Shown: positions 1 to 64,000 of the stretch, one piece after another
Layout: each line of letters starts with the position of its first letter
Numbering within the stretch: the first letter of the stretch is position 1
From: Parasphingopyxis sp. CP4
Lineage (GTDB): Bacteria; Pseudomonadota; Alphaproteobacteria; Sphingomonadales; Sphingomonadaceae
NCBI RefSeq assembly: GCF_013378055.1
Contig: NZ_CP051130.1
Coordinates: 496,001-560,000, forward strand
Direction: 5' to 3'
DNA length: 64,000 nucleotides
Position numbers and translations under genes: made by a program
Notes under the pieces: generated by a model
Seen by the model: the letters and a program-made list of their open reading frames with translations, nothing else
Database searches by the model: none
Told to the model about the DNA's origin: nothing

Positions 1-1
1 C

Positions 2-250
2 GATTGGAGTAGCCATTCGCCCGGCACTGTTTTGCTGGTCGAGGTGTTGAAGCAGCTGATGGAAAATGGCCGCTTCCGCCGGTTCGACTTTACCGAGGGC
101 GATGGCGCGCAAAAACAGCGTTTTGCCACCGGCAACCTGGATTGCGCAGATGTCTTGCTCCTCCGGGCGACTTTGAGCAATCGATTATTGGTAAAGGCCC
201 TGGCTGGCTTTGACGCTACGATCGAGCTGGTGAAACGTTTGCGCGGTTAG
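2..250 (+). CDS. GNAT-like acyltransferase, C-terminal fragment
   Basis: The reading frame is open from the window edge, so the 5' part of this gene lies outside; 82 residues are visible. The segment with LLVEVLKQLMENG followed by FDFTEGDGAQKQRFATG resembles the end of the BioF2/CelD-like GNAT fold (Acetyltransf_6), in which an FDFTxGDxxYK motif near the C-terminus is typical. Members transfer acyl groups and often sit in exopolysaccharide or capsule loci, but no such context is visible here. The TTG at 32 is only an internal codon. It is convergent with the patatin-like gene, 8 bases away. Family call is probable; substrate unknown. Confidence 0.55.
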   Translation, partial: DWSSHSPGTVLLVEVLKQLMENGRFRRFDFTEGDGAQKQRFATGNLDCADVLLLRATLSNRLLVKALAGFDATIELVKRLRG

Positions 251-258
251 GGCAGCGG

Positions 259-2562
259 TTAGCCGATTTCGGCATCCAATTCTTCAAACAACCGGCTGAT
301 ATGGGTCAGTCTTGACCGTTCTTCGTCCAATATTGCGCGGAAGGCGCGGGTCTTGAAGGCTGCGACCTCGGTGTCCGGAAGCCGCGTGGCCTCCGGCGTC
401 GTTGAGACCAGAATATCGATCAATCGCTCGGCGCCATGCAGTCGTCCCCAAAGATAGTCATTCTCTCGATAGGCGCGGCTGAAAAAGGCCCCGAAGCTGT
501 TGAACTCAATGCCCTTGAGCGTTTCCTCTGCGCCGCCCTGGCGGATCGACTGGGCGTCTTCGGGCGCGATGCGATCCACTTTGACGGGATCAAACTCGTC
601 CAAACCCTCGCCCTGGAGCAGGGGTAATGTTGCGATGTCGTAGAAGGGAAAGCCGAGATAGGCGAACAGCATTGTGCGCTTCTGCGCCTTGGGTAAATCG
701 GCCAGCGCCGCCGAGAGCAACTCTTCTGCCCGATCATCAGCGATTTTCAGGTCGCGCTGCGCAGCCAGCATGTCGAGGGCGGCTCCCGGATCTGCCAGCG
801 CCTTCTCGGCAACTGCAACCGCGGACTCATCGAAATATTCGCGGCGCTCGCGATCGAGATAATCCCCCAGCGTATCGTAAATTGCATCCCGCGCCGGATT
901 GAGCAGCTCAGGATCGCACTCGCCATTTTCTTCCATCGCGACGAGACGGCGCAGCATGAAGCGCAGCCGGCGAATGCGGAACTGTATGTCATGCTCGCGC
1001 AGGAACAGGATTGTTTCGTCGCTCACCACCCCATTGCTGACCGGATCCGCACGATTGAGACCGCGCTTGGCCAACTCGCTCCACACAGCGGCCCGCAAGG
1101 CACGCTCTGTCGTCGGGTCGCCATTGGCAAGGCTGCGCAGCATGGTGACCAGCTCATCTGCAATGCCGGAGAGTTTTAGCTGGCCATAGGAGGCATAGGC
1201 ATAGCCCGCTTCCTTCACTGCATAATTCTGGGCTTTCGCACGCCAGGCTGCGAGCCGGGCTGGGGTTGGCCTATTGAGGAACAATGTGCGGCCGAAATCA
1301 TTCTCGATCGCATTTTCCACGCCGGGCCGAATGGCTTCGACGATCCGCCGCATCCGCAATATCCGCCGGGACCGGCCTTCTATGGCCTCAAGATTGTCGC
1401 GGATCGGCTGTTCGCGGGGAATATCGGACAGCGCTCCGAATATCGCCCGGAAGAAACCGGGGACTGCCTCGCTGCCTTCGCCGATCTCGATGCTGCGAAT
1501 GCCCGGCTTTGGATCAATATAGACGAAGCGCCGATCAACTTCGCGATGGGCGGGTCGATCGCGCAGGGCTTCGATCGCCGGGCCAAACGGCGCATTGGCG
1601 AGGACGGAGCCATCGATCAGGGCTGTTGTCTCGGCTGTCCCGGCGCTGCTTTGGCGCGGAAGGACGCGCTGGAGAAATGTGGTGCGATCCGGCCATTCGA
1701 TCCCGCGCCCCTCCAGGACCGTATCAAGCTCACCGACGGTGAATGGCGGGAACGCCCCCGGAAAACTGGCTGTGGCGCGCGCGGCAAAGGTCAGGCCGGG
1801 AATACTGCCAAGATCGCGCGGTCCATTGCCGCGATCGCAAAAGGGGAAGGTGAGGCGGTGTTCGGTTTCCACAATCTCAGGGGGGGAGTTGAGGTTCAGT
1901 TTCTGCGGATGGCCGTGAAAATCCGTGACGGTGACGAACAGATCGAGCGGCTGCCCGTCCGGCAGTAGCGGCTGGGATGTGGGGAGGCTGTCCATCGCCT
2001 CGAACGCATCGAGAATCAGGTTGGTGAACTCCTTGCCGCCAAAGGGCGGCTGGAACCATTTGGCACGGACAAAGCGGGAGAGTTTCGCGCTGACTTCGTC
2101 CTGCGCGGCTGGATCGACACTGGTTTCGATCGGGCCGCCGCGTCGCCGGGCCACGGCCCATGCGATCGGCACCGCCCAGAATTTGGTAAAACGCGAAATC
2201 GGCCGCTTATCCGGAGCGAGCAGGATATCGACATCGGCTTTTTCGAGCCACAGATCGGTGAGTGGGTCGAGCGATTTACCGGATGCGATGGCTTCGGCAA
2301 GGAAGACGCCGTTGATGCCGCCCGCGCTGGCTCCCGCGACAATGTCGACCATCGCGCGCAATTTGATGCTGCTGCGGTTCTCAATCGCATCGAGCAGGTC
2401 GCGATATACACGCTGCGAGGTGTGCGTCGGTTCAAGGTCGTCGTGAAAGGCGCGGCTGGCCCGGGCGAGGCGCCAGATCTCCTTGGTGATCCCGTGCATA
2501 TAGACTGCAAGGCTAATGCCGCCGTAACAAACCAGGGCCAGGCGCAGCTCTTTCTCTCGCAT
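259..2562 (-). CDS. patatin-like phospholipase (DUF3376-type)
   Basis: A 767-residue protein of the long bacterial patatin-like family. The N-terminus reads RLALVCYGGISLAVYMHG (oxyanion-loop region), the nucleophile elbow GASAG places the catalytic serine at about residue 79, and IDGSVLANAPF supplies the dyad aspartate near 317. Such enzymes hydrolyse acyl ester bonds of phospholipids or related lipids. The remaining 430 residues are mainly helical and match the long C-terminal part usual in this subfamily. I chose the ATG at 2562 because family members begin with M(K/R)EKELRLAL; an in-frame ATG at 2601 would add 13 residues. No signal peptide or membrane segment is obvious, so a cytoplasmic place is likely. 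Neither start has a strong ribosome binding site. Confidence 0.85.
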   Translation of the reverse strand: MREKELRLALVCYGGISLAVYMHGITKEIWRLARASRAFHDDLEPTHTSQRVYRDLLDAIENRSSIKLRAMVDIVAGASAGGINGVFLAEAIASGKSLDPLTDLWLEKADVDILLAPDKRPISRFTKFWAVPIAWAVARRRGGPIETSVDPAAQDEVSAKLSRFVRAKWFQPPFGGKEFTNLILDAFEAMDSLPTSQPLLPDGQPLDLFVTVTDFHGHPQKLNLNSPPEIVETEHRLTFPFCDRGNGPRDLGSIPGLTFAARATASFPGAFPPFTVGELDTVLEGRGIEWPDRTTFLQRVLPRQSSAGTAETTALIDGSVLANAPFGPAIEALRDRPAHREVDRRFVYIDPKPGIRSIEIGEGSEAVPGFFRAIFGALSDIPREQPIRDNLEAIEGRSRRILRMRRIVEAIRPGVENAIENDFGRTLFLNRPTPARLAAWRAKAQNYAVKEAGYAYASYGQLKLSGIADELVTMLRSLANGDPTTERALRAAVWSELAKRGLNRADPVSNGVVSDETILFLREHDIQFRIRRLRFMLRRLVAMEENGECDPELLNPARDAIYDTLGDYLDRERREYFDESAVAVAEKALADPGAALDMLAAQRDLKIADDRAEELLSAALADLPKAQKRTMLFAYLGFPFYDIATLPLLQGEGLDEFDPVKVDRIAPEDAQSIRQGGAEETLKGIEFNSFGAFFSRAYRENDYLWGRLHGAERLIDILVSTTPEATRLPDTEVAAFKTRAFRAILDEERSRLTHISRLFEELDAEIG

Positions 2563-2671
2563 ATGGCGATGCTGGCAGGGGCTATCCGCTTTGTCGAGCA
2601 TTTGCGCATGACTGGCTGTGCGCTGCCCCGGTTAGAGCTTCGGATCGCTGCTTAGTGACGGCTCGGTGCGG

Positions 2672-3508
2672 CTATTGGGGGCCGAACGGGACGATGCGGT
2701 TGGCTGCGTCATGGCCGATGTCAGCGCGGCCAAGAAACCGGATCCCGGACCGATCGCACCATTCCCTCACTACCGCCTCTTCGGTCATCCCGAAATCGGT
2801 ATCATTGGGCGTGATATCACCGCATCGACCGAGCCGGAACCCGGCCACTTTCCGGATATCCGGATGGGCGGTAATATGATGCATGGTGCGGTCAATTTTA
2901 TACATATATTCAGATATTTCTTCGAGCATCAGTACATGATCTCTTAAGTCAGGCTGCAGCGATGTGCCGAGTATCTGGCTCAAGGTGATCATGTTGAATG
3001 CGGCCGCCGGCTGACCATCGGCGAGCGAGGGCTCAAGCGCAGCAGAATCGCGCTCCACCAGCCACCGCAATGCCCGTTCGATGGCCGCTTCTCCGCCATC
3101 GCGGACAATATCTTGGCACATCGGGCCATGGGCGACGCTGTATCCGGCCTTGTACAGCCCGGCGAGCAGCACCCCGGCATCGCTATATCCCAGATAAATC
3201 TTGTCACGGGCCGCAGATTTCAGCCCTTCCAGCGCCGCATCAGCCATCCGGCAGGCGCCATAGCCACCCCTGGCGAACCAGAGCGCGTCAATGTCCGGGT
3301 CATTGGCAATCTCGAGGAAGGCTGCAGCGCGCTCACTGTCGGTGCCGGCAAAATGGCCATGGGTGCGGAAACTGTTCGGATGGACGACCAGTTCAGGCGG
3401 ATTCTCCGGGAAAAGCGCAGTCGCAAGCCGCTCAACACGGGTCGCAATCTCCTGCGTATAGGGAGAACTGGCAGCGACAATGCCGATCCGGACAGGTTTT
3501 TTTGCCAT
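2672..3508 (-). CDS. ldcA: LD-carboxypeptidase, peptidase family S66
   Basis: This 278-residue protein has the S66 signature: ARGGYGACRM, then the nucleophile elbow GYSD (Ser about 109), an EEISEYMYKIDRTM segment with the candidate catalytic Glu, and GHDAANRIVPFG near the end with the His. LdcA removes the terminal D-alanine from murein tetrapeptides in the cytoplasm during peptidoglycan recycling. The open frame extends upstream to 3718 but the ATG at 3508 has AAGGCGAG in front of it and begins the conserved fold, so it is preferred. It is divergent from the Mur ligase gene, only 51 bases away, which points to shared regulation and a common role in muropeptide reuse. Confidence 0.88.
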   Translation of the reverse strand: MAKKPVRIGIVAASSPYTQEIATRVERLATALFPENPPELVVHPNSFRTHGHFAGTDSERAAAFLEIANDPDIDALWFARGGYGACRMADAALEGLKSAARDKIYLGYSDAGVLLAGLYKAGYSVAHGPMCQDIVRDGGEAAIERALRWLVERDSAALEPSLADGQPAAAFNMITLSQILGTSLQPDLRDHVLMLEEISEYMYKIDRTMHHITAHPDIRKVAGFRLGRCGDITPNDTDFGMTEEAVVREWCDRSGIRFLGRADIGHDAANRIVPFGPQ

Positions 3509-3559
3509 TCTCGCCTTTCTGAAATTGAAAAACCACGCCGCTCCCCATAGCGAGGCGAG

Positions 3560-4960
3560 ATGACACAGGACAAATCCTATTTCTTTTGCGGGATTGGCGG
3601 CAGCGGCATGCTGCCCCTCGCCAGCATCCTGCGCGGGCGGGGCTTTACCGTGGCCGGATCGGACCGCGCACTGGACCAGGGACGGACCGGTGACAAGTTC
3701 GCCTGGCTCGAGGCCCAAGGCATCGCGCTGTTCCCCCAGGACGGCAGCGGTTTAACCGATGCAAATCAAATACTTGTGGCCTCTGCGGCGGTCGAGGATA
3801 CGGTGCCTGACGTCATGGCGTCACACGCACTCGGCCTTGATCGCATGAGCCGGCCCGAGCTGCTGGCCAGCCTGTTCAACGCGGCGCCGCGCAGTATCGG
3901 GATCGCCGGAACCAGTGGGAAATCCACCGTGACCGGCATGATCGGCTGGATCCTCAGCGATTGCGGACGCGATCCCACAGTCATGAATGGCGCGGTCATG
4001 AAGAATTTCATGTCGGACGATACGCCCTTTGCCAGTGCGCTTGTCGGGCAGGGCGATGCCTTTGTCAGCGAGGTCGATGAAAGCGATGGGTCAATCGCGC
4101 TGTATGCGCCGGATATCGCGATCCTCAACAATATCTCGCTCGATCACAAATCTATGGAAGAGCTGCGGGCGCTGTTTGGCGGTTTCCTGGAGCGGGCCGG
4201 CCATGCGATCGTGAACATTGATGACGCGGAGAGCGCACTGCTCGCCGCTGCGATTTCGTCAGAAAAACTGACCAGCGTGGGTTTTGATGCGGAAAGCGCC
4301 GATCTACGTGGCAGCAATATTGTCGAAGCACCGCTCTCGATACGGTTTGATGTGCAGGAAGGGACGGGCCAGGCGACGGTAGAGCTGGCCGTTCCGGGCC
4401 GTCACAACGCACAGAATGCGCTGATGGCTATCGCGGCGGCGCGGGCCTGTGGCTTGGCTCTGAGCGATGCTGTGGCCGCTATCGGCCGCTATCAGGGTCT
4501 CAGGCGGCGCTTTGAGGTGGTCGGGAGTGCGGGAAACATCAGCGTAATCGACGATTTCGGGCATAATCCCGACAAGATCGCCGCGACACTCAAGACACTG
4601 CACGCCTTTCCTGGCCGTTTGCTGATCTTCTTCCAGCCGCATGGCTATGGGCCGCTCAAGAAAATGGGCGCTGAGCTGGTGGAATGTTTTGTTGAAAATA
4701 TATCTAAGGAAGATCACCTAATACTTTGTGATCCTGTTTATTTTGGCGGAACAACGGATCGCAGTATCGGCAGCGAAGCGATTGTTGCTGGCGTCTGCGA
4801 AGGCGCGCGCCAGGCTGAGCATATCGCCGCGCGGGAGGATTGCGGGGCGCGCATTGTCGAACTCGCTCAGCCCGGTGACCGGATTATCGTGATGGGTGCA
4901 CGCGATGATACGCTCTCAACCTTTGCGGCCGACATTTTGGCGCAAGTCGATGCGCGCTAA
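3560..4960 (+). CDS. Mur ligase family protein (MurC/Mpl-like)
   Basis: A 466-residue ligase with the three Mur domains: an N-terminal Rossmann part (GIGGSGM, residues about 11-17), a central ATPase with the P-loop GIAGTSGKSTVTGMI near 115, LNNISLDHKSM, and a C-terminal part starting around GLRRRFEVVG with the DDFGHNPDKI motif (MurC normally has DDYGHHP). This fits MurC or Mpl; Mpl joins the free tripeptide to UDP-MurNAc in recycling. Its place next to ldcA rather than in a division cluster favours a recycling role, but that is inference. The P-loop has GTSGKST instead of the usual GTHGKTT, and DFGHNP replaces DYGHHP, so it is a divergent branch and its substrate cannot be fixed from sequence. 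Confidence 0.8.
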   Translation: MTQDKSYFFCGIGGSGMLPLASILRGRGFTVAGSDRALDQGRTGDKFAWLEAQGIALFPQDGSGLTDANQILVASAAVEDTVPDVMASHALGLDRMSRPELLASLFNAAPRSIGIAGTSGKSTVTGMIGWILSDCGRDPTVMNGAVMKNFMSDDTPFASALVGQGDAFVSEVDESDGSIALYAPDIAILNNISLDHKSMEELRALFGGFLERAGHAIVNIDDAESALLAAAISSEKLTSVGFDAESADLRGSNIVEAPLSIRFDVQEGTGQATVELAVPGRHNAQNALMAIAAARACGLALSDAVAAIGRYQGLRRRFEVVGSAGNISVIDDFGHNPDKIAATLKTLHAFPGRLLIFFQPHGYGPLKKMGAELVECFVENISKEDHLILCDPVYFGGTTDRSIGSEAIVAGVCEGARQAEHIAAREDCGARIVELAQPGDRIIVMGARDDTLSTFAADILAQVDAR

Positions 4961-4996
4961 ACCGGACTAGTATTCCCCTTTTGTTCCAGCTATGGG

Positions 4997-6376
4997 ATGG
5001 CCATGGCAAAGGCCCAAAAACGTTATCTGTGTCAATCCTGCGGATCGGTCGCCACCAAGTGGCAGGGGCAATGTGCCGACTGCAAGGAATGGAACACACT
5101 GGTGGAAGATGCCGGTGGCGTCGTGACGCCATTTCAAGCCAAGCATAACCTGCAATCCGGCGGAACTGCGGTCGATCTGGTGGGTCTCAATGCCGATATC
5201 GCCTTGCCAGACCGGATTGGAACCGGGATTGCCGAGCTGGATCGTGCATTAGGTGGCGGGCTTGTTGAAGGCTCGGCTACCTTGCTTGGCGGTGATCCGG
5301 GAATCGGCAAATCGACGCTGTTGCTGCAAGCCTGCGCGATCGTCGCAGATGCCGGGCATGATGTAACCTATATTTCGGGCGAGGAGGCGGCGGATCAGAT
5401 CCGGTTGCGCGCACGGCGGCTGGGGCTTGGCGATGCGCCAATGCAGCTCGCTGCAGCCACCTCGGTGCGCGATATCCTGACGACGCTGGGATCGGGCAAG
5501 CCACCGGCATTGCTGATCATCGATTCCATCCAGACCATGCATAGCGACCTGATCGAAGGCGCGCCGGGAACGGTCAGCCAGGTGCGCGCCTCGGCCCAGG
5601 AGCTGATCCGCTTCGCCAAGGAACGCGGCACGGCGCTCGTGCTGGTCGGCCATGTGACAAAAGACGGCGCGATCGCGGGCCCTCGCGTGCTCGAACATAT
5701 GGTCGATACGGTGCTGAGTTTCGAAGGCGAGCGTAGCCATCAATATCGGATATTGCGCGCCATCAAGAACCGCTTTGGCGGGACCGACGAAATCGGCGTT
5801 TTTGCGATGGTAGAAAAGGGCCTGGAAGAAGTCGCCAACCCATCTTCACTGTTCCTTACGAGTCGTAAGGAGGATGTCACCGGTGCCGTCGTATTTCCGG
5901 CGCTGGAAGGCACCCGGCCCGTGCTGGTCGAGATCCAGGCGCTGGTTGTGCGACTGGCGAGCGGTGCAACCCCACGTCGCGCGGTGGTCGGTTGGGATTC
6001 TGGTCGGCTGGCAATGATTTTGGCCGTGCTAGAGGCGCGGTGCGGTCTGAGCTTCTCGACATCCGAAGTCTATCTGAATGTCGCGGGTGGCTATCGCGTT
6101 GCCGATCCTGCCGCCGATCTGGCCGTAGCAGCAGCATTGATTTCTGCCCTGTCCGAACGCCCAGTTGCCGCGGATTGCGTGGCCTTTGGCGAAATATCCC
6201 TGTCTGGCGAAGTGCGCACCGTATCGCATGCGGCATTGCGGCTCCGAGAGGCGTCAAAGCTCGGTTTTCGTAAGGCCTTGCTGCCCGCATCGATCGACAG
6301 CCGCGAAAGCGGAATGGCGCTGGAAGGCTTTTCAGCATTGCGCGCTTTGGTTGACCATTTGCTGGACCGCGCCTAG
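4997..6376 (+). CDS. radA: DNA repair protein RadA
   Basis: A 459-residue protein with all RadA parts in order: an N-terminal C4 zinc finger (CQSCG...CADC), the RecA-like ATPase with Walker A GGDPGIGKSTLL, a Walker B around LLIIDSIQT, the RadA-specific KNRFG motif, and a C-terminal Lon-protease-like domain. RadA promotes branch migration in recombinational repair. Length is typical (450-460). Two in-frame ATGs lie at 4997 and 5003; the first is used here but MAKAQKRYLC from 5003 is equally possible. It starts the run radA-cvpA-NifU-like-kef, whose genes are separated by few bases. Confidence 0.96.
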   Translation: MAMAKAQKRYLCQSCGSVATKWQGQCADCKEWNTLVEDAGGVVTPFQAKHNLQSGGTAVDLVGLNADIALPDRIGTGIAELDRALGGGLVEGSATLLGGDPGIGKSTLLLQACAIVADAGHDVTYISGEEAADQIRLRARRLGLGDAPMQLAAATSVRDILTTLGSGKPPALLIIDSIQTMHSDLIEGAPGTVSQVRASAQELIRFAKERGTALVLVGHVTKDGAIAGPRVLEHMVDTVLSFEGERSHQYRILRAIKNRFGGTDEIGVFAMVEKGLEEVANPSSLFLTSRKEDVTGAVVFPALEGTRPVLVEIQALVVRLASGATPRRAVVGWDSGRLAMILAVLEARCGLSFSTSEVYLNVAGGYRVADPAADLAVAAALISALSERPVAADCVAFGEISLSGEVRTVSHAALRLREASKLGFRKALLPASIDSRESGMALEGFSALRALVDHLLDRA

Positions 6377-6385
6377 CGGCGTCCT

Positions 6386-6916
6386 ATGACCATCCTTGAT
6401 GCGATAGTCCTGATTCTCGTCGGCGGCGGCGCGATCCGCGGCTTTATGCGCGGTTTCACCTTTGAAGTGATGACTTTGCTTTCCTGGCTGTTCGGCGTGA
6501 TCGCGCTCAGGCTTTTCTACTCCGATGTGGTCGGGCTGTTGGAACCATTGGCAGGCATTGGCGGATCATCCGCCGTGCTGGCATTCGGGCTGGTGTTTGG
6601 CGGCGTGTTCTTCGGCAGCCGCTATATCGGCCGCAAGCTCGGCATCGGTGTTCGCGAATCCTTTATTGGCCCGTTCGACCGTATCCTCGGTGTTGGTTTT
6701 GGCGCGATCAAGGGATTGATTGCAGTGACGCTTGTTTTCCTGCTCGCCAATCTCGCCACGGATATCGCCTATGGCAGCCATGCAGAGCGCCCGGACTGGA
6801 TGCAGGACAGCCGAACCTTCCCGCTGCTCAATGCCAGCGGCCGGGCGATTGTCGACTTTGTTGAGCTGCGCCGCGAGGGTGGGACTGATCCGGATTCCCA
6901 AGCCGAAGCTGAATAG
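6386..6916 (+). CDS. cvpA: CvpA family membrane protein
   Basis: A 176-residue protein with an N-terminal segment ILDAIVLILVGGGAIRGFMRGFTFEV, typical of CvpA, and about four membrane segments (residues roughly 3-22, 27-50, 62-80, 100-124), ending in an acidic hydrophilic tail. CvpA proteins sit in the inner membrane; the name comes from colicin V production in E. coli and links to envelope stress tolerance are known, but the molecular role is not settled. It begins 9 bases after radA stops, so the two are probably co-transcribed. Confidence 0.9.
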   Translation: MTILDAIVLILVGGGAIRGFMRGFTFEVMTLLSWLFGVIALRLFYSDVVGLLEPLAGIGGSSAVLAFGLVFGGVFFGSRYIGRKLGIGVRESFIGPFDRILGVGFGAIKGLIAVTLVFLLANLATDIAYGSHAERPDWMQDSRTFPLLNASGRAIVDFVELRREGGTDPDSQAEAE

Positions 6917-6965
6917 CACCACTGCACCGCTGGCATTTATCCCGGAAGCAACTAAATCAGGGCGC

Positions 6966-7397
6966 ATGGCCGCTCCGCTCTACACTGCTGATATCTTGCG
7001 ACTGGCAACCCAGATTCCGCATCTGGATCGACTGGCGGACCCCGATGCGTCGATCGAGCGCCGATCACCGGTGTGCGGCAGCCGCATAGTCGTGGATGTG
7101 GAAACGGATGATGCCGGTCGGGTAACGGCATTGGGTCAAGAGGTGCGCGCTTGCGCGCTTGGCCAGGCGTCCGCAGCCTTGATGGGCCAGCACGCGATCG
7201 GCAAGAGCGCGCAAGAACTGGCGACAGCGCGCGACGCACTGACCCTGTTTCTGGCAGGGCAGAGCGATGATCCGGGCGATTGGCCAGGTCTTGAAATCTT
7301 TCGCGCGGCAATCCCGCATAGTGCGCGCCACGCTTCTATTCGATTGCCGTTCGAAGCGATCGCAATGGCTGTGACGCAAGCGCGGATCGGCGCCTGA
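6966..7397 (+). CDS. NifU/IscU-like Fe-S scaffold family protein
   Basis: A 143-residue protein resembling the NifU N-terminal/IscU fold. Two of the three scaffold cysteines can be aligned: SPVCGSRI (IscU PACGD) and VRACALGQAS (IscU FGCGSAIAS). The third IscU cysteine region reads SARHASIRLPFEA, with no cysteine, a pattern I associate with alphaproteobacterial members found beside cvpA. It may therefore not assemble clusters in the IscU way. The start at 6966 is chosen because the open frame upstream runs through cvpA. Its stop overlaps the next start (TGATG), so it is translationally coupled to the antiporter gene. Function uncertain. Confidence 0.72.
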   Translation: MAAPLYTADILRLATQIPHLDRLADPDASIERRSPVCGSRIVVDVETDDAGRVTALGQEVRACALGQASAALMGQHAIGKSAQELATARDALTLFLAGQSDDPGDWPGLEIFRAAIPHSARHASIRLPFEAIAMAVTQARIGA

Positions 7398-9208
7398 TGG
7401 CGGACGAAGCCGCTGCAGAAGCGCATGGCGGTGCCCATGGATTAACCGGCGAACTGTTGCTCGATGGCTTTATCCTGTTGGGCGCTGCACTCGGTTTCGT
7501 CTTGCTGTTCCGCCGGCTCGGCCTGGGTGCGGTGCTCGGCTATCTGCTCGCCGGTGTTGCAGTCGGGCCCTTTGGATTGGCTTTGATAGACAGCGGCGAA
7601 TCCATATTGGCGGTTGCCGAAATCGGGATTGTCCTGCTGCTGTTCCTTGTCGGGCTTGAACTCGCGCCGGCACGACTATGGCGCCTGAGACGGGATATTT
7701 TCGGGCTTGGGATGCTGCAGGTGATAGTCTGCGCGATCGCCATCACCGGGCTCGTTCTTGCCGGAACCAGCTTCACTTTGGCCGCAGCGTTTGCGGTTGG
7801 CATGTCGCTCGCGCTGTCATCGACCGCGCAGGTGTTACCGTTGCTCCAATCCGAAGGCCGGTTGAACACACCGCTCGGTGAACGGACCTTCTCGGTGCTG
7901 CTGTTCCAGGACCTTTCAATCGTTCCGTTGCTCACTATCGTAGCGGTGCTGTCGCGTGCACCGGCCGTTCCGGGTGCCCCGCCGGGATGGCTGCTCGCTA
8001 TCTATGCGGTCTTGGCGATCGTCGGACTGGTGCTGGCTGGGCGCTATGTTCTCAATCCGCTGCTGGGCTTGGTTGGTCGTTTTGCCGAGCGCGAGCTCTT
8101 TATTGTGACCGGACTGTTCACGGTGTTCGCAGCGGCCGCGCTGATGGATTCACTGGGCCTCTCGATGGCCCTGGGTGCCTTTGTCGCCGGGGTGATGCTC
8201 GCTGACTCGCCCTATCGGCATGAGCTGGAGGCGGATGTCGATCCGTTTCGTTCAATCCTGCTCGGGCTATTTTTCCTGGCGGTCGGCATGATGCTCGATG
8301 TGGGCGTCGTGCTGGCCCAGCCACTCTTTGTGATCGGCATGGCGGTCGCCCTGGTGGCAACCAAGGTGGCGATCATCTTCGCGCTTGCCCGGGCATTCGG
8401 CGTCACGACACGCTCCGCCTTCGTCATGGGCTTGCTGCTCAGTCAGGGCGGTGAATTTGCCTTTGTGCTGTTTGCCGAAGCGGAACGGGCCCTGTTGGTA
8501 GCCGATAGCGCGACCAGCCTGTTTGGTGCCGTCGTTACACTGTCTATGGCAACCACGCCGTTCCTGATGGCGCTCGCAAAACGATTTGGCGGTGTGAAAG
8601 CATCAGCGCGCGAGGATATGGATGGGCCAAGCGGCGCGCCGACACCGGGTGCGATCATCGTTGGCCATGGCCGCTTCGGACAGACGGTGTCGCAAATGCT
8701 GACAGGCGCGAATATCCCGGTGACGCTGATCGATTCCAAGCCCGACCAGATCGACCTGTCGGGCGAATTTGGGCGCAAAGTCTATTATGGCGACGGCCTG
8801 CGGGTCGATTTGCTCCGCGAGGCCGGGGCGGATGAAGCGCGGGCGATACTGTTCTGTAATGATGGCACGGCGCTCAACAATGAGCGGCTTGAGGCCATCC
8901 GGATGGCGTTTCCCAAGGCACTGATCTTCGCTCGCACATTTGATCGCCGGCATGTGCTCAACCTCGATGCCGATCAGCTCGACGGTACCTTTCGCGAGCT
9001 ATTGGAATCGGCGATTTCCATGGCGCGGCAGGCGATGGCGCGGATCGATCTCGATGAAACGCTTATCGACCGGGTGGAAGAGGAATATCGCAAGCGCGAC
9101 TGCGATCGGCTGGATATGCAGCGCGAGGAGGGTGACTTGCGCGCCGGGGCCGAGATGAGCTTCGGAACCGCAGAATCACTCGATTTCGATGGCAGCGAGC
9201 CGCGCTAG
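7397..9208 (+). CDS. Kef-type monovalent cation:proton antiporter with TrkA-N domain
   Basis: A 603-residue CPA2-family transporter. Residues about 20-400 hold roughly 12 hydrophobic segments (for example ILLGAALGFVLLFRRLGLG and VGMSLALSSTAQVLPLL); residues about 415-535 form a TrkA-N/RCK Rossmann domain (IIVGHGRFGQTVSQML, VTLIDSKPDQID, GDGLRVDLLREAGADEA). KefB/KefC relatives exchange K+ for H+ across the inner membrane, gated by the cytosolic domain. No glutathione-binding evidence can be drawn, so the exact kefB/kefC name is withheld. The start codon overlaps the preceding stop by one base. Its stop interlocks with that of convergent aroB in the bases CTAG (9205-9208). Confidence 0.93.
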   Translation: MADEAAAEAHGGAHGLTGELLLDGFILLGAALGFVLLFRRLGLGAVLGYLLAGVAVGPFGLALIDSGESILAVAEIGIVLLLFLVGLELAPARLWRLRRDIFGLGMLQVIVCAIAITGLVLAGTSFTLAAAFAVGMSLALSSTAQVLPLLQSEGRLNTPLGERTFSVLLFQDLSIVPLLTIVAVLSRAPAVPGAPPGWLLAIYAVLAIVGLVLAGRYVLNPLLGLVGRFAERELFIVTGLFTVFAAAALMDSLGLSMALGAFVAGVMLADSPYRHELEADVDPFRSILLGLFFLAVGMMLDVGVVLAQPLFVIGMAVALVATKVAIIFALARAFGVTTRSAFVMGLLLSQGGEFAFVLFAEAERALLVADSATSLFGAVVTLSMATTPFLMALAKRFGGVKASAREDMDGPSGAPTPGAIIVGHGRFGQTVSQMLTGANIPVTLIDSKPDQIDLSGEFGRKVYYGDGLRVDLLREAGADEARAILFCNDGTALNNERLEAIRMAFPKALIFARTFDRRHVLNLDADQLDGTFRELLESAISMARQAMARIDLDETLIDRVEEEYRKRDCDRLDMQREEGDLRAGAEMSFGTAESLDFDGSEPR

Positions 9209-10305
9209 GCCGCCTCGTCCAGAAAGGCAGCAATATCTGAAAGATCGACGTCACGCGCCAGATAGGTCTGGCCGATGCCGCGTGCGAGCAGGAAGGGAAG
9301 GGTGCCGCCCTCCATTTTCTTGTCATGCTGCATATGGCCGACAAGGGTATCGCCACTAGCGCTGACGCCCGCCGCTGAGAGGCCGTTCGGCAAGCCGGTG
9401 GTTTCAAAATGCGCTGCCACACGCTCCGCGTCCGCTGCGTCACACAGGCCGCGCCGCGCGGAATAGGCAAAGGCGAGCGATATGCCGGCGGCAACGGCCT
9501 CCCCATGGAGCAGGGTATCCGAAAAGCCGGTTTCTGCTTCCAGCGCATGGCCGAAGGTATGGCCCAGGTTGAGCAGCGCCCGGCGGCCGCTGCGCTCTGT
9601 CTCGTCTTCGGCGACAATGCGCGCCTTCGCCGCAACGCTGTGGCCGATTGCGGCAATCTGTGCAGACCGGTCACCGGCAAGCAGGTCACTGCCATTGGCT
9701 TCGCACCATTTGAAAAATTCAGCATCATCGATCAGCCCATATTTGACGACTTCGGCATAGCCAGCGCCCAGCTCGCGCGTCGGAAGGCTGTCGAGAACTG
9801 ACGGATCGATCAGGACAAAGCCCGGCTGGTGAAAGGCGCCGATCAGATTTTTGCCAGCCTTGCTGTTGATTGCTGTCTTGCCGCCAACCGAACTGTCGAC
9901 CTGAGCCAGCAGGGTCGTTGGTATCTGGACAAAACCGCATCCGCGTTTGAGGACCGCGGCCGCAAATCCCGTGAGATCGCCGATCACGCCTCCGCCCAAT
10001 GCAATGATATGGTCGCCCCGTTCAACGCCGAGTGAGAGCAGCTGATCGGTCAGCTTCTCAAGCTGGTGCCAGTTCTTCGTGCCTTCGCCAGCTGGCAGGA
10101 CAATGGTGTGAAGTTCGACACCAGCTGCCTGTGCAGAAACTTGCAGCCGGCCCAGTTGGCGTGTCGCGACCGTTTCGTCTGTGACGACAATCGCCCGGTC
10201 TCGCGCGATATAGGGCGCGAGCACATCCATGGCTCGATCAAGCAGTCCGTCCGCGATTTGGATATCGTAGCTGCGGCTGCCGAGCGCCACGGGAATGATG
10301 GTCAT
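9205..10305 (-). CDS. aroB: 3-dehydroquinate synthase
   Basis: At 366 residues this is normal-length AroB. It carries GEGTKNW, the NAD-binding GGGVIGDLTGFAA, FVQIPTTLLAQVDSSVGGKTAIN (here split around the conserved lysine), and metal-binding residues in YAEVVKYGLI and LNLGHTFGHALE. It converts DAHP to 3-dehydroquinate, the second shikimate-pathway step, in the cytoplasm. Its ATG overlaps the aroK stop by four bases (10302-10305), so aroK and aroB form a coupled operon, the usual arrangement in Proteobacteria. Confidence 0.97.
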   Translation of the reverse strand: MTIIPVALGSRSYDIQIADGLLDRAMDVLAPYIARDRAIVVTDETVATRQLGRLQVSAQAAGVELHTIVLPAGEGTKNWHQLEKLTDQLLSLGVERGDHIIALGGGVIGDLTGFAAAVLKRGCGFVQIPTTLLAQVDSSVGGKTAINSKAGKNLIGAFHQPGFVLIDPSVLDSLPTRELGAGYAEVVKYGLIDDAEFFKWCEANGSDLLAGDRSAQIAAIGHSVAAKARIVAEDETERSGRRALLNLGHTFGHALEAETGFSDTLLHGEAVAAGISLAFAYSARRGLCDAADAERVAAHFETTGLPNGLSAAGVSASGDTLVGHMQHDKKMEGGTLPFLLARGIGQTYLARDVDLSDIAAFLDEAA

Positions 10306-10859
10306 TTGGCGAGGGCCTCCAATATGCGCTCGACGGTTTCGTCATGTGCGCCGTCTCCACTTTGCACATGGATTGGTGCTTGCGCATAATATTGATTGCG
10401 CTTGGCGGCTAGCTCGGAAAGCACGACCTTTGGATCATTGTCGCGGACAAGCGGACGGGTATCGCGTCGGGATACCCGCTCGGCGAGAACGTCGATATCG
10501 GCATTGAGCCAGATCGCCAGCGCAGCGCGAAGGATCAGCGCGCGCGTCTCATCATTGACGAACGCCCCGCCACCGGTCGCTATCACCCGCGGAGACCCGT
10601 CAATCAGGCGGGAGATTACCCGTCGCTCGCCATCGCGGAAATATTCCTCGCCATAGGTTTCGAACAGCTCGCCAACCTTCATGCCGGCAGCCGCTTCAAT
10701 CTCGTCATCCGAATCAACAAAGGGCAGATCGAGGCGGTTTGCCAGACGTCGCCCGATGGTCGATTTTCCAACCCCCATCAGGCCGACAAGCACTATCGGT
10801 TTGTCGATATGAGATTTTATCGCCATCGCGGCGGAATTTGGGGATGGGCTAGGCGTCAT
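10302..10859 (-). CDS. aroK: shikimate kinase
   Basis: A 185-residue kinase with Walker A GLMGVGKST (residues about 26-34), shikimate-binding DSDDEIE, GEEYFRDGE, and the GGGAF loop, plus the lid segment RDTRPLV. It phosphorylates shikimate to shikimate 3-phosphate. The ATG at 10859 starts MTPSPSPNSAAMAIKS; another ATG at 10826 (MAIKSHIDKP) would give a shorter and equally plausible product. The gene is first in the aroK-aroB pair and is divergent from the small membrane-protein gene at 10944. Confidence 0.96.
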   Translation of the reverse strand: MTPSPSPNSAAMAIKSHIDKPIVLVGLMGVGKSTIGRRLANRLDLPFVDSDDEIEAAAGMKVGELFETYGEEYFRDGERRVISRLIDGSPRVIATGGGAFVNDETRALILRAALAIWLNADIDVLAERVSRRDTRPLVRDNDPKVVLSELAAKRNQYYAQAPIHVQSGDGAHDETVERILEALAK

Positions 10860-10943
10860 GGATTTAGGGGTATAAACAGTCCGTTCGGTCGCCGCAAAAG
10901 CGCGTTGCCAAAAGAACAAATCATAATAGGGTAAGTTTCGAAT

Positions 10944-11081
10944 ATGTCGCGGTCGCTGCTGCTTTTCCTGATATTTTTGATTGGATTAGCAATCTTCATC
11001 TATTATCTTTCTACCGTCGATACAGACGTAGAACCACAGCTTATCGAAGAACCGGTGGCCGATGAAGCGCTGGAAAACTAG
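10944..11081 (+). CDS. small single-pass membrane protein
   Basis: An ATG at 10944 opens a 45-residue frame: MSRSLLLFLIFLIGLAIFI begins it, followed by YYLSTVDTDVEP and an acidic tail ending in EALEN. Residues 4-21 form one strong membrane segment, with the acidic end probably outside the cytoplasm by the positive-inside rule. The last 20 bases overlap the start of the next gene at 11062 in another frame, which suggests coupling. The hydrophobic pattern, ATG and position just before an exported-protein gene support a real gene; no known family is recognised. Confidence 0.65.
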   Translation: MSRSLLLFLIFLIGLAIFIYYLSTVDTDVEPQLIEEPVADEALEN

Positions 11082-12891
11082 CTCACTGATAGCATTGGGA
11101 ATCGGGGCGAGTGCATATGCACTGGTCGTCCCGGCATTTGGCCAGGAGGGACCGGAATCCCTGCTACCGGAAGGATTTGGCGATCCTGTGCCAGCACCGC
11201 CGCCGCCCCCTCCACCGCCACCTGCGGCACCAACACCCTCCGCACCGACTGGACCCGCACCGTCCGCGCCGGTCGCACCGTCCGATCGCAGCGTGGCGCT
11301 TGATGGGGAAGGGGATATCGACGAGTTCGACATGAGCGAGCTCGATCTCGAATATGAAGATATCCCTCCGGAATATGAGCTGCCGGCTCAGGCGCGCCGC
11401 TCGCTTACCCAAGTCGGACCTCTTACGCCCGCGCTCGGTGGCTATGGCGAAGATGCCTTTGCCGGGGCCGATGGCCGCTATCTTTCGACCCTGATGCGCC
11501 GCCTTGATGCGCCGGTCGCGTCGCGCTGGATGCATATCAGCCTGCGCCGCGCGCTCATGAGCCGTGTGCCGACGCCGAACAATGTAGTTGCGCCCGATTG
11601 GGTTGCGGAGCGCGCCTGGCTGTTGCTGCGCATGGGCGAAGTGGATGGCGCTCGCATGCTGGCGCAGCGCGTTGATAGCGATCGTCATACGCCGAAACTC
11701 TATGCGGTCGCGATGCAGACCAACCTTGCGGCAACCGATCTGGCAGGTTTTTGCCCATTGGTTTCCGGCGCCCGTCGCAGCGCAGAATCACCAGCCTGGA
11801 TCATGGCTGATGCAATCTGTGCGGGGCTCGGCGGCGAAAGCGCGCGAGCGACGTCGCAGATGGCGGGGTTACGCGGTGCCCAGTTGACGAATGGCTTTGA
11901 CATTCGGCTCGGCGATCGTGCTGTGAATGCTGGCGGCAGCTCTCAGGCCATCGCGATCGACTGGGAGGGGGTTGAGCAACTCAACGCCTGGCGATTTGGT
12001 CTCGCCAATGCAACCGGCGTCGAGATTCCGGAAGAGCTATACCAGGCGGCCGGTCGGCAGGTTGCCGGTTGGCGCGCCCGTACTCCGACGATCGATCTGG
12101 CCGATCGCATTGCACCCGCGCGGGTAGCAGCGGCCATGGGTGTGCTGTCCAATCAGGCGCTGGTCACAATGTACAGCGCGCTGCTGGCTGATCTCGATCC
12201 GGCAGCGATCCCGGGTTCGACGACGGATATCCTGCGCTCCGCCTATGTCGAACCAGATCCCGCTGATCGGATCGCAGCGATGCAAACTTTGTGGACGGAA
12301 GATGATGGCCGGGACGGTCGATATGCCGGACTGATATTGACCGCCCGAGCTGCTGTTCGGATCCAGCCGAGCGCTGACCATGTTTCCGATGCTGGATCTC
12401 TGATTGCATCGATGATGACAGCGGGGTTGGACGTTCAGGCCGCACAATGGGCCACGGTTCTCGATGAGGATGCGGATGGCGACGCGTGGGCGTTGCTTGC
12501 GGTGGGCGCTCCGCAACCGGTGGTTGAAACGAGCCTTGAGCGGGTCGAGGACTATGCGAGCGCGGCCGGATCCTCCGGCGAACATCGCGCGCGCCTATTG
12601 GCGGCCGCACTTGCCGGTCTCGATCGCCTTTCTGCTAATGAAATCAGCGCTGTCGACCGAGCCTTTGGCCTTGGCCTGACGCGCGAAGACATCTGGACCC
12701 GCCAACTCGATCTGGTTGCGCGCGCGCAGCGGGTTGGGCTGGTTGCACTGATATCGGCAGTCGGCATGCAATCGGATGGCTGGGCCGGAATTCCGCCGCG
12801 CCACCTCTATCATATCGTGCGTGCCTATCGCTTGGCGGGGCGCGAACCCGAAGCCCGGATGATCGCTGCCGAAGCGATAACGCGCGGTTGA
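11062..12891 (+). CDS. exported proline-rich, helical hypothetical protein
   Basis: A 609-residue protein of unknown function. Residues 1-27 look like a Sec signal peptide (KRWKTSSLIALGIGASAYAL, then AFGQ). Residues 41-73 are a proline/alanine-rich linker with nine consecutive prolines, followed by an acidic stretch (DIDEFDMSELDLEYED) and about 500 residues of alanine-rich helical sequence that suggests solenoid or TPR-like helical hairpins without clean repeats. The proline linker implies a periplasmic protein reaching through or across the cell wall. It lies between a small membrane protein, with which it overlaps, and xerD, which starts four bases after its stop. I know similar genes upstream of xerD in Sphingomonadales, but no function. 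Confidence 0.75.
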   Translation: MKRWKTSSLIALGIGASAYALVVPAFGQEGPESLLPEGFGDPVPAPPPPPPPPPAAPTPSAPTGPAPSAPVAPSDRSVALDGEGDIDEFDMSELDLEYEDIPPEYELPAQARRSLTQVGPLTPALGGYGEDAFAGADGRYLSTLMRRLDAPVASRWMHISLRRALMSRVPTPNNVVAPDWVAERAWLLLRMGEVDGARMLAQRVDSDRHTPKLYAVAMQTNLAATDLAGFCPLVSGARRSAESPAWIMADAICAGLGGESARATSQMAGLRGAQLTNGFDIRLGDRAVNAGGSSQAIAIDWEGVEQLNAWRFGLANATGVEIPEELYQAAGRQVAGWRARTPTIDLADRIAPARVAAAMGVLSNQALVTMYSALLADLDPAAIPGSTTDILRSAYVEPDPADRIAAMQTLWTEDDGRDGRYAGLILTARAAVRIQPSADHVSDAGSLIASMMTAGLDVQAAQWATVLDEDADGDAWALLAVGAPQPVVETSLERVEDYASAAGSSGEHRARLLAAALAGLDRLSANEISAVDRAFGLGLTREDIWTRQLDLVARAQRVGLVALISAVGMQSDGWAGIPPRHLYHIVRAYRLAGREPEARMIAAEAITRG

Positions 12892-12895
12892 GCCG

Positions 12896-13816
12896 GTGGC
12901 CGGTGAGCGCAGCGCCCAACCGGCTGGCGACGACGCGCAACTTATTGCCCGTTTTCTGGAAATGATGGCCGCTGAAGCTGGCGCGGCCCGCAATACACTC
13001 AATGCTTATGAGACGGACCTGCGAGGGTCGTCCGGCGTACTGGAAGGCAAACTCGCCACGGCCAAACGGGCAGATCTTGAGCGGCTCGGCGATGGCTGGG
13101 CGCAGCTCGCGCGCTCCACAGTTGCCCGAAAATCCGCAGCGCTCCGACGATTTTTCGGCTTCCTCGCGGATGAGGGATTGCGTTCGGATGACCCGTCTGA
13201 GGCATTGCCGCGTCCGGGTTCCGCTCGGCCGTTGCCGAAAAGCCTGAGCCATGCCGATATTGGCCGCATCTTCGATACGCTGGAGCGCGGCGTCGCGACG
13301 CAAAAGCCGCTCGCCTTTCGCATGGCTGCGTTGATTGAGCTCCTCTATGGGTCGGGCATGCGCGCGACCGAGCTGGTGTCGCTGCCGCGCGCATCTGTAC
13401 GACGCGGCTCGCCATTTCTAATCCTTACGGGCAAAGGCGGCCGTGAACGGCTGGTGCCGATATCTGACCGGGCATTGGACGCGGTCGACAAATGGCGCGA
13501 GCATGTACCCGAGGATGCACGCTGGCTGTTTCCGTCAGGCAAGAGCCATTTGAGCCGGATTCGGCTGTACCAGCTGGTCAAGGAACTGGCAGCAAATTCC
13601 GGCATCCCACCCGATCGCGTTAGCCCGCATATATTGCGCCATGCCTTTGCAACCCATCTGCTGGAAGGCGGTGCAGACCTCAGGACATTGCAGACTTTGT
13701 TGGGTCATGCCGACATTGCGACGACCCAAATCTATACCCATGTCGATAGTGCGCGGCTGGTCGCGCTCGTTAATGCACGTCATCCACTCGTTGACGCGCC
13801 CGGCTCGGAGGCTTAA
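12896..13816 (+). CDS. xerD: tyrosine recombinase XerD
   Basis: A 306-residue tyrosine recombinase with the full catalytic set: Arg156 (GSGMRATEL), Lys180 (TGKGGRERL), His245 and Arg248 (HILRH), His271 (LGHADI) and Tyr280 (TQIYTH). The SAM-like core-binding domain fills residues 12-95. XerD with XerC resolves chromosome dimers at dif. The start is a GTG four bases after the preceding stop; an ATG at 12962 is too far into the domain. Absence of phage or transposon genes nearby and the neighbour accA argue for the housekeeping XerD rather than a mobile integrase. Confidence 0.9.
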   Translation: MAGERSAQPAGDDAQLIARFLEMMAAEAGAARNTLNAYETDLRGSSGVLEGKLATAKRADLERLGDGWAQLARSTVARKSAALRRFFGFLADEGLRSDDPSEALPRPGSARPLPKSLSHADIGRIFDTLERGVATQKPLAFRMAALIELLYGSGMRATELVSLPRASVRRGSPFLILTGKGGRERLVPISDRALDAVDKWREHVPEDARWLFPSGKSHLSRIRLYQLVKELAANSGIPPDRVSPHILRHAFATHLLEGGADLRTLQTLLGHADIATTQIYTHVDSARLVALVNARHPLVDAPGSEA

Positions 13817-13826
13817 CCGCGCGAAT

Positions 13827-14771
13827 ATGCAGCATTTCCTAGATTTCGAAAAACCCATTGCGGATCTGCAGGCGCGGATCGCAGAATTGCGCGATACAGC
13901 GGACTCCGGTTCGCTGGATATCAACAGCGAAGTGAAGCGGCTTGAAACCAAGTCTCAAAAAATGTTGCGTGATACCTATGCCTCGTTGACGCCATGGCAA
14001 AAGACGCAGGTTGCGCGCCATCCGGATCGCCCACATTTCAAGGATTATGTGGCTGGTTTTGTTGAAGACTTTATCCCACTGGCCGGCGATCGTGGGTTTT
14101 CTGATGATCTTGCCATTGTCGGCGGTCTCGGTCGTATCGGCGGTCGTCGTGTTCTCGTCATGGGACATGAGAAGGGCGACAATACCGAAAACCGGCTGAA
14201 GCATAATTTCGGGATGGCGAAGCCCGAAGGCTATCGCAAAGCAATCCGGTTGATGAAACTCGCTGATCGATTTGGCCTGCCGGTTGTCACTCTGGTGGAT
14301 ACACCGGGTGCATTTCCGGGAATTCAGGCGGAAGAACGCGCCCAGGCAGAGGCGATTGCCCGTTCAACTCAAGCCTGTTTGCAGCTCCGCGTGCCAATTG
14401 TTGCCGCGATTGTCGGCGAAGGCGGCTCGGGCGGTGCGATCGCCTTGTCGAGCGCCAATAGCGTGTTGATGTTTGAAAACGCCATTTACTCGGTCATTTC
14501 GCCCGAAGGCTGTGCCTCGATTTTGTGGCGCACGGCTGACAAGGCGGCTGACGCCGCAGAAGCGATGCGGATCAGTGCCGGTGAACTCAAGAAGCTGGGC
14601 GTCGTCGATCGGGTGATTGCCGAGCCTGTGGGCGGAGCCCATCGTCAACGCGATGCGGCGATAGAGACTCTGGGCAAGGCGATTGGCGAAGAGCTGGATC
14701 GCCTGGCTGGCGTATCGGGCGACAAATTGCGGCAGAAACGCCGCGCCAAATTCTTGGATATGGGGAAATAG
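13827..14771 (+). CDS. accA: acetyl-CoA carboxylase carboxyltransferase subunit alpha
   Basis: A 314-residue protein with AccA hallmarks: an N-terminal coiled segment (LDFEKPIADLQARIAEL), HPDRPHFKDY, GHEKGDNTENRLKHNFGM, LVDTPGAFPGIQAEER and GEGGSGGAIAL. With AccD it forms the carboxyltransferase that moves the carboxyl group from biotin to acetyl-CoA, giving malonyl-CoA. The open frame extends further upstream but the ATG at 13827 begins the conserved protein, ten bases after the xerD stop. Length matches the family. Confidence 0.97.
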   Translation: MQHFLDFEKPIADLQARIAELRDTADSGSLDINSEVKRLETKSQKMLRDTYASLTPWQKTQVARHPDRPHFKDYVAGFVEDFIPLAGDRGFSDDLAIVGGLGRIGGRRVLVMGHEKGDNTENRLKHNFGMAKPEGYRKAIRLMKLADRFGLPVVTLVDTPGAFPGIQAEERAQAEAIARSTQACLQLRVPIVAAIVGEGGSGGAIALSSANSVLMFENAIYSVISPEGCASILWRTADKAADAAEAMRISAGELKKLGVVDRVIAEPVGGAHRQRDAAIETLGKAIGEELDRLAGVSGDKLRQKRRAKFLDMGK

Positions 14772-14851
14772 CCATCGCATTCTCCACTTGGGGGGAACGA
14801 TCTGACCCATATCTTGGTTGTCCTGCTAGACAGGATCGGATGGAGGGATAG

Positions 14852-16318
14852 ATGGCAAAATTGAGAATAGCGCTTCTACTATCGGCTGCTGTGGTGACAG
14901 GCAGTTGCGCGGGGTTACCGCTTCCCGGATCGGGACCGGCGGCCGGCGAAGCCATTAGCCAACAGGAGCGGCAGCAGGGGGCACAGGCGCATGCGCAATT
15001 GCTCCAGCAATTTGGCGATGCCTATTCCGGGCGACAATCAGCATATGTCGTGCAGATCGGACGGCGCATTGCGGTCGAATCCGGACTCTCCAATGCACAG
15101 AATGATTTCACAGTTACCCTTTTGAATTCGCCGGTAAATAACGCTTTCGCGCTGCCCGGCGGCTATGTGTATATCACGCGCAATCTGGTCGGCCTGATGA
15201 ACAATGAGGCGGAGCTTGCTTCGGTGATGGGTCATGAGGTCGGGCATGTCGCGGCCCGCCATTCATCGCGGCGCCAAAGTACATCGACCATCACCCAGAT
15301 ATTGGCAGTGGGCTTGGGTTTGCTCACCGGGAGTGGTGATCTCGCCAATCTCGCCGGCCAGGCGGCACAGCTCTACACGCTGCGCTATTCGCGGAGCCAG
15401 GAATATGAAGCGGATGAACTGGGCATCACCTATCTCACCCGCGCCGGATATGATCCGTTTGCAGCTGCGGGCATGCTCTCTTCGCTGGCTGCACAGACAT
15501 CGCTCAATGCGCGGATCGCCGGGCGCGAAGCGCGGTCGCTGCCGGAATGGGCCAGTACGCATCCCGATCCAGGCGCTCGTGTTTCCCGGGCGCGCAATAC
15601 GGCGTCGGCAACTGGCGCGGTCGCCGGCGGCGGCACCAATAATCGCGAGGTGTTTCTCAACGCGATTGACGGCATGCTGTATGATGACGATCCGGCCCAG
15701 GGCGTAATCGACGGCAATACGTTCCGCCATCCGGACCTTCGCCTGCAATTTACGGTCCCGCAGGGATACACGATGCAAAATGGGACGAGCGCGGTCGTTG
15801 TAACGGGGCAAAACGGCCAGGCTCAGTTTGGCGGCGGCCAGCATTCGGGTTCGCTGAGCGATCATGTCGCGCGGGTGTTTCGCGAACTTGGCGGAAATCA
15901 GCGCCAGATCAATTATGGCAATGTCACATCGTCGCGGATCAACGGCATTCCGGTGGCGCAAGCCAGTGCGCGGGTGGCCAGCGGATCGAACCAGGTAGAT
16001 GTGACCGTCACAGCCTATGATTTCGGATCGAACCGCAAATATCATTTCATGACCGTAACCCGCGCCGGGCAGGGGATTGGGCCGTTTAATTCGATGATTC
16101 GATCGGTGGCGCGGCTATCCAGTTCGGAAGCAGCGGCAATCCGTCCACGGGTTATCGATGTCGTGACGGTAAGGCGCGGCGATACAATTAGCGGACTTGC
16201 GTCGCGGATGGCCTATCAAAGTAACCAGGAAGCCCGGTTTCGGGTGCTCAATGCACTGGGATCAGGGGATTCGCTGCGCGCCGGACAGCGGGTAAAGCTG
16301 GTGGTCTTCGGGCGCTAA
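14852..16318 (+). CDS. M48 family metalloprotease, BepA-like lipoprotein with LysM end
   Basis: A 488-residue exported protease. The first 18 residues are a signal sequence ending at a lipobox-like VTGSC (Cys19). The zinc site is HEVGH (His128, Glu129, His132) with the third ligand in EYEADELG near residue 190. Residues about 440-488 (VVTVRRGDTISGLASRM...RVLNAL...LRAGQRVKLV) match a LysM peptidoglycan-binding module. BepA/YfgC relatives act in the periplasm on outer-membrane assembly; a LysM end in place of the BepA TPR domain suggests binding to the wall. A GGAGGGATAG binding site precedes the ATG. Confidence 0.9.
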   Translation: MAKLRIALLLSAAVVTGSCAGLPLPGSGPAAGEAISQQERQQGAQAHAQLLQQFGDAYSGRQSAYVVQIGRRIAVESGLSNAQNDFTVTLLNSPVNNAFALPGGYVYITRNLVGLMNNEAELASVMGHEVGHVAARHSSRRQSTSTITQILAVGLGLLTGSGDLANLAGQAAQLYTLRYSRSQEYEADELGITYLTRAGYDPFAAAGMLSSLAAQTSLNARIAGREARSLPEWASTHPDPGARVSRARNTASATGAVAGGGTNNREVFLNAIDGMLYDDDPAQGVIDGNTFRHPDLRLQFTVPQGYTMQNGTSAVVVTGQNGQAQFGGGQHSGSLSDHVARVFRELGGNQRQINYGNVTSSRINGIPVAQASARVASGSNQVDVTVTAYDFGSNRKYHFMTVTRAGQGIGPFNSMIRSVARLSSSEAAAIRPRVIDVVTVRRGDTISGLASRMAYQSNQEARFRVLNALGSGDSLRAGQRVKLVVFGR

Positions 16319-16337
16319 ATTCCAAATTTGCTTTGGA

Positions 16338-16373
16338 CAAAAGAAAACGGGCGGCGAATTGCTTCGCCGCCCG
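16338..16373 (-). terminator. rho-independent terminator of the first pilin gene
   Basis: A perfect 11-base stem CGGGCGGCGAA / TTCGCCGCCCG (16348-16358 and 16363-16373) closes a TTGC loop. Read on the minus strand it is followed by TTTTCTTTTG, a good U-tract. It lies 24 bases downstream of the pilin stop at 16397 and also separates it from the convergent protease gene that ends at 16318. Confidence 0.9.
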
Positions 16374-16396
16374 CAATCTCAGTAAACGATTTGGAC

Positions 16397-16558
16397 TTAG
16401 TCCATTTCGTTCGAAACGTCGTTAAACGTGTTGCTCAGGTTGTTACCGAGCGTGCTCATTGCCGTGATAGCGGCAACGGCGATCAGAGCAGCGATCAGGC
16501 CATATTCAATAGCGGTCGCGCCCTTGCTGTCTTTCAGCATTTTACGAAAATTTTTCAT
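16397..16558 (-). CDS. Flp/Fap family type IVb pilin
   Basis: A 53-residue prepilin: a short basic leader MKNFRKMLKDSKGATAIEYG with the type IVb cleavage context G-ATAIEYG, followed by a hydrophobic helix (LIAALIAVAAITAM) and a short polar tail. After TadV-type processing, Flp subunits build bundle-forming adhesive pili exported by the Tad machinery. The ATG at 16558 has AAAGGAG at the right distance, so the longer open frame to 16672 is rejected. No tad/cpa genes lie in the window; they are presumably elsewhere. A strong terminator follows. Confidence 0.93.
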   Translation of the reverse strand: MKNFRKMLKDSKGATAIEYGLIAALIAVAAITAMSTLGNNLSNTFNDVSNEMD

Positions 16559-16723
16559 TACTGGTCTCCTTTGAGTTCCAAGTTCAGGTTTCCAAATACC
16601 CCGCCAGCCCAACGAGTTCGAACCGACGATTTGAGTTTTAGAGCGGAGGTCTTTCCAAAGACTTAAAACCAATAATTTTTGACGCGTTAACCATTAGAAA
16701 TGATTTGGCGTGCAAAAAAATCA

Positions 16724-16894
16724 TTAATCTTGAGTGACTTCGTTGGAAACGTCATTCCACATATTGGTGGTTGTTCCGGCCACTGTTCCCAGCGCACCCA
16801 CCATTGCAAGAACGACGAGTGAGACAATCAAACCATATTCGATTACCGTCGCACCGCGTTCATCGCGCACAATTTTCCTAAGCCCGTTTTTCAT
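16724..16894 (-). CDS. second Flp/Fap family type IVb pilin
   Basis: A 56-residue paralogue of the downstream pilin: MKNGLRKIVRDERGATVIEYG carries the same G-ATxIEYG processing motif, followed by LIVSLVVLAMVGALGTV and a polar end with NMWNDVSNEV, like NTFNDVSNEM in its neighbour. The upstream ATG at 16918 (MENLGYGA) is an alternative. An AT-rich inverted repeat AATGATTT/AAATCATT overlapping the stop (16699-16725) could be a weak terminator or processing site. A CtrA-like sequence lies 52 bases upstream. Two tandem pilins may differ in expression or form a mixed fibre. Confidence 0.9.
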   Translation of the reverse strand: MKNGLRKIVRDERGATVIEYGLIVSLVVLAMVGALGTVAGTTTNMWNDVSNEVTQD

Positions 16895-16945
16895 GGCACC
16901 ATACCCCAGATTTTCCATACCCAGGGCGAATCTCGCATCTCCGCA

Positions 16946-16960
16946 TTAACAAAGTGATAA
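16946..16960 (-). promoter_or_regulatory. candidate CtrA box upstream of the pilin gene
   Basis: On the plus strand the sequence is TTAA, seven bases, then ATAA; the alphaproteobacterial CtrA full site is TTAA-N7-TTAA, so seven of eight bases fit. It lies 52 bases before the second pilin start. CtrA controls flp pilin genes in Caulobacter; here the role is inferred only from the motif and position. It is also 9 bases before mutT on the other strand. Confidence 0.35.
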
Positions 16961-16968
16961 TTTGTCGA

Positions 16969-17373
16969 ATGAACCCCCAGATTTTAACCGTTTCCGCGGC
17001 CGCCCTTGTCGATCATGACGGCCGTATTCTTGTCCAGAAACGCCCTGAAGGCCGGTCCATGGCGGGCCTCTGGGAGTTTCCCGGTGGCAAATGTGAGCCC
17101 GGCGAAACCCCGGAAAGTGCGCTTATTCGCGAGTTACAGGAGGAGCTTGGCATCGAAACCCATGAATCCTGCCTCGCTCCGGCGTGCTTCGCGAGCGAGG
17201 CGCTCGGCGATAAGCATTTGCTGTTGTTGCTTTATGTCTGCCGGAAGTGGGGCGGAATCGCTCGCCCGCTGGAAGCGCCGGAGATCAAATGGGTGTTTCC
17301 GCGGGAAATGTTCAGCCTCGATATGCCGCCTGCAGACCGACCGTTGATCGGATTGCTTGATTCGCTGATTTAG
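16969..17373 (+). CDS. mutT: 8-oxo-dGTP diphosphatase, MutT-type Nudix hydrolase
   Basis: A 134-residue Nudix protein. The Nudix box fits GX5EX7REUXEEXGU exactly: GGKCEPGETPES then ALIRELQEELGI. LVQKRPEGRSMAGLWEFPGG in front of it is typical of MutT. It clears 8-oxo-dGTP from the nucleotide pool and so prevents A:T to C:G mutations. I take the ATG at 16969; a GTG at 16954 is in frame. Its stop interlocks with that of the convergent methyltransferase gene in TTAG (17370-17373). Confidence 0.88.
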   Translation: MNPQILTVSAAALVDHDGRILVQKRPEGRSMAGLWEFPGGKCEPGETPESALIRELQEELGIETHESCLAPACFASEALGDKHLLLLLYVCRKWGGIARPLEAPEIKWVFPREMFSLDMPPADRPLIGLLDSLI

Positions 17374-18230
17374 TCGCTGGGTTTGAGCGCATCGGCCAGC
17401 GATGTCGTGCCGCTCCCGCGCGCAGCGGGTTTCGGCTGATCCGGCGAGGGCGACCAACCGGTAAGATACATGATCTCGAAGGTTTCGGATGTTTTCCCGT
17501 CTTCACGCCGCGCCTCAAAAGCTGCATGCGCGGCCGCCAGACCGGTGCGCGAGAGGGACGGCGACTGTAACAGGCTCGCATTGGCCGATCCGCGCAGATC
17601 GCCGATCAGTCGATTGAGGCCCGGATATCGGACGGTAAGCGTCTCTCCGTCAGCCACCTGAAGCGCAAATCCCGCGCGCCCAAGCAAATCGCCCGCTGCG
17701 CGAATATCGATCTGCGGATGTATCCGCGGCGCAACGCCGCCCAGGGCCAGATCTGCGGAAAGCATCGCTTCGCGTAACGCCACCAGGCTCCCCGACCCAA
17801 TACAGGCGCCCAGAAACAGGCCATCGGGACGCAAGCACCGGCGAATCAGCACCAACGCGCCGGGTAAGTCGTTCACCGTGTCGAGCGTGCCGACCGCCAG
17901 TACGAGATCAAAGCTTTCGTCAGCGAAGGGCAGGCGATCTTCGTCACATTGAACCCCGGCCGCGATTCTCGCGGCCTGAAATCCTGCATCGGCAACGACA
18001 TAGGCAATGCCCTTTGACTGCAGGGCAGCCATCATGGTTTCGCCCGGATATCCAAGGACTAACGCCCGTTGGAAATCGCGTTGCACGCCGCTCAGGCGCT
18101 CGATCAGCTCTTCGGCCATATGATCTTGCAGGAAAGCATGATCGGCCCAGCGCCCAAGCGCGCGATCGCGACGCATGCGGCGCAGCGACCGGTTGAACGG
18201 TTTGTCCTGGGTGGGAAGCGGTGATTCCAT
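17370..18230 (-). CDS. class I SAM-dependent methyltransferase (NDUFAF5/BioC-like)
   Basis: A 286-residue protein. The motif-I region is degenerate (RALVLGYPGETMMAAL instead of ExGxGxG), and motif regions DRLPFADESFDLVLAVGTLDTVND and LRPDGLFLGACIG are well kept, as in the NDUFAF5/BioC-like group. The N-terminal RRDRALGRWADHAFLQDHMAEELIERL also fits that group. In mitochondria NDUFAF5 acts on complex I assembly; the bacterial substrate is unknown. The frame is open upstream to 18434 but the ATG at 18230 leaves a 42-base divergent gap to comF and begins the conserved part. Binding of SAM should be checked because of the weak motif I. Confidence 0.8.
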   Translation of the reverse strand: MESPLPTQDKPFNRSLRRMRRDRALGRWADHAFLQDHMAEELIERLSGVQRDFQRALVLGYPGETMMAALQSKGIAYVVADAGFQAARIAAGVQCDEDRLPFADESFDLVLAVGTLDTVNDLPGALVLIRRCLRPDGLFLGACIGSGSLVALREAMLSADLALGGVAPRIHPQIDIRAAGDLLGRAGFALQVADGETLTVRYPGLNRLIGDLRGSANASLLQSPSLSRTGLAAAHAAFEARREDGKTSETFEIMYLTGWSPSPDQPKPAARGSGTTSLADALKPSD

Positions 18231-18272
18231 GGCCGGGCTTGTGCCCGGTGGCGCGGTGCGGGACAAGACGGG

Positions 18273-19022
18273 ATGGCACATCTTACTGCAATCCTTGGAT
18301 CTATTTCCCGGAATGGGTTCGATTTCGCGCTTCCGCCGCGCTGTCCGGCCTGTGGCGAGATCGTCGATGGCGATGATCGCTTCTGCCTGGATTGCTGGAT
18401 GGCGCTCGATCATCTCGATCAGGGATGCACCCAATGCGGCGATCCGCTTGTCTCGCTACCTGATGCGCAGGCGCTGTGCGGTGCCTGTATGAATGACCCA
18501 CCAGCCTTCGATTCCATGCGCGCGGCGGTACGCTATGGGGATGTTGCGCGAATTGTGGCGCTGCGTCTCAAATATGGCGGGCGGGTTGGCGCTGCCCGGA
18601 CGATCGCCGCGAATCTTCATCGCCATATGCGTGATTGTGATGATGCCCTGATCGTGCCGGTACCGCTTCATCGCTGGCGGCTTTGGCGTCGAGGTTATAA
18701 TCAGGCCGCCTTGATTGCGCGGGCGCTCGCCCCGGCGGCGCCGGAACGGCTCTCGCTCTCCGCACTGCGCCGAACTCGCGCCACACCCTATTTACGCGCG
18801 ATGGGGGCTCGCGAACGCGCCAAAACCGTGCGCGGCGCTTTTTCCATCAACCCCGAGCAACGCGCGCAGATCGCCGGCCAGCGGCTCGTCCTGGTCGATG
18901 ACGTCTATACCAGCGGCGCGACCGTTCGTGCCTGCGCAAAGGTGCTGAAACGCGCCGGCGCCCGCGAAATCCATGTTCGTTGCTGGGCGCGTGTCTGTCA
19001 CGACGATGCGGATGACTATTGA
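18273..19022 (+). CDS. comF: ComF family protein (phosphoribosyltransferase-like)
   Basis: A 249-residue ComF protein: an N-terminal cysteine-rich zinc-binding part (CPACG, CLDC, CTQCG, CGAC at residues about 25-75) and a C-terminal type I phosphoribosyltransferase fold with the PRPP loop LVLVDDVYTSGAT near 205-217 and the family segment RRGYNQAALIAR. In naturally competent bacteria ComF helps internalised single-stranded DNA; in others the role is unclear. It is divergent from the methyltransferase gene and upstream of a glutaredoxin gene. Confidence 0.92.
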   Translation: MAHLTAILGSISRNGFDFALPPRCPACGEIVDGDDRFCLDCWMALDHLDQGCTQCGDPLVSLPDAQALCGACMNDPPAFDSMRAAVRYGDVARIVALRLKYGGRVGAARTIAANLHRHMRDCDDALIVPVPLHRWRLWRRGYNQAALIARALAPAAPERLSLSALRRTRATPYLRAMGARERAKTVRGAFSINPEQRAQIAGQRLVLVDDVYTSGATVRACAKVLKRAGAREIHVRCWARVCHDDADDY

Positions 19023-19053
19023 CGACGGCGGCTCTGCTTCACACATGGGTGAT

Positions 19054-19311
19054 ATGGCCAAGGTAGAAATCTACACCAAATTCCTGTGCGGCTACTGCGC
19101 GCGCGCAAAAAACCTGCTCGAATCCAAGGGTGTCGCATTCGAGGAATTCGACATCACCATGGATGCTCCGAAGCGGGACGAGATGCTCGAACGCAGCAAT
19201 GGCGGACTTACGGTACCGCAAATCTTTATCGATGGCCGGCATGTCGGTGGATCGGACGAACTTGCCGCACTTGAGAGGGCAGGCGAGCTGGATTCGCTGC
19301 TCTCGGCCTGA
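19054..19311 (+). CDS. grxC: glutaredoxin 3
   Basis: An 85-residue dithiol glutaredoxin. The active site CGYC is at residues 12-15, the glutathione-binding TVPQIFIDGRHVGGSDEL follows the usual TVPxIFI-GGxD pattern, and the protein has normal length. It reduces disulfides and glutathionylated proteins with glutathione. ATGs at 19045 (MGDMAKV) and 19054 (MAKVEIYTKF) are both possible; the open frame reaches back into comF but that part is out of family. It is followed ten bases later by the nitrilase-type gene, suggesting a comF-grxC-nitrilase-DUF1178 run. Confidence 0.93.
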   Translation: MAKVEIYTKFLCGYCARAKNLLESKGVAFEEFDITMDAPKRDEMLERSNGGLTVPQIFIDGRHVGGSDELAALERAGELDSLLSA

Positions 19312-19320
19312 TCCGCAGTC

Positions 19321-20151
19321 ATGCGTATTGCACTTCTCCAGATGAATAGCGGGATCGACCCGGCTGAAAATGCCGCGACGATGGTCGATGCGGTTGCCGA
19401 AGCAAAAGCCGGTGGCGCGACCATGGTCTTCACTCCGGAAATGAGCGGGCTGCTTGATCAGAAACGCAAGCGTGCCGCTGCCCATCTGACGACCGAGGGC
19501 GAAGACAGCGTATTGGCGGCCGTACGCACAGCCGCCGCCGAGCACGGGATTTGGGTGCATATTGGATCGCTCGCCCTGCGCGCCGAGGGAGACCCAGACC
19601 GGCTCGTCAATCGCGGCTTTGTTATTGACGACAAGGGTGAGATCCGCGCGCGCTATGACAAGATCCATCTGTTCGATGTCGATCTTGATACCGGCGAAAG
19701 CTGGCGCGAAAGTTCCACCTACGATGCCGGTGAGCAGGCGGTGATCGCCGAAACGCCTCTCGGTCCGCTCGGTATGTCAGTCTGTTATGATCTGCGCTTT
19801 GCGGATTTGTACCGCGCACTCAGTGACGCCGGCGCGACGCTGATCACTATTCCGGCGGCTTTTACCGTGCCGACGGGAAAGGCGCATTGGCATGTGCTGA
19901 TGCGGGCTCGGGCGATTGAATCGGCAGCCTTTGTAATCGCAGCGGCCCAGTGCGGCCATCATGCGGACGGGCGCGATACCTTTGGTCATAGCCTGGTTGT
20001 CGATCCCTGGGGCGAAGTCCTGCTCGATATGGGCGACACGCTTGGCGTTGGCTTTGCGGACATTGATCCAGCGCGGCTCGATGAGGTCCGCAAACGCATT
20101 CCCGTGATCCGCCATCGTCGGCCATTCGCCGCGCCGGAGACAGCGGGATGA
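19321..20151 (+). CDS. carbon-nitrogen hydrolase (Nit1/omega-amidase-like)
   Basis: A 276-residue nitrilase-superfamily enzyme with the Glu-Lys-Cys triad: Glu40 (FTPEMSG), Lys114 (YDKIHLFD) and Cys155 (MSVCYDLRFADLY). The sequence is closest to the Nit branch; Nit1-type enzymes hydrolyse deaminated glutathione, a repair of transaminase side products. Its position directly after a glutaredoxin gene agrees with glutathione-linked work, but this is inference. The stop overlaps the next gene by ATGA (20148-20151). Confidence 0.9.
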   Translation: MRIALLQMNSGIDPAENAATMVDAVAEAKAGGATMVFTPEMSGLLDQKRKRAAAHLTTEGEDSVLAAVRTAAAEHGIWVHIGSLALRAEGDPDRLVNRGFVIDDKGEIRARYDKIHLFDVDLDTGESWRESSTYDAGEQAVIAETPLGPLGMSVCYDLRFADLYRALSDAGATLITIPAAFTVPTGKAHWHVLMRARAIESAAFVIAAAQCGHHADGRDTFGHSLVVDPWGEVLLDMGDTLGVGFADIDPARLDEVRKRIPVIRHRRPFAAPETAG

Positions 20152-20627
20152 TTGTCTTCGATCTCCAATGCGGGGCGGGTGCCCATGTCTTCGAGGCCTG
20201 GTTCGGTTCATCCAGCGATTACGAGGAACAGCGCGAGAAGGGCCTTGTGAACTGCCCGATCTGCGGGTCCGGTGATATCAGCAAGGCAGTGATGGCTCCG
20301 GCGGTTGGCGCCAAGGGCAACCAAGTGGCTGAGGGGAGCGCGGCTTCTTCAGATACAGCGCTGGCGGTATCCAATAGCAATCCGGATCCCGCTCAGATGA
20401 AAGCGATGCTGGAAACGCTCGCCAAGGAGCAGGCCAAGGCGCTCGAAAATTCAGACTATGTCGGCGATGATTTCGCGAACGAAGCGCGGGCCATGCATGA
20501 TGGCGAGATCGACGATCGCCCGATCCATGGGCAAACTTCGGTGGAAGATGCCAAGGCATTGCTTGAGGACGGCGTGCCCGTCGCCCCGCTGCCACTTCCC
20601 ATCCGCTCGCCAAAAAGCGAGAATTGA
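20148..20627 (+). CDS. DUF1178 family protein
   Basis: A 159-residue protein of the alphaproteobacterial DUF1178 family. The start MIVFDLQCGAGAHVFEAWFGSS and the CPICGSGDISKAVMAPAV zinc-ribbon-like segment (one CPxCG pair plus Cys8) are characteristic. The C-terminal half is polar and acidic, with ANEARAMHDGEIDDRPIHG near the end, also typical. Function is not known. The start is coupled to the nitrilase gene by a four-base overlap, which suggests a common job or at least common expression. Confidence 0.9.
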   Translation: MIVFDLQCGAGAHVFEAWFGSSSDYEEQREKGLVNCPICGSGDISKAVMAPAVGAKGNQVAEGSAASSDTALAVSNSNPDPAQMKAMLETLAKEQAKALENSDYVGDDFANEARAMHDGEIDDRPIHGQTSVEDAKALLEDGVPVAPLPLPIRSPKSEN

Positions 20628-20662
20628 CCGCCCGGCAGGCCGCGCCTAACGAGCCAGTTGGA

Positions 20663-20739
20663 GCGCCCGTAGCTCAGTTGGATAGAGCACCAGATTCCTA
20701 ATCTGGGGGCCACAGGTTCAAATCCTGTCGGGCGCACCA
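20663..20739 (+). tRNA. tRNA-Arg (anticodon CCT)
   Basis: A complete 77-base cloverleaf. The acceptor arms are GCGCCCG and CGGGCGC, the D arm contains AGCTCAGTTGGATAGAGC, the anticodon stem-loop CCAGA-TTCCTAA-TCTGG gives anticodon CCT (reads AGG), and the T arm has GGTTCAAATCC. The CCA end is encoded. It lies 35 bases after the DUF1178 gene. Confidence 0.97.
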
Positions 20740-20775
20740 TTCATCGCCGCAGCGGCGACTGCTGACCACCAATCC

Positions 20776-22008
20776 CTACTCCGCCTCAGCCTCTTGCTCA
20801 GCGGCTTGCGTCCATCGTTCACCGAAGTTGCGATAGGTGGTCAGCCGGTGCGGCATGACATCGCCTGTTGCGCGTCCAACCCGATAGGCCTCCGCTGTCC
20901 AGTGAATGGCGGCCGCGCGGTCGCCCAAAGCATTTTCTGCCAGTGCGTTCATGAATGCGGTTTCGGCATTATCGGGATGTTCCCTGTGCACCCGAGCGAA
21001 GAGCGCGCGTGCAGCATCGGCCTCGCCCGCCGCAGCCAAGCGGATTCCGAGCAAGCCGAGCTCCATCGCTTGCGGGTAGAAGCGCGGCCCAAGCTCAGCC
21101 TCGCGTTCGGCAAACCAGCTATTGATTGCGGTCGCGCCGTCAGTCTCGATCCGTTCCTGGAGAGCGGTATCAAATCCCCAGGCTGGATAGAGCCGCTCAA
21201 TGGCGTCGGCGAAAGCGGGCATGACAACGCTAAAATGATTGGTGCGCGGGACCACCGAATAGTGCCATTCAATGCTGTCGGGTGCCCGCGCCTCGAACAT
21301 CTCCGCAAAGGCATTGCCATCGGGAACAGTGGCGCCGCCATCGGCTTCCGCGACGGCCATATAGTAGAAGAGTTCAGGATATTCAGGCGCAGCGAAAAAG
21401 CGCTCGGCTTCTTCAAACAGGAACCGGCCAGAGACCCATGTGCTGGTGCTGAGCGCGATATAGCTTTCGAATGCATCGGGCCGGGTCATCATCACATAGG
21501 CTGTGATCACGCCGCCAAAGGAATGGCCGAACAGGGTATTGAAGCCCGAGGTTCGATATCGGCCATCGATCATCGGCTTCAGTTCGTCGGTTAGAAAATC
21601 GCGAAATGCATCAGCTTCTCCCGAATTGGGAAAACTCGCAGAGGGCCGCGGGACAAAGTCACGGTTGCGATCGACATTACGAATGCCGACGACGATGGTT
21701 TCCGGGATCCGCCCCCAATAGCTGAGATAGTCAACATAGTCGGCGACGATCCGATAATTCCAATCGGCATCGGTGACGTAAAATACGGGGTACCGATCCT
21801 GCGTCTCTGAATAACTTGCCGGTAAACGGACCGTAATTTCGCGACTTTCGCCAATCACGAGTGATTCCACTGCCAATTCTTCCTCGCGATCAGTGGATTG
21901 AACTGGCGACGCAGCGCGATTCCAATCGAGCGGGGTCAAGTCTTGGGCTGCGGCGGGTGCAGCCAGAGCGGCGGCAGCAACGCCTAAGATAGCGCAGGCA
22001 ATTCGCAT
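20776..22008 (-). CDS. exported alpha/beta-hydrolase esterase (PF00756-like)
   Basis: A 410-residue protein with a Sec signal peptide (MRIACAILGVAAAALAAPAAAQ, cleavage near residue 22). The core matches the putative esterase / ferri-enterobactin esterase-like family: VRLPASYSETQDRYPVFYVTD, then the nucleophile elbow GHSFGG, with an acid and HFS region later (TNHFSVVMP). The last 110 residues are helical with TPR-like character (RALFARVHREHPDNAETAFM). The ATG at 22008 has AGGAGGTCCC before it, which settles the start. It probably cleaves esters in the periplasm; the substrate is unknown. The combination of esterase with a TPR-like tail occurs in exported members. Confidence 0.87.
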   Translation of the reverse strand: MRIACAILGVAAAALAAPAAAQDLTPLDWNRAASPVQSTDREEELAVESLVIGESREITVRLPASYSETQDRYPVFYVTDADWNYRIVADYVDYLSYWGRIPETIVVGIRNVDRNRDFVPRPSASFPNSGEADAFRDFLTDELKPMIDGRYRTSGFNTLFGHSFGGVITAYVMMTRPDAFESYIALSTSTWVSGRFLFEEAERFFAAPEYPELFYYMAVAEADGGATVPDGNAFAEMFEARAPDSIEWHYSVVPRTNHFSVVMPAFADAIERLYPAWGFDTALQERIETDGATAINSWFAEREAELGPRFYPQAMELGLLGIRLAAAGEADAARALFARVHREHPDNAETAFMNALAENALGDRAAAIHWTAEAYRVGRATGDVMPHRLTTYRNFGERWTQAAEQEAEAE

Positions 22009-22121
22009 GGGACCTCCTATCAAGGACTGACGGAGATAATCTGACCGGCGCTCGCCTCAATCGTTCATCGCTTAACCAACGATGGTTTTCGGCAAATAGC
22101 GCGATATGAGCGCCGCGGGCG

Positions 22122-22607
22122 TCAGTCGTCGGTTAGGCACACGAACAGCATCGTGATTGCCGATGCCATCGCGTACATGTACGCGCCTTCCATCGATCCC
22201 GTGCCAAGCTGGGTTTGCCACATCTGGAAAAACGCCGCGCCGAAGGTCATGAAAAAGCCGAACCAGACCAGCAAGGCGAGCGCCGCTGCAATGACGCCGG
22301 CGCGCTTGGCTGCGTGAAACTCTTCGGCTGGAGCGGTGCGGGCCTTGAACAGATCCCAACCGCCCTTGATACCAAAAAATGCGACGGCAAATTCGCCGAT
22401 CAGCACCATTGTCAGCGCGACCCAGCCGATCATCGGGTCGGATAGTTTGAAGAAGAATGTCTCGCGATACACTGCATGATCCGTGCCGCTCAGGACATAG
22501 ACGAGAGATTCATGGGCAGTCGACAGATTGGCAATGTTTTGAAGTACGTAGAACAGGGCGTGCAGCCCAATAAACAACACCAATAGTGATTTTATGATCC
22601 GTATCAT
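22122..22607 (-). CDS. DUF2165 family membrane protein
   Basis: A 161-residue integral membrane protein with four hydrophobic segments (residues about 4-24, 60-80, 100-122, 135-158). The sequence YRETFFFKLSDPMIGWVALTMV between helices and the WDLFKARTAPAEEFHAAKR loop fit DUF2165, a family of predicted small membrane proteins of unknown function. The ATG at 22607 follows GGGGGGCGCTACA; the open frame upstream is rejected because it adds a non-hydrophobic, off-family piece. Confidence 0.85.
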   Translation of the reverse strand: MIRIIKSLLVLFIGLHALFYVLQNIANLSTAHESLVYVLSGTDHAVYRETFFFKLSDPMIGWVALTMVLIGEFAVAFFGIKGGWDLFKARTAPAEEFHAAKRAGVIAAALALLVWFGFFMTFGAAFFQMWQTQLGTGSMEGAYMYAMASAITMLFVCLTDD

Positions 22608-22728
22608 TGTAGCGCCCCCCAAATGTCCCCGTCCAAAGGCTAGCATTTCCAGGCCTTGCGGGCAATTTGATAGGCGCGGGGAGGCGTGCGCTGCGGCAGT
22701 GGACAAGGTGACCAAACCGGTCTTCGGA

Positions 22729-22755
22729 TATCCGCTTTGCGCCCAAACCGGACAC
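22729..22755. repeat. degenerate palindromic repeat, copy A
   Basis: TATCCGCTTTGCGCC followed by CAAACCGGACAC is an imperfect palindrome of the form TGTCCGCTTT...AAAGCGGACA. It aligns base for base, with a few changes, with the copy at 24359. Similar short palindromes are scattered between genes in several alphaproteobacteria. It lies about 45 bases beyond the end of the TPR gene. Confidence 0.5.
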
Positions 22756-22799
22756 AGCTAGAATCAGTATAAAAGCGGCTAGACTGAATCCCTATGCCC

Positions 22800-24200
22800 T
22801 CAGGCGCGGCTCCAGCGCGCAGCAGGAGGAGTCCTGCACATTCGCGATGGCATTCGTACTTCCTCACCGCCCCTGATAACAATGTCGGTCACAATCATGC
22901 AGGTCCTGCCAGCTGATTCTTGGGATGTACCTGCAATCTCAGCTCGCGCTAGCTGCTGAACTGTTGCTAGGTTTTCGCGTGCGGCTAGACCATTTTCATC
23001 CTGCCCGCCTTGTGTGCGATCAGTGTGTTCTACGACCTCGCGATAGAGGTCCTCCGCCTCCGAATAACGACCCTGTTCTTGAAGCGCGACAGCCAAGTTG
23101 GTTTTAGCGGCCAAGGCCTCCGGAGCATCGGATCCAAGCTCTGTTTCTGCAACTTGCATAGAACGGCGCGCTAGTTGTTCGGCTTCCTGATTTCTACCCT
23201 CTGCGACCAACAACCCCGCAAGATTGTTTCGGTTTAGAACTGTATTGGGATGGCTTGCTCCAACCGTGCGTTCTTGGGCTTCCAGTGCCCTTCGATAGAG
23301 TTGTTCGGCCTCTGCGTTCCGACCTTGATCGTGGTAAAGTACGGCTAGGTTACCGATTGAGACGAGCGTATCGGGATGCTCGGCGCCCAATGCCATTGCC
23401 CGGAATTCAACGATCATTTGGAGAAGTTCTTGTGCCTCGGTGAGAAGGTCTGCCGCATACAACATCCGCGCAACACTGCTCGCTACGTCAAGCGTTACGG
23501 GATGCACCAAACCCAATTCACGCTCACTGGTGTCAAAAGCTTGCGTAAAAAGGGATAAGGCCTCTTCGAAGCGGCCTTGCTCCCAATATAGAGTCGCCAG
23601 ATTGTTCATCGTTGTCAGTGTCCCGGGATGCCCGGGACCCAAGGTGCGTTCAGCAGTTTGGAGCGCTCGCAGATAATGTGGTTCGGCTTCCCTCAACTGG
23701 CCCCTTTGGAAGTAAAGCGTGGCTACATTATTCACCATAGCCAGCGTGAAACTATGATCCGGACCCAAGACACGCTCAAAACCGTTCAGCGCCCGCCGAA
23801 TAAGCGGTTCCGCTTCGGCATCGCGGCCCTGATGAAAACGCAAAGCAGCCAGATTTGCGACGGTCTCCAATGTGTCGCTATGTTCGGGGCCAAGGGTTCG
23901 TTCTTGGGCTTCGAGCGCTCTTCGGATAAGTACTTCCGCCTCTGCGTAGCGCCCCATGGCGATTTGTGCAGATGCCATATGCGTAAGCCATGAAAGTGTC
24001 TCCTGATGCTCAGGCCCCAGGGTGCGTTCACTTTCCTCAAACTGCTGCCTGGCCAGCTCTTCGGCCTCTGCATATTGGCCGGCGTCAAAAAGTTCTTCTG
24101 CTCTGTCCTCCAAATTCTGTTGAGCTCCAGCTGGTACTGCCCACATCAAGGCGAAAAAGAGCAAGACGACAAAGGTGAACAGATTTGCCAGCCGGCTCAT
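22800..24200 (-). CDS. exported TPR (kinesin-light-chain type) repeat protein with two-cysteine tail
   Basis: A 466-residue exported protein. Residues about 5-27 are a signal peptide (VVLLFFALMWAVPAGAQ). Nine TPR units of 42 residues follow, each with the A-LE-ERTLGPEHPDT-type signature of kinesin-light-chain/TPR_10 repeats. The last 33 residues (DNA 22803-22901) form a separate tail: CMIVTDIVIRGGEEVR, then MPSRMCRTP. The same tail pattern ends the protein at 30290. Such repeats bind peptides; partners are unknown. GC content looks a little lower than in the neighbours, and palindromic repeats lie on both sides (22729 and 24359). The ATG at 24200 is preferred over a TTG at 24212. Confidence 0.85.
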   Translation of the reverse strand: MSRLANLFTFVVLLFFALMWAVPAGAQQNLEDRAEELFDAGQYAEAEELARQQFEESERTLGPEHQETLSWLTHMASAQIAMGRYAEAEVLIRRALEAQERTLGPEHSDTLETVANLAALRFHQGRDAEAEPLIRRALNGFERVLGPDHSFTLAMVNNVATLYFQRGQLREAEPHYLRALQTAERTLGPGHPGTLTTMNNLATLYWEQGRFEEALSLFTQAFDTSERELGLVHPVTLDVASSVARMLYAADLLTEAQELLQMIVEFRAMALGAEHPDTLVSIGNLAVLYHDQGRNAEAEQLYRRALEAQERTVGASHPNTVLNRNNLAGLLVAEGRNQEAEQLARRSMQVAETELGSDAPEALAAKTNLAVALQEQGRYSEAEDLYREVVEHTDRTQGGQDENGLAARENLATVQQLARAEIAGTSQESAGRTCMIVTDIVIRGGEEVRMPSRMCRTPPAARWSRA

Positions 24201-24358
24201 CCGTTGAAGCAAGTTTTCTTGAGCGATTATGATCTCTCCCCGGTCTTTCGCCGACCAACCTTCGCATAGGTCTCCTATGTTGGGAACCTCTTGTGATTAG
24301 GGGCGCCAGATCCAGCAGGTCTCTGGTGAGTCAATAGCGCCGTAGTCAATTTCTCGAA

Positions 24359-24385
24359 TGTCCGCTTTCGGCCAGAAGCGGTCTT
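24359..24385. repeat. degenerate palindromic repeat, copy B
   Basis: TGTCCGCTTTCGGCC followed by AGAAGCGGTCTT forms an imperfect palindrome (CCGCTT / AAGCGG arms). It matches copy A at 22729 in the same orientation. The two copies bracket the TPR gene. Confidence 0.55.
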
Positions 24386-24543
24386 TGAGCCATCCTTCGG
24401 CCCGATCGAAAACCCATGCTGTCCTACACATAATGGACTGTGATACTATTCGGACAAGCCATGTTGTTTTGAACACTGCGTTGCCGCGGGCGTAGGAAAA
24501 CTGCGTCCTATTGGACACATAATTGCCCGGTTACCGGCGGCCT

Positions 24544-24563
24544 GTGTCAACTAGTGTCAACTA
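24544..24563. repeat. tandem duplication of a 10-base unit
   Basis: GTGTCAACTA occurs twice in direct succession. On the minus strand each unit holds TTGACA, a perfect -35 hexamer, but no matching -10 is found at normal spacing. It lies 43 bases beyond the end of the TauD-like gene. Confidence 0.6.
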
Positions 24564-24606
24564 AATGCGGGGCCTAGCCAGCTGTCTGGGGCGGGAATTT
24601 GCCGAT

Positions 24607-25455
24607 CTACGCCGCCAGGGCGCAGCCTTCCAGGGTGATGCGGTGCATGACGCGGCGTTCGCCCTGATAGTCGTTGAGCGCATAGTGCCAGGTGGCGCGG
24701 TTGTCCCAAAAGGCGATCGAGCCGGGCTTCCATTCGAAGCGCGTCACGAATTGATCCTGCTGGGCATGCATGTAGAGCCGCATCAGAAGGGCAGCGCTGT
24801 CTTCCTGCGACATGCCTTTCATGCCGATCGTGAAAGCCGCGTTGACGTAGAGGATTTTCTTGCCGCTCAGCGGGTGGGTGATGATGACGGGATGGACAAC
24901 ATCGTCGAGCGCATCGGCTGCATCGGCATTGTGGAGCCGCTCATTGACGTCGCTGCCTTCTTTATAGGCCGATTGGCCGCCAAAGATGTGCTTGCTCGAA
25001 TGGACCGCTTCGAGCCCGTCGAGCAACTGCTTGGTTTCATCGTCCAGCGCTTCATAGGCGGCCGCCATATCGGCGAACATTGTATCGCCACCCTTGGGCG
25101 GGAGTTCGCGCGCGACGAGGATCGAGCCCATGGCGGGTTCGGCGTCATAGCTGTGATCGGTGTGCCAGCCACCGCCGATATTGGTGGCCTGGTCGGGCTC
25201 CTTGCGCACTTCGGCAATCTGCGGATAGCCGTCGACCGGTGTGAAGAAGCGATTGACGTTGATATCGCCCCAGCGTTCGGCGAATTCGATATGCTGTTCG
25301 GGGGTAATCGTCTGGTCGCGCAGGAAGATCAGACCATGATCGGCAAAGGCCTGGCGGATGACGGCGAAATCCTCGTCGCTGATCGGCTGCGATATATCGA
25401 CATTGCCGATTTCGGCGCCGGGGCCCTTGCAAGGGGTGACGGTGATGCTGCTCAT
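24607..25455 (-). CDS. TauD/TfdA family Fe(II)/2-oxoglutarate dioxygenase
   Basis: A 282-residue enzyme with the iron ligands His98 and Asp100 (WHTDHSYD) and His257 (NRATWHYALNDY), and the 2-oxoglutarate-binding arginine near RRVMHR. The N-terminal GAEIGNVDISQPISDEDF is the usual opening of TauD-like enzymes. The family hydroxylates small molecules such as taurine, 2,4-D or alkyl sulfates using 2-oxoglutarate and O2; no transporter or sulfur gene is nearby to name the substrate. GAGGAGGATCC before the ATG at 25455 decides the start over the longer open frame. It is divergent from folE with 103 bases between. Confidence 0.92.
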   Translation of the reverse strand: MSSITVTPCKGPGAEIGNVDISQPISDEDFAVIRQAFADHGLIFLRDQTITPEQHIEFAERWGDINVNRFFTPVDGYPQIAEVRKEPDQATNIGGGWHTDHSYDAEPAMGSILVARELPPKGGDTMFADMAAAYEALDDETKQLLDGLEAVHSSKHIFGGQSAYKEGSDVNERLHNADAADALDDVVHPVIITHPLSGKKILYVNAAFTIGMKGMSQEDSAALLMRLYMHAQQDQFVTRFEWKPGSIAFWDNRATWHYALNDYQGERRVMHRITLEGCALAA

Positions 25456-25558
25456 GCTCGGATCCTCCTCTGGTCCTGTACGTTTGGCCAGCTTTACGAG
25501 GACGTCAAGAGTACCTAGCTGTAGTATCAAGACGCAATTTCTGCGAAAAAGGCTGAAT

Positions 25559-26188
25559 ATGAGCGACTATGACCCTGCCATGGACCCCGCCTTGGACGAT
25601 GACATCATCGCGCCACAGGCCAAGATTCCGGTGCCCGATGAGGTGCAAGAGGCGATCGAAACCCTGATTCGCTGGGCCGGCGACGATCCGAGCCGCGAAG
25701 GGCTGGTCGACACGCCGAAGCGCGTCGCAAGGGCCTGGAAGGAATATTGCCAGGGCTATGAAGAAGATCCTGCAGTTCACCTGGAGCGGACCTTTGAAGA
25801 AGTCGGTGGCTATGACGAACTGGTCCTGTTGAAGGACATCCCGTTCCAGTCCCATTGCGAACATCATATGGCGCCGATCATCGGGTCGGCATCAATTGCC
25901 TATATGCCGCGCGAGCGTGTCGTCGGCATTTCGAAACTCGCCCGGGTGATGAACGGTTTTGCCCGTCGGCTCCAGGTGCAGGAGCGGATGACAGCCGAGA
26001 TCGCACAATGCATCTGGGATCACCTTCAACCGCATGGCGTGGCCGTCGTGATCAATGCGAGCCATAGTTGCATGACAGCGCGCGGCGTCCGGACGCCGGG
26101 CGTCAAGATGACAACATCACGATTGCTTGGTTGCTTCCTCGATGACGAACGGAGCCGTAAGGAAGTTCTGTCGCTGATGGGATATTGA
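25559..26188 (+). CDS. folE: GTP cyclohydrolase I
   Basis: A 209-residue FolE. Zinc ligands are in SHCEHHMAP and SHSCMTARGV; DTPKRVARAWKEYCQGY, VVGISKLARVMNGFARRLQVQERMT (here read in two parts) and TTSRLLGCF are all conserved. It turns GTP into dihydroneopterin triphosphate, the first step to folate and other pterins. The frame is open far upstream across the intergenic region, but the ATG at 25559 begins the family sequence; upstream of it stands AAAAAGGCTGAAT. Confidence 0.97.
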   Translation: MSDYDPAMDPALDDDIIAPQAKIPVPDEVQEAIETLIRWAGDDPSREGLVDTPKRVARAWKEYCQGYEEDPAVHLERTFEEVGGYDELVLLKDIPFQSHCEHHMAPIIGSASIAYMPRERVVGISKLARVMNGFARRLQVQERMTAEIAQCIWDHLQPHGVAVVINASHSCMTARGVRTPGVKMTTSRLLGCFLDDERSRKEVLSLMGY

Positions 26189-26205
26189 GGCTAAGACTCA
26201 ACGCC

Positions 26206-26733
26206 ATGAACAATCTAATGCGCAGAGCCAGTTCGGGATGGATCGTGGCAGCTGGAGCCTTGGTGCTTTCAGCTTGCGGCGAGAGCCAACTGGGCGAGAC
26301 CGAAGTGACGACCAATGGCATGTCGGACGAGGTGGCCGAGGCGCCGCAACGTCTGACTCCGGTCGACGAACCGGTTGAGGTCGAGGCGCCTGTGCTCGCA
26401 CCGCTTTCCTTTACCGATATCGAAGCCGAGCTCGAGCCTGGGGCCGGATGCAGCGTGGTAGCCGATGGCAAGGCACTGCTGGTCGCAGTCGAGGGCGATG
26501 CAATCAGCCAACCTTATGGCACATTGCGACATTTTGAATTTGACGGCGATTTCGACACGCTAGGCGAGGGCGGCAGCTTCACTGCCGGTGTCATAACCAT
26601 TGTCGTAACGCCGGAAGAAGGCGAGGGCGAACAGATTGAAACCCAGCTCGTCCGATCCGCTGTCGTTACGATTCGCGAAGATGGCCAAGAGGGCGAGGCG
26701 GAAATCCGCGGCGAATGGCAGTGCGGCGCCTAG
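26206..26733 (+). CDS. hypothetical lipoprotein
   Basis: A 175-residue protein with a lipoprotein signal: basic MNNLMRR, hydrophobic core and lipobox LSAC (Cys24). The mature part is acidic and starts with a low-complexity linker rich in Glu, Val and Pro, followed by a domain with GCSVVADGKALLVAVEGDAI and repeated beta-like stretches. No known domain is recognised. It starts 17 bases after folE and is convergent with the PKHD gene. The TTG at 26185 is rejected as a start because it would place charged residues before the signal. Confidence 0.75.
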   Translation: MNNLMRRASSGWIVAAGALVLSACGESQLGETEVTTNGMSDEVAEAPQRLTPVDEPVEVEAPVLAPLSFTDIEAELEPGAGCSVVADGKALLVAVEGDAISQPYGTLRHFEFDGDFDTLGEGGSFTAGVITIVVTPEEGEGEQIETQLVRSAVVTIREDGQEGEAEIRGEWQCGA

Positions 26734-26749
26734 GCGCGGCAACTGATTT

Positions 26750-27412
26750 CTAACATTCGCCCCAACGGCGGAAGAGATTCTGCTGGACCGTCTGGATTCG
26801 GGTAAAATTCTCGTCCGACATATTGGCACCCTCAAGTGCCGCGACCTCGTTGAGTTCCGAAAGCAGCTCGCGCTTGGCCGGGTCGGCGACCTGGCTCTCG
26901 ATGAAAGTGATTCCGACGACGCGCTCGCCTTTCTCAACCTTCTCCACCTCGTGGAGCGTGGTCGATGGGTAGACAATCGCCGAACCGAGTTCGCCTTTAA
27001 ACCGCATATGTCCGTCGGCTTGCTTTATGTGGAGATGGCCACCCTCATAACTGTTGGGATCGGCAAGAAAGATCGTGCAGCTGATATCCGAGCGTACCGG
27101 ACCGTCGACCGATTGCATAAAGGCCATGTCAGGATGCAGACCGTAATGCATGCCGGTCTCATACCGGGTTACGAGCGGTGGTGCGATCTTGCGGGGAAAG
27201 GCGAAGTTACGAAACTCTTCGCTACGGACCAGCGCGTTCGACATGATGGTCGATGACCGTTCATAGGCTTCGGTGTCGTTGAGATGCAGGTTATTCTTTA
27301 CCAGCGAATGCGGGTTGCTGATCTTACCATCGACAAAGGTTGCGCTGTCGATGATCTCGCGCAGCTCCTTGATATCCTGTCCGTTCAACAGGCCATAGAT
27401 CATCTTGAACAT
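26750..27412 (-). CDS. PKHD-type Fe(II)/2-oxoglutarate hydroxylase
   Basis: A 220-residue enzyme of the PiuC/PKHD-hydroxylase family. Iron ligands are His93 and Asp95 (YGLHPDMAF) and His154 (STTLHEVEKV); Arg164 (ERVVGITFIES) should bind 2-oxoglutarate. EEFRNFAFPRKIAPPLVTRY and YEGGHLHI are typical of the family. PiuC-like proteins are often found near TonB-dependent receptors, but their substrate is not established. The gene follows the sulfotransferase-like gene with only two bases between stop and start, so the two are probably one operon. Confidence 0.9.
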   Translation of the reverse strand: MFKMIYGLLNGQDIKELREIIDSATFVDGKISNPHSLVKNNLHLNDTEAYERSSTIMSNALVRSEEFRNFAFPRKIAPPLVTRYETGMHYGLHPDMAFMQSVDGPVRSDISCTIFLADPNSYEGGHLHIKQADGHMRFKGELGSAIVYPSTTLHEVEKVEKGERVVGITFIESQVADPAKRELLSELNEVAALEGANMSDENFTRIQTVQQNLFRRWGEC

Positions 27413-27414
27413 CG

Positions 27415-28476
27415 TTACGTCCCCGAATGGTTTGCCAGCGCCTCTGCCACTTTGGGGTAGCGGCTGGCAGTGTCATTGAGCCAAGTCAAAGCCTTGTCGA
27501 TGCCATCTTGGTGAGTGCCGTGCGCTTCGGCAAGCAGCTTCTCCCTCAGGTCCGGGCTGTAATCATGGTCTGGCGCCTTGGAGTAGCGGGTCATGAGCGG
27601 TCCGCTTGTCAGGCCTGCGATTGTGTCCGCATCGTGCGGGTAACCGAAGAAGCGCGCGATATCGGTCAGCTGTTCGCTGGGCTCGGCCAGGAATGCGTCG
27701 AAGTCGACCCATAGAATATGATCGTCCGGTGCGATTTTTCGTGCGTCTTCAAGGGCGAGAATTTCACACAGCCAACTCATCGCGGCTCGAACCGGTTCGT
27801 CGAGTTCCCAGAGGTTCCAATCTTCGCCGCCAAGGCGCTGGTGCAGCCTTTTCAATCGCGTTGGCGCTAGCATTGCCAATTCCTGGCGCGAATTCTCACC
27901 GGCGAGGATGGTTGCGAGATAGCGTTTTGGCGAGACACTGAGAAGCAGGGCCTTTCGCTGATCGCCGATTATCGGTGCCGCTATCTCGCTGACAAAGCTC
28001 GATGCCTTGATCTGTGCGCGATCTTGCGGCGTAAAACCGCGTGACAGCCAACGGATGACAGTCTCGAGGCGCTGATCGAATTGCACAGGAGACCAGATGG
28101 CATGCGGCGCGTTACGATCGGTCGCAAGATCAGCGAAGTTGCGCAGGATTTGGGGCTCGCGCAACGCAAACACGCCATCCAGCTCACCCAGCAATCGCGA
28201 TATCAATGTCGATCCGACATGGCCGATATGGAAGATGAAGTCGGCATCGCTCCGACTGGTTTGGTCTGCTGTTTCCAGCTCAGCCCAGTCCGCCCATTGC
28301 GGCTGGCTCTGCTGGCTCAGCATGCGTTGATCGAGAAAGCTTGCCTCGCGATAACTCTCTTCGGTCATGCGGACCAGCAATACGCGATCGGTGGCAGCAT
28401 CCATCTGTTGCGGAAACCAACCGGGCCCCTTGGCAAAAGCCTGGGCCATTGGGGAGAGGGGAGGCGCGTTCGTCAT
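27415..28476 (-). CDS. sulfotransferase-like P-loop protein
   Basis: A 353-residue protein. FIFHIGHVGSTLISRLLGEL (about residues 80-99) resembles the PAPS 5'-phosphate loop of sulfotransferases (xxGxxRSGTT-type, here HVGST), and LLLSVSPKRYLATIL may correspond to the 3'-phosphate region. DHILWVDFDAFLAEPSEQLTDIARFFGY is the classical late sulfotransferase segment. The loop is not canonical, so sulfation is only a suggestion. It stands directly upstream of the PKHD hydroxylase; similar pairs in sphingomonads hint at a shared modification pathway. The rplI terminator separates it from the ribosomal operon. Confidence 0.72.
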   Translation of the reverse strand: MTNAPPLSPMAQAFAKGPGWFPQQMDAATDRVLLVRMTEESYREASFLDQRMLSQQSQPQWADWAELETADQTSRSDADFIFHIGHVGSTLISRLLGELDGVFALREPQILRNFADLATDRNAPHAIWSPVQFDQRLETVIRWLSRGFTPQDRAQIKASSFVSEIAAPIIGDQRKALLLSVSPKRYLATILAGENSRQELAMLAPTRLKRLHQRLGGEDWNLWELDEPVRAAMSWLCEILALEDARKIAPDDHILWVDFDAFLAEPSEQLTDIARFFGYPHDADTIAGLTSGPLMTRYSKAPDHDYSPDLREKLLAEAHGTHQDGIDKALTWLNDTASRYPKVAEALANHSGT

Positions 28477-28489
28477 GAGCTGACCCTCC

Positions 28490-28544
28490 CTAAAAAGGAA
28501 GCGGGCCCGGCGCCACCCCTGAAGGGGATAGTGCCGAGCCCGCT
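28490..28544 (-). terminator. terminator after rplI
   Basis: On the minus strand AGCGGGCTCGGCAC pairs with GCGCCGGGCCCGCT around an inner CCCC/GGGG hairpin, followed by TCCTTTTTAG. The stem spans 28500-28544 and lies 22 bases after the rplI stop. It ends the rpsF-rpsR-rplI transcript. Confidence 0.88.
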
Positions 28545-28566
28545 CTTATCTGTGTAACCGCAATAG

Positions 28567-29307
28567 TTATGCAGTTTTGTCGTCTTCGTCTTCGTCCGAA
28601 GCGGCTTCTTCTTCCGGAGCGGCCTCGTCTGAAGCAGCGTCTTCCGACGTTTCTTCTTCAGCGGCGTCTTCGGTGTCAGCCGCCTCGTCGTCGCCGCCTT
28701 CGGTGGCTTCGCCTTCGGCTTCGTCACCTTCAGCTGCGGCTTCGGGGGCTTCGCTTTCGTCAGCATCATCTTCGCTGAGATCGGCAGCGGCGATTTCAGC
28801 CTGCTCCTGCTCAAACATTTCAGCGATGACGTCGACGCCGTCAGCCTGACGTTCCGCCTCTTCAGGCGAGCGAGCAACATTGACCTTGATCGTCGCATCG
28901 ACTTCGGCGTGAAGTTCGATCCGAACTTCATACATGCCGATGGCCTTGATCGGACGTTCGAGAACGACCTGCTTTTTGGTAACCGGTTCGCCCTTGGCTT
29001 CCAGTTCGCTGACAATGTCACGAACTGAAACCGAACCGTAAAGCTGGCCGGTCTGCGAGGCCTGGCGGATCAGTTCGATGGTCATGCCATCAAGCTTCTC
29101 ACCTTCGGTCGCAGCTGCCGCGCGGCGCTCTTCATTTTCTTTTTCAAGACGTTCGCGATTGGCTTCGAAGACTTCCTTGTTCGCCTTGTTGGCGCGCAGG
29201 GCCTTTTTGTTCGGCAGCAGGAAATTGCGCGCATAACCGTCTTTCACGGTTACGACATCGCCAATGGTCCCGAGATTGCCAACGCGTTCGAGCAGAATGA
29301 TATCCAT
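28567..29307 (-). CDS. rplI: 50S ribosomal protein L9 with long acidic tail
   Basis: Residues 1-150 are a normal L9: MDIILLERVGNLGTIGDVV, VKDGYARNFLLPNKKA, the long connecting helix and the C-terminal domain (LYGSVSVRDIVSELEAKGEPV). L9 binds 23S rRNA near the L1 stalk and steadies the reading frame. The protein is 246 residues long, against about 150 in E. coli: from about residue 170 it is almost only Glu, Asp, Ala, Ser and Thr. Short acidic tails are known in sphingomonad L9, but this one is unusually long. Last gene of the rpsF-rpsR-rplI operon. Confidence 0.96.
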   Translation of the reverse strand: MDIILLERVGNLGTIGDVVTVKDGYARNFLLPNKKALRANKANKEVFEANRERLEKENEERRAAAATEGEKLDGMTIELIRQASQTGQLYGSVSVRDIVSELEAKGEPVTKKQVVLERPIKAIGMYEVRIELHAEVDATIKVNVARSPEEAERQADGVDVIAEMFEQEQAEIAAADLSEDDADESEAPEAAAEGDEAEGEATEGGDDEAADTEDAAEEETSEDAASDEAAPEEEAASDEDEDDKTA

Positions 29308-29317
29308 GATACTGCTC

Positions 29318-29542
29318 CTACTTCACGATGTACGGAAGCAAGCCGATATGCCGAGAGCGTTTGATCGCCTTGGCCAGTTCGCGCTGCTTCTTTGCCGAAA
29401 CGGCAGTGATACGGGAAGGAACGATCTTGCCGCGCTCAGAGAGAAAACCCTGAAGCAGTTTAACGTCCTTATAATCGATGACCGGCGCATCATTGCCCGA
29501 AAAGGGGCAGCTCTTGCGGCGGCGGAAAAATGGGCGTGCCAT
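29318..29542 (-). CDS. rpsR: 30S ribosomal protein S18
   Basis: A 74-residue S18 with [15 protein letters not shown] at its start and [19 protein letters not shown], then [23 protein letters not shown], in the middle, and the usual basic character. It binds 16S rRNA in the platform together with S6, whose gene is just upstream. Length is typical. Ten bases separate it from rplI. Confidence 0.97.
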
Positions 29543-29567
29543 AATCTATATCTCCTCTGTCGCCGGT

Positions 29568-29933
29568 CTAGCGATCGTCGTCGTCGCGACCGCGACGCTT
29601 CGAATCACGTTCATTCTTGCGCATCATGATCGACGGGCCTTCTTCATGCTCGTCGACGCGGATCGTCATGTAGCGAATGACGTCTTCATTGATGCGGGTC
29701 TGGCGTTCCAGTTCAGCGACAACCGAACCAGGACCGTCGACATGCAGCATTACGAAATGTGCCTTGCGGTTCTTCTGGATCGGATAGGCGAGCGATTTGA
29801 GACCCCAGGTCTCCGTGCGCGTAACCTTGCCTTCATTGGATTCGATGATCTTCGTGGCTTCCTCGGCCAGCGTATCAACCTGGGCTTGTGCCAGGTCCTG
29901 ACGCGCGAGGAAGACATGCTCATAAAGAGCCAT
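29568..29933 (-). CDS. rpsF: 30S ribosomal protein S6
   Basis: A 121-residue S6 with [36 protein letters not shown] and [19 protein letters not shown]; the C-terminal tail is charged ([16 protein letters not shown]), common in alphaproteobacteria. S6 pairs with S18 on the 30S platform. First gene of the rpsF-rpsR-rplI operon; an AAAGGTAAGAG stretch precedes the ATG. Confidence 0.97.
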
Positions 29934-30289
29934 GCTTCTCTTACCTTTCTTGCCGATCGTTGACGCCGCACCATGCGAACGTCCCTCCGGCTTTCTTCAA
30001 ACACCAGCGCAAAACGCATGCGTTTCACTCTGGAAGCGGGCCATTTAGGGGCTTTGACCCTGTTTGGCAAGCGATATGCTGCATCCGCGAACAGTGGTGG
30101 CTGACATTACACTGGTTGACACTGGTCGCTGCGGAATCTTCGCAAAACCGTGTTCTAATGGCATCCATTGCAGTCAGACGGTGCAGCCTTAGGCGTGCAT
30201 ATCGCCGAGAGGGCCCATCTCTTCGTGCGGCTTGCCTTGCAGCGGTCAGTCTCACATAGGATTGCCGCTCGCGATGAGGGGGAATAGCG
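29934..30289. other. 356-base divergent intergenic region
   Basis: Between rpsF (minus) and the exported hypothetical gene at 30290 (plus). It must hold the ribosomal operon promoter and 5' leader. A TTGACA hexamer stands at 30116-30121, but the base pattern at the expected -10 is poor. No gene, tRNA or clear RNA structure is seen. Confidence 0.6.
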
Positions 30290-31099
30290 ATGATAGGGAC
30301 ATGGCATGGATTGGTATCGGCGGTAGCAGCTTGTGCAGTCTATTCCGCTGCCGTCGCGCAGGGCCCAGAGCCAATGGAGTTGCCGAACACTCCCGTGATT
30401 GACGGCCAGGATTATCCTGATTGTCGGTACGATTATCGCGAGCGCAATCTGGCGCGATCCCGCGCCGAAGAAATTACCCAATGCATCGAACGGATCGATG
30501 GATATTATGCTGAAATTGTTATGCCCTTCGCCGCTCAGTTGGGCGACGAAGCCGGCTCTGGCGAGGGTGATGATGCACTCTATCAGGCTGCCGAGGGCCG
30601 CTATCGGGATGATCGCGAATATCTGGGTGAGCGCTTTTGCCGCTATGCGGAGTGCGAGGGGTATCAGCCGAGCGCGCTTAGCGGTGAGCGTGACATGGCT
30701 GATGGCATGCAGCGATGCGGCGATGAAGGTGACACAATCTATCTTGAGGGCCTGATTGGCCGATTGATAAACCGGGTGCGGCGGATTGATACGGGCACCA
30801 ACATAACCGGTGCGTTGATCAGCTTTGCGTGTCGGCTCGAGCCTGAAGAACGGCAAGCCGCAGCAGACGCGAGCGAACAGGCCATCGCGCAGGACGAGGT
30901 CGGCGCGACGGCCGAATGGGTCAGCCCTGTGCGCGAAGACGTGTCGGGTTCCTCAACCGTAACCGCGAGGAATTCCGAACCTTCGGGCGCAACCTGCCTC
31001 GATATTACCGACGTCATCATAATTGGCGGCGAGGAAGCACGCGCAACGCGCACAATGTGCCGCGCGCCAGGCGAGAGTCGCTACGTCCTCCAAGGCTGA
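30290..31099 (+). CDS. exported hypothetical protein with two-cysteine tail
   Basis: A 269-residue protein with a probable signal peptide (MIGTWHGLVSAVAACAVYSAAVAQG). The mature part is acidic and helical with several cysteines (DCRYDYRER, EEITQCIERID, FCRYAECEG, QRCGDEGD). The last 34 residues (DNA 30995-31096) repeat the tail found in the TPR protein at 22800: CLDITDVIIIGGEEAR, then ATRTMCRAP. No domain is recognised in the rest. GAGGGGGAATAGCG stands before the ATG. It probably works in the periplasm with disulfide bonds. Confidence 0.75.
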   Translation: MIGTWHGLVSAVAACAVYSAAVAQGPEPMELPNTPVIDGQDYPDCRYDYRERNLARSRAEEITQCIERIDGYYAEIVMPFAAQLGDEAGSGEGDDALYQAAEGRYRDDREYLGERFCRYAECEGYQPSALSGERDMADGMQRCGDEGDTIYLEGLIGRLINRVRRIDTGTNITGALISFACRLEPEERQAAADASEQAIAQDEVGATAEWVSPVREDVSGSSTVTARNSEPSGATCLDITDVIIIGGEEARATRTMCRAPGESRYVLQG

Positions 31100-31172
31100 C
31101 CCGGCCCCTGAAGCCACGCCCTTTGTGTAACTCAGCGGTTAAACTGTTCACCCCGACGCGGACTAATGGCGG

Positions 31173-31643
31173 CTAGTCATTGCCGCGTCCGTTTCCCGCG
31201 GGATCAGCGCTGGCCCCGAGATCACTATCGGTGATGCCGCTTTGTCGCTCGGCGAGGGGATTGGTTCGGCCGAACTCGGGCTCGTCGATGATGCTTCCAT
31301 TAGCGCTGCTATCGCCATCGGTAATGCCGTTGCGAAATGTTCGCGGTGCGCCGCGGCCGGTTCCTGCAGGGTCGGCTGACGGTCCAGTATCTGCGTCCGT
31401 TATCCCACCTGAACCGCCGCTAGCACTGTTAGTAATCTCGTAGCGCCGCGTTACGCCCGTTCGTGCACGCCCGCGCCCATTTCCTGTCGGATCAGCGAAT
31501 TCGCCGGAATCGCTGTCGGTGGTCGGCGGCGGTGCAGGTTCAAAATGGGATTGATGAGCGATCGCCCGGCTTGATAGGGCGAGCGCCGCTGATGATCCGA
31601 GCACACGGACCAGAAAGGATCGGCGATCAAGTTTCATACTCAT
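31173..31643 (-). CDS. Tat-exported repeat protein (DSDxGxxADPxGxGRG)
   Basis: A 156-residue protein with a twin-arginine signal (LDRRSFLVRVLGSSAALALS, residues 5-24). The mature part carries three clear copies of a 17-residue motif T-D-x-D-x-G-x-x-[AS]-D-P-x-G-x-GRG at residues 42-58, 82-98 and 138-154, and a worn copy near 108. The DxDxG core recalls Ca2+-binding loops. It also has HFEPAPPP at 33-40, matched by HFEPAEPP in the gene before it. Start and preceding stop overlap (ATGA, 31640-31643). Function unknown. Confidence 0.75.
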   Translation of the reverse strand: MSMKLDRRSFLVRVLGSSAALALSSRAIAHQSHFEPAPPPTTDSDSGEFADPTGNGRGRARTGVTRRYEITNSASGGSGGITDADTGPSADPAGTGRGAPRTFRNGITDGDSSANGSIIDEPEFGRTNPLAERQSGITDSDLGASADPAGNGRGND

Positions 31644-31825
31644 TCGGCGTCGGTTTCTGCTGCCATTTCGGCATCGTTTGGCGGTTCGGCAGGTTCGAAA
31701 TGCTGCGACGGTTGCTGGAGCTCTTCGGCCGCCGTATCAGCCTCTTCATAGGCGTCTTCGGACCCTGCCTCTGCGCATGCTGATATCAGCGTAAATGCCG
31801 CTACTGTTGTCGCGATACGTTTCAT
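31640..31825 (-). CDS. small hypothetical lipoprotein
   Basis: A 61-residue protein: signal MKRIATTVAAFTLISAC with lipobox ISAC (Cys17), then a very acidic tail (EDAYEEADTAAEELQQPSQ) with HFEPAEPP. The start at 31825 follows AAGGGGGGATTGAGC; the TTG at 31831 is rejected. Its stop overlaps the next start, so it is coupled with the Tat-exported repeat protein, with which it shares HFEPAxPP. Confidence 0.7.
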   Translation of the reverse strand: MKRIATTVAAFTLISACAEAGSEDAYEEADTAAEELQQPSQHFEPAEPPNDAEMAAETDAE

Positions 31826-31876
31826 GCTCAATCCCCCCTTGTTGCCAATCAGGATATCACATGCGGTGATTGGCGC

Positions 31877-33052
31877 TCAACCTTCGGTATTTAGCCAGGC
31901 CAGCTCGAACTGCCACTGGTCCGCCCGGGCGGCGTCGTCAAAGGCATCGCGATCCCCGCCCGCACGTTCCAGAAACCCGTCGGGATCGATCGGAGTGGCG
32001 GACTGCATAATGATAAACCCGCCCCAACCTTCATGGCTTGCCGTAAAATAGACCGCCTGGCGCGTGTCACCGCCACCGGCGCCGACTTGCTGTTCAGCCA
32101 TGGCAGTCTGGTCATAGATCGGTTGGATCGATCCATTGGGTTCGACAGAAAACAGGAAGATGTGCTCGGGCATATCGCTTGGCTCGAACAAAAGGCGGAA
32201 ATATTCGGTCCCACCGGCCTGGTATTTTTGCGCTTCGAAGCGGCTCAAACCCTGGCGCCGGTGCCGAACCAGATTGTCGATCAACGGGCATTGCGCATCT
32301 TCGATGGTCTCAATGCGGCGGGTTTCGATCTCAACTGTTTCAACGCCCTGCGCGCGCAATTCTGAGACGAGACGATTGCCAACGGAACGCGGATGCAGAT
32401 CGGATGCACCGAAAATTTCAGCCTCAATACGGCGCTCGCTTTCGACAAATTGTCCGATCCCGAGCCAGCTGCACGGCATCACCTGCAACTCCGCGGTTAG
32501 CACCGCACGCCCGTCAACAGAGTCTGTCGGGCGCATCAATGCCTGCGCGGCAATGGCTATCACGGCCACGACTCCCAATCCGATTGCGGCCCAACCGGCC
32601 AATTTCAACAGTCGTTGTCGCGATCGGCCTTCGGTCATCTTTTCGACCATGTGGATGACCTCGGAAACCGTATCTCCCTCGGGCTGATAGGCGCTGATGC
32701 CTTTGATATAGGAGGGAAGGTCTCCGGGATCGGCATCACCCAAAAGTATCGGCAATATCCGCCCAGCAGGATCCGGCCATATCTGTTCTGCCAGTTTCAA
32801 TTCAGTGCGTGTGTAGCGACCTTCGGCTAGCGAAGCCTTAGAACAGAGAAACACCATCGCGTCCGACTTGCCGATCCGTTCTGCGATAATACGGTCATAG
32901 CCGTCAGACGGTTTCAGGCCTTCACGGTCAAAAAATACGTCATGCCCATGCTGCCGCAGTCTGGCCTGGATATCGCGCGCCAGATCAAGGTCCTGGCTCG
33001 CATAGGAAATGAAAATTCTTGCCACAGCCGCGTTATGCCATTGTGCACGCAT
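31877..33052 (-). CDS. membrane-anchored TIR domain protein
   Basis: A 391-residue protein. Residues 11-140 form a bacterial TIR domain: ARIFISYASQDLDLARDIQ, HDVFFDREGLKPSDGYDR, and FLCSKASLAEGRYTRTELKLA, with Glu84 in the position of the NADase glutamate. A membrane helix follows at about 151-173 (LAGWAAIGLGVVAVIAIAA), and then some 215 residues outside the cytoplasm with YFRLLFEPSDMPEHIFLFS and VEPNGSIQPIYDQ, recalling DUF4384-like sensors. Such TIR proteins can be NAD+-degrading defence effectors or signalling scaffolds. No partner defence gene lies next to it. Confidence 0.85.
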   Translation of the reverse strand: MRAQWHNAAVARIFISYASQDLDLARDIQARLRQHGHDVFFDREGLKPSDGYDRIIAERIGKSDAMVFLCSKASLAEGRYTRTELKLAEQIWPDPAGRILPILLGDADPGDLPSYIKGISAYQPEGDTVSEVIHMVEKMTEGRSRQRLLKLAGWAAIGLGVVAVIAIAAQALMRPTDSVDGRAVLTAELQVMPCSWLGIGQFVESERRIEAEIFGASDLHPRSVGNRLVSELRAQGVETVEIETRRIETIEDAQCPLIDNLVRHRRQGLSRFEAQKYQAGGTEYFRLLFEPSDMPEHIFLFSVEPNGSIQPIYDQTAMAEQQVGAGGGDTRQAVYFTASHEGWGGFIIMQSATPIDPDGFLERAGGDRDAFDDAARADQWQFELAWLNTEG

Positions 33053-33098
33053 ATTGCGAAGTGCTTACCGGAAACGGCTAAAAGTGAGCGGAGATATC

Positions 33099-33518
33099 CT
33101 ATCCGCGCGCTGGCCTCCATAGCGGCCCAACTGCGATCAACAGGATGATCACATTGAACGCGGCGTTGGATGCATTTCCCGAGGTAATCGATCCCGCGCT
33201 GTCGAGCAGGAACCAGGAAATGGCGCCGGCCAGGACCGCTTTGCGGACGCCTTCGGGCGCGGCATCATAGACGGATCCCGACAATATCCAGATCATCACG
33301 CCCCAGCCGAGCAGGAACCCGCCGGTGAGCGCCGAAAGAAACCGCGTGTCGCTAGACTCATAGGTCTGCGCACCGTCAAGCGGCCAGCTCAGAAGGTCGA
33401 GGCTCCAACGGGCCGGTTCGAGTGTTGCGTCCATCGTGCCGAGAAAGAAGATCGGGGCAAATGAAGCGATTACGATGGCCGTGATCTTGAGCCAGAATTT
33501 GTGGAATTCCTGTGTCAT
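33099..33518 (-). CDS. hypothetical four-helix membrane protein
   Basis: A 139-residue protein with four hydrophobic segments (residues about 9-28, 62-82, 90-108, 117-134). No family is recognised; the sequence FHKFWLKITAIVIASFAP and WSLDLLSWPLDG between the first two helices is distinctive. It stands 46 bases upstream of the TIR gene on the same strand, so co-transcription is possible but not shown. Confidence 0.7.
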   Translation of the reverse strand: MTQEFHKFWLKITAIVIASFAPIFFLGTMDATLEPARWSLDLLSWPLDGAQTYESSDTRFLSALTGGFLLGWGVMIWILSGSVYDAAPEGVRKAVLAGAISWFLLDSAGSITSGNASNAAFNVIILLIAVGPLWRPARG

Positions 33519-33597
33519 GCGTTCCTCCGCGTCTGTTGTGCGGCATCAAGCATGGGCAGAGAGGCGAAACAATTACCTTGGAGGTAATGGGATTACT

Positions 33598-34518
33598 TCA
33601 GGCGGCGATGTCGGCGAGTGCCCGTTTCAGCCCACGGCCGAGCAAATTGTCGACAGCCGATTTCGCGGTGAAGAAGCGGTTGTTCATCCGGTTGCGGCCC
33701 ATCACTTCATTCTGGAACGCCGGGCGCGCGCGAATACGTTCGAACCAGCTATTGAGCGCGGGATGATAGCTGGGAAAGGGATAGCCGGTTTCCTTGAGCC
33801 GCAAGACTTTCATCGCCCAGAAGGGGTCGGCAATTGTCAGCGTGTCGCCCATCAGGAAGGTGCGCCCGTCTGCCAGTTCTACATCGAGCTCGCAAAATGC
33901 TGCGTAGAGCTTGGTGAGATGATCCTGGTTCACCGCATCCGGGATCGAACGCGTGCTGAACGCGCTGTAGAACGACACGAGATTTTCGCCATCCTGCCCA
34001 TTGGCGGCAAGATCAGAAAGCGAGTTTCGCTCCTTGGGCTTCAGCATTGCCAATCGTCCCAATCCCCAATGGAATGTCACATAGCGCAGCGACAAGTGCA
34101 GCTTCTTGGCCTGCTCGACCCGGGCCATGGTGGCCGTGCGCAGCTCAGGATCAGCCGGCACCATTGGGTCGCCGCCAAAGGCTTCGTCGAGATAGGTAAT
34201 GATATCCATCGATTCCAAGTAAAGCCGGCCATCATGGACAAGCGCGGGGACCACCATATCCGGATGGATGGCCGCATAGGCGTCGGTCATATGTTCCTTC
34301 TTGACCAGAGACACCCGACGGCTGACCCATTTTCCGTCCTCGCCGGTCACGTCGTCCGGCGTAACGGAATCGAACACCACTTCACGGCCGCGCGCCAAGC
34401 CCTTTTCACCGAGCGCGAATCTGACACGCTGCGCGCACGGTGCACCGTCGAAATGAAAAAGATGCACGCCTTCAAGTTGTTCCGGAATTGGACTGGCCGG
34501 TGTGTGTATCAGCGCCAT
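33598..34518 (-). CDS. glutathione S-transferase family protein
   Basis: A 306-residue GST-like protein. Thioredoxin-fold N-terminal part: LFHFDGAPCAQRVRFALGEKGL with the candidate active CAQ/Ser-Cys region, NPxxxVPAL-like HPDMVVPALVHDG, and ESMDIITYLDEAFGG for glutathione gamma-glutamyl binding. The C-terminal helical domain is longer than usual and includes DTLTIADPFWAMKVLRLKETG. It should conjugate or reduce small molecules with glutathione. GGAGAGATGC before the ATG at 34518 supports this start over ATGs at 34530 and 34584. Divergent from the aldolase-like gene. Confidence 0.88.
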   Translation of the reverse strand: MALIHTPASPIPEQLEGVHLFHFDGAPCAQRVRFALGEKGLARGREVVFDSVTPDDVTGEDGKWVSRRVSLVKKEHMTDAYAAIHPDMVVPALVHDGRLYLESMDIITYLDEAFGGDPMVPADPELRTATMARVEQAKKLHLSLRYVTFHWGLGRLAMLKPKERNSLSDLAANGQDGENLVSFYSAFSTRSIPDAVNQDHLTKLYAAFCELDVELADGRTFLMGDTLTIADPFWAMKVLRLKETGYPFPSYHPALNSWFERIRARPAFQNEVMGRNRMNNRFFTAKSAVDNLLGRGLKRALADIAA

Positions 34519-34633
34519 GCATCTCTCCATCAATGATCGGCCAATTCGCGCTGCCTCTGCTGTGGCTGAAACGCTTGATGACATTCAGGGGCATTCGACG
34601 GTAAGGTAGCCTAAATCAGGAAGGAGAAGCCAG

Positions 34634-35476
34634 ATGGCGACGGCAGTGAAGGAATCGATGGGCGTTTTGGAAGTCGAACAGGGATTTGCGATTGCCGATC
34701 CCACAAAGATCGACCGGCTCGAGGGCAAGGTATCGGATATCGAGTGGAAGCTGCGCTGCGAATTGGCAGCAACCTATCGTTTGTGCGCAATCTACGGTTG
34801 GACGGATCTGGTGTTCACCCACATCTCTGTCCGCCTGCCGGATGAGGACGGCGAAGAACGCTTCCTGATCAATCCCTATGGCGTGATGTTCGATGAAATG
34901 ACGGCCTCGTCACTGATCAAGACCGATCTCGATGGCAATGCGAAGCAGGAGACACCCTATTTCGCAAATCCCGCCGGATTCACCATCCATAGCGCCGTGC
35001 ATAGTGCGCGCGAGGATGCCGGCTGCGTGATCCATGTGCACACGCCCTATGGCATTGCCGTTTCGGTACAGAAGGAGGGCCTACGCCGCTACACGCAATT
35101 CTCGATGCAGATCCATGATGACCTTGCCTATCATGACTATGAAGGCATCGCGCTCGACCTTGACGAGCGTGAGCGGCTGGTCGCGGATATTGGCGAGAAG
35201 AACCTGCTGATCCTGCGCAACCATGGCACGCTGACGATCGGACAGAATTGCGCATTGGCATTCCTCAGAATGTATCTGCTGGAAAATAGCTGCAAGACGC
35301 AGATTCTTGCTCAGTCGATTGGCGGTGCCGAGCATCTCCATGAAGAGAGCGAAGAAATGGGCCACCGCGTGTTTCAGCAAGCCGCGCCGGCCTTTACCAA
35401 GGGACTGGGCGACAATCTCGTCTGGCCGGGCCTGATCCGCAGGCTGAACCGTATCAATCCGGGCTTCGACTATTAG
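34634..35476 (+). CDS. class II aldolase/adducin family protein
   Basis: A 280-residue member of the class II aldolase family. Zinc histidines can be placed in CVIHVHTPYG and in NHGTLTIG; FTHISVRLP and GFTIHSAVHSARED are family motifs. It lacks the short length of fuculose aldolase (215) and has N- and C-terminal extensions, like the adducin-like bacterial proteins of unknown substrate. AGGAAGGAGAAGCC precedes the ATG. Next to a GST gene, it may belong to aromatic or xenobiotic metabolism, but that is only inference. Confidence 0.88.
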   Translation: MATAVKESMGVLEVEQGFAIADPTKIDRLEGKVSDIEWKLRCELAATYRLCAIYGWTDLVFTHISVRLPDEDGEERFLINPYGVMFDEMTASSLIKTDLDGNAKQETPYFANPAGFTIHSAVHSAREDAGCVIHVHTPYGIAVSVQKEGLRRYTQFSMQIHDDLAYHDYEGIALDLDERERLVADIGEKNLLILRNHGTLTIGQNCALAFLRMYLLENSCKTQILAQSIGGAEHLHEESEEMGHRVFQQAAPAFTKGLGDNLVWPGLIRRLNRINPGFDY

Positions 35477-35539
35477 GGCTAACACGGTGCGCTAAGATTG
35501 GCGCACCGCAAAGCCGACCCTCCTATCGAGGAAGATCGC

Positions 35540-37057
35540 ATGAAACCCTTTCGCATTGCCTGTGCGGCAATACTGCTCGCTTGCGCGCAGGGTGTAGCCG
35601 CCCAGGAACCGGCAGGCGATATGGCGCTACCTGCACCGGTTGCCGAAGCGATTGACGGGCATTTCCTGGCCTATCAAGAGCGGGCCCATGTGCCGGGTCT
35701 GGTATGGGGCGTGGTGCGCGATGGGCGGCTGGTCCATGTCGGCCTGTCAGGCGTTCAGGACCTCGAAACGGAAACTCCGGTCAATCGCGACAGCCTGTTC
35801 CGCATCGCATCGATGAGCAAGGCGTTCACAGCGCTCGCAATCCTGAAGCTCCGCGACGATGGTCTGATATCCCTCGATGCGCTGGCCGAAACTTATGTGC
35901 CTGAGCTGGCGAACTGGCAGTATCCGACAACGGATTCTCCCCGCATTCGGGTGCGCGATCTGCTCAGCCATGTCGGCGGCTTGGTGACGGACAACCCCTG
36001 GGGCGATCGGCAGCAATCCTTGTCCGAAGAAGCCTTCACGGAAATGCTGGAGGAGGGGGTACCCTTCTCACGCGCACCGCAGACTGCGTTTGAATATTCC
36101 AACTTCGGCTATGCATTGCTCGGGCGGATTATCACCAATGTGTCTGGCCAGCCCTATGACCAATATATCCGCAATGAGATCATGCTCCCGCTCGGTATGG
36201 ATTCAACCGGGTTTGAGGTAACCGATGCCCCGCTCGCGCAGCGGGCATTGGGCTATCGCTGGGAGAATGAGGCCTTCTCGCCGGCGGCAGTGCAACCGCA
36301 CGGGGTGTTTGGCGCAATGGGCGGCATACAGACCAGCATGAATGACTATGCCCGCTGGGTATCTTTCCTGCTTTCGGCCTGGCCGGCGCGGGACGGACCC
36401 GAGCTCGGTCCGGTGCGTCGGTCCTCCGTTCGCGAGCTTGCACATGGCTTGAATTTCCCGCGCTCCTTCACTGTCCCGCGCCAAGAGTCGGATGATCCCT
36501 GCAAGGTGCCATACACCTACGCGATGGGGTTCAGCGTCGGTGAGGATTGTGATTTCGGTCGGATGATGAGCCATTCGGGAGGCTATCCCGGTTTTGGTTC
36601 TGATCTGATGCTGCTGCCGGATTCCGGGTTTGCCATTTTCGCCTTTGCTAATCGAACCTATGCCGCACCACGCGGCGCCGTCCGATCCGCCGGGCTTGAG
36701 CTGGCGGCTGCAGACCTCGTCTCGGGACGGGAAATTCCCGTCACTGACGCGCTGGCATCGACCTATGCGATTGCTGGCGCGATGTTCGAAGCGAGCAGTA
36801 TTGAGCCTGGACGCGAAATGCTGGCGATGAACTTCCTGCTCGATCGCTCGGCAGAAAACTGGGCATTGGAATTGACGAGCTTGGCAGAGCAAAGTGGCAG
36901 CTGTGCTACTGACGGCCCGCTCACTGCACTCGGAGCGCTGCACGGCGAGTTCCGCTGGACCTGCGAGCGCGGCACGATGCAGGGCCGGATATTGCTGTCG
37001 CCGACCAATCCACCAGCGATCCAGGGTCTGCGTTTGCGAGTGACACCGACCGAATAG
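35540..37057 (+). CDS. beta-lactamase-like serine hydrolase (family S12 type)
   Basis: A 505-residue exported serine hydrolase. Signal peptide residues 1-21 ([16 protein letters not shown]). Motifs: SxxK as SMSK (Ser91-Lys94), YSN ([14 protein letters not shown]), and HSGGYPGFG as the third box. The family covers class C beta-lactamases, D-amino peptidases and esterases; the sequence does not decide between them, and a lactamase role should not be assumed. The last 120 residues are an extra domain with two cysteines. GAGGAAGATCGC before the ATG at 35540 overrides a TTG at 35498. Confidence 0.9.
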
Positions 37058-37074
37058 GATGCCAGAGCGCCGCC

Positions 37075-37629
37075 ATGGCGCGATTGATCCTCTTCAACAA
37101 ACCCTTTGGGGTGCTTTCACAGTTCACCGATCGGGGAACCGAGACCAAGCGCGCGACCCTATCGGATTTTATCGATGTTCCGGGCGTCTATCCGGCGGGC
37201 CGGCTCGACCGGGACAGTGAGGGTCTGTTGTTACTCACCGATGATGGGAAGCTACAGGCGCGGATTGCCGACCCGAAACACAAGACACCCAAAACCTATC
37301 TCGCGCATGTTGAAGGTGTGCCTGATGATCAGAGCCTTGAGCGGCTGCGCAGCGGCGTGACGCTCAAGGATGGCATGACACGCCCGGCCGAGGTGGAGCA
37401 GATTGACGCGCCCGATCTATGGCCCCGCGACCCGCCGATCCGGGTGCGCAAGACCGTGCCGGATAGCTGGATCAGGCTGACGATCCGCGAAGGGCGCAAT
37501 CGTCAAGTCCGGCGGATGACGGCTGCGGTCGGTTTTCCAACCCTCAGGCTTGTCCGCTGGCAAGTGGGGGATTGGACGCTGGATGGACTGGACTCTGGCG
37601 TCTGGCGTGATGCCAATAGGGGCAGTTAG
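37075..37629 (+). CDS. rluE: 23S rRNA pseudouridine synthase, RluE-like
   Basis: A 184-residue RsuA/RluE-type enzyme without an S4 domain. The catalytic aspartate lies in [28 protein letters not shown] and [22 protein letters not shown] are conserved (in two parts). RluE forms pseudouridine 2457 in 23S rRNA. Length matches E. coli RluE family members. It runs 17 bases after the beta-lactamase-like gene and three before the flavoprotein gene. Confidence 0.9.
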
Positions 37630-37632
37630 CCG

Positions 37633-38808
37633 ATGGCCAATACCTATGATGCGATCATTTTGGGCGCGGGTGCTGCTGGTCTCTTTTGCGCCGCGCTGGC
37701 CGGGCAACGCGGGCGGCGGGTACTGCTCGTTGAGCGGGCCGAAGCGCCCGGCAAGAAGATCCTGATTTCGGGGGGAGGGCGGTGCAATTTCACCAATCTC
37801 GATGTCGCGCCTGATCGCTATCTCTCGGCCAATCCGCATTTCGCCAAATCCGCGCTCAGTCGATACAGCGCACAGGACTTTATCGATCTTGTCGGTGCGC
37901 ACGGCATTGCCTGGCATGAAAAGACTCTGGGGCAGCTGTTTTGCGACGGCTCAGCGCGGCAGATTGTCGATATGCTGCTCGACGAAGGCGCAAAGGGCGG
38001 TGTCGAGCTGGTCTGTGAGCAGGACATCAGCGATGTGCGCCACACAGATGGCCGCTTCCATGTGAAGACCGATGCGCTGACTGCCGAGGCGCCGGCGCTC
38101 GTGATCGCGACCGGCGGGCCTTCGATCCCGAAAATGGGCGCGACCGGTTTTGCCTATGATCTTGCTCGGCAGTTCGGCTTGAAAATTGTCGAGCCGCGGC
38201 CAGCTCTTGTTCCGCTGACGCTAGGCGGTGATGACGTCTTGTTCCGGGACCTGTCGGGCGTCGCCGCAGATGTGCACGCGCGCTGCGGCAAGACCGCGTT
38301 CCGCGAGGCGGCACTCTTCACCCATCGTGGCCTTTCAGGCCCAGCGATTCTGCAGATTTCTTCTTATTGGCGGCATGGTCAGGACGTCGGTATCGACTTC
38401 CTGCCGGATCGCGAGCGTGGTTGGTTGTTGGATGCCAAACGCGAAACGCCGAGCAGTGTGTTGCGCAGCTTGCTCAAGGATGGATTGCCTGACCGACTGG
38501 CGACCACTCTGGCGGATCGCCTCACCATCAATGGCGATCTCGGCAATGTGCCCGACAAGCGGCTCACGCAAGCAGAAGAGAAGCTCGCCGATTGGCGATT
38601 CCGTCCCAACGGCACCGAAGGCTTCGCCAAGGCTGAAGTCACGATCGGTGGGATTAGCACTGCTGAGTTGTCGTCCAAGACCATGGAAACCAAGACTGTC
38701 CCCGGCCTCTACGCCATCGGCGAGGCGGTCGATGTTACCGGCTGGCTCGGCGGCTATAATTTCCAATGGGCCTGGGCGAGCGGCTGGGCCGCTGCGCAGG
38801 TTCTTTGA
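37633..38808 (+). CDS. NAD(P)/FAD-dependent oxidoreductase, HI0933 family
   Basis: A 391-residue flavoprotein. FAD-binding GAGAAGLFCAALAGQRG near the N-terminus; GKKILISGGGRCNFTN is the HI0933 fingerprint; GGPSIPKMGATGFAYDLA and AIGEAVDVTGWLGGYNFQWAWASG close the FAD site. Members are often annotated as aminoacetone oxidase or conserved BaiN-like proteins; the true substrate is not settled. It begins three bases after rluE. Confidence 0.93.
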   Translation: MANTYDAIILGAGAAGLFCAALAGQRGRRVLLVERAEAPGKKILISGGGRCNFTNLDVAPDRYLSANPHFAKSALSRYSAQDFIDLVGAHGIAWHEKTLGQLFCDGSARQIVDMLLDEGAKGGVELVCEQDISDVRHTDGRFHVKTDALTAEAPALVIATGGPSIPKMGATGFAYDLARQFGLKIVEPRPALVPLTLGGDDVLFRDLSGVAADVHARCGKTAFREAALFTHRGLSGPAILQISSYWRHGQDVGIDFLPDRERGWLLDAKRETPSSVLRSLLKDGLPDRLATTLADRLTINGDLGNVPDKRLTQAEEKLADWRFRPNGTEGFAKAEVTIGGISTAELSSKTMETKTVPGLYAIGEAVDVTGWLGGYNFQWAWASGWAAAQVL

Positions 38809-38829
38809 TCGCGCACGTGACGCCCGAGC

Positions 38830-39612
38830 CTATTGCGGCGCGTTGCTGACCGATCGACGGAACAGGTGCCAGGTGCCATGGGCAAGTACCGGTGAGACGA
38901 TCAGCAGGCCGAGAAAGGCCGGGATCATCGCGATAAACAATGTCACCGCTATGATAGCCGCCCAGGCGAGCATCACGAGCGTGTTGGAGCGCACGACCGC
39001 CAAGCTGAGGATGATCGCGGTGATGAAATCGACATCGCGATCAACCAGGACCGGTAGGCTGATCACGGTGATGGCGTAGAAGGCGATAGCCAGCAATGCA
39101 CCGACGATGGTTCCGACAATCAACATCATGATCCCGGATTGGGTCTGCAGAAACTCGAGTGATTCTGAACCCGACCCTGAGGTCGAGAGGAATATCGCGA
39201 AGATGCCATGGGCAATCATCAACCAGAAGGCGAAGGCAACAAAAACGATCACACCCATGCTGATGATTTGATCGTCACCGCGTCCGCGCAGCGAACCGAG
39301 GATCGTCCGCCAGCTCATCGGTAAGCCGGCTTCGCGCCGTCGACTGACTTCATAGAGCCCGACCGCAATAAATGGTGCGACGATCGGAAAACCAGCCGCT
39401 GCGGGTACCAGCCAACCTATCTCACCACGTGTGAACAGGGCAAAATAGAGAAACAAGCCGGCCACAACATAGATGGACGCGAAAAACAGCCCATATAGCG
39501 GATAGGCCCGGAAATCCTGCCAACCGGCGGCTAGAGCGGAACGAAGATCGGCCAATGTCAGGTCTTTGGCGACCATAGCCGGTGCGACCGGCGCTTCTTC
39601 GATTTTTGCCAT
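38830..39612 (-). CDS. DUF2189 family membrane protein
   Basis: A 260-residue protein with about six membrane segments, arranged in pairs. LADLRSALAAGWQDFRAYPLYGLFF at the start and GLYEVSRRREAG in the first loop fit DUF2189, a family of unknown function found in alphaproteobacteria, often near respiratory genes. The ATG at 39612 stands after GGGAGGGGATTGC. It is convergent with the flavoprotein gene and follows roxA on the same strand. Confidence 0.85.
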   Translation of the reverse strand: MAKIEEAPVAPAMVAKDLTLADLRSALAAGWQDFRAYPLYGLFFASIYVVAGLFLYFALFTRGEIGWLVPAAAGFPIVAPFIAVGLYEVSRRREAGLPMSWRTILGSLRGRGDDQIISMGVIVFVAFAFWLMIAHGIFAIFLSTSGSGSESLEFLQTQSGIMMLIVGTIVGALLAIAFYAITVISLPVLVDRDVDFITAIILSLAVVRSNTLVMLAWAAIIAVTLFIAMIPAFLGLLIVSPVLAHGTWHLFRRSVSNAPQ

Positions 39613-39699
39613 GCAATCCCCTCCCAGTGAAAGCATTGCTCCGAGACTATCAGTCGACGGCCTGGCTGTCTTTGCGCTGCATCAAGTTTTCTATGCGCT

Positions 39700-40857
39700 T
39701 TATTCGGAGGGGTCTGGATTGAAGGACAGGCTGCCTTGATTGATCAATTGTGTGATCAACTCCACCGTATCGGAAATATTGTCCGAACCCGGTTCGAGCT
39801 GCAAGATATCGACCGCACACAGACGCATCGCAATGTCTGCGGTCGTACCGTGGCACCCGAAACCAACGCCGTCGACGAACAATCGGATGGCATCCTTTTC
39901 TTCCCGGACAAAGGTAAAGCGGCTGGCTGAATTGCGCTGGAGGGGAAGCCCTGCAGCCAAGCTGCTGCGGACTTCGTCTTCGCGGATCGGCGCGTCGGAC
40001 CGCCAATCAATCTCTGGATATTTGGATGCGCTGCTGAACTCGCCGAACCAGCGCGTAAAGGCTGCGCGATCGGCTAGTCGTTCCGTCACCATCGCATGCA
40101 GGCGATCAATCGCTGCGGGATCAATCTCTCCGGGATTTTCCTGCTCGCGAAGATCGGGATCGGCATAGCGATCGTCATCGTCGAGTTCGTCGAGAATAGA
40201 GTCCGCCCAATGGGCGATCAGTTCGCTGCGGGACGGCGCGCGGAAACCGATCGAATAGGTCATGCAGTTATCGCCAACCGCAATGCCATTGTGCGCGATA
40301 CCCGGCGGAATATAGAGGATGTCGCCGGGCTCGAGAATCCATTCCTCCTCAGCGGCAAAATCCTCGAGCAGGCGTAAATCGTCATGCGGACGCAGCGTGC
40401 TTGCTTCATCGCATCGTCCGCCAATTTGCCATTTCCTGCGCCCATGGCCCTGGATCAGAAAGACATCATATTGATCGAAATGCGGGCCGACACCGCCCTG
40501 GTCCGCGGCAATGCTGACCATGACATCGTCGATCCGCCAGTTGGGAATAAAGCGAAAGGGCGCCATCAGTCCGGCTACTTCAGGCACGAAATGGTCGACC
40601 GCCTGGACGAGCAGTGACCATCGGTTGGGTGAAAGATTGGCGAAGCGGCTTTCGGGGAAGGGGCCATGTTCCGCTGCCCAGCTGGTGCCGTTCTGCGTGA
40701 TCAGCCGCGCTTCCACTTCATCCTCGCAGGCGAGCCCGGCGATTGTATCGGGGTCGACCGGATTGACCCAGGCGTCCCAGGGATTGCGGATCAACAATGG
40801 CTTTTTCTGCCAATAATCGGACAAGAAAGCACCGGGGTCGAAGTCGCGAAATTGCAT
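39700..40857 (-). CDS. roxA: ribosomal oxygenase, RoxA/YcfD-like (JmjC cupin)
   Basis: A 385-residue JmjC-type oxygenase. Iron ligands His126 and Asp128 (GPHFDQYDVFLIQG) and His189 (PPGIAHNG) sit almost exactly where E. coli YcfD has H125, D127 and H187. KKPLLIRNP at the start and the winged-helix-like C-terminus agree. YcfD hydroxylates an arginine of ribosomal protein L16 using 2-oxoglutarate. The ATG at 40857, 11 bases after tdh stops, is preferred over a longer frame through tdh. Last in kbl-tdh-roxA. Confidence 0.92.
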   Translation of the reverse strand: MQFRDFDPGAFLSDYWQKKPLLIRNPWDAWVNPVDPDTIAGLACEDEVEARLITQNGTSWAAEHGPFPESRFANLSPNRWSLLVQAVDHFVPEVAGLMAPFRFIPNWRIDDVMVSIAADQGGVGPHFDQYDVFLIQGHGRRKWQIGGRCDEASTLRPHDDLRLLEDFAAEEEWILEPGDILYIPPGIAHNGIAVGDNCMTYSIGFRAPSRSELIAHWADSILDELDDDDRYADPDLREQENPGEIDPAAIDRLHAMVTERLADRAAFTRWFGEFSSASKYPEIDWRSDAPIREDEVRSSLAAGLPLQRNSASRFTFVREEKDAIRLFVDGVGFGCHGTTADIAMRLCAVDILQLEPGSDNISDTVELITQLINQGSLSFNPDPSE

Positions 40858-40868
40858 GGTCGGTAGCG

Positions 40869-41903
40869 CTAGCTTTGCGCGCTCCAATCCAGGATGACTT
40901 TCCCCGATTGCCCGGAATTGATCGTCTCGAAACCGGTGTTGAATTCTTCGGCTGGCAGGCGGTGTGTGATGATCGGATCGATGTTCAATCCGCTCTTGAT
41001 CATCGCGCTCATCTTGTACCAGGTCTCGAACATCCGCCGGCCGTAAATGCCGCGGATTTCCAAGCCCTTGAAGATAACATGATCCCAATTGATGCCTGTG
41101 CCATCGGGCAACAGGCCGAGCAATGCAACGCGTCCGCCATGGTTCATCACGTCGAGCATCTGCGTAAAGCCGGACGGCGCGCCCGACATTTCCAATCCAA
41201 CATCAAAGCCTTCGGTCATGTTGAGCGATTGCATCACGTCGCGCAGATCTTCGTTGGCGACATTGACCGTCCGCGTCGCGCCGAGCTTTTTCGCCAGATC
41301 AAGCCGATAGTCATTCACATCCGTGACGACGACATTTTGTGCGCCGACATGTTTCGCGATTGCCGCCGCCATCGCACCGATCGGTCCCGCGCCCGTGATC
41401 AATACATCTTCGCCGACCATGTCTTGGGCCAGCGCGGTGTGCACAGCATTGCCAAAGGGATCGTAGAGCGATGCGATATCGTCGGGGATCTCGTCCGGCA
41501 GCTTGTAGACGTTGAATGCGGGTACCGAGATATATTCGGCGAATGCACCGGTGCGATTGACGCCGATCCCTTCGGTGTTGCGACACAGATGTCGGTTGCC
41601 TGCGCGGCAGTTCCGGCAATGGCCGCAGGTGATATGGCCTTCCGCCGAGACGCGATCGCCGACGGTAAAGCCGGTGACTTCAGAACCAAGCTCGACGATC
41701 TCGCCCATGAATTCATGGCCGACGACCATGGGTACAGGGATGGTCCGCTGGGCCCAGTCGTCCCAATTATAGATGTGCATATCGGTGCCGCAGATGGCGG
41801 TTTTCTTGACCCTGATCAGGACATCATTGTGGCCGGCGGACGGCATCGGGCTGTCTTCCATCCAAAGGCCCGGTTCCTTCTTTGCTTTAACGAGCGATCT
41901 CAT
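40869..41903 (-). CDS. tdh: L-threonine 3-dehydrogenase
   Basis: A 344-residue zinc alcohol-dehydrogenase family enzyme. Catalytic zinc: Cys38 ([13 protein letters not shown]) and [10 protein letters not shown]; structural zinc: [16 protein letters not shown] site: [19 protein letters not shown]. The sequence [18 protein letters not shown] is specific for Tdh. It makes 2-amino-3-oxobutyrate from threonine. It overlaps the end of kbl by four bases (41900-41903), and the two enzymes work in series to give glycine and acetyl-CoA. Confidence 0.97.
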
Positions 41904-43117
41904 GCCGTCGCTCCCTCAATAACGCCAAGCTTGGCACCAACTCGCGTAAAGGCGTCAATCGCCTGGTCGATTTGCGCATCGCTGTGCGCCGCAGACATCT
42001 GCGTGCGGATCCGCGCTTGGCCGCGCGGAACCACCGGGAAGGAAAAGCCGATCACATAGATTCCTTCTTCCAGCAGATCGGCCGCCATTTGCTGAGCCAG
42101 CTTAGCATCGCCGAGCATCACCGGGATGATCGGATGTTCGCCGGGCAGCAGGGTGAAGCCTGCTTTCTCCATGCCAGCGCGGAACCGCTCGGAATTGCGA
42201 ATGAGCTTGGCCCGCAGATCGTCTCCTTGCTCAACAAGATCGAAGACCTTGATTGATGCGGCGACGAGGGGTGGGGCGATCGCGTTTGAAAACAGATAGG
42301 GCCGGGCGCGTTGTTTCAGCAGATCGATCACATTCTGGCGCGCGCAGATAAAGCCACCCATGCCGCCGCCAAGGGCTTTGCCAAGGGTGCCGGTGAGAAT
42401 GTCGATCCGGCCTTCGACGCTGCAATATTCGGCTGTGCCGCGGCCATTCGCACCGAGAAACCCGCTCGCATGGCAATCGTCGATCATCGTCAGTGCGTCA
42501 TACTCGTCGCACAGATCACAAATTCCCTGCAGATTGGCGATTGTTCCATCCATGGAGAAGACGCCGTCCGTCACCACCAGGATTGTTTGCGCCCCATCCG
42601 CCCGGGTTTGTCCCAGCTGGGCTTTGAGATCGGCCATGTCATTATTGGCGAAGCGATAGCGCGCGGCCTTGCACAGGCGCACGCCATCGATGATCGAGGC
42701 ATGGTTGAGGCTGTCGGATATGATCGCATCGTCCTTGCCGAGGAGCGGTTCGAAGACCGCTGCATTGGCATCAAAACAGGCAGCGAAGGTCACCGCATCG
42801 TCATAGCCGAAAAAGCCGGCAATTCGCTGTTCGAGCTGGCGATGCAGGTCCTGTGTCCCGCAGATAAAGCGTACGGACGCCATGCCGAAGCCATGCGTTT
42901 CCATCGCGGCACTTGCCGCTGCCTTCAGCTCCGCATGGTCCGCAAGGCCAAGATAATTGTTCGCGCAGAAATTGAGGACAGAAGAGACGGCCTCGCCCTC
43001 GCGCACCTCAATCTCGGCATTTTGCCGCGACGTCAGAATACGCTCAGGCTTGGTCAGTCCCTGATCATCGATATCGCGGAGCGTCTCGTCAACGCGTCCG
43101 TAAAATCCCGCAGACAT
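41900..43117 (-). CDS. kbl: glycine C-acetyltransferase (2-amino-3-ketobutyrate CoA ligase)
   Basis: A 405-residue PLP enzyme of the alpha-oxoamine synthase family. [14 protein letters not shown] is the opening motif, [16 protein letters not shown] lies around the PLP aspartate, and the PLP lysine is in [11 protein letters not shown]. Kbl splits 2-amino-3-oxobutyrate with CoA into glycine and acetyl-CoA. The ATG at 43117 follows AGAGGAATC and starts [11 protein letters not shown]; the open frame reaches 43177. First gene of kbl-tdh-roxA. Confidence 0.96.
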
Positions 43118-43212
43118 TGTCGTGATTCCTCTTCGCCAATTCTTCTGCGCATCCTTTACAGGGCTTTGCGCTGGCAAGCGAGTTTATCGGCGATTAATCG
43201 CGGGATTGCACG

Positions 43213-43866
43213 TTAGCTCTCCCGTCGCGTCAGCATCCACACCGCGAGCGCCGTGGTGAGCGCAGCGATCGTGCCTGAAGCCCCGGCGAGGAAGACTTGG
43301 GCAAGCCCCTGCGGGATGGCATAAATATTAAGCGCTGCCGCAACCGCACCAGCCACAATGCTCAGAGCGCCCACGGCTTTGCCTGTGCCACTGGAGCCGG
43401 AGAACAGCATCAGACCAAGGCCGATACCAGCCATGCCGATCAGCACCTTGGCGAGGAAGTAAAAAACGAAAGCGCCGCTGACGACGGTCAGGAAAACCGG
43501 CCCGAGCTCTTCACCAGCGAGTGCGGCTGGGCGGAACATCGAAAGGCCGATGCCAACCTGAATCACGTTGAACATGCCCGCCGCGAACAAAGCCGCCCAT
43601 GCCGCCGGTGCGAAACTGGTGCGGACGAGCAAGATCAGCGCTGCGATGGACATAACCATGAAAGCGGCAAGTTCGATCGTCCAAACCGTCGCCACCTCAG
43701 CCCAACGATCCGTGAAATAGGCGACGACATCGGCATTGGTCACGCCCACGGCGGGATCGGACGCCTGCGGGCCGCCCAGCGTTGCCATGTAGAATATCTG
43801 GCTGATGATGGTGATAATGAGCGCGGCCGCGATGAGCGTGCCGGCGCGGCGAGTGGTCGTATCCAT
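43213..43866 (-). CDS. hypothetical multi-pass membrane protein
   Basis: A 217-residue protein with six hydrophobic segments (residues about 8-26, 55-77, 85-104, 120-142, 150-172, 180-208). No family is recognised with confidence; DUF4386-like proteins share this size and pattern. AAGGGGCATTTCC stands before the ATG at 43866; the longer frame to 43884 adds six residues. It lies upstream of, and divergent from, the halogenase pair. Confidence 0.65.
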   Translation of the reverse strand: MDTTTRRAGTLIAAALIITIISQIFYMATLGGPQASDPAVGVTNADVVAYFTDRWAEVATVWTIELAAFMVMSIAALILLVRTSFAPAAWAALFAAGMFNVIQVGIGLSMFRPAALAGEELGPVFLTVVSGAFVFYFLAKVLIGMAGIGLGLMLFSGSSGTGKAVGALSIVAGAVAAALNIYAIPQGLAQVFLAGASGTIAALTTALAVWMLTRRES

Positions 43867-44104
43867 GGAAATGCCCCTTGTCACTAATGTGCGATACCAT
43901 TCTCTTCGGTGGAAAAGGCTGGAAGGTTACGCGCGGTGATGCAAGCTTTTCTGCGATCCCGATTGTGGGACCTGCAAGAGCTTCGAAAAACGCATTGTGC
44001 TCCCGATGCATTCGAGCCTATTTCTGACAATAAATCAGAGGGGTTTTTACAATTCGCGATTTTCAAGCACAGCGTTTCAATCTGATGGATTCCGGGACGA
44101 CCGC

Positions 44105-45637
44105 ATGACTGCGCTTGGCGACACCAGGATCCGAACTGTCGTGATCATCGGCGGTGGCACGGCTGGCTGGATGGCCGCTGCTGCGCTTTCCCAGACTCTT
44201 GGGCGCGCTGGTCTGTCGATCATTCTGGTCGAGTCAGCCGAGATCGGGACGGTTGGCGTCGGCGAAGCGACACTGCCGCAAATTCGCGATTTCAACCGCT
44301 TGGTCGGTATCGATGAAGCCGAGATGATGGCGCGGACCAATGCGACCATAAAGCTTGGCATCGAATTTTGCGATTGGGGCACAAAGGGTGATCGTTATAT
44401 TCATCCCTTCGGTGCCTATGGTGCGGCCATAGGGCCCGCGGATTTCTATCATTACTGGCTGCGCGCACGGACATCAGGGGATCCGGGGTCCTTTGGCGAT
44501 TATTGCTTCCCGATTGTCGCTGCGCAGAATGATCGGTTTGCGCTGCCGGATGAAAATCCCTCTTCCCAGCTGGATCGCTACTCCTATGCGTTCCAGTTCG
44601 ATGCGAGCCAGTATGGCGCATTTCTTGCCGATTTTGCCCAGAAACGTGGCGTGAAACGGATCGAAGGGAAAGTCGTTTCCGTTACCACCGATGGTCAGAG
44701 CGGTTTCATTGAATCGGTAAGCTTGGAATCAGGTGAGGAGATTGCCGGCGATGTGTTTGTCGATTGTTCGGGGTTTCGCGGCCTGCTGATCGAGCAGGAA
44801 CTGGAAACCGGCTATGAGGATTGGAGCGCATATCTGCCTTGCAATCGCGCTTATGCGGTGCCCTGCGCCATAACCGATACCGTTGGGCCCTATACGCGCG
44901 CGACGGCGCGAACCGGCGGCTGGCAGTGGCGCATTCCGCTCCAGCATCGGATCGGCAACGGCCATGTCTATTGCAACCGCTATGTGAGCGACCAGGACGC
45001 CGTCGATACGTTGATGCAGAATCTGGAAGGCGAACCCCTTGCCGATCCCAAGCAGCTCTTCTTCCTGACCGGCAAGCGGCGCCGGTTGTGGAACAAGAAT
45101 TGCATCGCCATCGGCTTGTCGGGCGGTTTCCTCGAACCGCTGGAATCGACCAGCATCGATTTAATCCAAAGCGGCATATTGAACCTGATCGCGCTGTTTC
45201 CGGATCGGGACTGCGCCGATAGCGACCGTAACGAATATAACCGCTTGATGGATCTCGAGTTCGAGCGAGTCCGGGACTTTCTGATGCTGCACTATGTCGC
45301 GAACCAACGTGACGATGGGGAGCTATGGCGGGACATGCGCGAGATGCAGTGGCCAGATAGCCTGCGCTACAAGATCGATGCATTTCGGACGCGCGCGATA
45401 GTTCCCGAATATGAAAGCGGATTGTTTCAGCAGCAAAGCTGGCTGTCGGTGTTCATTGGCCAGAATATCGAGCCAGAAAGCTACGATCCGCGCACAGAGC
45501 AGATGGCCAGCGACGACCTCGATTCGGAATTGAGCCGGATGCGCACGGCGATTGCTGATCGAGTCTCCGCTACCAGCCTGCATCTCGATTTTATTCGGGA
45601 CTATGGGGCTGCCTTCGACGGGGAGAGGGCAACATGA
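44105..45637 (+). CDS. flavin-dependent tryptophan halogenase family protein
   Basis: A 510-residue halogenase-type protein. The FAD site is IIGGGTAGWMAAAAL, followed by GVGEATLPQIRDF. The catalytic Lys83 (ATIKLGIEFCDW) matches PrnA Lys79, WQWRIPL is the WxWxIP motif, and LEPLESTSIDL holds the catalytic Glu and chloride-binding Ser. All critical residues are present, so halogenation with FADH2 and halide is possible; however, many such proteins in sphingomonads lie in TonB-receptor or sugar-use loci and their substrates are unknown. The ATG at 44105 begins the family sequence. Its end overlaps the next gene by four bases. Confidence 0.92.
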   Translation: MTALGDTRIRTVVIIGGGTAGWMAAAALSQTLGRAGLSIILVESAEIGTVGVGEATLPQIRDFNRLVGIDEAEMMARTNATIKLGIEFCDWGTKGDRYIHPFGAYGAAIGPADFYHYWLRARTSGDPGSFGDYCFPIVAAQNDRFALPDENPSSQLDRYSYAFQFDASQYGAFLADFAQKRGVKRIEGKVVSVTTDGQSGFIESVSLESGEEIAGDVFVDCSGFRGLLIEQELETGYEDWSAYLPCNRAYAVPCAITDTVGPYTRATARTGGWQWRIPLQHRIGNGHVYCNRYVSDQDAVDTLMQNLEGEPLADPKQLFFLTGKRRRLWNKNCIAIGLSGGFLEPLESTSIDLIQSGILNLIALFPDRDCADSDRNEYNRLMDLEFERVRDFLMLHYVANQRDDGELWRDMREMQWPDSLRYKIDAFRTRAIVPEYESGLFQQQSWLSVFIGQNIEPESYDPRTEQMASDDLDSELSRMRTAIADRVSATSLHLDFIRDYGAAFDGERAT

Positions 45638-47085
45638 CGTCTTCAGCCCTGTCCTCGATTGCGGTTTTCGGCACCCGGCAGTCCGTTTGGCCAGTCGCAG
45701 CAATGCTCGCGCAAAATCTTCCGGACCGGATCGCGCTAACGGTTGTCGAAGATGTCAGCAGTGGCGGGCGGTTTCCAGCCCTTTCGATGAAGGTTGCCAG
45801 CCGATTTCACGATCAGCTTGGTATCAATGCGCACGCGCTGGTTGAGCATTGTGGCGGCCGGTTCGGGCTCGGTCACGATCTTGTCGATTGGCAGGGCGAG
45901 GGGAGCCGCAATTTTGTTGCGGCGTCGGGTACTTTACCCAAGATCAATGGTGTCGCGGTGCATCAGATCATGCTGCGCGCGGCGATGATGAATAATGAGC
46001 CCGAAAAGCTCGCTTACCTGATCCAACCATTCCGCTTTGCGGCGCGCGCCGCGATGGAAGGAAAGCTTTCGCTGGCTTCCGACGATCCCAGTTCGCCGCT
46101 CAGCCTGTTGGGGCCGACGGTACAGATCGATGCGGATGGATATGCCGCCTATCTCAGCAATCTCGCGTCCGGCGAAAGCGCAAACCGACTGGAGGGGCGG
46201 CCGGCGCGGATCCTGCAGTCCGAAGATGGTGCGGAAACCCGCAAGGTCATTCTGGACGACGGCCAGGAGATTGAGGCAGATCTTTTCATTGATACGGACG
46301 GAACATTGTCGGCATTATCACTGGACGCTGCTGCCGGTCAGCTTGAGATGCCAGAGGCGTTGCTACCCTTTGATCGCATTGGAACCACGCGTGTTCCGCC
46401 GGGTGAGATACGCCATGTTCGTACGCGCGCCCTGGCCGGTGGAGTGGTGATCGAGACAGCATTGGCAAATGAGATCGATGTCGCGTTGCTCTATTCCGCA
46501 GATGTGATGGACGAGACGGCCGTGCACCGAATTGCGGGTGCCAATATGACCCCAGAATCTTTCACTTTCGATGCGCTGGAGCGGCCGTGGAGTGGAAACT
46601 TGGCGCGTATCGGCACCGCATCTGCAAATCTCGGGCCGTTATTCTCCGCTGACATAATGTTGATGCAGGAACAGGCGATGCAGCTTGTGCGTTGCATACC
46701 GGCGACCCGAGATATGGCGATTGAAGCCACTGAATTTAATCGGAAACATGCAAGTCTATTCTCCCAACTGCGCGATTTCGCAATCCTGCCATTCGCACTT
46801 AACCAGCGCAGCGACCCACTTTGGTCGGCGATGCGAGAATGCGCGCTGCCGGATACTCTACAAACCCGTCTGGACCAGTTCCGCAGCCGCGGGCGCTTGG
46901 TCACATTCGATAATGAGATTTTCGACGAACAGACCTGGATTGAGACGATGATCGAGTTTGGTATCGTCCCCGAGCGCTACGATCCGCTGGCCGATATGTT
47001 CGATATGAAACAGATCGTACCGGTGCTCCGAAACCTCGTCGACGGCTTCAATCGGACGATCGCTTCAATGCCGGACGCCAGCTAG
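45634..47085 (+). CDS. degenerate tryptophan-halogenase paralogue, probably non-catalytic
   Basis: A 483-residue protein that aligns with its upstream neighbour along its whole length, including CALPDTLQTRLDQFRSRG (like PDSLRYKIDAFRTRA) and GIVPERYDPLAD (like NIEPESYDPRTE). The key sites are lost: FGTRQS replaces GGGTAGW, GVGEAT is absent, Gly78 stands in for the catalytic lysine, VVIET for WQWRIP, and GPLFSAD for EPLESTS. The frame is intact and coupled to gene one (ATGA), so this is a maintained pseudoenzyme rather than a decaying gene. It might regulate or pair with the active partner. Confidence 0.82.
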   Translation: MTSSALSSIAVFGTRQSVWPVAAMLAQNLPDRIALTVVEDVSSGGRFPALSMKVASRFHDQLGINAHALVEHCGGRFGLGHDLVDWQGEGSRNFVAASGTLPKINGVAVHQIMLRAAMMNNEPEKLAYLIQPFRFAARAAMEGKLSLASDDPSSPLSLLGPTVQIDADGYAAYLSNLASGESANRLEGRPARILQSEDGAETRKVILDDGQEIEADLFIDTDGTLSALSLDAAAGQLEMPEALLPFDRIGTTRVPPGEIRHVRTRALAGGVVIETALANEIDVALLYSADVMDETAVHRIAGANMTPESFTFDALERPWSGNLARIGTASANLGPLFSADIMLMQEQAMQLVRCIPATRDMAIEATEFNRKHASLFSQLRDFAILPFALNQRSDPLWSAMRECALPDTLQTRLDQFRSRGRLVTFDNEIFDEQTWIETMIEFGIVPERYDPLADMFDMKQIVPVLRNLVDGFNRTIASMPDAS

Positions 47086-47091
47086 CATCCG

Positions 47092-47787
47092 TCAGCGCTG
47101 CGGTCCGTATTTCGCTTCGATTTGTCGCAAACATTCCGCCAGTGATCGTTCGGGCGAGGGTTTGTACAATCGGCCAGCGGGCTCAACATTGGCCATACGA
47201 TCGAGACGGAACATCCGAAAATCTTCGCGCAGCTCGCACCACGCCATCAATGTCCATACCTTGCCCCAGAACCATAGGCCGAGCGGCTGGACATCGCGGC
47301 TTGTCGCTTCGCCGGCTTCGTCGCGATAGTCGAATGTCAGCACGGTGCGGGCTTCAACAGCCGCTTCGCAATCGTCGATCAGAGCGCGCACACGATCACT
47401 GATACCCATATAGGGGGCGAATATCTTGGTATCGGTGACGCGCGCGCGATCCTCTTCCGGCAGCACGGCCTCGATCTTCATCAGCGCTTCTTCGGCGGCC
47501 CGTGCCATGGCGATACCGCCCCAGGAGCGGACGACTTGGGCACCGGCAACCAGCGCGACGATCTCATCATGAGTGAACATCAGGGGAGGGATATCGAACC
47601 CGCCGCGCATGACATAACCAACCCCGGCTTCGCCATCGATTGGCACGCCATTGGTTTGGAGGTCGGCAATGTCGCGATAGATTGTCCGTTCGGACACTTC
47701 GAGCCATTCGGCCAGCATCGCGGCAGTGACGAGCCGACCGCCGCGCAGATATTGCACGATTTGAAAGAGGCGGTCGGCGCGTCGCAT
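47092..47787 (-). CDS. YafY-type WYL-domain transcriptional regulator
   Basis: A 231-residue regulator: an N-terminal winged helix of HTH_11 type (RRADRLFQIVQYLRGGR, MLAEWLEVSERTIYRDIADL) and a C-terminal WYL domain (VLTFDYRDEAGEATSRDVQPLGLWFWGKVW, here spanning the WYL-like core). WYL domains sense small ligands or nucleic acids. It follows the VOC gene by 15 bases on the same strand, and a TGTCAG array lies in front of the VOC gene, suggesting that it controls its own operon. Confidence 0.9.
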   Translation of the reverse strand: MRRADRLFQIVQYLRGGRLVTAAMLAEWLEVSERTIYRDIADLQTNGVPIDGEAGVGYVMRGGFDIPPLMFTHDEIVALVAGAQVVRSWGGIAMARAAEEALMKIEAVLPEEDRARVTDTKIFAPYMGISDRVRALIDDCEAAVEARTVLTFDYRDEAGEATSRDVQPLGLWFWGKVWTLMAWCELREDFRMFRLDRMANVEPAGRLYKPSPERSLAECLRQIEAKYGPQR

Positions 47788-47802
47788 CGGGTTAGACTAG
47801 CG

Positions 47803-48177
47803 CTAGATCTTGAAGATGCCGAGAGAATTACCCTCGGTATCGATCGCGTAGAAAAACGAACCGGCCGGGATGGAGATGACATCCGAGACAATCTGTCCGC
47901 CGGCTTCTCCGACCCGCGCCATCGCATCGTCCAGCTCGAACGGTACGGCGAGATGAACGGTCGGACCTTCGCCGTTGCTGGCAGGTTTACCTGGATAGAG
48001 ATGGCCTGCAGCGGCGCCAAGCTGGCCGGAATAGGGAAGCATGGCCATCGGGTTGGGGCCCGTATCATCCTGTTTTACCGATTCGCCCAGGATCTTTTCA
48101 TAGAATCCGCAGGCGCGATCGAGGTCGGTGACGGGGATTTCTGCCCATACGAGGCGATTCATGGCGGCTTCAGTCAT
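47803..48177 (-). CDS. VOC (glyoxalase/bleomycin-resistance) family protein
   Basis: A 124-residue VOC protein. The first betaalphabetabetabeta unit is MNRLVWAEIPVTDLDRACGFYEKILG, and the second ends with the usual FFYAIDTEGNSLGIF (Glu in position to bind metal). It may be an isomerase, dioxygenase or binding protein; the specificity is unknown. A strong AAGGAGAACAGC decides the start at 48177 over the longer open frame. It is first in a two-gene operon with the YafY regulator. Confidence 0.9.
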   Translation of the reverse strand: MTEAAMNRLVWAEIPVTDLDRACGFYEKILGESVKQDDTGPNPMAMLPYSGQLGAAAGHLYPGKPASNGEGPTVHLAVPFELDDAMARVGEAGGQIVSDVISIPAGSFFYAIDTEGNSLGIFKI

Positions 48178-48229
48178 TGCTGTTCTCCTTGGTGGGTGTT
48201 GGGACCAAGGAGCTTGTCGCACACCCCTA

Positions 48230-48259
48230 CTGACAGCCTTGTGTCAGGAGTGTTGTCAG
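48230..48259. promoter_or_regulatory. TGTCAG operator-like array before the VOC-YafY operon
   Basis: CTGACA at 48230-48235, TGTCAG at 48242-48247 and TGTCAG at 48254-48259 recur with a 12-base period in the 91-base gap between the VOC gene and the methyltransferase gene. The first two form an inverted repeat with a six-base spacer. The position, 53 bases before the VOC start, suits an operator for the downstream-encoded YafY regulator. Motif seen; role inferred. Confidence 0.5.
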
Positions 48260-48268
48260 GAACCGAAA

Positions 48269-49111
48269 TTAGGCTTCCGCGATGACCATATGCGCTGTCG
48301 TTGGAGCACGGAGCGTCCCATCGGGTTGGACATAATCCGCCAAAGCCGATTTCATTTCGAGAATCAGCTGCGCCACGGGACCATCACCATCCGGGTCATC
48401 GGGTGCAACCACCGGCTGCAAGACACCGTCCGTATCGGGTCGACCAAGAAACAGTAGATCGAAAAGCACGAATGATTCCACGTCCGGCAGAGTGCATTCC
48501 ATCTCCCGGCGTTCGAGCGAATGGATTTTCAGTCCGCCCTCTTCGATCACGGATCGCAGCGCGGTTTCATCGCCAAATGCGAAGGGACCGAAGGGAAGCA
48601 GATCTGAACCAAATGTTCGTCCGACTATCTCCTCGAACGCACCGAAGACCGGATTGCCGTCTGCTGCTGCTGTCCAAACGGCGGCTGCGAATTGTCCACC
48701 GGGTTTCAGAACGCGTTTCACCTCGCACATGGCCTTGATCCTGTCGGGGAAGAACTGGATCGCCTGCTGACAATATGCGCGATCAAATGCGTCACTAGCA
48801 AAGGGCAGATCGAGCGCGCTTGCGACGTCAAAGGAAATGCGCGTGTCGAGACCCTTGGCGGCCGTCACTTGTTTTGCATGGGCTATCATCGGGTCTGCGA
48901 CATCGATGGCCGCGATCCGGCTGACATTGCCGTCGGCCGCCAGCTTGCGACTGACCACTCCCGTGCCGCACCCGATATCTAAGCAGTCGCCCGAAGGCGG
49001 CAGGCCCGCGAGCAACACATCGCCCCAGGGTTCGAACAGGCCGGGAGACAGATATGTTTCGTAGAGTTGCGGCGGTGTGCGTCCGGCAACAAAATCACTG
49101 ATCAGCGTCAT
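48269..49111 (-). CDS. class I SAM-dependent methyltransferase
   Basis: A 280-residue methyltransferase with a clean motif I (CLDIGCGTGVVSRKLA), acid end of beta-2 (IAAIDVADPMIAHAK), ASALDLPFASDAFDRAYCQQAIQFF and the post-loop segment VLKPGGQFAAAVW, in the UbiE/Methyltransf_11 group. The substrate is not evident. It stands upstream of the VOC-YafY pair with 91 bases between and downstream of the acyl-CoA dehydrogenase gene. Confidence 0.9.
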   Translation of the reverse strand: MTLISDFVAGRTPPQLYETYLSPGLFEPWGDVLLAGLPPSGDCLDIGCGTGVVSRKLAADGNVSRIAAIDVADPMIAHAKQVTAAKGLDTRISFDVASALDLPFASDAFDRAYCQQAIQFFPDRIKAMCEVKRVLKPGGQFAAAVWTAAADGNPVFGAFEEIVGRTFGSDLLPFGPFAFGDETALRSVIEEGGLKIHSLERREMECTLPDVESFVLFDLLFLGRPDTDGVLQPVVAPDDPDGDGPVAQLILEMKSALADYVQPDGTLRAPTTAHMVIAEA

Positions 49112-49190
49112 GGCACAATTCCCCCTATTCGTGGCAGACGGACAAGGGCCTTAGCATGCACCGGCACGAACTTCGATTGTTCGTCTGCGC

Positions 49191-50456
49191 TTAGATGTAA
49201 CCGAACAAATGTCCGCCAATCTTGCGCATCTGGATCTCTTCAGCACCTTCGGTAATCCGATAGCGGCGATGGTGCCGATAGATATGTTCGAACGGCTTGT
49301 GCCGGGAATAACCGATCCCGCCATGCACCTGCATCGCCTGGTCGGCAGCCTGGCACACCAAACGGTTCGCGCGATAGTTGCACATGCTGACCTTGTCGGA
49401 GAGCCGTTTGGCGATCTCGACCTTTGGCATCGTATCCATCGCTGCCGAGACGCTGTAAATCAGCTGGCGCAGCATGGCCGCTTCGGTGTGAAGTTCGACG
49501 AGCGGAAACTGGATCGCCTGGTTCGCTGACAAGGGTTTGCCGAACGGTTTGCGCTCCTGCGCATATTTCACCGCTTCGTTGATGCAATATTGGGCCGCAC
49601 CCAGCGAAGATGCGGCTTGGCGGATGCGGTTTTCGTGGACGAAATGCTGCGCACAGGCGAGCCCCATCTCGAGATCGCCAAGCACCGCATCTTCGGGAAT
49701 CCAAACATCGGTGAACTTCACCTTGGGGTGATCCGTCGGCATGTTGAACGTCCACAGATATTCGCCGATTTCGACACCGGGCGCGTCATAGGGGACGATG
49801 AAACAGCCGATGCCGCGGGCATCGCCGTCATTTCCGGAATGCCGGGCGAAACACATGCAATGGGTCGCGACATGGCTGCCGGTGGTCCACATCTTGTTAC
49901 CGTTGATCAGCCAGCCGGGTTTGCCATCCCGCTCTTTGCGAACCGCACGCGTATCCATCCAGGTAGCGTCCGAACCGTGGTCTTCTTCGGTCAGCCCAAA
50001 TGTCCACCGCATCTTGCCCGCGAGCATTGCGGGAATGAACTCCTCGCGCTGTGCGTCTGTAGCGAAATCACGGACCATGAGTGGTTGGACGAGATTGCCG
50101 ACGATCGAGCTTTCATTCTGGAGGTCATTATGCAGCCCAAGGCCTTTTTCCGCGAGGTGCTCGCGAATTCGAGCCATGGCGAGATGGGAGCCATTCTTGC
50201 CGCCAAATTCCTCGGGTAGAGCAAAACGAAAATGACCCGCGGCATCGGCGCGACGGCGCATCTCGCGGAGCAAATCTTCCCATTCCTCGCTCGGCAGGCC
50301 GTCATTGTCCCAATCCGTCCGTGCAAATTCGCGGCGATGATCGAAGAAGCGGATATTGTCGTCCTGCTGCTCGAGCGGCTTAATTTCGGCCTCGATGAAA
50401 TCGTCGAGCTCTGCGAGATAATCTTCAATCTCTTGTGGGATTACGAATGTCATCAT
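49191..50456 (-). CDS. acyl-CoA dehydrogenase family protein
   Basis: A 421-residue flavoenzyme. WTFGLTEEDHGSDATW and MWTTGSHVATHCMCFAR match the ACAD FAD/substrate loops, RIRQAASSLGAAQYCINEAVKYAQERKPFGKPL is the typical C-domain, and MQVHGGIGYSRHKPFEHIYRHHRRYRITEGAEEI closes it. It oxidises an acyl-CoA of unknown chain. The start (50456) overlaps the end of the phosphotransferase gene by ATGA, and GGAG stands before it, so both proteins are made together; such pairs are common in actinobacterial and sphingomonad lipid or steroid breakdown loci. Confidence 0.92.
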   Translation of the reverse strand: MMTFVIPQEIEDYLAELDDFIEAEIKPLEQQDDNIRFFDHRREFARTDWDNDGLPSEEWEDLLREMRRRADAAGHFRFALPEEFGGKNGSHLAMARIREHLAEKGLGLHNDLQNESSIVGNLVQPLMVRDFATDAQREEFIPAMLAGKMRWTFGLTEEDHGSDATWMDTRAVRKERDGKPGWLINGNKMWTTGSHVATHCMCFARHSGNDGDARGIGCFIVPYDAPGVEIGEYLWTFNMPTDHPKVKFTDVWIPEDAVLGDLEMGLACAQHFVHENRIRQAASSLGAAQYCINEAVKYAQERKPFGKPLSANQAIQFPLVELHTEAAMLRQLIYSVSAAMDTMPKVEIAKRLSDKVSMCNYRANRLVCQAADQAMQVHGGIGYSRHKPFEHIYRHHRRYRITEGAEEIQMRKIGGHLFGYI

Positions 50457-51850
50457 GGGCTCCATTTGGTGAGGGCCGCGGCAAGGCCGGGATATTTGGG
50501 TTGGTCAATCGACAGCCGCTCAAGGGCCGTCAGTCTGAGATGGGCAAGCAGTTTGGGATCGTCAGGCGAGAGGCTGCCATCGGCCAGGCCATCGCCCAAA
50601 CTGTCTTCAGTCTGGCCAAGGCCAGCTAGGCGCGCGTGTTGTTGGGTCGCGAAAACCGGACCTAGCTCGGCGTCCCTTTTGAGCATCCCCATCGCATTTT
50701 TGGCCACCCGCGCCTGAAACAGGTCACGGCCTTTGGCCTCCGGAATCACATCGTCACTGTCCCAACTGATCAATGCTTCGAGCAGCTCGCCATTATGCGT
50801 TTCGCCGTCATGGTCTGGAAGTTCCGGCACCTGCCAATCGATGGTCTGGTCCGCCATTCCATCGAGGATCGTATCGAAGAGCAGCAACAGATCGACTTCG
50901 ACTTCGCTCACGCGCCGTCCAATGACGACGCGCTCGAGTGTGCGATCGGTTCCCGAGCGCCAGATCTGCGTCATGCCGAGGCAGCAAATGCCCCACCAGA
51001 GCGTTGAATAGACAAGCCAATAGTCGAACCGATCGCGATCCACGGCAGTGTTGCTCGCACTTGCATAGGCAGCAAGAAATGCGTCGACATTGCCAAACCC
51101 ACCAACCGCGCGATCATGGCGCGTGAAACGCCAGCTCGGCGTGCAGATATAGGCCAGGTCTTGGGCCGGATCGCCAATATGCGCGAGTTCCCAGTCGAGA
51201 ATGGCGGCTATTCCGTCGCCATCAATCATCAAATTGCCCATGCGAAAATCACCATGGAGCAATCGCGGTTCGGCCGGATCAGGCAGATGATCGGCCAGCC
51301 AGCGCAATGCATAGTCAAATACCGGTATCCGCGCGCCATAATCGCGATACCGCTGGCCAAGCCCCTCAAGCAACATCGCCGCATCTTCGCGTGGGATATC
51401 ATCCGGTAGCGTGTCGAGCGGCATCGCGTGGATTTTCGCAAGCTCCGTGGCGCACTGTTGGGTGAGGGCGGTTTCAGCCCGCGCAAAATCAGGATTGCCG
51501 AGAATCTTGTGCGGGAGCGTCTCTCCGGTAATGCGGGCCATCAGATAGCCTTGGCCAAGCTTGTCCTCAGGCGTGAGAATACCGAGCATGGGCGGCGCGG
51601 TGATACCGGCCTCGCAAGCCAGTGCGATCAATCGCGCTTCGCTTTCCATGGAGATCCGGGCGAGTTCTTCGCTGCGTTCACCGCTACCCGGTGCCCGGCG
51701 CAGGACAAGTTCCCGATCGCCATAATCGAAGCCCCAGCTTTCCATGTTTGCGCCACCGGTTAGGCGCTTCAATCCGCTGATTTCGGCGGTCTCTCCGAAC
51801 TGGCGATTGCAGAACTGGACAAGTAGAGATTCAAAGGCCGGGTCGGACAT
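50453..51850 (-). CDS. phosphotransferase family protein with DUF6285 end
   Basis: A 465-residue protein. Residues about 25-300 form an APH/choline-kinase-like fold with LLHGDFRMGNLMID (Brenner motif) and AILDWELAHIGDP (metal-binding Asp). The last 110 residues, including HNGELLEALISWDSDD, match a DUF6285-like domain. Close relatives (ACAD10-type) pair with acyl-CoA dehydrogenases and may phosphorylate hydroxy-acyl groups before dehydration in 4-hydroxy acid breakdown; here that is inference from the four-base overlap with an acyl-CoA dehydrogenase gene. Confidence 0.87.
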   Translation of the reverse strand: MSDPAFESLLVQFCNRQFGETAEISGLKRLTGGANMESWGFDYGDRELVLRRAPGSGERSEELARISMESEARLIALACEAGITAPPMLGILTPEDKLGQGYLMARITGETLPHKILGNPDFARAETALTQQCATELAKIHAMPLDTLPDDIPREDAAMLLEGLGQRYRDYGARIPVFDYALRWLADHLPDPAEPRLLHGDFRMGNLMIDGDGIAAILDWELAHIGDPAQDLAYICTPSWRFTRHDRAVGGFGNVDAFLAAYASASNTAVDRDRFDYWLVYSTLWWGICCLGMTQIWRSGTDRTLERVVIGRRVSEVEVDLLLLFDTILDGMADQTIDWQVPELPDHDGETHNGELLEALISWDSDDVIPEAKGRDLFQARVAKNAMGMLKRDAELGPVFATQQHARLAGLGQTEDSLGDGLADGSLSPDDPKLLAHLRLTALERLSIDQPKYPGLAAALTKWSP

Positions 51851-51944
51851 AGGTTGACGTTAGCGGCAACTGATCTGGCCTTCAACGCTTGCATAGCGAT
51901 GCCGCGCTCCCTAGTCGGGCGGCAAGCAAAATGGGGACGAACAG

Positions 51945-52880
51945 ATGCGCGCTTTTATCTTTCCAGGGCAGGGCAGCCAGGCCGTCGGCATGGGTGCTGC
52001 ACTTGCCGATGCGAGTCCGGTCGCACGCGAAGTTTTCGAAGAAATTGACGATGCGCTCGGCCAGAATCTCAGCGGGTTGATGCGCGAAGGACCGGAAGAC
52101 GAGCTGACGCTTACCGAAAATGCGCAGCCGGCAATCATGGCCAATGCCATCGCGACGTTGCGGGTGCTGGAAAAAGAAGGCGGCATCACGCTCGCTGACA
52201 AGGCGGACTTTGTCGCGGGTCACAGCCTGGGCGAATATACCGCTCTATGCGCAGCTGGCGGTTTTGATCTTGCAACCACGGCACGGCTCCTCAAGCGGCG
52301 CGGACAGGCGATGCAGGCGGCCGTTCCGGTGGGTGAGGGGGCGATGGCCGTGTTCCTTGGCCTCGATTTCGATCCGGCGACCGAGATTTGCGAAGAGGCG
52401 GCTGAAGGCGAAGTCTGCGTCGTGGCGAATGATAATGCACCGGGCCAGATTGTGATCTCCGGTCACACAGGTGCGGTCGACCGCGCTTGCGCGCTCGGTA
52501 AGGAGCGCGGTGCACGGCGCGCCATGCCGCTCGCAGTTTCCGCGCCGTTTCATTGCCCGCTCATGACGCCTGCGGCGGATGCAATGGAAGAGGCGCTGGC
52601 TGGCGTTGAGATCCATCCGCTGTCTGCGATGCTCTATGCCAATGTCACTGCGATGCCGGTCGGCGAACATGAAGCGATCCGCGGATTGCTCGTCGAACAG
52701 GTTACGGCGATGGTCCGCTGGCGCGAGAGCATTGCCGAGATGGCGAGCGAAGGCGTGTCGGAGTTTATTGAATTTGGCGGAAAGGTTGTCGCGCCGATGG
52801 TCAAACGGATCGCGCAGGACGCGGCTCAAAAGAGCATCGTGAAGATGGATGACATCGAGGCTGTGCTGGCGACTCTATGA
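51945..52880 (+). CDS. fabD: malonyl CoA-ACP transacylase
   Basis: A 311-residue FabD with [12 protein letters not shown], the nucleophile motif GHSLGEY (Ser94), the malonate-binding arginine region, and SAPFHCPLM with the catalytic His. It moves malonyl from CoA to ACP. It starts the cluster fabD-orf-fabG-acpP-fabF-mltG. Its stop overlaps an unexpected small gene in ATGA (52877-52880), where fabG would normally follow. Confidence 0.97.
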
Positions 52881-53158
52881 TCTGGAATTTGGATAATATC
52901 GGTGAGTATGCGTTGCCAGATGGGCGGCGCTTGGTGCTGAAAGACTACCATTCAACGCCGCGGGATGAGAGCAATCTTCATTGCTACGACGCAAACGGAT
53001 CACTTCTTTGGCAATCACCAGCTCAACCGTCGGAGGACGAGCATTATGTCGCCATTCACGGTAAAAGTGGCCGACTATATGGCAATACATGGGATTGCTA
53101 TCTGAAAGAAATTTCCCTTGACGATGGCTCAATTCTGTCCTCGGTTTTCACTAAATAG
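52877..53158 (+). CDS. small hypothetical protein inserted in the fab operon
   Basis: A 93-residue protein of unknown function. It reads like one beta-propeller/PQQ-type blade pair: [16 protein letters not shown], then [23 protein letters not shown] and [13 protein letters not shown]. No signal peptide. It starts inside the fabD stop and ends eight bases before fabG, whose AGGA binding site touches its stop, so it is fully integrated in the operon. By eye its GC (near 50%) is lower than that of fabD and fabG (about 60%), which suggests a later arrival. Similar lone propeller-like proteins occur scattered in Proteobacteria. Confidence 0.75.
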
Positions 53159-53166
53159 GAATAAGC

Positions 53167-53904
53167 ATGTTCGATCTTTCAGGAAAAACCGCGCTGGTCA
53201 CTGGCGCATCGGGTGGCATCGGATCCGCGATTGCCAAGGCATTGGCTGACCAGGGAGCCAAAGTTGCGCTTTCTGGAACCCGGGAAGAGGCGCTTCAGGC
53301 GGTTGCAGCCGATATTGGCGGCGATCCGGTGGTCCTCCCGTGCAATCTCTCCGATGGCGAGGCCGTGGATGCTCTGATCCCGGCGGCCGTCGAAGCGCTC
53401 GGAAAGCTCGATATTCTCGTCAACAATGCCGGTGTTACGCGCGATAATCTCGCGATGCGGATGAAAGATGAGGAATGGGATCAGGTTATCCGGGTCAATC
53501 TGGAAGCGGCATTTCGGCTCGCCCGCGCATCAATGCGACCAATGATGAAGGCACGTGGTGGTCGAATTATCTCGATAACGTCGGTAGTTGGCGCCACGGG
53601 TAACCCCGGACAGGCCAATTATGCGGCTTCGAAAGCCGGTCTTGTCGGAATGTCCAAGGCATTGGCCCAGGAAGTTGCGAGCCGCGGTATTACTGTAAAT
53701 TGCGTGGCGCCCGGATTTATTCGCTCGGCAATGACCGATGAGCTGCCCGACGCGCAAAAAGAGGCGCTAATGACCCGGATTCCCGCCGGAAAACTTGGTG
53801 AAGGCGCAGATATCGCCGCTGCCGTCACATATCTCGCATCGGATGAAGCCGCCTATATTACGGGCGAAACCTTGCATGTGAACGGTGGAATGGCGATGTT
53901 ATAG
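53167..53904 (+). CDS. fabG: 3-oxoacyl-ACP reductase
   Basis: A 245-residue short-chain dehydrogenase with TGASGGIGSAIAKAL, the NNAGVTRDNLAMRM segment special to FabG, ISITSVVGATGNPGQANYAASKAG (catalytic Ser, Tyr and Lys) and ITVNCVAPGFI. NADPH reduces the 3-oxoacyl-ACP in each round of fatty-acid synthesis. It lies between the inserted gene and acpP, with ACP 81 bases after. Confidence 0.97.
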   Translation: MFDLSGKTALVTGASGGIGSAIAKALADQGAKVALSGTREEALQAVAADIGGDPVVLPCNLSDGEAVDALIPAAVEALGKLDILVNNAGVTRDNLAMRMKDEEWDQVIRVNLEAAFRLARASMRPMMKARGGRIISITSVVGATGNPGQANYAASKAGLVGMSKALAQEVASRGITVNCVAPGFIRSAMTDELPDAQKEALMTRIPAGKLGEGADIAAAVTYLASDEAAYITGETLHVNGGMAML

Positions 53905-53985
53905 CTTTCCAGAGGATGAACGGGCTTGCGCGCGATAGCGCTGCCCTTTAGGAAAACTGGGAATCATTTAAGCAAAGGATATTCC

Positions 53986-54222
53986 ATGAGCGATACTGCC
54001 GATCGGGTGAAAAAGATCGTCACCGAGCATCTTGGGGTCGAAGCCGACAAGGTCACCGAAGATGCAGCCTTTATCGATGATCTGGGCGCTGACAGCCTCG
54101 ATATCGTCGAGCTGGTAATGGCATTCGAAGAAGAGTTTGGCGTCGAAATTCCCGACGATGCTGCCGAAGACATTGCGACCGTTAAGGACGCAATTGCATA
54201 TATCGACAAGCAGAACGCCTGA
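53986..54222 (+). CDS. acpP: acyl carrier protein
   Basis: A 78-residue [22 protein letters not shown], then [19 protein letters not shown] with the phosphopantetheine serine at residue 37 (DSLD). It carries the growing acyl chain. AGCAAAGGATATTCC precedes the ATG; the longer open frame upstream is out of family. A strong hairpin follows before fabF and would make acpP mRNA more abundant than the downstream messages, as needed for this highly used protein. Confidence 0.98.
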
Positions 54223-54272
54223 TCGCTGCATGCGATAAGGGAGCCCGGTCGTACGACCGAGCCAAATGGATT

Positions 54273-54316
54273 AAAACGGCTCCCCGGTCCGATACCCGGG
54301 GGGCCGTTTTGTCGTT
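54273..54316 (+). terminator. intra-operon terminator after acpP
   Basis: AAAACGGCTCCCCGG pairs with CCCGGGGGGCCGTTTT around a short loop (54273-54310), with a U-rich tail GTCGTT. It starts 50 bases after acpP and lies 43 bases before fabF. Partial read-through would explain how fabF can still belong to the same transcript. Confidence 0.82.
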
Positions 54317-54358
54317 AATGATGGCGGCTGGAGAGCCGTATGAAAGGGAGGCACTGAG

Positions 54359-55615
54359 ATGCGCCGTGTAGTTGTCACCGGACTGGGTCTTGTCACGCCA
54401 TTGGGCGGCGACGTGGAAACCAGCTGGAAGAATTTGACTGCAGCAAAATCGGGCGCGGGCCAGATCGAACGGTTCGATACGTCGGATCAGAAATGTACTA
54501 TTGCCTGCGAAGTGAAACCTGCTGACCATGAATATGGTTTCGATCCGGCGTTGCGCGTCGATCACAAGGTCCAGCGCCAGGTCGATCCTTTCATTGTCTA
54601 TGGCATCGATGCGGCTGGACAGGCGCTCGAAGATGCCGGTCTCACCGAAATGTCGGACGAAGAAAAACTGCGTGCTGGTTGCTCAATCGGATCGGGCATT
54701 GGCGGCTTGCCGGGAATTGAGAGCGAGTCGCTTGTTCTGGATCGTCGTGGCCCGGGCCGCGTCAGCCCGCACTTTGTCCATGGGCGCCTCATCAACCTTA
54801 TCTCGGGTCAGGTGAGCATCAAATATGGCCTGATGGGCCCCAACCATGCAGTTGTGACGGCATGTTCAACCGGTGCCCATTCCATCGGAGACGCCGCGCG
54901 CATGATCGCACTGGATGATGCCGATGTGATGCTGGCGGGTGGTGCGGAAGCCGCCATCTGCCCAATCGGCATTGCCGGCTTTGCTCAGGCCAAGGCGCTG
55001 TGCACCAACCGCAACGACGAGCCGGAGAAGGCCAGCCGTCCTTATGACAAGGATCGGAGCGGCTTTGTGATGGGCGAAGGCGCCGGCGTCGTCGTGCTCG
55101 AAGAATATGAGCATGCCAAAGCGCGCGGCGCGACCATCTACGCTGAAGTGGTAGGTTATGGCCTGTCGGGCGATGCCTATCATGTGACGGCGCCGCATCC
55201 TGATGGTGTGGGCGCGTATCGTTCGATGGAAATGGCACTGAAAAAATCAGGCCTATCGGTCGACGATATCGACTATATCAACGCCCATGGCACTTCGACC
55301 ATGGCCGATCTTATCGAATTGGATTCGGTGAAGCGCTTGTTTGGCGATGCGGCCAATTCGCTTTCCATGAGCTCAACCAAATCCGCCATCGGCCATTTGC
55401 TCGGTGGTGCCGGCGCTGTGGAATCCATCTTCTGCATCCTGGCTCTGCGCGATCAGCTCGTTCCGCCGACGCTGAACCTCGATAATCCCGAAGATAGCAC
55501 CGCAGGCATGGACCTTGTTCCGCACGAAGCACGTCAGCGCGAGGTTAAAGCCGTGCTTAACAACAGCTTCGGCTTTGGCGGGACCAATGCCAGCTTGGTG
55601 ATGAAGGCGGTCTAA
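54359..55615 (+). CDS. fabF: 3-oxoacyl-ACP synthase II (beta-ketoacyl-ACP synthase)
   Basis: A 418-residue KAS II. Catalytic Cys in VVTACSTGAHSIG, His in INAHGTSTMADLIE and His in KSAIGHLLGGAG, and the typical end SFGFGGTNASLVMK. RRVVVTGLGLVTPLGGDV opens the fold. It joins malonyl-ACP to acyl-ACP during chain growth. GGGAGGCACTGAG lies before the ATG. mltG follows six bases after the stop. Confidence 0.97.
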   Translation: MRRVVVTGLGLVTPLGGDVETSWKNLTAAKSGAGQIERFDTSDQKCTIACEVKPADHEYGFDPALRVDHKVQRQVDPFIVYGIDAAGQALEDAGLTEMSDEEKLRAGCSIGSGIGGLPGIESESLVLDRRGPGRVSPHFVHGRLINLISGQVSIKYGLMGPNHAVVTACSTGAHSIGDAARMIALDDADVMLAGGAEAAICPIGIAGFAQAKALCTNRNDEPEKASRPYDKDRSGFVMGEGAGVVVLEEYEHAKARGATIYAEVVGYGLSGDAYHVTAPHPDGVGAYRSMEMALKKSGLSVDDIDYINAHGTSTMADLIELDSVKRLFGDAANSLSMSSTKSAIGHLLGGAGAVESIFCILALRDQLVPPTLNLDNPEDSTAGMDLVPHEARQREVKAVLNNSFGFGGTNASLVMKAV

Positions 55616-55621
55616 CCAGTC

Positions 55622-56593
55622 ATGCGCAAAATCGGCTGCCTTGCTCTTATCGTCGCGATACTGCTGGCAGCCGCGCTCATAGCCGCATTGCGCAGCTGGG
55701 GCGGCGTCGGGCCAATGGAAGAGCCGGTTGCCGTTACGATCGAAGGCGGCGCGACACTGACCGATGCCGCGCTGACCCTTGAAGAGGCTGGGGTCATCGA
55801 ATCGCAGAGTCGGTTCCTGGTCTTCGCGCGGTTTTTGGGCAGCAGCGCGCCGATCCGCGCTGGCGAATATGAAATGCCGGCCGGTGTAAGCCAGTCTGAA
55901 GCGCTGCGTATCTTGCAGGAAGAAGCAGCGGTTCAACGGTTCGTCACCATCCCGGAAGGCATGCCGGCGGTATTGGTGCATGAAAGACTGATGGCGACCG
56001 AATTTCTGACAGGTGAAATCCCGGTGCCTGAAGAAGGATCTGTGCTTGCCGACAGCTATGCCTATGAACGCGGAGAAAGCCGGGCTGATGTGCTGGCTCG
56101 TATGCAGCTTGCGCTAGATGAGGAGCTGGCAGCGCTATGGGCCGCTCGCAGCTCCGACACCGCGGTCGATACGCCCGAAGAAGCGATCATCCTTGCTTCG
56201 ATCGTCGAAAAGGAAACCGCAGAGCCATCAGAGCGACCGCTGATCGCTGGCGTATATTCGAACCGCTTGCGCACAGGCATGCGGCTCCAAGCCGATCCGA
56301 CCATCATTTATCCAATTACCCAAGGCCGGGCTCTGGGACGTCGAATCCGGCGTTCGGAGATCAACGCACGCAACGACTATAACACCTATGCGATGGCTGG
56401 CCTGCCGCGTGGTCCCATTGCCAATGTCGGGCGCGAAGCGATTGAAGCCGTGCTCAATCCAGCCGAAACCGACGCGCTATTCTTTGTCGCAGACGGGACA
56501 GGCGGGCATGTGTTTGCCGAATCCTATTCGGAGCATCGCGAAAATGTGGAGCGCTGGTATGATCTGCGTCGCCAGCGCGGCGAAATGGACTAG
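55622..56593 (+). CDS. mltG: endolytic transglycosylase MltG
   Basis: A 323-residue YceG/MltG protein. One N-terminal membrane helix (residues about 5-24), then a LysM-like part and the catalytic domain; the active glutamate is Glu196 in ILASIVEKETAEPSERP (E. coli Glu218). LQADPTIIYPI and YNTYAMAGLPRGPI are conserved. It cuts nascent glycan strands in the periplasm and so sets chain length. Its place after fabF is usual in alphaproteobacteria. Its stop interlocks with the convergent gene in CTAG (56590-56593). Confidence 0.95.
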   Translation: MRKIGCLALIVAILLAAALIAALRSWGGVGPMEEPVAVTIEGGATLTDAALTLEEAGVIESQSRFLVFARFLGSSAPIRAGEYEMPAGVSQSEALRILQEEAAVQRFVTIPEGMPAVLVHERLMATEFLTGEIPVPEEGSVLADSYAYERGESRADVLARMQLALDEELAALWAARSSDTAVDTPEEAIILASIVEKETAEPSERPLIAGVYSNRLRTGMRLQADPTIIYPITQGRALGRRIRRSEINARNDYNTYAMAGLPRGPIANVGREAIEAVLNPAETDALFFVADGTGGHVFAESYSEHRENVERWYDLRRQRGEMD

Positions 56594-57042
56594 CGGATCC
56601 AGCCCCGCTTGATGCCGGTTCCGGCGTACCAGATCTGAAAGATGCAAATGACGACGACGATGAGCGGCATGATCATCCGTTCAGGGCCGACAATGTCGAC
56701 CAAGCCGCTCATTCCGAACGTCCAGCTGTGCTGGGCGATTACGCCGATCAGCGATAGGATGAACAGCCAGCGGGCAATGCCCTTGCGGGCCAGGAGCGCA
56801 ATAACACCTAGAAATCCGGCAAAAACGGCCACCGCGAAGCCTGCCGTGGCCCAGGCCGGCATTGATTGCATGATCGCAACTTCTTCAGCTGGATAGCTGG
56901 CTGCAAGGGACTCGTAACTCGAGAAGGCCTGACTGAGATAGGCGGCAACGCCCATGCCGTTCCAGACCAGCAACAGCACCGATATGACCCAGAACGAGCC
57001 CGGTGGATTTCTGCGCAATACCTTATTCACAGCGACCCTCAT
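56590..57042 (-). CDS. hypothetical four-helix membrane protein
   Basis: A 150-residue protein with four membrane segments (residues about 18-38, 66-86, 91-110, 121-142) and a short basic end GIKRGWIR. No named family is recognised, though proteins of this size and FSSYESLAASYPAEEVAIMQSMPAWA-like first loops occur in Sphingomonadales. The ATG at 57042 is taken; the TTG at 57048 is less likely. Convergent with mltG. Confidence 0.7.
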   Translation of the reverse strand: MRVAVNKVLRRNPPGSFWVISVLLLVWNGMGVAAYLSQAFSSYESLAASYPAEEVAIMQSMPAWATAGFAVAVFAGFLGVIALLARKGIARWLFILSLIGVIAQHSWTFGMSGLVDIVGPERMIMPLIVVVICIFQIWYAGTGIKRGWIR

Positions 57043-57111
57043 CCCCAAGTGATGCCCAAGTCGTAGCTGATTTTCGGCGATTTGTGAATGAAATTGGGGA
57101 TAAGGCGGTGA

Positions 57112-58053
57112 TTAAGTCCTGAGGCCGGAAAACTCACCCAGTCCCGCCATGAGGTTGAGATTCTGGACGGCAGCCCCGGCAGCGCCTTTGCCGAGATTGT
57201 CGAGCACGGCACAGAGGCGAAAGTATCCAGCTTGGGGATTGGCGAATACGATGATTTCCATGCGGTCAGTCCCGGCGCAGCGCTCTATTGTCACCACGTC
57301 CAGCGCCGCTGTTTCAGACGCATTCAAAACGGAGATCGACTGTCCGACCGCATAATGCTCGGTCAAGACGGAGCGGATTTCGTCTTCTGTCGTGCCGGCG
57401 CGCAATGCAGCGGGGGGCAGCGGTATTTCGACAAGCATGCCGCTATAAATATTGGCAACAGAGGGCGAGAAAAGCGGTTGGGACGCCAGTCCGCTATGCC
57501 GTTGCATCTCGGGCAGGTGCTTATGGGCGAGCGTAAGCGCATAGTTGCGGAAGGCCGTAGCCGGTTCATCGCCTTCAAACTCCGCAATCATCGCCTTGCC
57601 ACCGCCCGAATAGCCGGATGTAGCATTGACCGTCACATTCGCGTCCCGATCAAGAATCCCGGCCTGGATTAACGGGTGCGTGAGGGCAATAAAGGTCTGC
57701 GCATAGCATCCGGGATTGGCGACATAGTGGCTGGTGGCGATTGTATCGCCATGACCGGGCTCCCATTCGGGAAAGCCGAACGTCCAGTCAAGCGCGGTCC
57801 GATGCGCTGTGGAGGCGTCGATGACGCGGGTATTGCTTCCTTCGAGCAGAGCAACGGCTTCGCGGGCAGCGTCATCCGGCAGGCACAGGATCGCGATATC
57901 GGCGCTGTGTAAGGCATCACGCCGTGCCGCTGCATCTTTGCGCTGTGCGTCATCGAGTAGCAGAAGCGAAATTTCGGAGCGGTCAGCCAGACGTTCGCGG
58001 ATCTGCAATCCTGTCGTCCCATGGCCACCGTCGATGAAGACGGAAACGGTCAT
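57112..58053 (-). CDS. argC: N-acetyl-gamma-glutamyl-phosphate reductase (type 2, short)
   Basis: A 313-residue AGPR of the shorter class. The catalytic Cys116 lies in VANPGCYAQTF, the NADP-binding start reads VFIDGGHGTTGLQIRERL, and GYSGGGKAMIAEFE is conserved. It reduces N-acetyl-glutamyl phosphate to the semialdehyde in arginine synthesis. The start overlaps the end of the NlpC/P60 gene by four bases (58050-58053), so the two are translationally coupled although they are not functionally related. Confidence 0.94.
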   Translation of the reverse strand: MTVSVFIDGGHGTTGLQIRERLADRSEISLLLLDDAQRKDAAARRDALHSADIAILCLPDDAAREAVALLEGSNTRVIDASTAHRTALDWTFGFPEWEPGHGDTIATSHYVANPGCYAQTFIALTHPLIQAGILDRDANVTVNATSGYSGGGKAMIAEFEGDEPATAFRNYALTLAHKHLPEMQRHSGLASQPLFSPSVANIYSGMLVEIPLPPAALRAGTTEDEIRSVLTEHYAVGQSISVLNASETAALDVVTIERCAGTDRMEIIVFANPQAGYFRLCAVLDNLGKGAAGAAVQNLNLMAGLGEFSGLRT

Positions 58054-58988
58054 CGCGCGATCCTGCGGCGCGCAAGCACCGGTGCGTCATGCTCTGTTGC
58101 TATTCGTCCCGTCACTTCGACGAGCGGTTCGGTGACGACCGAACCCGCATGGCCCGTTGCGTGAATGATATCAGTCGAGTTTACCATCATGCCGACATGA
58201 TCAGGAAAGAAGATAAGATCGCCGCGTTCCAGGCCGGCGTCAGCCGATAAGGGTTCGCCGATGGAGTTCTGCTGCATATCGCTGTCGCGCTGAACCGCAT
58301 GGCCCGCCATGGCGAGGGCAATCTGTACCAATCCCGAACAATCGATTCCGGCAATACTGCGCCCGCCAAGCAGATAAGGTGCGCCGATGAACATCTCGGC
58401 GATCGCAACCGGGTCTTCAACAATACTGCCCAGCGGATGAACATCCGAAAGCGCGACGGCTCCATCGGCCAGATGCAGGGTATCGCCAGCGACGTCGCCG
58501 GTCACCGCGCTTCCCATGTGGAGCATTTCGGCGCTGCCGTTCGCAACCGGAGCTGAGACTGTCGAAACAATGTGCGTGGGTTCGGTGACGGCTGTCAGCG
58601 CGCCTTTGCGGACAAAGCCGACAAAATGATCGTGTACACAATAGCCCCAGGCCCAGTCCTCAACGGTATCAAGCCATGCAAACCGCTCTCCGAACAGCAG
58701 CTGCGATCCAAGTTCCGCCTCATCACCGGGATCGCAGCGCAAATCGGCTACGCTCACGCAAACCTGGCGCATGACGGGCGCAACATAATGGGGGAGGGCG
58801 ATCCGATCTGCGAGAGCGATATCGGCTATGTCACCGCGGATCGCGTGGACGCGCGGATCAAGATCCGTCGCGGTTGTGCCTAGCGTAAAGCTAGCCCTTG
58901 TCGATGGCTGCGACTCCTCGTCAGGACTTCCCGATTGGCCGGTTTGGGCCGATGATTTTTTCGAACCGTTCAAGGAAACGCGCCCCAT
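58050..58988 (-). CDS. NlpC/P60 family cysteine peptidase with SH3-like N-domain
   Basis: About 312 residues. An N-terminal bacterial SH3-like part (residues about 70-165) precedes an NlpC/P60 domain whose catalytic residues are Cys in GIDCSGLVQIAL, His in FFPDHVGMMV and a third polar residue in IIHATG. Such enzymes cut D-Glu-diaminopimelate bonds in muropeptides. There is no signal peptide, as in the alphaproteobacterial cytoplasmic type involved in wall recycling. The start is uncertain: ATGs lie at 58988 and 59039 and both overlap the MarR gene (58921-59256) by 68 bases or more. Confidence 0.85.
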   Translation of the reverse strand: MGRVSLNGSKKSSAQTGQSGSPDEESQPSTRASFTLGTTATDLDPRVHAIRGDIADIALADRIALPHYVAPVMRQVCVSVADLRCDPGDEAELGSQLLFGERFAWLDTVEDWAWGYCVHDHFVGFVRKGALTAVTEPTHIVSTVSAPVANGSAEMLHMGSAVTGDVAGDTLHLADGAVALSDVHPLGSIVEDPVAIAEMFIGAPYLLGGRSIAGIDCSGLVQIALAMAGHAVQRDSDMQQNSIGEPLSADAGLERGDLIFFPDHVGMMVNSTDIIHATGHAGSVVTEPLVEVTGRIATEHDAPVLARRRIAR

Positions 58989-59256
58989 CTGAAGTTTGCG
59001 CGATGAAGATGTTGCGTCTGTCGCTTTCATCACGTTCACGCCGCAGATAGCCGAGGGCGGAGAGAGTATTCAAGGCGCGTGTAACCACAGGCTTCGAAAC
59101 CCCCAGTTTTTGGGCGATTCCGCGAACGGTATGTGGCTCCGAAGACGCATAAACGAGCATAAGAATTGCCATTTGCCGATTGGTGAGGTCAGGTTCGCCG
59201 GACCGTACATAATCGACAATTGCTGTCCTCCAATGTCCAAGCGCATCGCTTGGCAT
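58921..59256 (-). CDS. MarR family transcriptional regulator
   Basis: A 111-residue winged-helix regulator: LTNRQMAILMLVYASSEPHTVRGIAQKLGVSKPVVTRALNTLSALGYLRRERDESDRRNIFI (the recognition helix is VSKPVVTRAL). The start at 59256 is decided by AAAGGAG eight bases before the ATG; the frame is open to 59301. It overlaps the NlpC/P60 coding region, so the run MarR-NlpC/P60-argC is tightly packed. The ligand and targets are unknown. Confidence 0.88.
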   Translation of the reverse strand: MPSDALGHWRTAIVDYVRSGEPDLTNRQMAILMLVYASSEPHTVRGIAQKLGVSKPVVTRALNTLSALGYLRRERDESDRRNIFIAQTSDGARFLERFEKIIGPNRPIGKS

Positions 59257-59389
59257 GGCCGATACTCCTTTGCTCGACGCCAATTCGCTGGCGTTTTTCA
59301 ACGATACAACGCGTCGGACGCGGGTTGGTTGCCCGAGATCAAAGAGCGTGGTCGGGCGATTTGCTAGATGGCCAAAAGGGAATGCAACG

Positions 59390-60787
59390 CTAGTTGCCCG
59401 AATAGCGGTTCTTCAAAACCTGCCAGTGCGCACGCAGACCAAGTGCCTCACCACCCTTGGGGCGGCCAGGCTTGGGCGTGTTGCGCCACGCAAATGTATC
59501 GAGATGCGTCCATGCAGTATCGCCAGAGACGAAACGGCGCAGGAACAGCGCAGCGGTCGAGGCGCCAGCCATCGCTACTGATGATGTGTTGCTCAGGTCT
59601 GCAATTGGCGATTTCATCCATTCGTCATAGCCGTCCCAGAGCGGCAGCCGCCAAACCGGATCGTCAATCTCCATTCCCACGGTAGAAATCTCGGCAGCGA
59701 GCGCCTCGTCGTCGGTGAACAGGGCGGGGAGATCCGGTCCAAGGGCAACGCGCGCGGCGCCGGTAAGCGTCGCAAAATCAATCAGCAGTTCCGGCTCGTC
59801 TTCGCAGGCTTTGGTGAGCGCATCGCCCAAGATCAAACGACCCTCGGCATCGGTATTGCCAATCTCAACGCTCAGCCCCTTGCGACTGGGAATAATGTCG
59901 CCTGGTCGGAACGCGTTACCGGCAATCGAGTTTTCAACGGCCGGAATCAGCAGATGCAGGCGGACCGGTAATGCTTGGCTCATAACGAGCCGGGCCAGCG
60001 CCAGCGCATGGGCGGCGCCGCCCATATCCTTCTTCATCCAGCGCATCCCGGCGGCGCTCTTGATATCCAAGCCGCCGGAATCAAAGCACACGCCTTTACC
60101 GACGATAGCGATCCGCGGATGTTTGGGGTCGCCCCATTCGAGTTCGATAAGTCGCGGTGCACGGTCATCCGATGCGGCGCGCCCCACGGCGTCGACCATC
60201 GGATATCCGTCGACCAACTCGGCCCCTGTGGTGACGGTGAGATCGGCGCCAAACTCCGTCGCTGCCTCGGTAGCCGCGTTTTCAAGCTCGGCCGGCCCCA
60301 AATCACCCGCAGGAATATTGACCAGCGTGCGGACAAGATCGGTGGCCTCGGCCAGTGCAATTGTCTCTTCAATCGTTGCCGGTTTGGACGTCAGCAGGAC
60401 CTTTGGGCCGCTGGATTCAGCCAGTTCCTGCTTGTAGCGCTCGAACCGATATTGGGCGCATAGCCAGCCAAAGGCGGCCTGGTCCGGATCGCCTTTATCC
60501 AGCCGATAGGTGCCGCTCGGTAATTTTTCAGCCGCTTTTGCAAGGCACCAGCTATCCAGGGTTTCCGCGTCTGAGACGCCAATAGCGGCCATCCAGTCAT
60601 CGGCAGATTCACCGGTGATAATGGCGAGTTGGCCGTCTTTCCCCTTGAAACCCTGCGCTTTTACGGATTGCCGATCTCGGTCGGGAAGGGCTTTGTACCA
60701 TTCGTCAAAACCGTCGGTATCGACGAGATGGAGCAACTGGGCGGATTGGCCCTTGTCGGGCTGGAGCATTGGTTCATAATCGGTCAT
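59390..60787 (-). CDS. leucyl aminopeptidase family protein (M17)
   Basis: About 465 residues. Two-metal M17 core: VGKGVCFDSGGLDIKSAAGM, then MRWMKKDMGGAA with the catalytic lysine, and NTDAEGRLILGDAL, the M17 signature. The N-terminal domain is short and divergent (the usual macro-like domain). It removes N-terminal residues from peptides in the cytoplasm. ATGs at 60805 and 60787 are both possible; the second (MTDYEPMLQPDKG) is preferred because the first adds only basic residues. Confidence 0.9.
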   Translation of the reverse strand: MTDYEPMLQPDKGQSAQLLHLVDTDGFDEWYKALPDRDRQSVKAQGFKGKDGQLAIITGESADDWMAAIGVSDAETLDSWCLAKAAEKLPSGTYRLDKGDPDQAAFGWLCAQYRFERYKQELAESSGPKVLLTSKPATIEETIALAEATDLVRTLVNIPAGDLGPAELENAATEAATEFGADLTVTTGAELVDGYPMVDAVGRAASDDRAPRLIELEWGDPKHPRIAIVGKGVCFDSGGLDIKSAAGMRWMKKDMGGAAHALALARLVMSQALPVRLHLLIPAVENSIAGNAFRPGDIIPSRKGLSVEIGNTDAEGRLILGDALTKACEDEPELLIDFATLTGAARVALGPDLPALFTDDEALAAEISTVGMEIDDPVWRLPLWDGYDEWMKSPIADLSNTSSVAMAGASTAALFLRRFVSGDTAWTHLDTFAWRNTPKPGRPKGGEALGLRAHWQVLKNRYSGN

Positions 60788-60853
60788 AATCCGTGCCTTA
60801 GCCATAAGACGGCAAAAAGGCCAAGGTGACTTGGGGACGTTGGGGGGGAAGCC

Positions 60854-61435
60854 ATGTCGGCACTACACATCAAAAACAGTATCGCGATTCTGTTCGCGCT
60901 ATTTCTGGCGGCTTGCTCGATGCAGGGAATGATCGAGACAATGACCTCGGAAGAGGATCGCGCGATGGCCCAGCAATTCGTTGCGGATATCCGTAGCGGC
61001 AATAGCGACGGACTTGAAGCCGTTGTCACTCCGGATCTTTGGAAGAATAGCCAAGCCGATTTTGAAGGCGCTGCAAATCTGTTTCCCGAGCAGCCCGGCG
61101 AGACGAACATTACCTCCTACAGCATGAATAGCGACGGCCTGGGCGATGGTGCGCGCACGGAGAAGGTTTTCACACTGGTCACTACCGACGACACGCATTG
61201 GACCACCACGCGATTCACAACCTTTCAGGAGGGCGGTGATGCGATGATCACCCAGTGGAGTGTTGAAGGATCGAACGAACCGCCGGCAGATCTCGAGGTC
61301 ATGGAGAATGTCGGTGCGGTCTTCATGTGGGTTGGGATCACATTACTGCTGATCCTCGTCGGCATTGTCGTGCTGATTGTCTGGCTGGTCCGCCGGTCAC
61401 GCCGGAAGGATCAGGGCCGTGCAGGAATCAGTTAG
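60854..61435 (+). CDS. hypothetical lipoprotein with C-terminal membrane helix
   Basis: A 193-residue protein with a lipoprotein signal and lipobox LAAC (Cys21), an 130-residue domain with [33 protein letters not shown] and [12 protein letters not shown], a membrane helix at about 155-178 ([19 protein letters not shown]) and a basic tail RRSRRKDQ. A lipid anchor at one end and a helix at the other would hold the domain close to the inner membrane. No family is recognised. It interlocks with the rimO stop in TTAG (61432-61435). Confidence 0.75.
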
Positions 61436-62769
61436 GGATTGCCAACCGGTACGCCAAACAGGTCATGCGCATCGGCATCTTCGATCACGGCTGAAATGAT
61501 GTCGCCGGGTTCTAGCCCTTGGGTGTCGCGCAGATGGACCTCACCGTCGATTTCTGGGGCGTCTGCCTGAGAGCGACCCGTCGCCCCGCCATCTTCGTCA
61601 ACAAGGTCAATAATGACCTTCTGCGTTGATCCGATCTTGGCCTGGAGTTTTGCTGCTGAAATCTCGGCGCATTTTTCCATCAGGCGCTTGTAGCGCTCTT
61701 CAGTCACTTCATCAGGCACCGGATCGGGCAGGGCATTGGCACGCGCGCCTTCGACCGGTTCAAAGCGGAATGCGCCGACCCGGTCCAACTGCGCTTCGTC
61801 GAGCCATTCGAGCAGATATTCGAAATCTTCATCGGTCTCGCCAGGGAACCCGGTGATGAAGGTCGATCGGATTGTGAGGTCGGGACAGATTTCGCGCCAC
61901 GCAGCAACGCGCTCAAGCACCTTCGCCTCGTTCGCCGGGCGGCGCATGGCTTTCAGGATACGCGGGCTGGCATGCTGGAAGGGAATATCGAGATAGGGTG
62001 TGATCAAACCATCAGCCATTAACGGGATGACCTGATCGACATGCGGATAGGGGTAGACATAATGGAGTCGGACCCAGGCGCCCAACTGGCCCAGTTCGCG
62101 CGCAAGATCCGTCATATGGGGCTGGATCGTGCGGCCTTTCCATTGCCGCTCTTCCTTGCGGATATCGACGCCATAGGCGGACGTGTCCTGGCTGATGATC
62201 AGCAGTTCTTTGGTCCCAGCTGCAACCAGTTTTTCTGCTTCGCGCAGCACAGCATCGGGGCGCCGACTGACAAGATCGCCGCGGATCGAGGGAATGATGC
62301 AGAAGGCGCAGCGATGATTGCAGCCTTCTGAGATCTTCACATAGCTATAGTGGCGCGGCGTAAGCTTGAGCCCCGTTTCGGGAACCAGATCGACATAAGG
62401 CGACGGCGGCATCGGCGCGGCCTCATGTACGGCACCGACCACCTCTTCATATTGCTGGGGGCCCGATACGGCGAGCACATCAGGGAAACGGTCGCGGATG
62501 ACGTCCGCCTCGTTCCCCATGCATCCGGTGACGATCACGCGGCCATTTTCGGCAATGGCCTCACCAATCGCTTCAAGGCTTTCTTCCTTGGCGCTGTCGA
62601 GGAAACCGCACGTGTTGACCAGTACGACGTCCGCATCGTCATAGTCGGGCGACAGGCCATAGCCGTCGGATCGCAGCTTGGTCAGGATACGCTCGCTATC
62701 GACCAAGGCCTTGGGACAGCCGAGCGAGACCATGCCGACCTTGGGCGGGGAGGGGATGCGTGTTGCCAT
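61432..62769 (-). CDS. rimO: ribosomal protein S12 methylthiotransferase
   Basis: A 445-residue radical-SAM methylthiotransferase. N-terminal MTTase domain ([20 protein letters not shown] with cluster cysteines in [14 protein letters not shown] and VTGCMGNE), the radical-SAM motif CNHRCAFC (Cx3Cx2C), and a C-terminal TRAM domain. SLGCPKA and GDLVSRRPD separate RimO from MiaB. It adds a methylthio group to an aspartate of S12. The ATG at 62769 begins [10 protein letters not shown]; the open frame reaches 62844. Confidence 0.95.
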
Positions 62770-62905
62770 GATGCGCCGCGACATAGGGATTTCGGGGCGG
62801 ATTGTCATCCCAATTGTCCGCCACAGACGCGGTGGGGATCGCATGGTCGATCAAAAGGCCTGTCTCGTGCTAGGTTAGCGCCATAAGAGAAACGGGAGGG
62901 TAGCA

Positions 62906-63310
62906 ATGGAATTCTATGCAGCAAACTGGATCGCGATCATCGTTGCCGCTGCGGCGGGCTTTGTCGTCGGCGGAATCTGGTATGGCCCAGTGATGGGCAA
63001 GAAATGGATGGGAGCTGTCGGACTGACCGAAGAAGACGTTCAATCCGGCAACATGATCATGATTTACGGAACGGCGTTCCTGTTCAGCCTGATCGCGTCG
63101 ATCACCCTGGCGCACCTGCTAACGTATTTCCCTGATGCCGGGCTGAGCACGACTATTCTGATTGCAGTTGGTGTTGCTGCCGGCTTTTTGGTTCCGGCGA
63201 TTGGCACAAATTATCTGTTCTCGCAGAAGAGCCGGACATTGTTCTTTATCGATGCGGCCTATTGGCTTCTATTCTATGCCGCGATGGGAACGGTCCACGC
63301 GCTGCTCTAG
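62906..63310 (+). CDS. DUF1761 family membrane protein
   Basis: A 134-residue protein with four membrane segments. NWIAIIVAAAAGFVVGGIWYGPVMGKKWM at the start is diagnostic of DUF1761: a helix, the GxxWYxPxxF-like motif and a KKWM loop. Function unknown. GAGAAACGGGAGGGTAGCA precedes the ATG and gives a good GGGAGG binding site. It is convergent with the channel gene, six bases apart. Confidence 0.88.
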   Translation: MEFYAANWIAIIVAAAAGFVVGGIWYGPVMGKKWMGAVGLTEEDVQSGNMIMIYGTAFLFSLIASITLAHLLTYFPDAGLSTTILIAVGVAAGFLVPAIGTNYLFSQKSRTLFFIDAAYWLLFYAAMGTVHALL

Positions 63311-63316
63311 CGCGCG

Positions 63317-64000
63317 TCAATCATTGTCGGGTTGGCCAACAATCTCAACGATCAGATCGCCTTCAAGGATCTGCTTGGCCTGTTCTTCCCAGAAGCCATA
63401 AGGCTTGCCGTTGCGATAAATGCGCACGCCAAGGCCGGTCTGGATAGCGCCAAGCGGAAGGCCTTCTTCCATGTGGGTTGCCATGCGTTCGCGCAGCGCA
63501 ACACGCCCGGTCGCCGAGGCGAGATCAGCCATATAGTCCGAAATATGCGGGCCATGGCATGAGCCAGCGAGCAGCAGGCCGGCAAAGCTGACCGGGTTGA
63601 TGACGTTGCTGGCCCCGGCCTGGCGGGCGAGTTGTTCATTGTCCGAAGCGCGAACGAGTACGCTGATCGCAAGCTTGGGCGCCAGCGCGCGGGCGGTCAG
63701 AACAACAAGGATCGATGTATCGTCTCGCCCGGCGGATACGATCATCGAGCGCGCGCGCGAAACACGAACCTGGTTTAGCGTTTTATCGCGCGATGCATCG
63801 CCTTCCATAACGTTACATCCGCGCTTTTCAGCGGCTTCCAACCTGGCATGATCCTGATCGATCACGACGATTTCGGATGGGTCGATACCGCGTTCAAGCA
63901 GCTCGTCCACGGCTTCTGAACCGCTGATGCCGAAACCGGCAACGACGATATGGTTGTGAAGATTCTTCTGGATGATGCTCATGCGCCAACGGCTCCAGCT
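63317..64000 (-). CDS. potassium channel TrkA-N (RCK) domain protein, partial
   Basis: The 3' part of a gene that runs off the window edge; 227 residues are visible. A TrkA-N Rossmann domain begins HIVVAGFGISGSEAVDEL, with IVVIDQDHARLEAAEKRG and EGDASRDKTLNQVRV, followed by a TrkA-C-like part (GVRIYRNGKPYGFWEE). The ATG at 63982 is probably not the start: the frame remains open to the edge (SWSRWR before MSIIQ), which suits a channel with two helices and a pore loop upstream. It senses nucleotides or NAD(H) and gates K+ flow. Confidence 0.85.
   Translation of the reverse strand, partial: SWSRWRMSIIQKNLHNHIVVAGFGISGSEAVDELLERGIDPSEIVVIDQDHARLEAAEKRGCNVMEGDASRDKTLNQVRVSRARSMIVSAGRDDTSILVVLTARALAPKLAISVLVRASDNEQLARQAGASNVINPVSFAGLLLAGSCHGPHISDYMADLASATGRVALRERMATHMEEGLPLGAIQTGLGVRIYRNGKPYGFWEEQAKQILEGDLIVEIVGQPDND

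Follow-up and report, generated by a model that had tools for sequence, protein, structure and literature searches.

In the 64,000-nucleotide stretch of DNA analyzed here (hereafter the window), from the marine bacterium Parasphingopyxis sp. CP4, a 93-codon open reading frame (ORF) lies at 52877–53158 (+), between the gene for malonyl-CoA:ACP transacylase, fabD (51945–52880, +; 311 aa; PF00698, 117.5 bits), and the gene for 3-oxoacyl-ACP reductase, fabG (53167–53904, +; 245 aa; PF13561, 218 bits). The stop codon of fabD overlaps the start of the small gene in the motif ATGA, and a spacer of 8 nt (GAATAAGC; 53159–53166, +), as read from the sequence, separates it from fabG; the coordinates, the overlap and the gap of the original prediction are all exact. 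The TAG stop codon of the ORF and the spacer together form TAGGAA, which is likely the ribosome site for fabG, and the equivalent spacer in Parasphingopyxis lamellibrachiae is TAGGAATATTG. Next in the cluster is a gene that reads as acpP, for acyl carrier protein (53987–54223, +). Inside the insert we detected neither a terminator-like site nor a promoter-like site on the + strand, an Rfam search returned no match, and there is no second copy of the ORF in the host genome.

The ORF had been described as GC-poorer than its neighbors, and its composition does differ from theirs: its GC content is 47.7% and its GC3 49.5%, against 61.5% and 66.9% for fabD and 57.4% and 56.7% for fabG. It is also GC-poor for the genome (2.96 Mb, ~59% GC), with a z-score of −3.4; among 1150 coding segments of equal length taken from long genes of the host, a GC content as low occurs in only 0.09% and a GC3 as low in 1.4% (genome composition here being that of 20 sampled stretches and the 64-kb window). 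The check on codon usage that had been suggested alongside GC gave less, since the codons chosen for these amino acids are nothing unusual (15% of segments score as low), so the low GC of the ORF also reflects the amino-acid make-up of its product. A long residence in the genome would allow for partial amelioration.

Distribution and divergence of the inserted gene

The gene is present in two of the 10 Parasphingopyxis genomes, the host and P. lamellibrachiae DSM 26725. The P. lamellibrachiae copy occupies the same site, overlaps fabD through GTGA and encodes a protein of equal length with 73% identity and no indels. Far from being universal at this site in the order, the gene was matched in 2 of 398 genomes there by a two-sequence profile; wider profiles matched three other genomes out of 387 in the class at an E-value of 0.01 or better (two weak, and one match split over two frames) and four others out of 397 in the phylum. 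Because of this narrow distribution in the genus and the order, and because the GC content is low relative to the genome, we conclude that the gene was acquired, which supports the earlier view of a foreign gene inserted within an essential operon.

The two copies differ by 42 synonymous and 32 nonsynonymous changes (over 63 and 216 sites, respectively), which corresponds to a dN/dS of ~0.10, where fabD and fabG both give 0.05. Synonymous change is near saturation, with a pS of 0.67 and a dS of ~1.6, compared with a dS of 1.4 for fabD and 0.8 for fabG. Since the copies differ mostly at synonymous sites, the insertion is old and has been retained as a protein; the gene is not recent and has diverged along with the neighboring genes, and the pattern fits descent of both copies from a common ancestor under purifying selection. 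In a tree built from fabD and fabG, the host and P. lamellibrachiae form a weakly supported cluster (52 and 75) with a third member of the genus (G008), and the junction of that third genome is 94 nt long and lacks the gene. Given this grouping, the simplest history is one gain and one loss, or a replacement.

A passenger without selected function, or a chance ORF within inserted DNA, would sit well with the non-coding repeats that are tolerated at this site in many relatives, but the equal length, the lack of indels and the low dN/dS at nearly saturated synonymous divergence, together with the confident predicted fold and the homologous proteins across phyla described below, make this strongly disfavored and, in our judgment, highly improbable. 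The ORF is more than a chance ORF, and its acquisition, its persistence and the predicted fold class of its product are well supported.

The fabD–fabG junction as an insertion site

Junctions were read from the fabD loci of the genus and the family, excluding a few genomes in which fabG did not fall inside the fetched stretch, and 105 were readable. The expectation that fabD and fabG normally adjoin directly fails in this family, where half of these junctions exceed 60 nt, although the sample was ordered by similarity to the fabD of the window, so that the proportions given here are not unbiased estimates. In 52 junctions the two genes lie 60 nt or less apart, with some overlapping, and another 21 hold 61–350 nt of non-coding DNA, many with palindromic repeats. 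The remainder include 17 with a GxxExxY gene (PF13366, PDDEXK_3), four with a gene for a protein of ~190 aa (185–208 aa) that begins with a signal-like stretch and matches nothing in Pfam (L125, L126, L137, L145), three with a class I methyltransferase (L077, L133, L143), three with a GNAT acetyltransferase (L128, L135, L144), two with an enoyl-CoA hydratase-like gene (L132, L136) and two with the 93-aa propeller-type gene, representatives of the junction genes having been compared with Pfam. In the last (G007, L068), a repeat-like insert replaces the final codons and the stop of fabD, and the fabD reading frame, out of phase with fabG, extends 34 nt beyond the fabG start. Genes of six unrelated kinds, the 93-aa gene included, thus occupy 31 of the 105 junctions, which marks the gap as a recurrent insertion spot; genomes that share one type of insert need not represent independent insertions.

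All 17 GxxExxY genes are in the orientation of the operon, and most of them are enclosed by inverted arrays such as ACGCGGAGACGCGGAG (L019, 2437–2902; L070, L036, L042, L045, L046, L049, L076, L080, L083, L091, L108, L110, L111, L112, L119 and L146). The gene with its inverted arrays looks like a mobile unit, and the related repeat-only inserts in L021 and L023 look like gene-less derivatives. These genes resemble the 93-aa gene in insertion site and orientation, but the proteins are unrelated and, whereas most of the GxxExxY genes lie between inverted repeats, the 93-aa insert has none: flanking terminal inverted repeats were looked for and rejected, the longest exact arm being 7 nt. Our literature search found no relevant paper on GxxExxY elements or on the fabD–fabG junction.

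Predicted fold and distant relatives

An AlphaFold2 model computed from four sequences is all-beta with nine strands (pLDDT 88.1, pTM 0.78). When this model was compared with the PDB using Foldseek, the best matches were nearly all propellers (2yms, BamB, PQQ dehydrogenases, YxaL and designed propellers), with E-values of 1e-3 to 1e-2, a probability of ~1.00 and TM-scores of 0.5–0.65, and a ten-member family profile matched PQQ-type repeat chains at an E-value of 1e-5. The likeness to part of a beta-propeller that had been noticed in the sequence was therefore upheld by fold comparison and profile search alike, and the protein is predicted to form about two blades of a PQQ-type propeller. As in PQQ-like repeat proteins (BamB, YxaL, PQQ dehydrogenases; PDB 3q54, 7eq5, 2yms), which the model matches at a TM-score of ~0.6, the predicted four-stranded antiparallel blades follow one another in consecutive repeats; unlike these proteins, in which 4–9 blades close a ring in one chain, the 93-aa chain would be unclosed alone, and it has no visible signal peptide and no Pfam match. 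A ring could possibly be closed by oligomers of the two-blade protein.

The protein has no match in Pfam, NCBIfam or PADLOC, including their immunity and defense families, and no convincing match in PHROGs. It is a member of a family, so far uncatalogued and sparse in its distribution, of proteins of ~75–126 aa that share a core resembling N-L/F-x-x-D-x-x-G-x-L-L-W ... C/G-Y/F ... D-x-x-x-G ... F-T-K. The distant members are ~25–35% identical to the 93-aa protein; the single window sequence finds them with modest E-values (6e-3 to 0.8), and their kinship rests on profile searches, the conserved core and pairwise matches. A scan across GTDB yielded no match for the single protein and three loci for a four-sequence alignment. 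A GNA-type lectin was considered and set aside, as phmmer gave weak matches only (best E-value 0.024) and the fold search gives no support. A phage origin was likewise rejected, as no relative was found in a phage or viral contig and the only match was a partial one at an E-value of 0.4.

The neighborhoods of these relatives vary. On a Leptospira interrogans plasmid, the relative shares 4 nt with the end of an RHS-core gene, and the position directly behind a toxin-type gene, which the window copy does not occupy, is the usual place of an immunity gene. On a Sulfurovum plasmid, the relative follows an Imm27 immunity gene by 18 nt. The Mesorhizobium huakuii relative is a lone ORF on a plasmid, some kilobases from ligD/Ku genes, that of Hansschlegelia stands alone near metH, and that of Pseudoalteromonas lies within a run of small ORFs; further relatives occur on a Rhizobium plasmid, in a Hyphomonas MAG, on a Natronococcus plasmid and in four more genomes. 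In two gammaproteobacteria (G1133, G1239), attC-like repeats flank the gene within arrays of small genes on the same strand, much as in integron gene cassettes, and each genome encodes an integron integrase on another contig (467.6 and 442.2 bits, against a curated cut-off of 265 bits). The window copy differs in that it has no attC-like site nearby, so that an integron cassette in situ was rejected, and neither the host nor P. lamellibrachiae has an integrase above this cut-off.

None of the distant relatives examined adjoins fab genes, and linkage to them is confined to two genomes of one genus. This bears on the possibility that the protein regulates fatty-acid synthesis or acts as its partner in this lineage alone, tuning the expression of FabD and FabG or binding ACP, FabD or FabG. 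The fabD overlap and the close spacing to fabG, both conserved in two species, would suit such a role, but eight of the 10 genus members do without the gene and unrelated genes fill the same site in relatives. We consider this explanation improbable, and the ACP or FabD partnership suggested at the outset is left without support.

A candidate orphan immunity protein

The scattered relatives suggest that the function is protective (immunity) and does not concern fatty-acid synthesis. Our leading explanation, which we hold tentatively, is that the 93-aa protein, a product of horizontal acquisition, is an orphan protein of the immunity type for which the fab operon provides expression. An accessory gene was acquired horizontally, landed in the short fabD–fabG gap of a Parasphingopyxis ancestor and has been retained as a working protein, the last step being suggested by the shared site and overlap in P. 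lamellibrachiae and by the low dN/dS. Translational coupling would lead to its production together with FabD and FabG, the fab operon would provide steady expression, and the protein may bind and block an incoming antibacterial toxin of competitors (polymorphic, RHS-type). Immunity is proposed because the Leptospira relative overlaps an RHS-core gene, the Sulfurovum relative lies close to Imm27 and other relatives sit in cassette arrays.

Immunity proteins usually evolve fast, and the dN/dS of the gene therefore counts against this explanation. Other points on the same side are that a single relative, that of Leptospira, lies directly behind a toxin-type gene; that the alphaproteobacterial relatives are lone genes; that no catalogued immunity family is matched; and that, in the host itself, a small gene does follow the RHS gene but is unrelated. 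Two published reports document orphan immunity genes directed against non-self effectors (PMC10539506, PMC10470768). The 93-aa gene is, like the orphan immunity genes for polymorphic-toxin and T6SS effectors, small, stand-alone and acquired, and the resemblance extends to its relatives, some of which neighbor RHS or Imm27 genes or occupy cassette arrays; it differs from them in having no known cognate toxin or matched immunity family, in its slow evolution between two species and in its place inside an essential operon.

The main rival, which we regard as a realistic possibility, is that the gene encodes a small cytosolic mini-propeller that binds a ligand or partner, perhaps as a homo-oligomer that closes the ring, and whose role, in housekeeping or stress, has nothing to do with toxins, with integrons and other mobile DNA as the vehicle of its spread. 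Such a role agrees with the many unrelated functions that integron cassettes encode, with the lone position of the alphaproteobacterial relatives, with the strong conservation of the protein and with its nearest fold matches, which are multi-blade propellers. Against it, one relative adjoins an RHS gene and another adjoins an Imm27 gene, and no ligand-binding motif was identified in the protein.

An essential operon would be expected to keep insertions out, and yet across one family a single gap in a fatty-acid operon has taken up several palindromic repeats as well as genes of at least six unrelated types; what leads to their being tolerated or favored there is now a testable question. The 93-aa gene also establishes a small family of proteins that neither Pfam nor NCBIfam contains and whose neighbors suggest a protective role in bacterial competition. 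It is conceivable, if somewhat doubtful, that the family is an unrecognized class of immunity proteins, built of two propeller blades and spread by integrons, and that the fabD–fabG gap of Sphingomonadaceae serves as a landing pad in which an essential operon offers dependable expression to acquired protective genes and selfish units.

RHS genes are present in both the host and P. lamellibrachiae, which makes toxin warfare plausible in the niche of the genus; no VipA (T6SS) was found in the genus. The host RHS-type gene (L181, 4804–8988; G000:C1, ~579.8–584.0 kb) lies ~31 kb downstream of the 93-aa gene and outside the window; the region around it contains integrase-like genes as well as small lipoprotein-like ORFs that are near-duplicates. 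In P. lamellibrachiae (L182; G002:C3, 1–14000), AT-rich small genes (38–42% GC) follow directly behind the RHS genes, an arrangement typical of exchangeable toxin tips and immunity genes.
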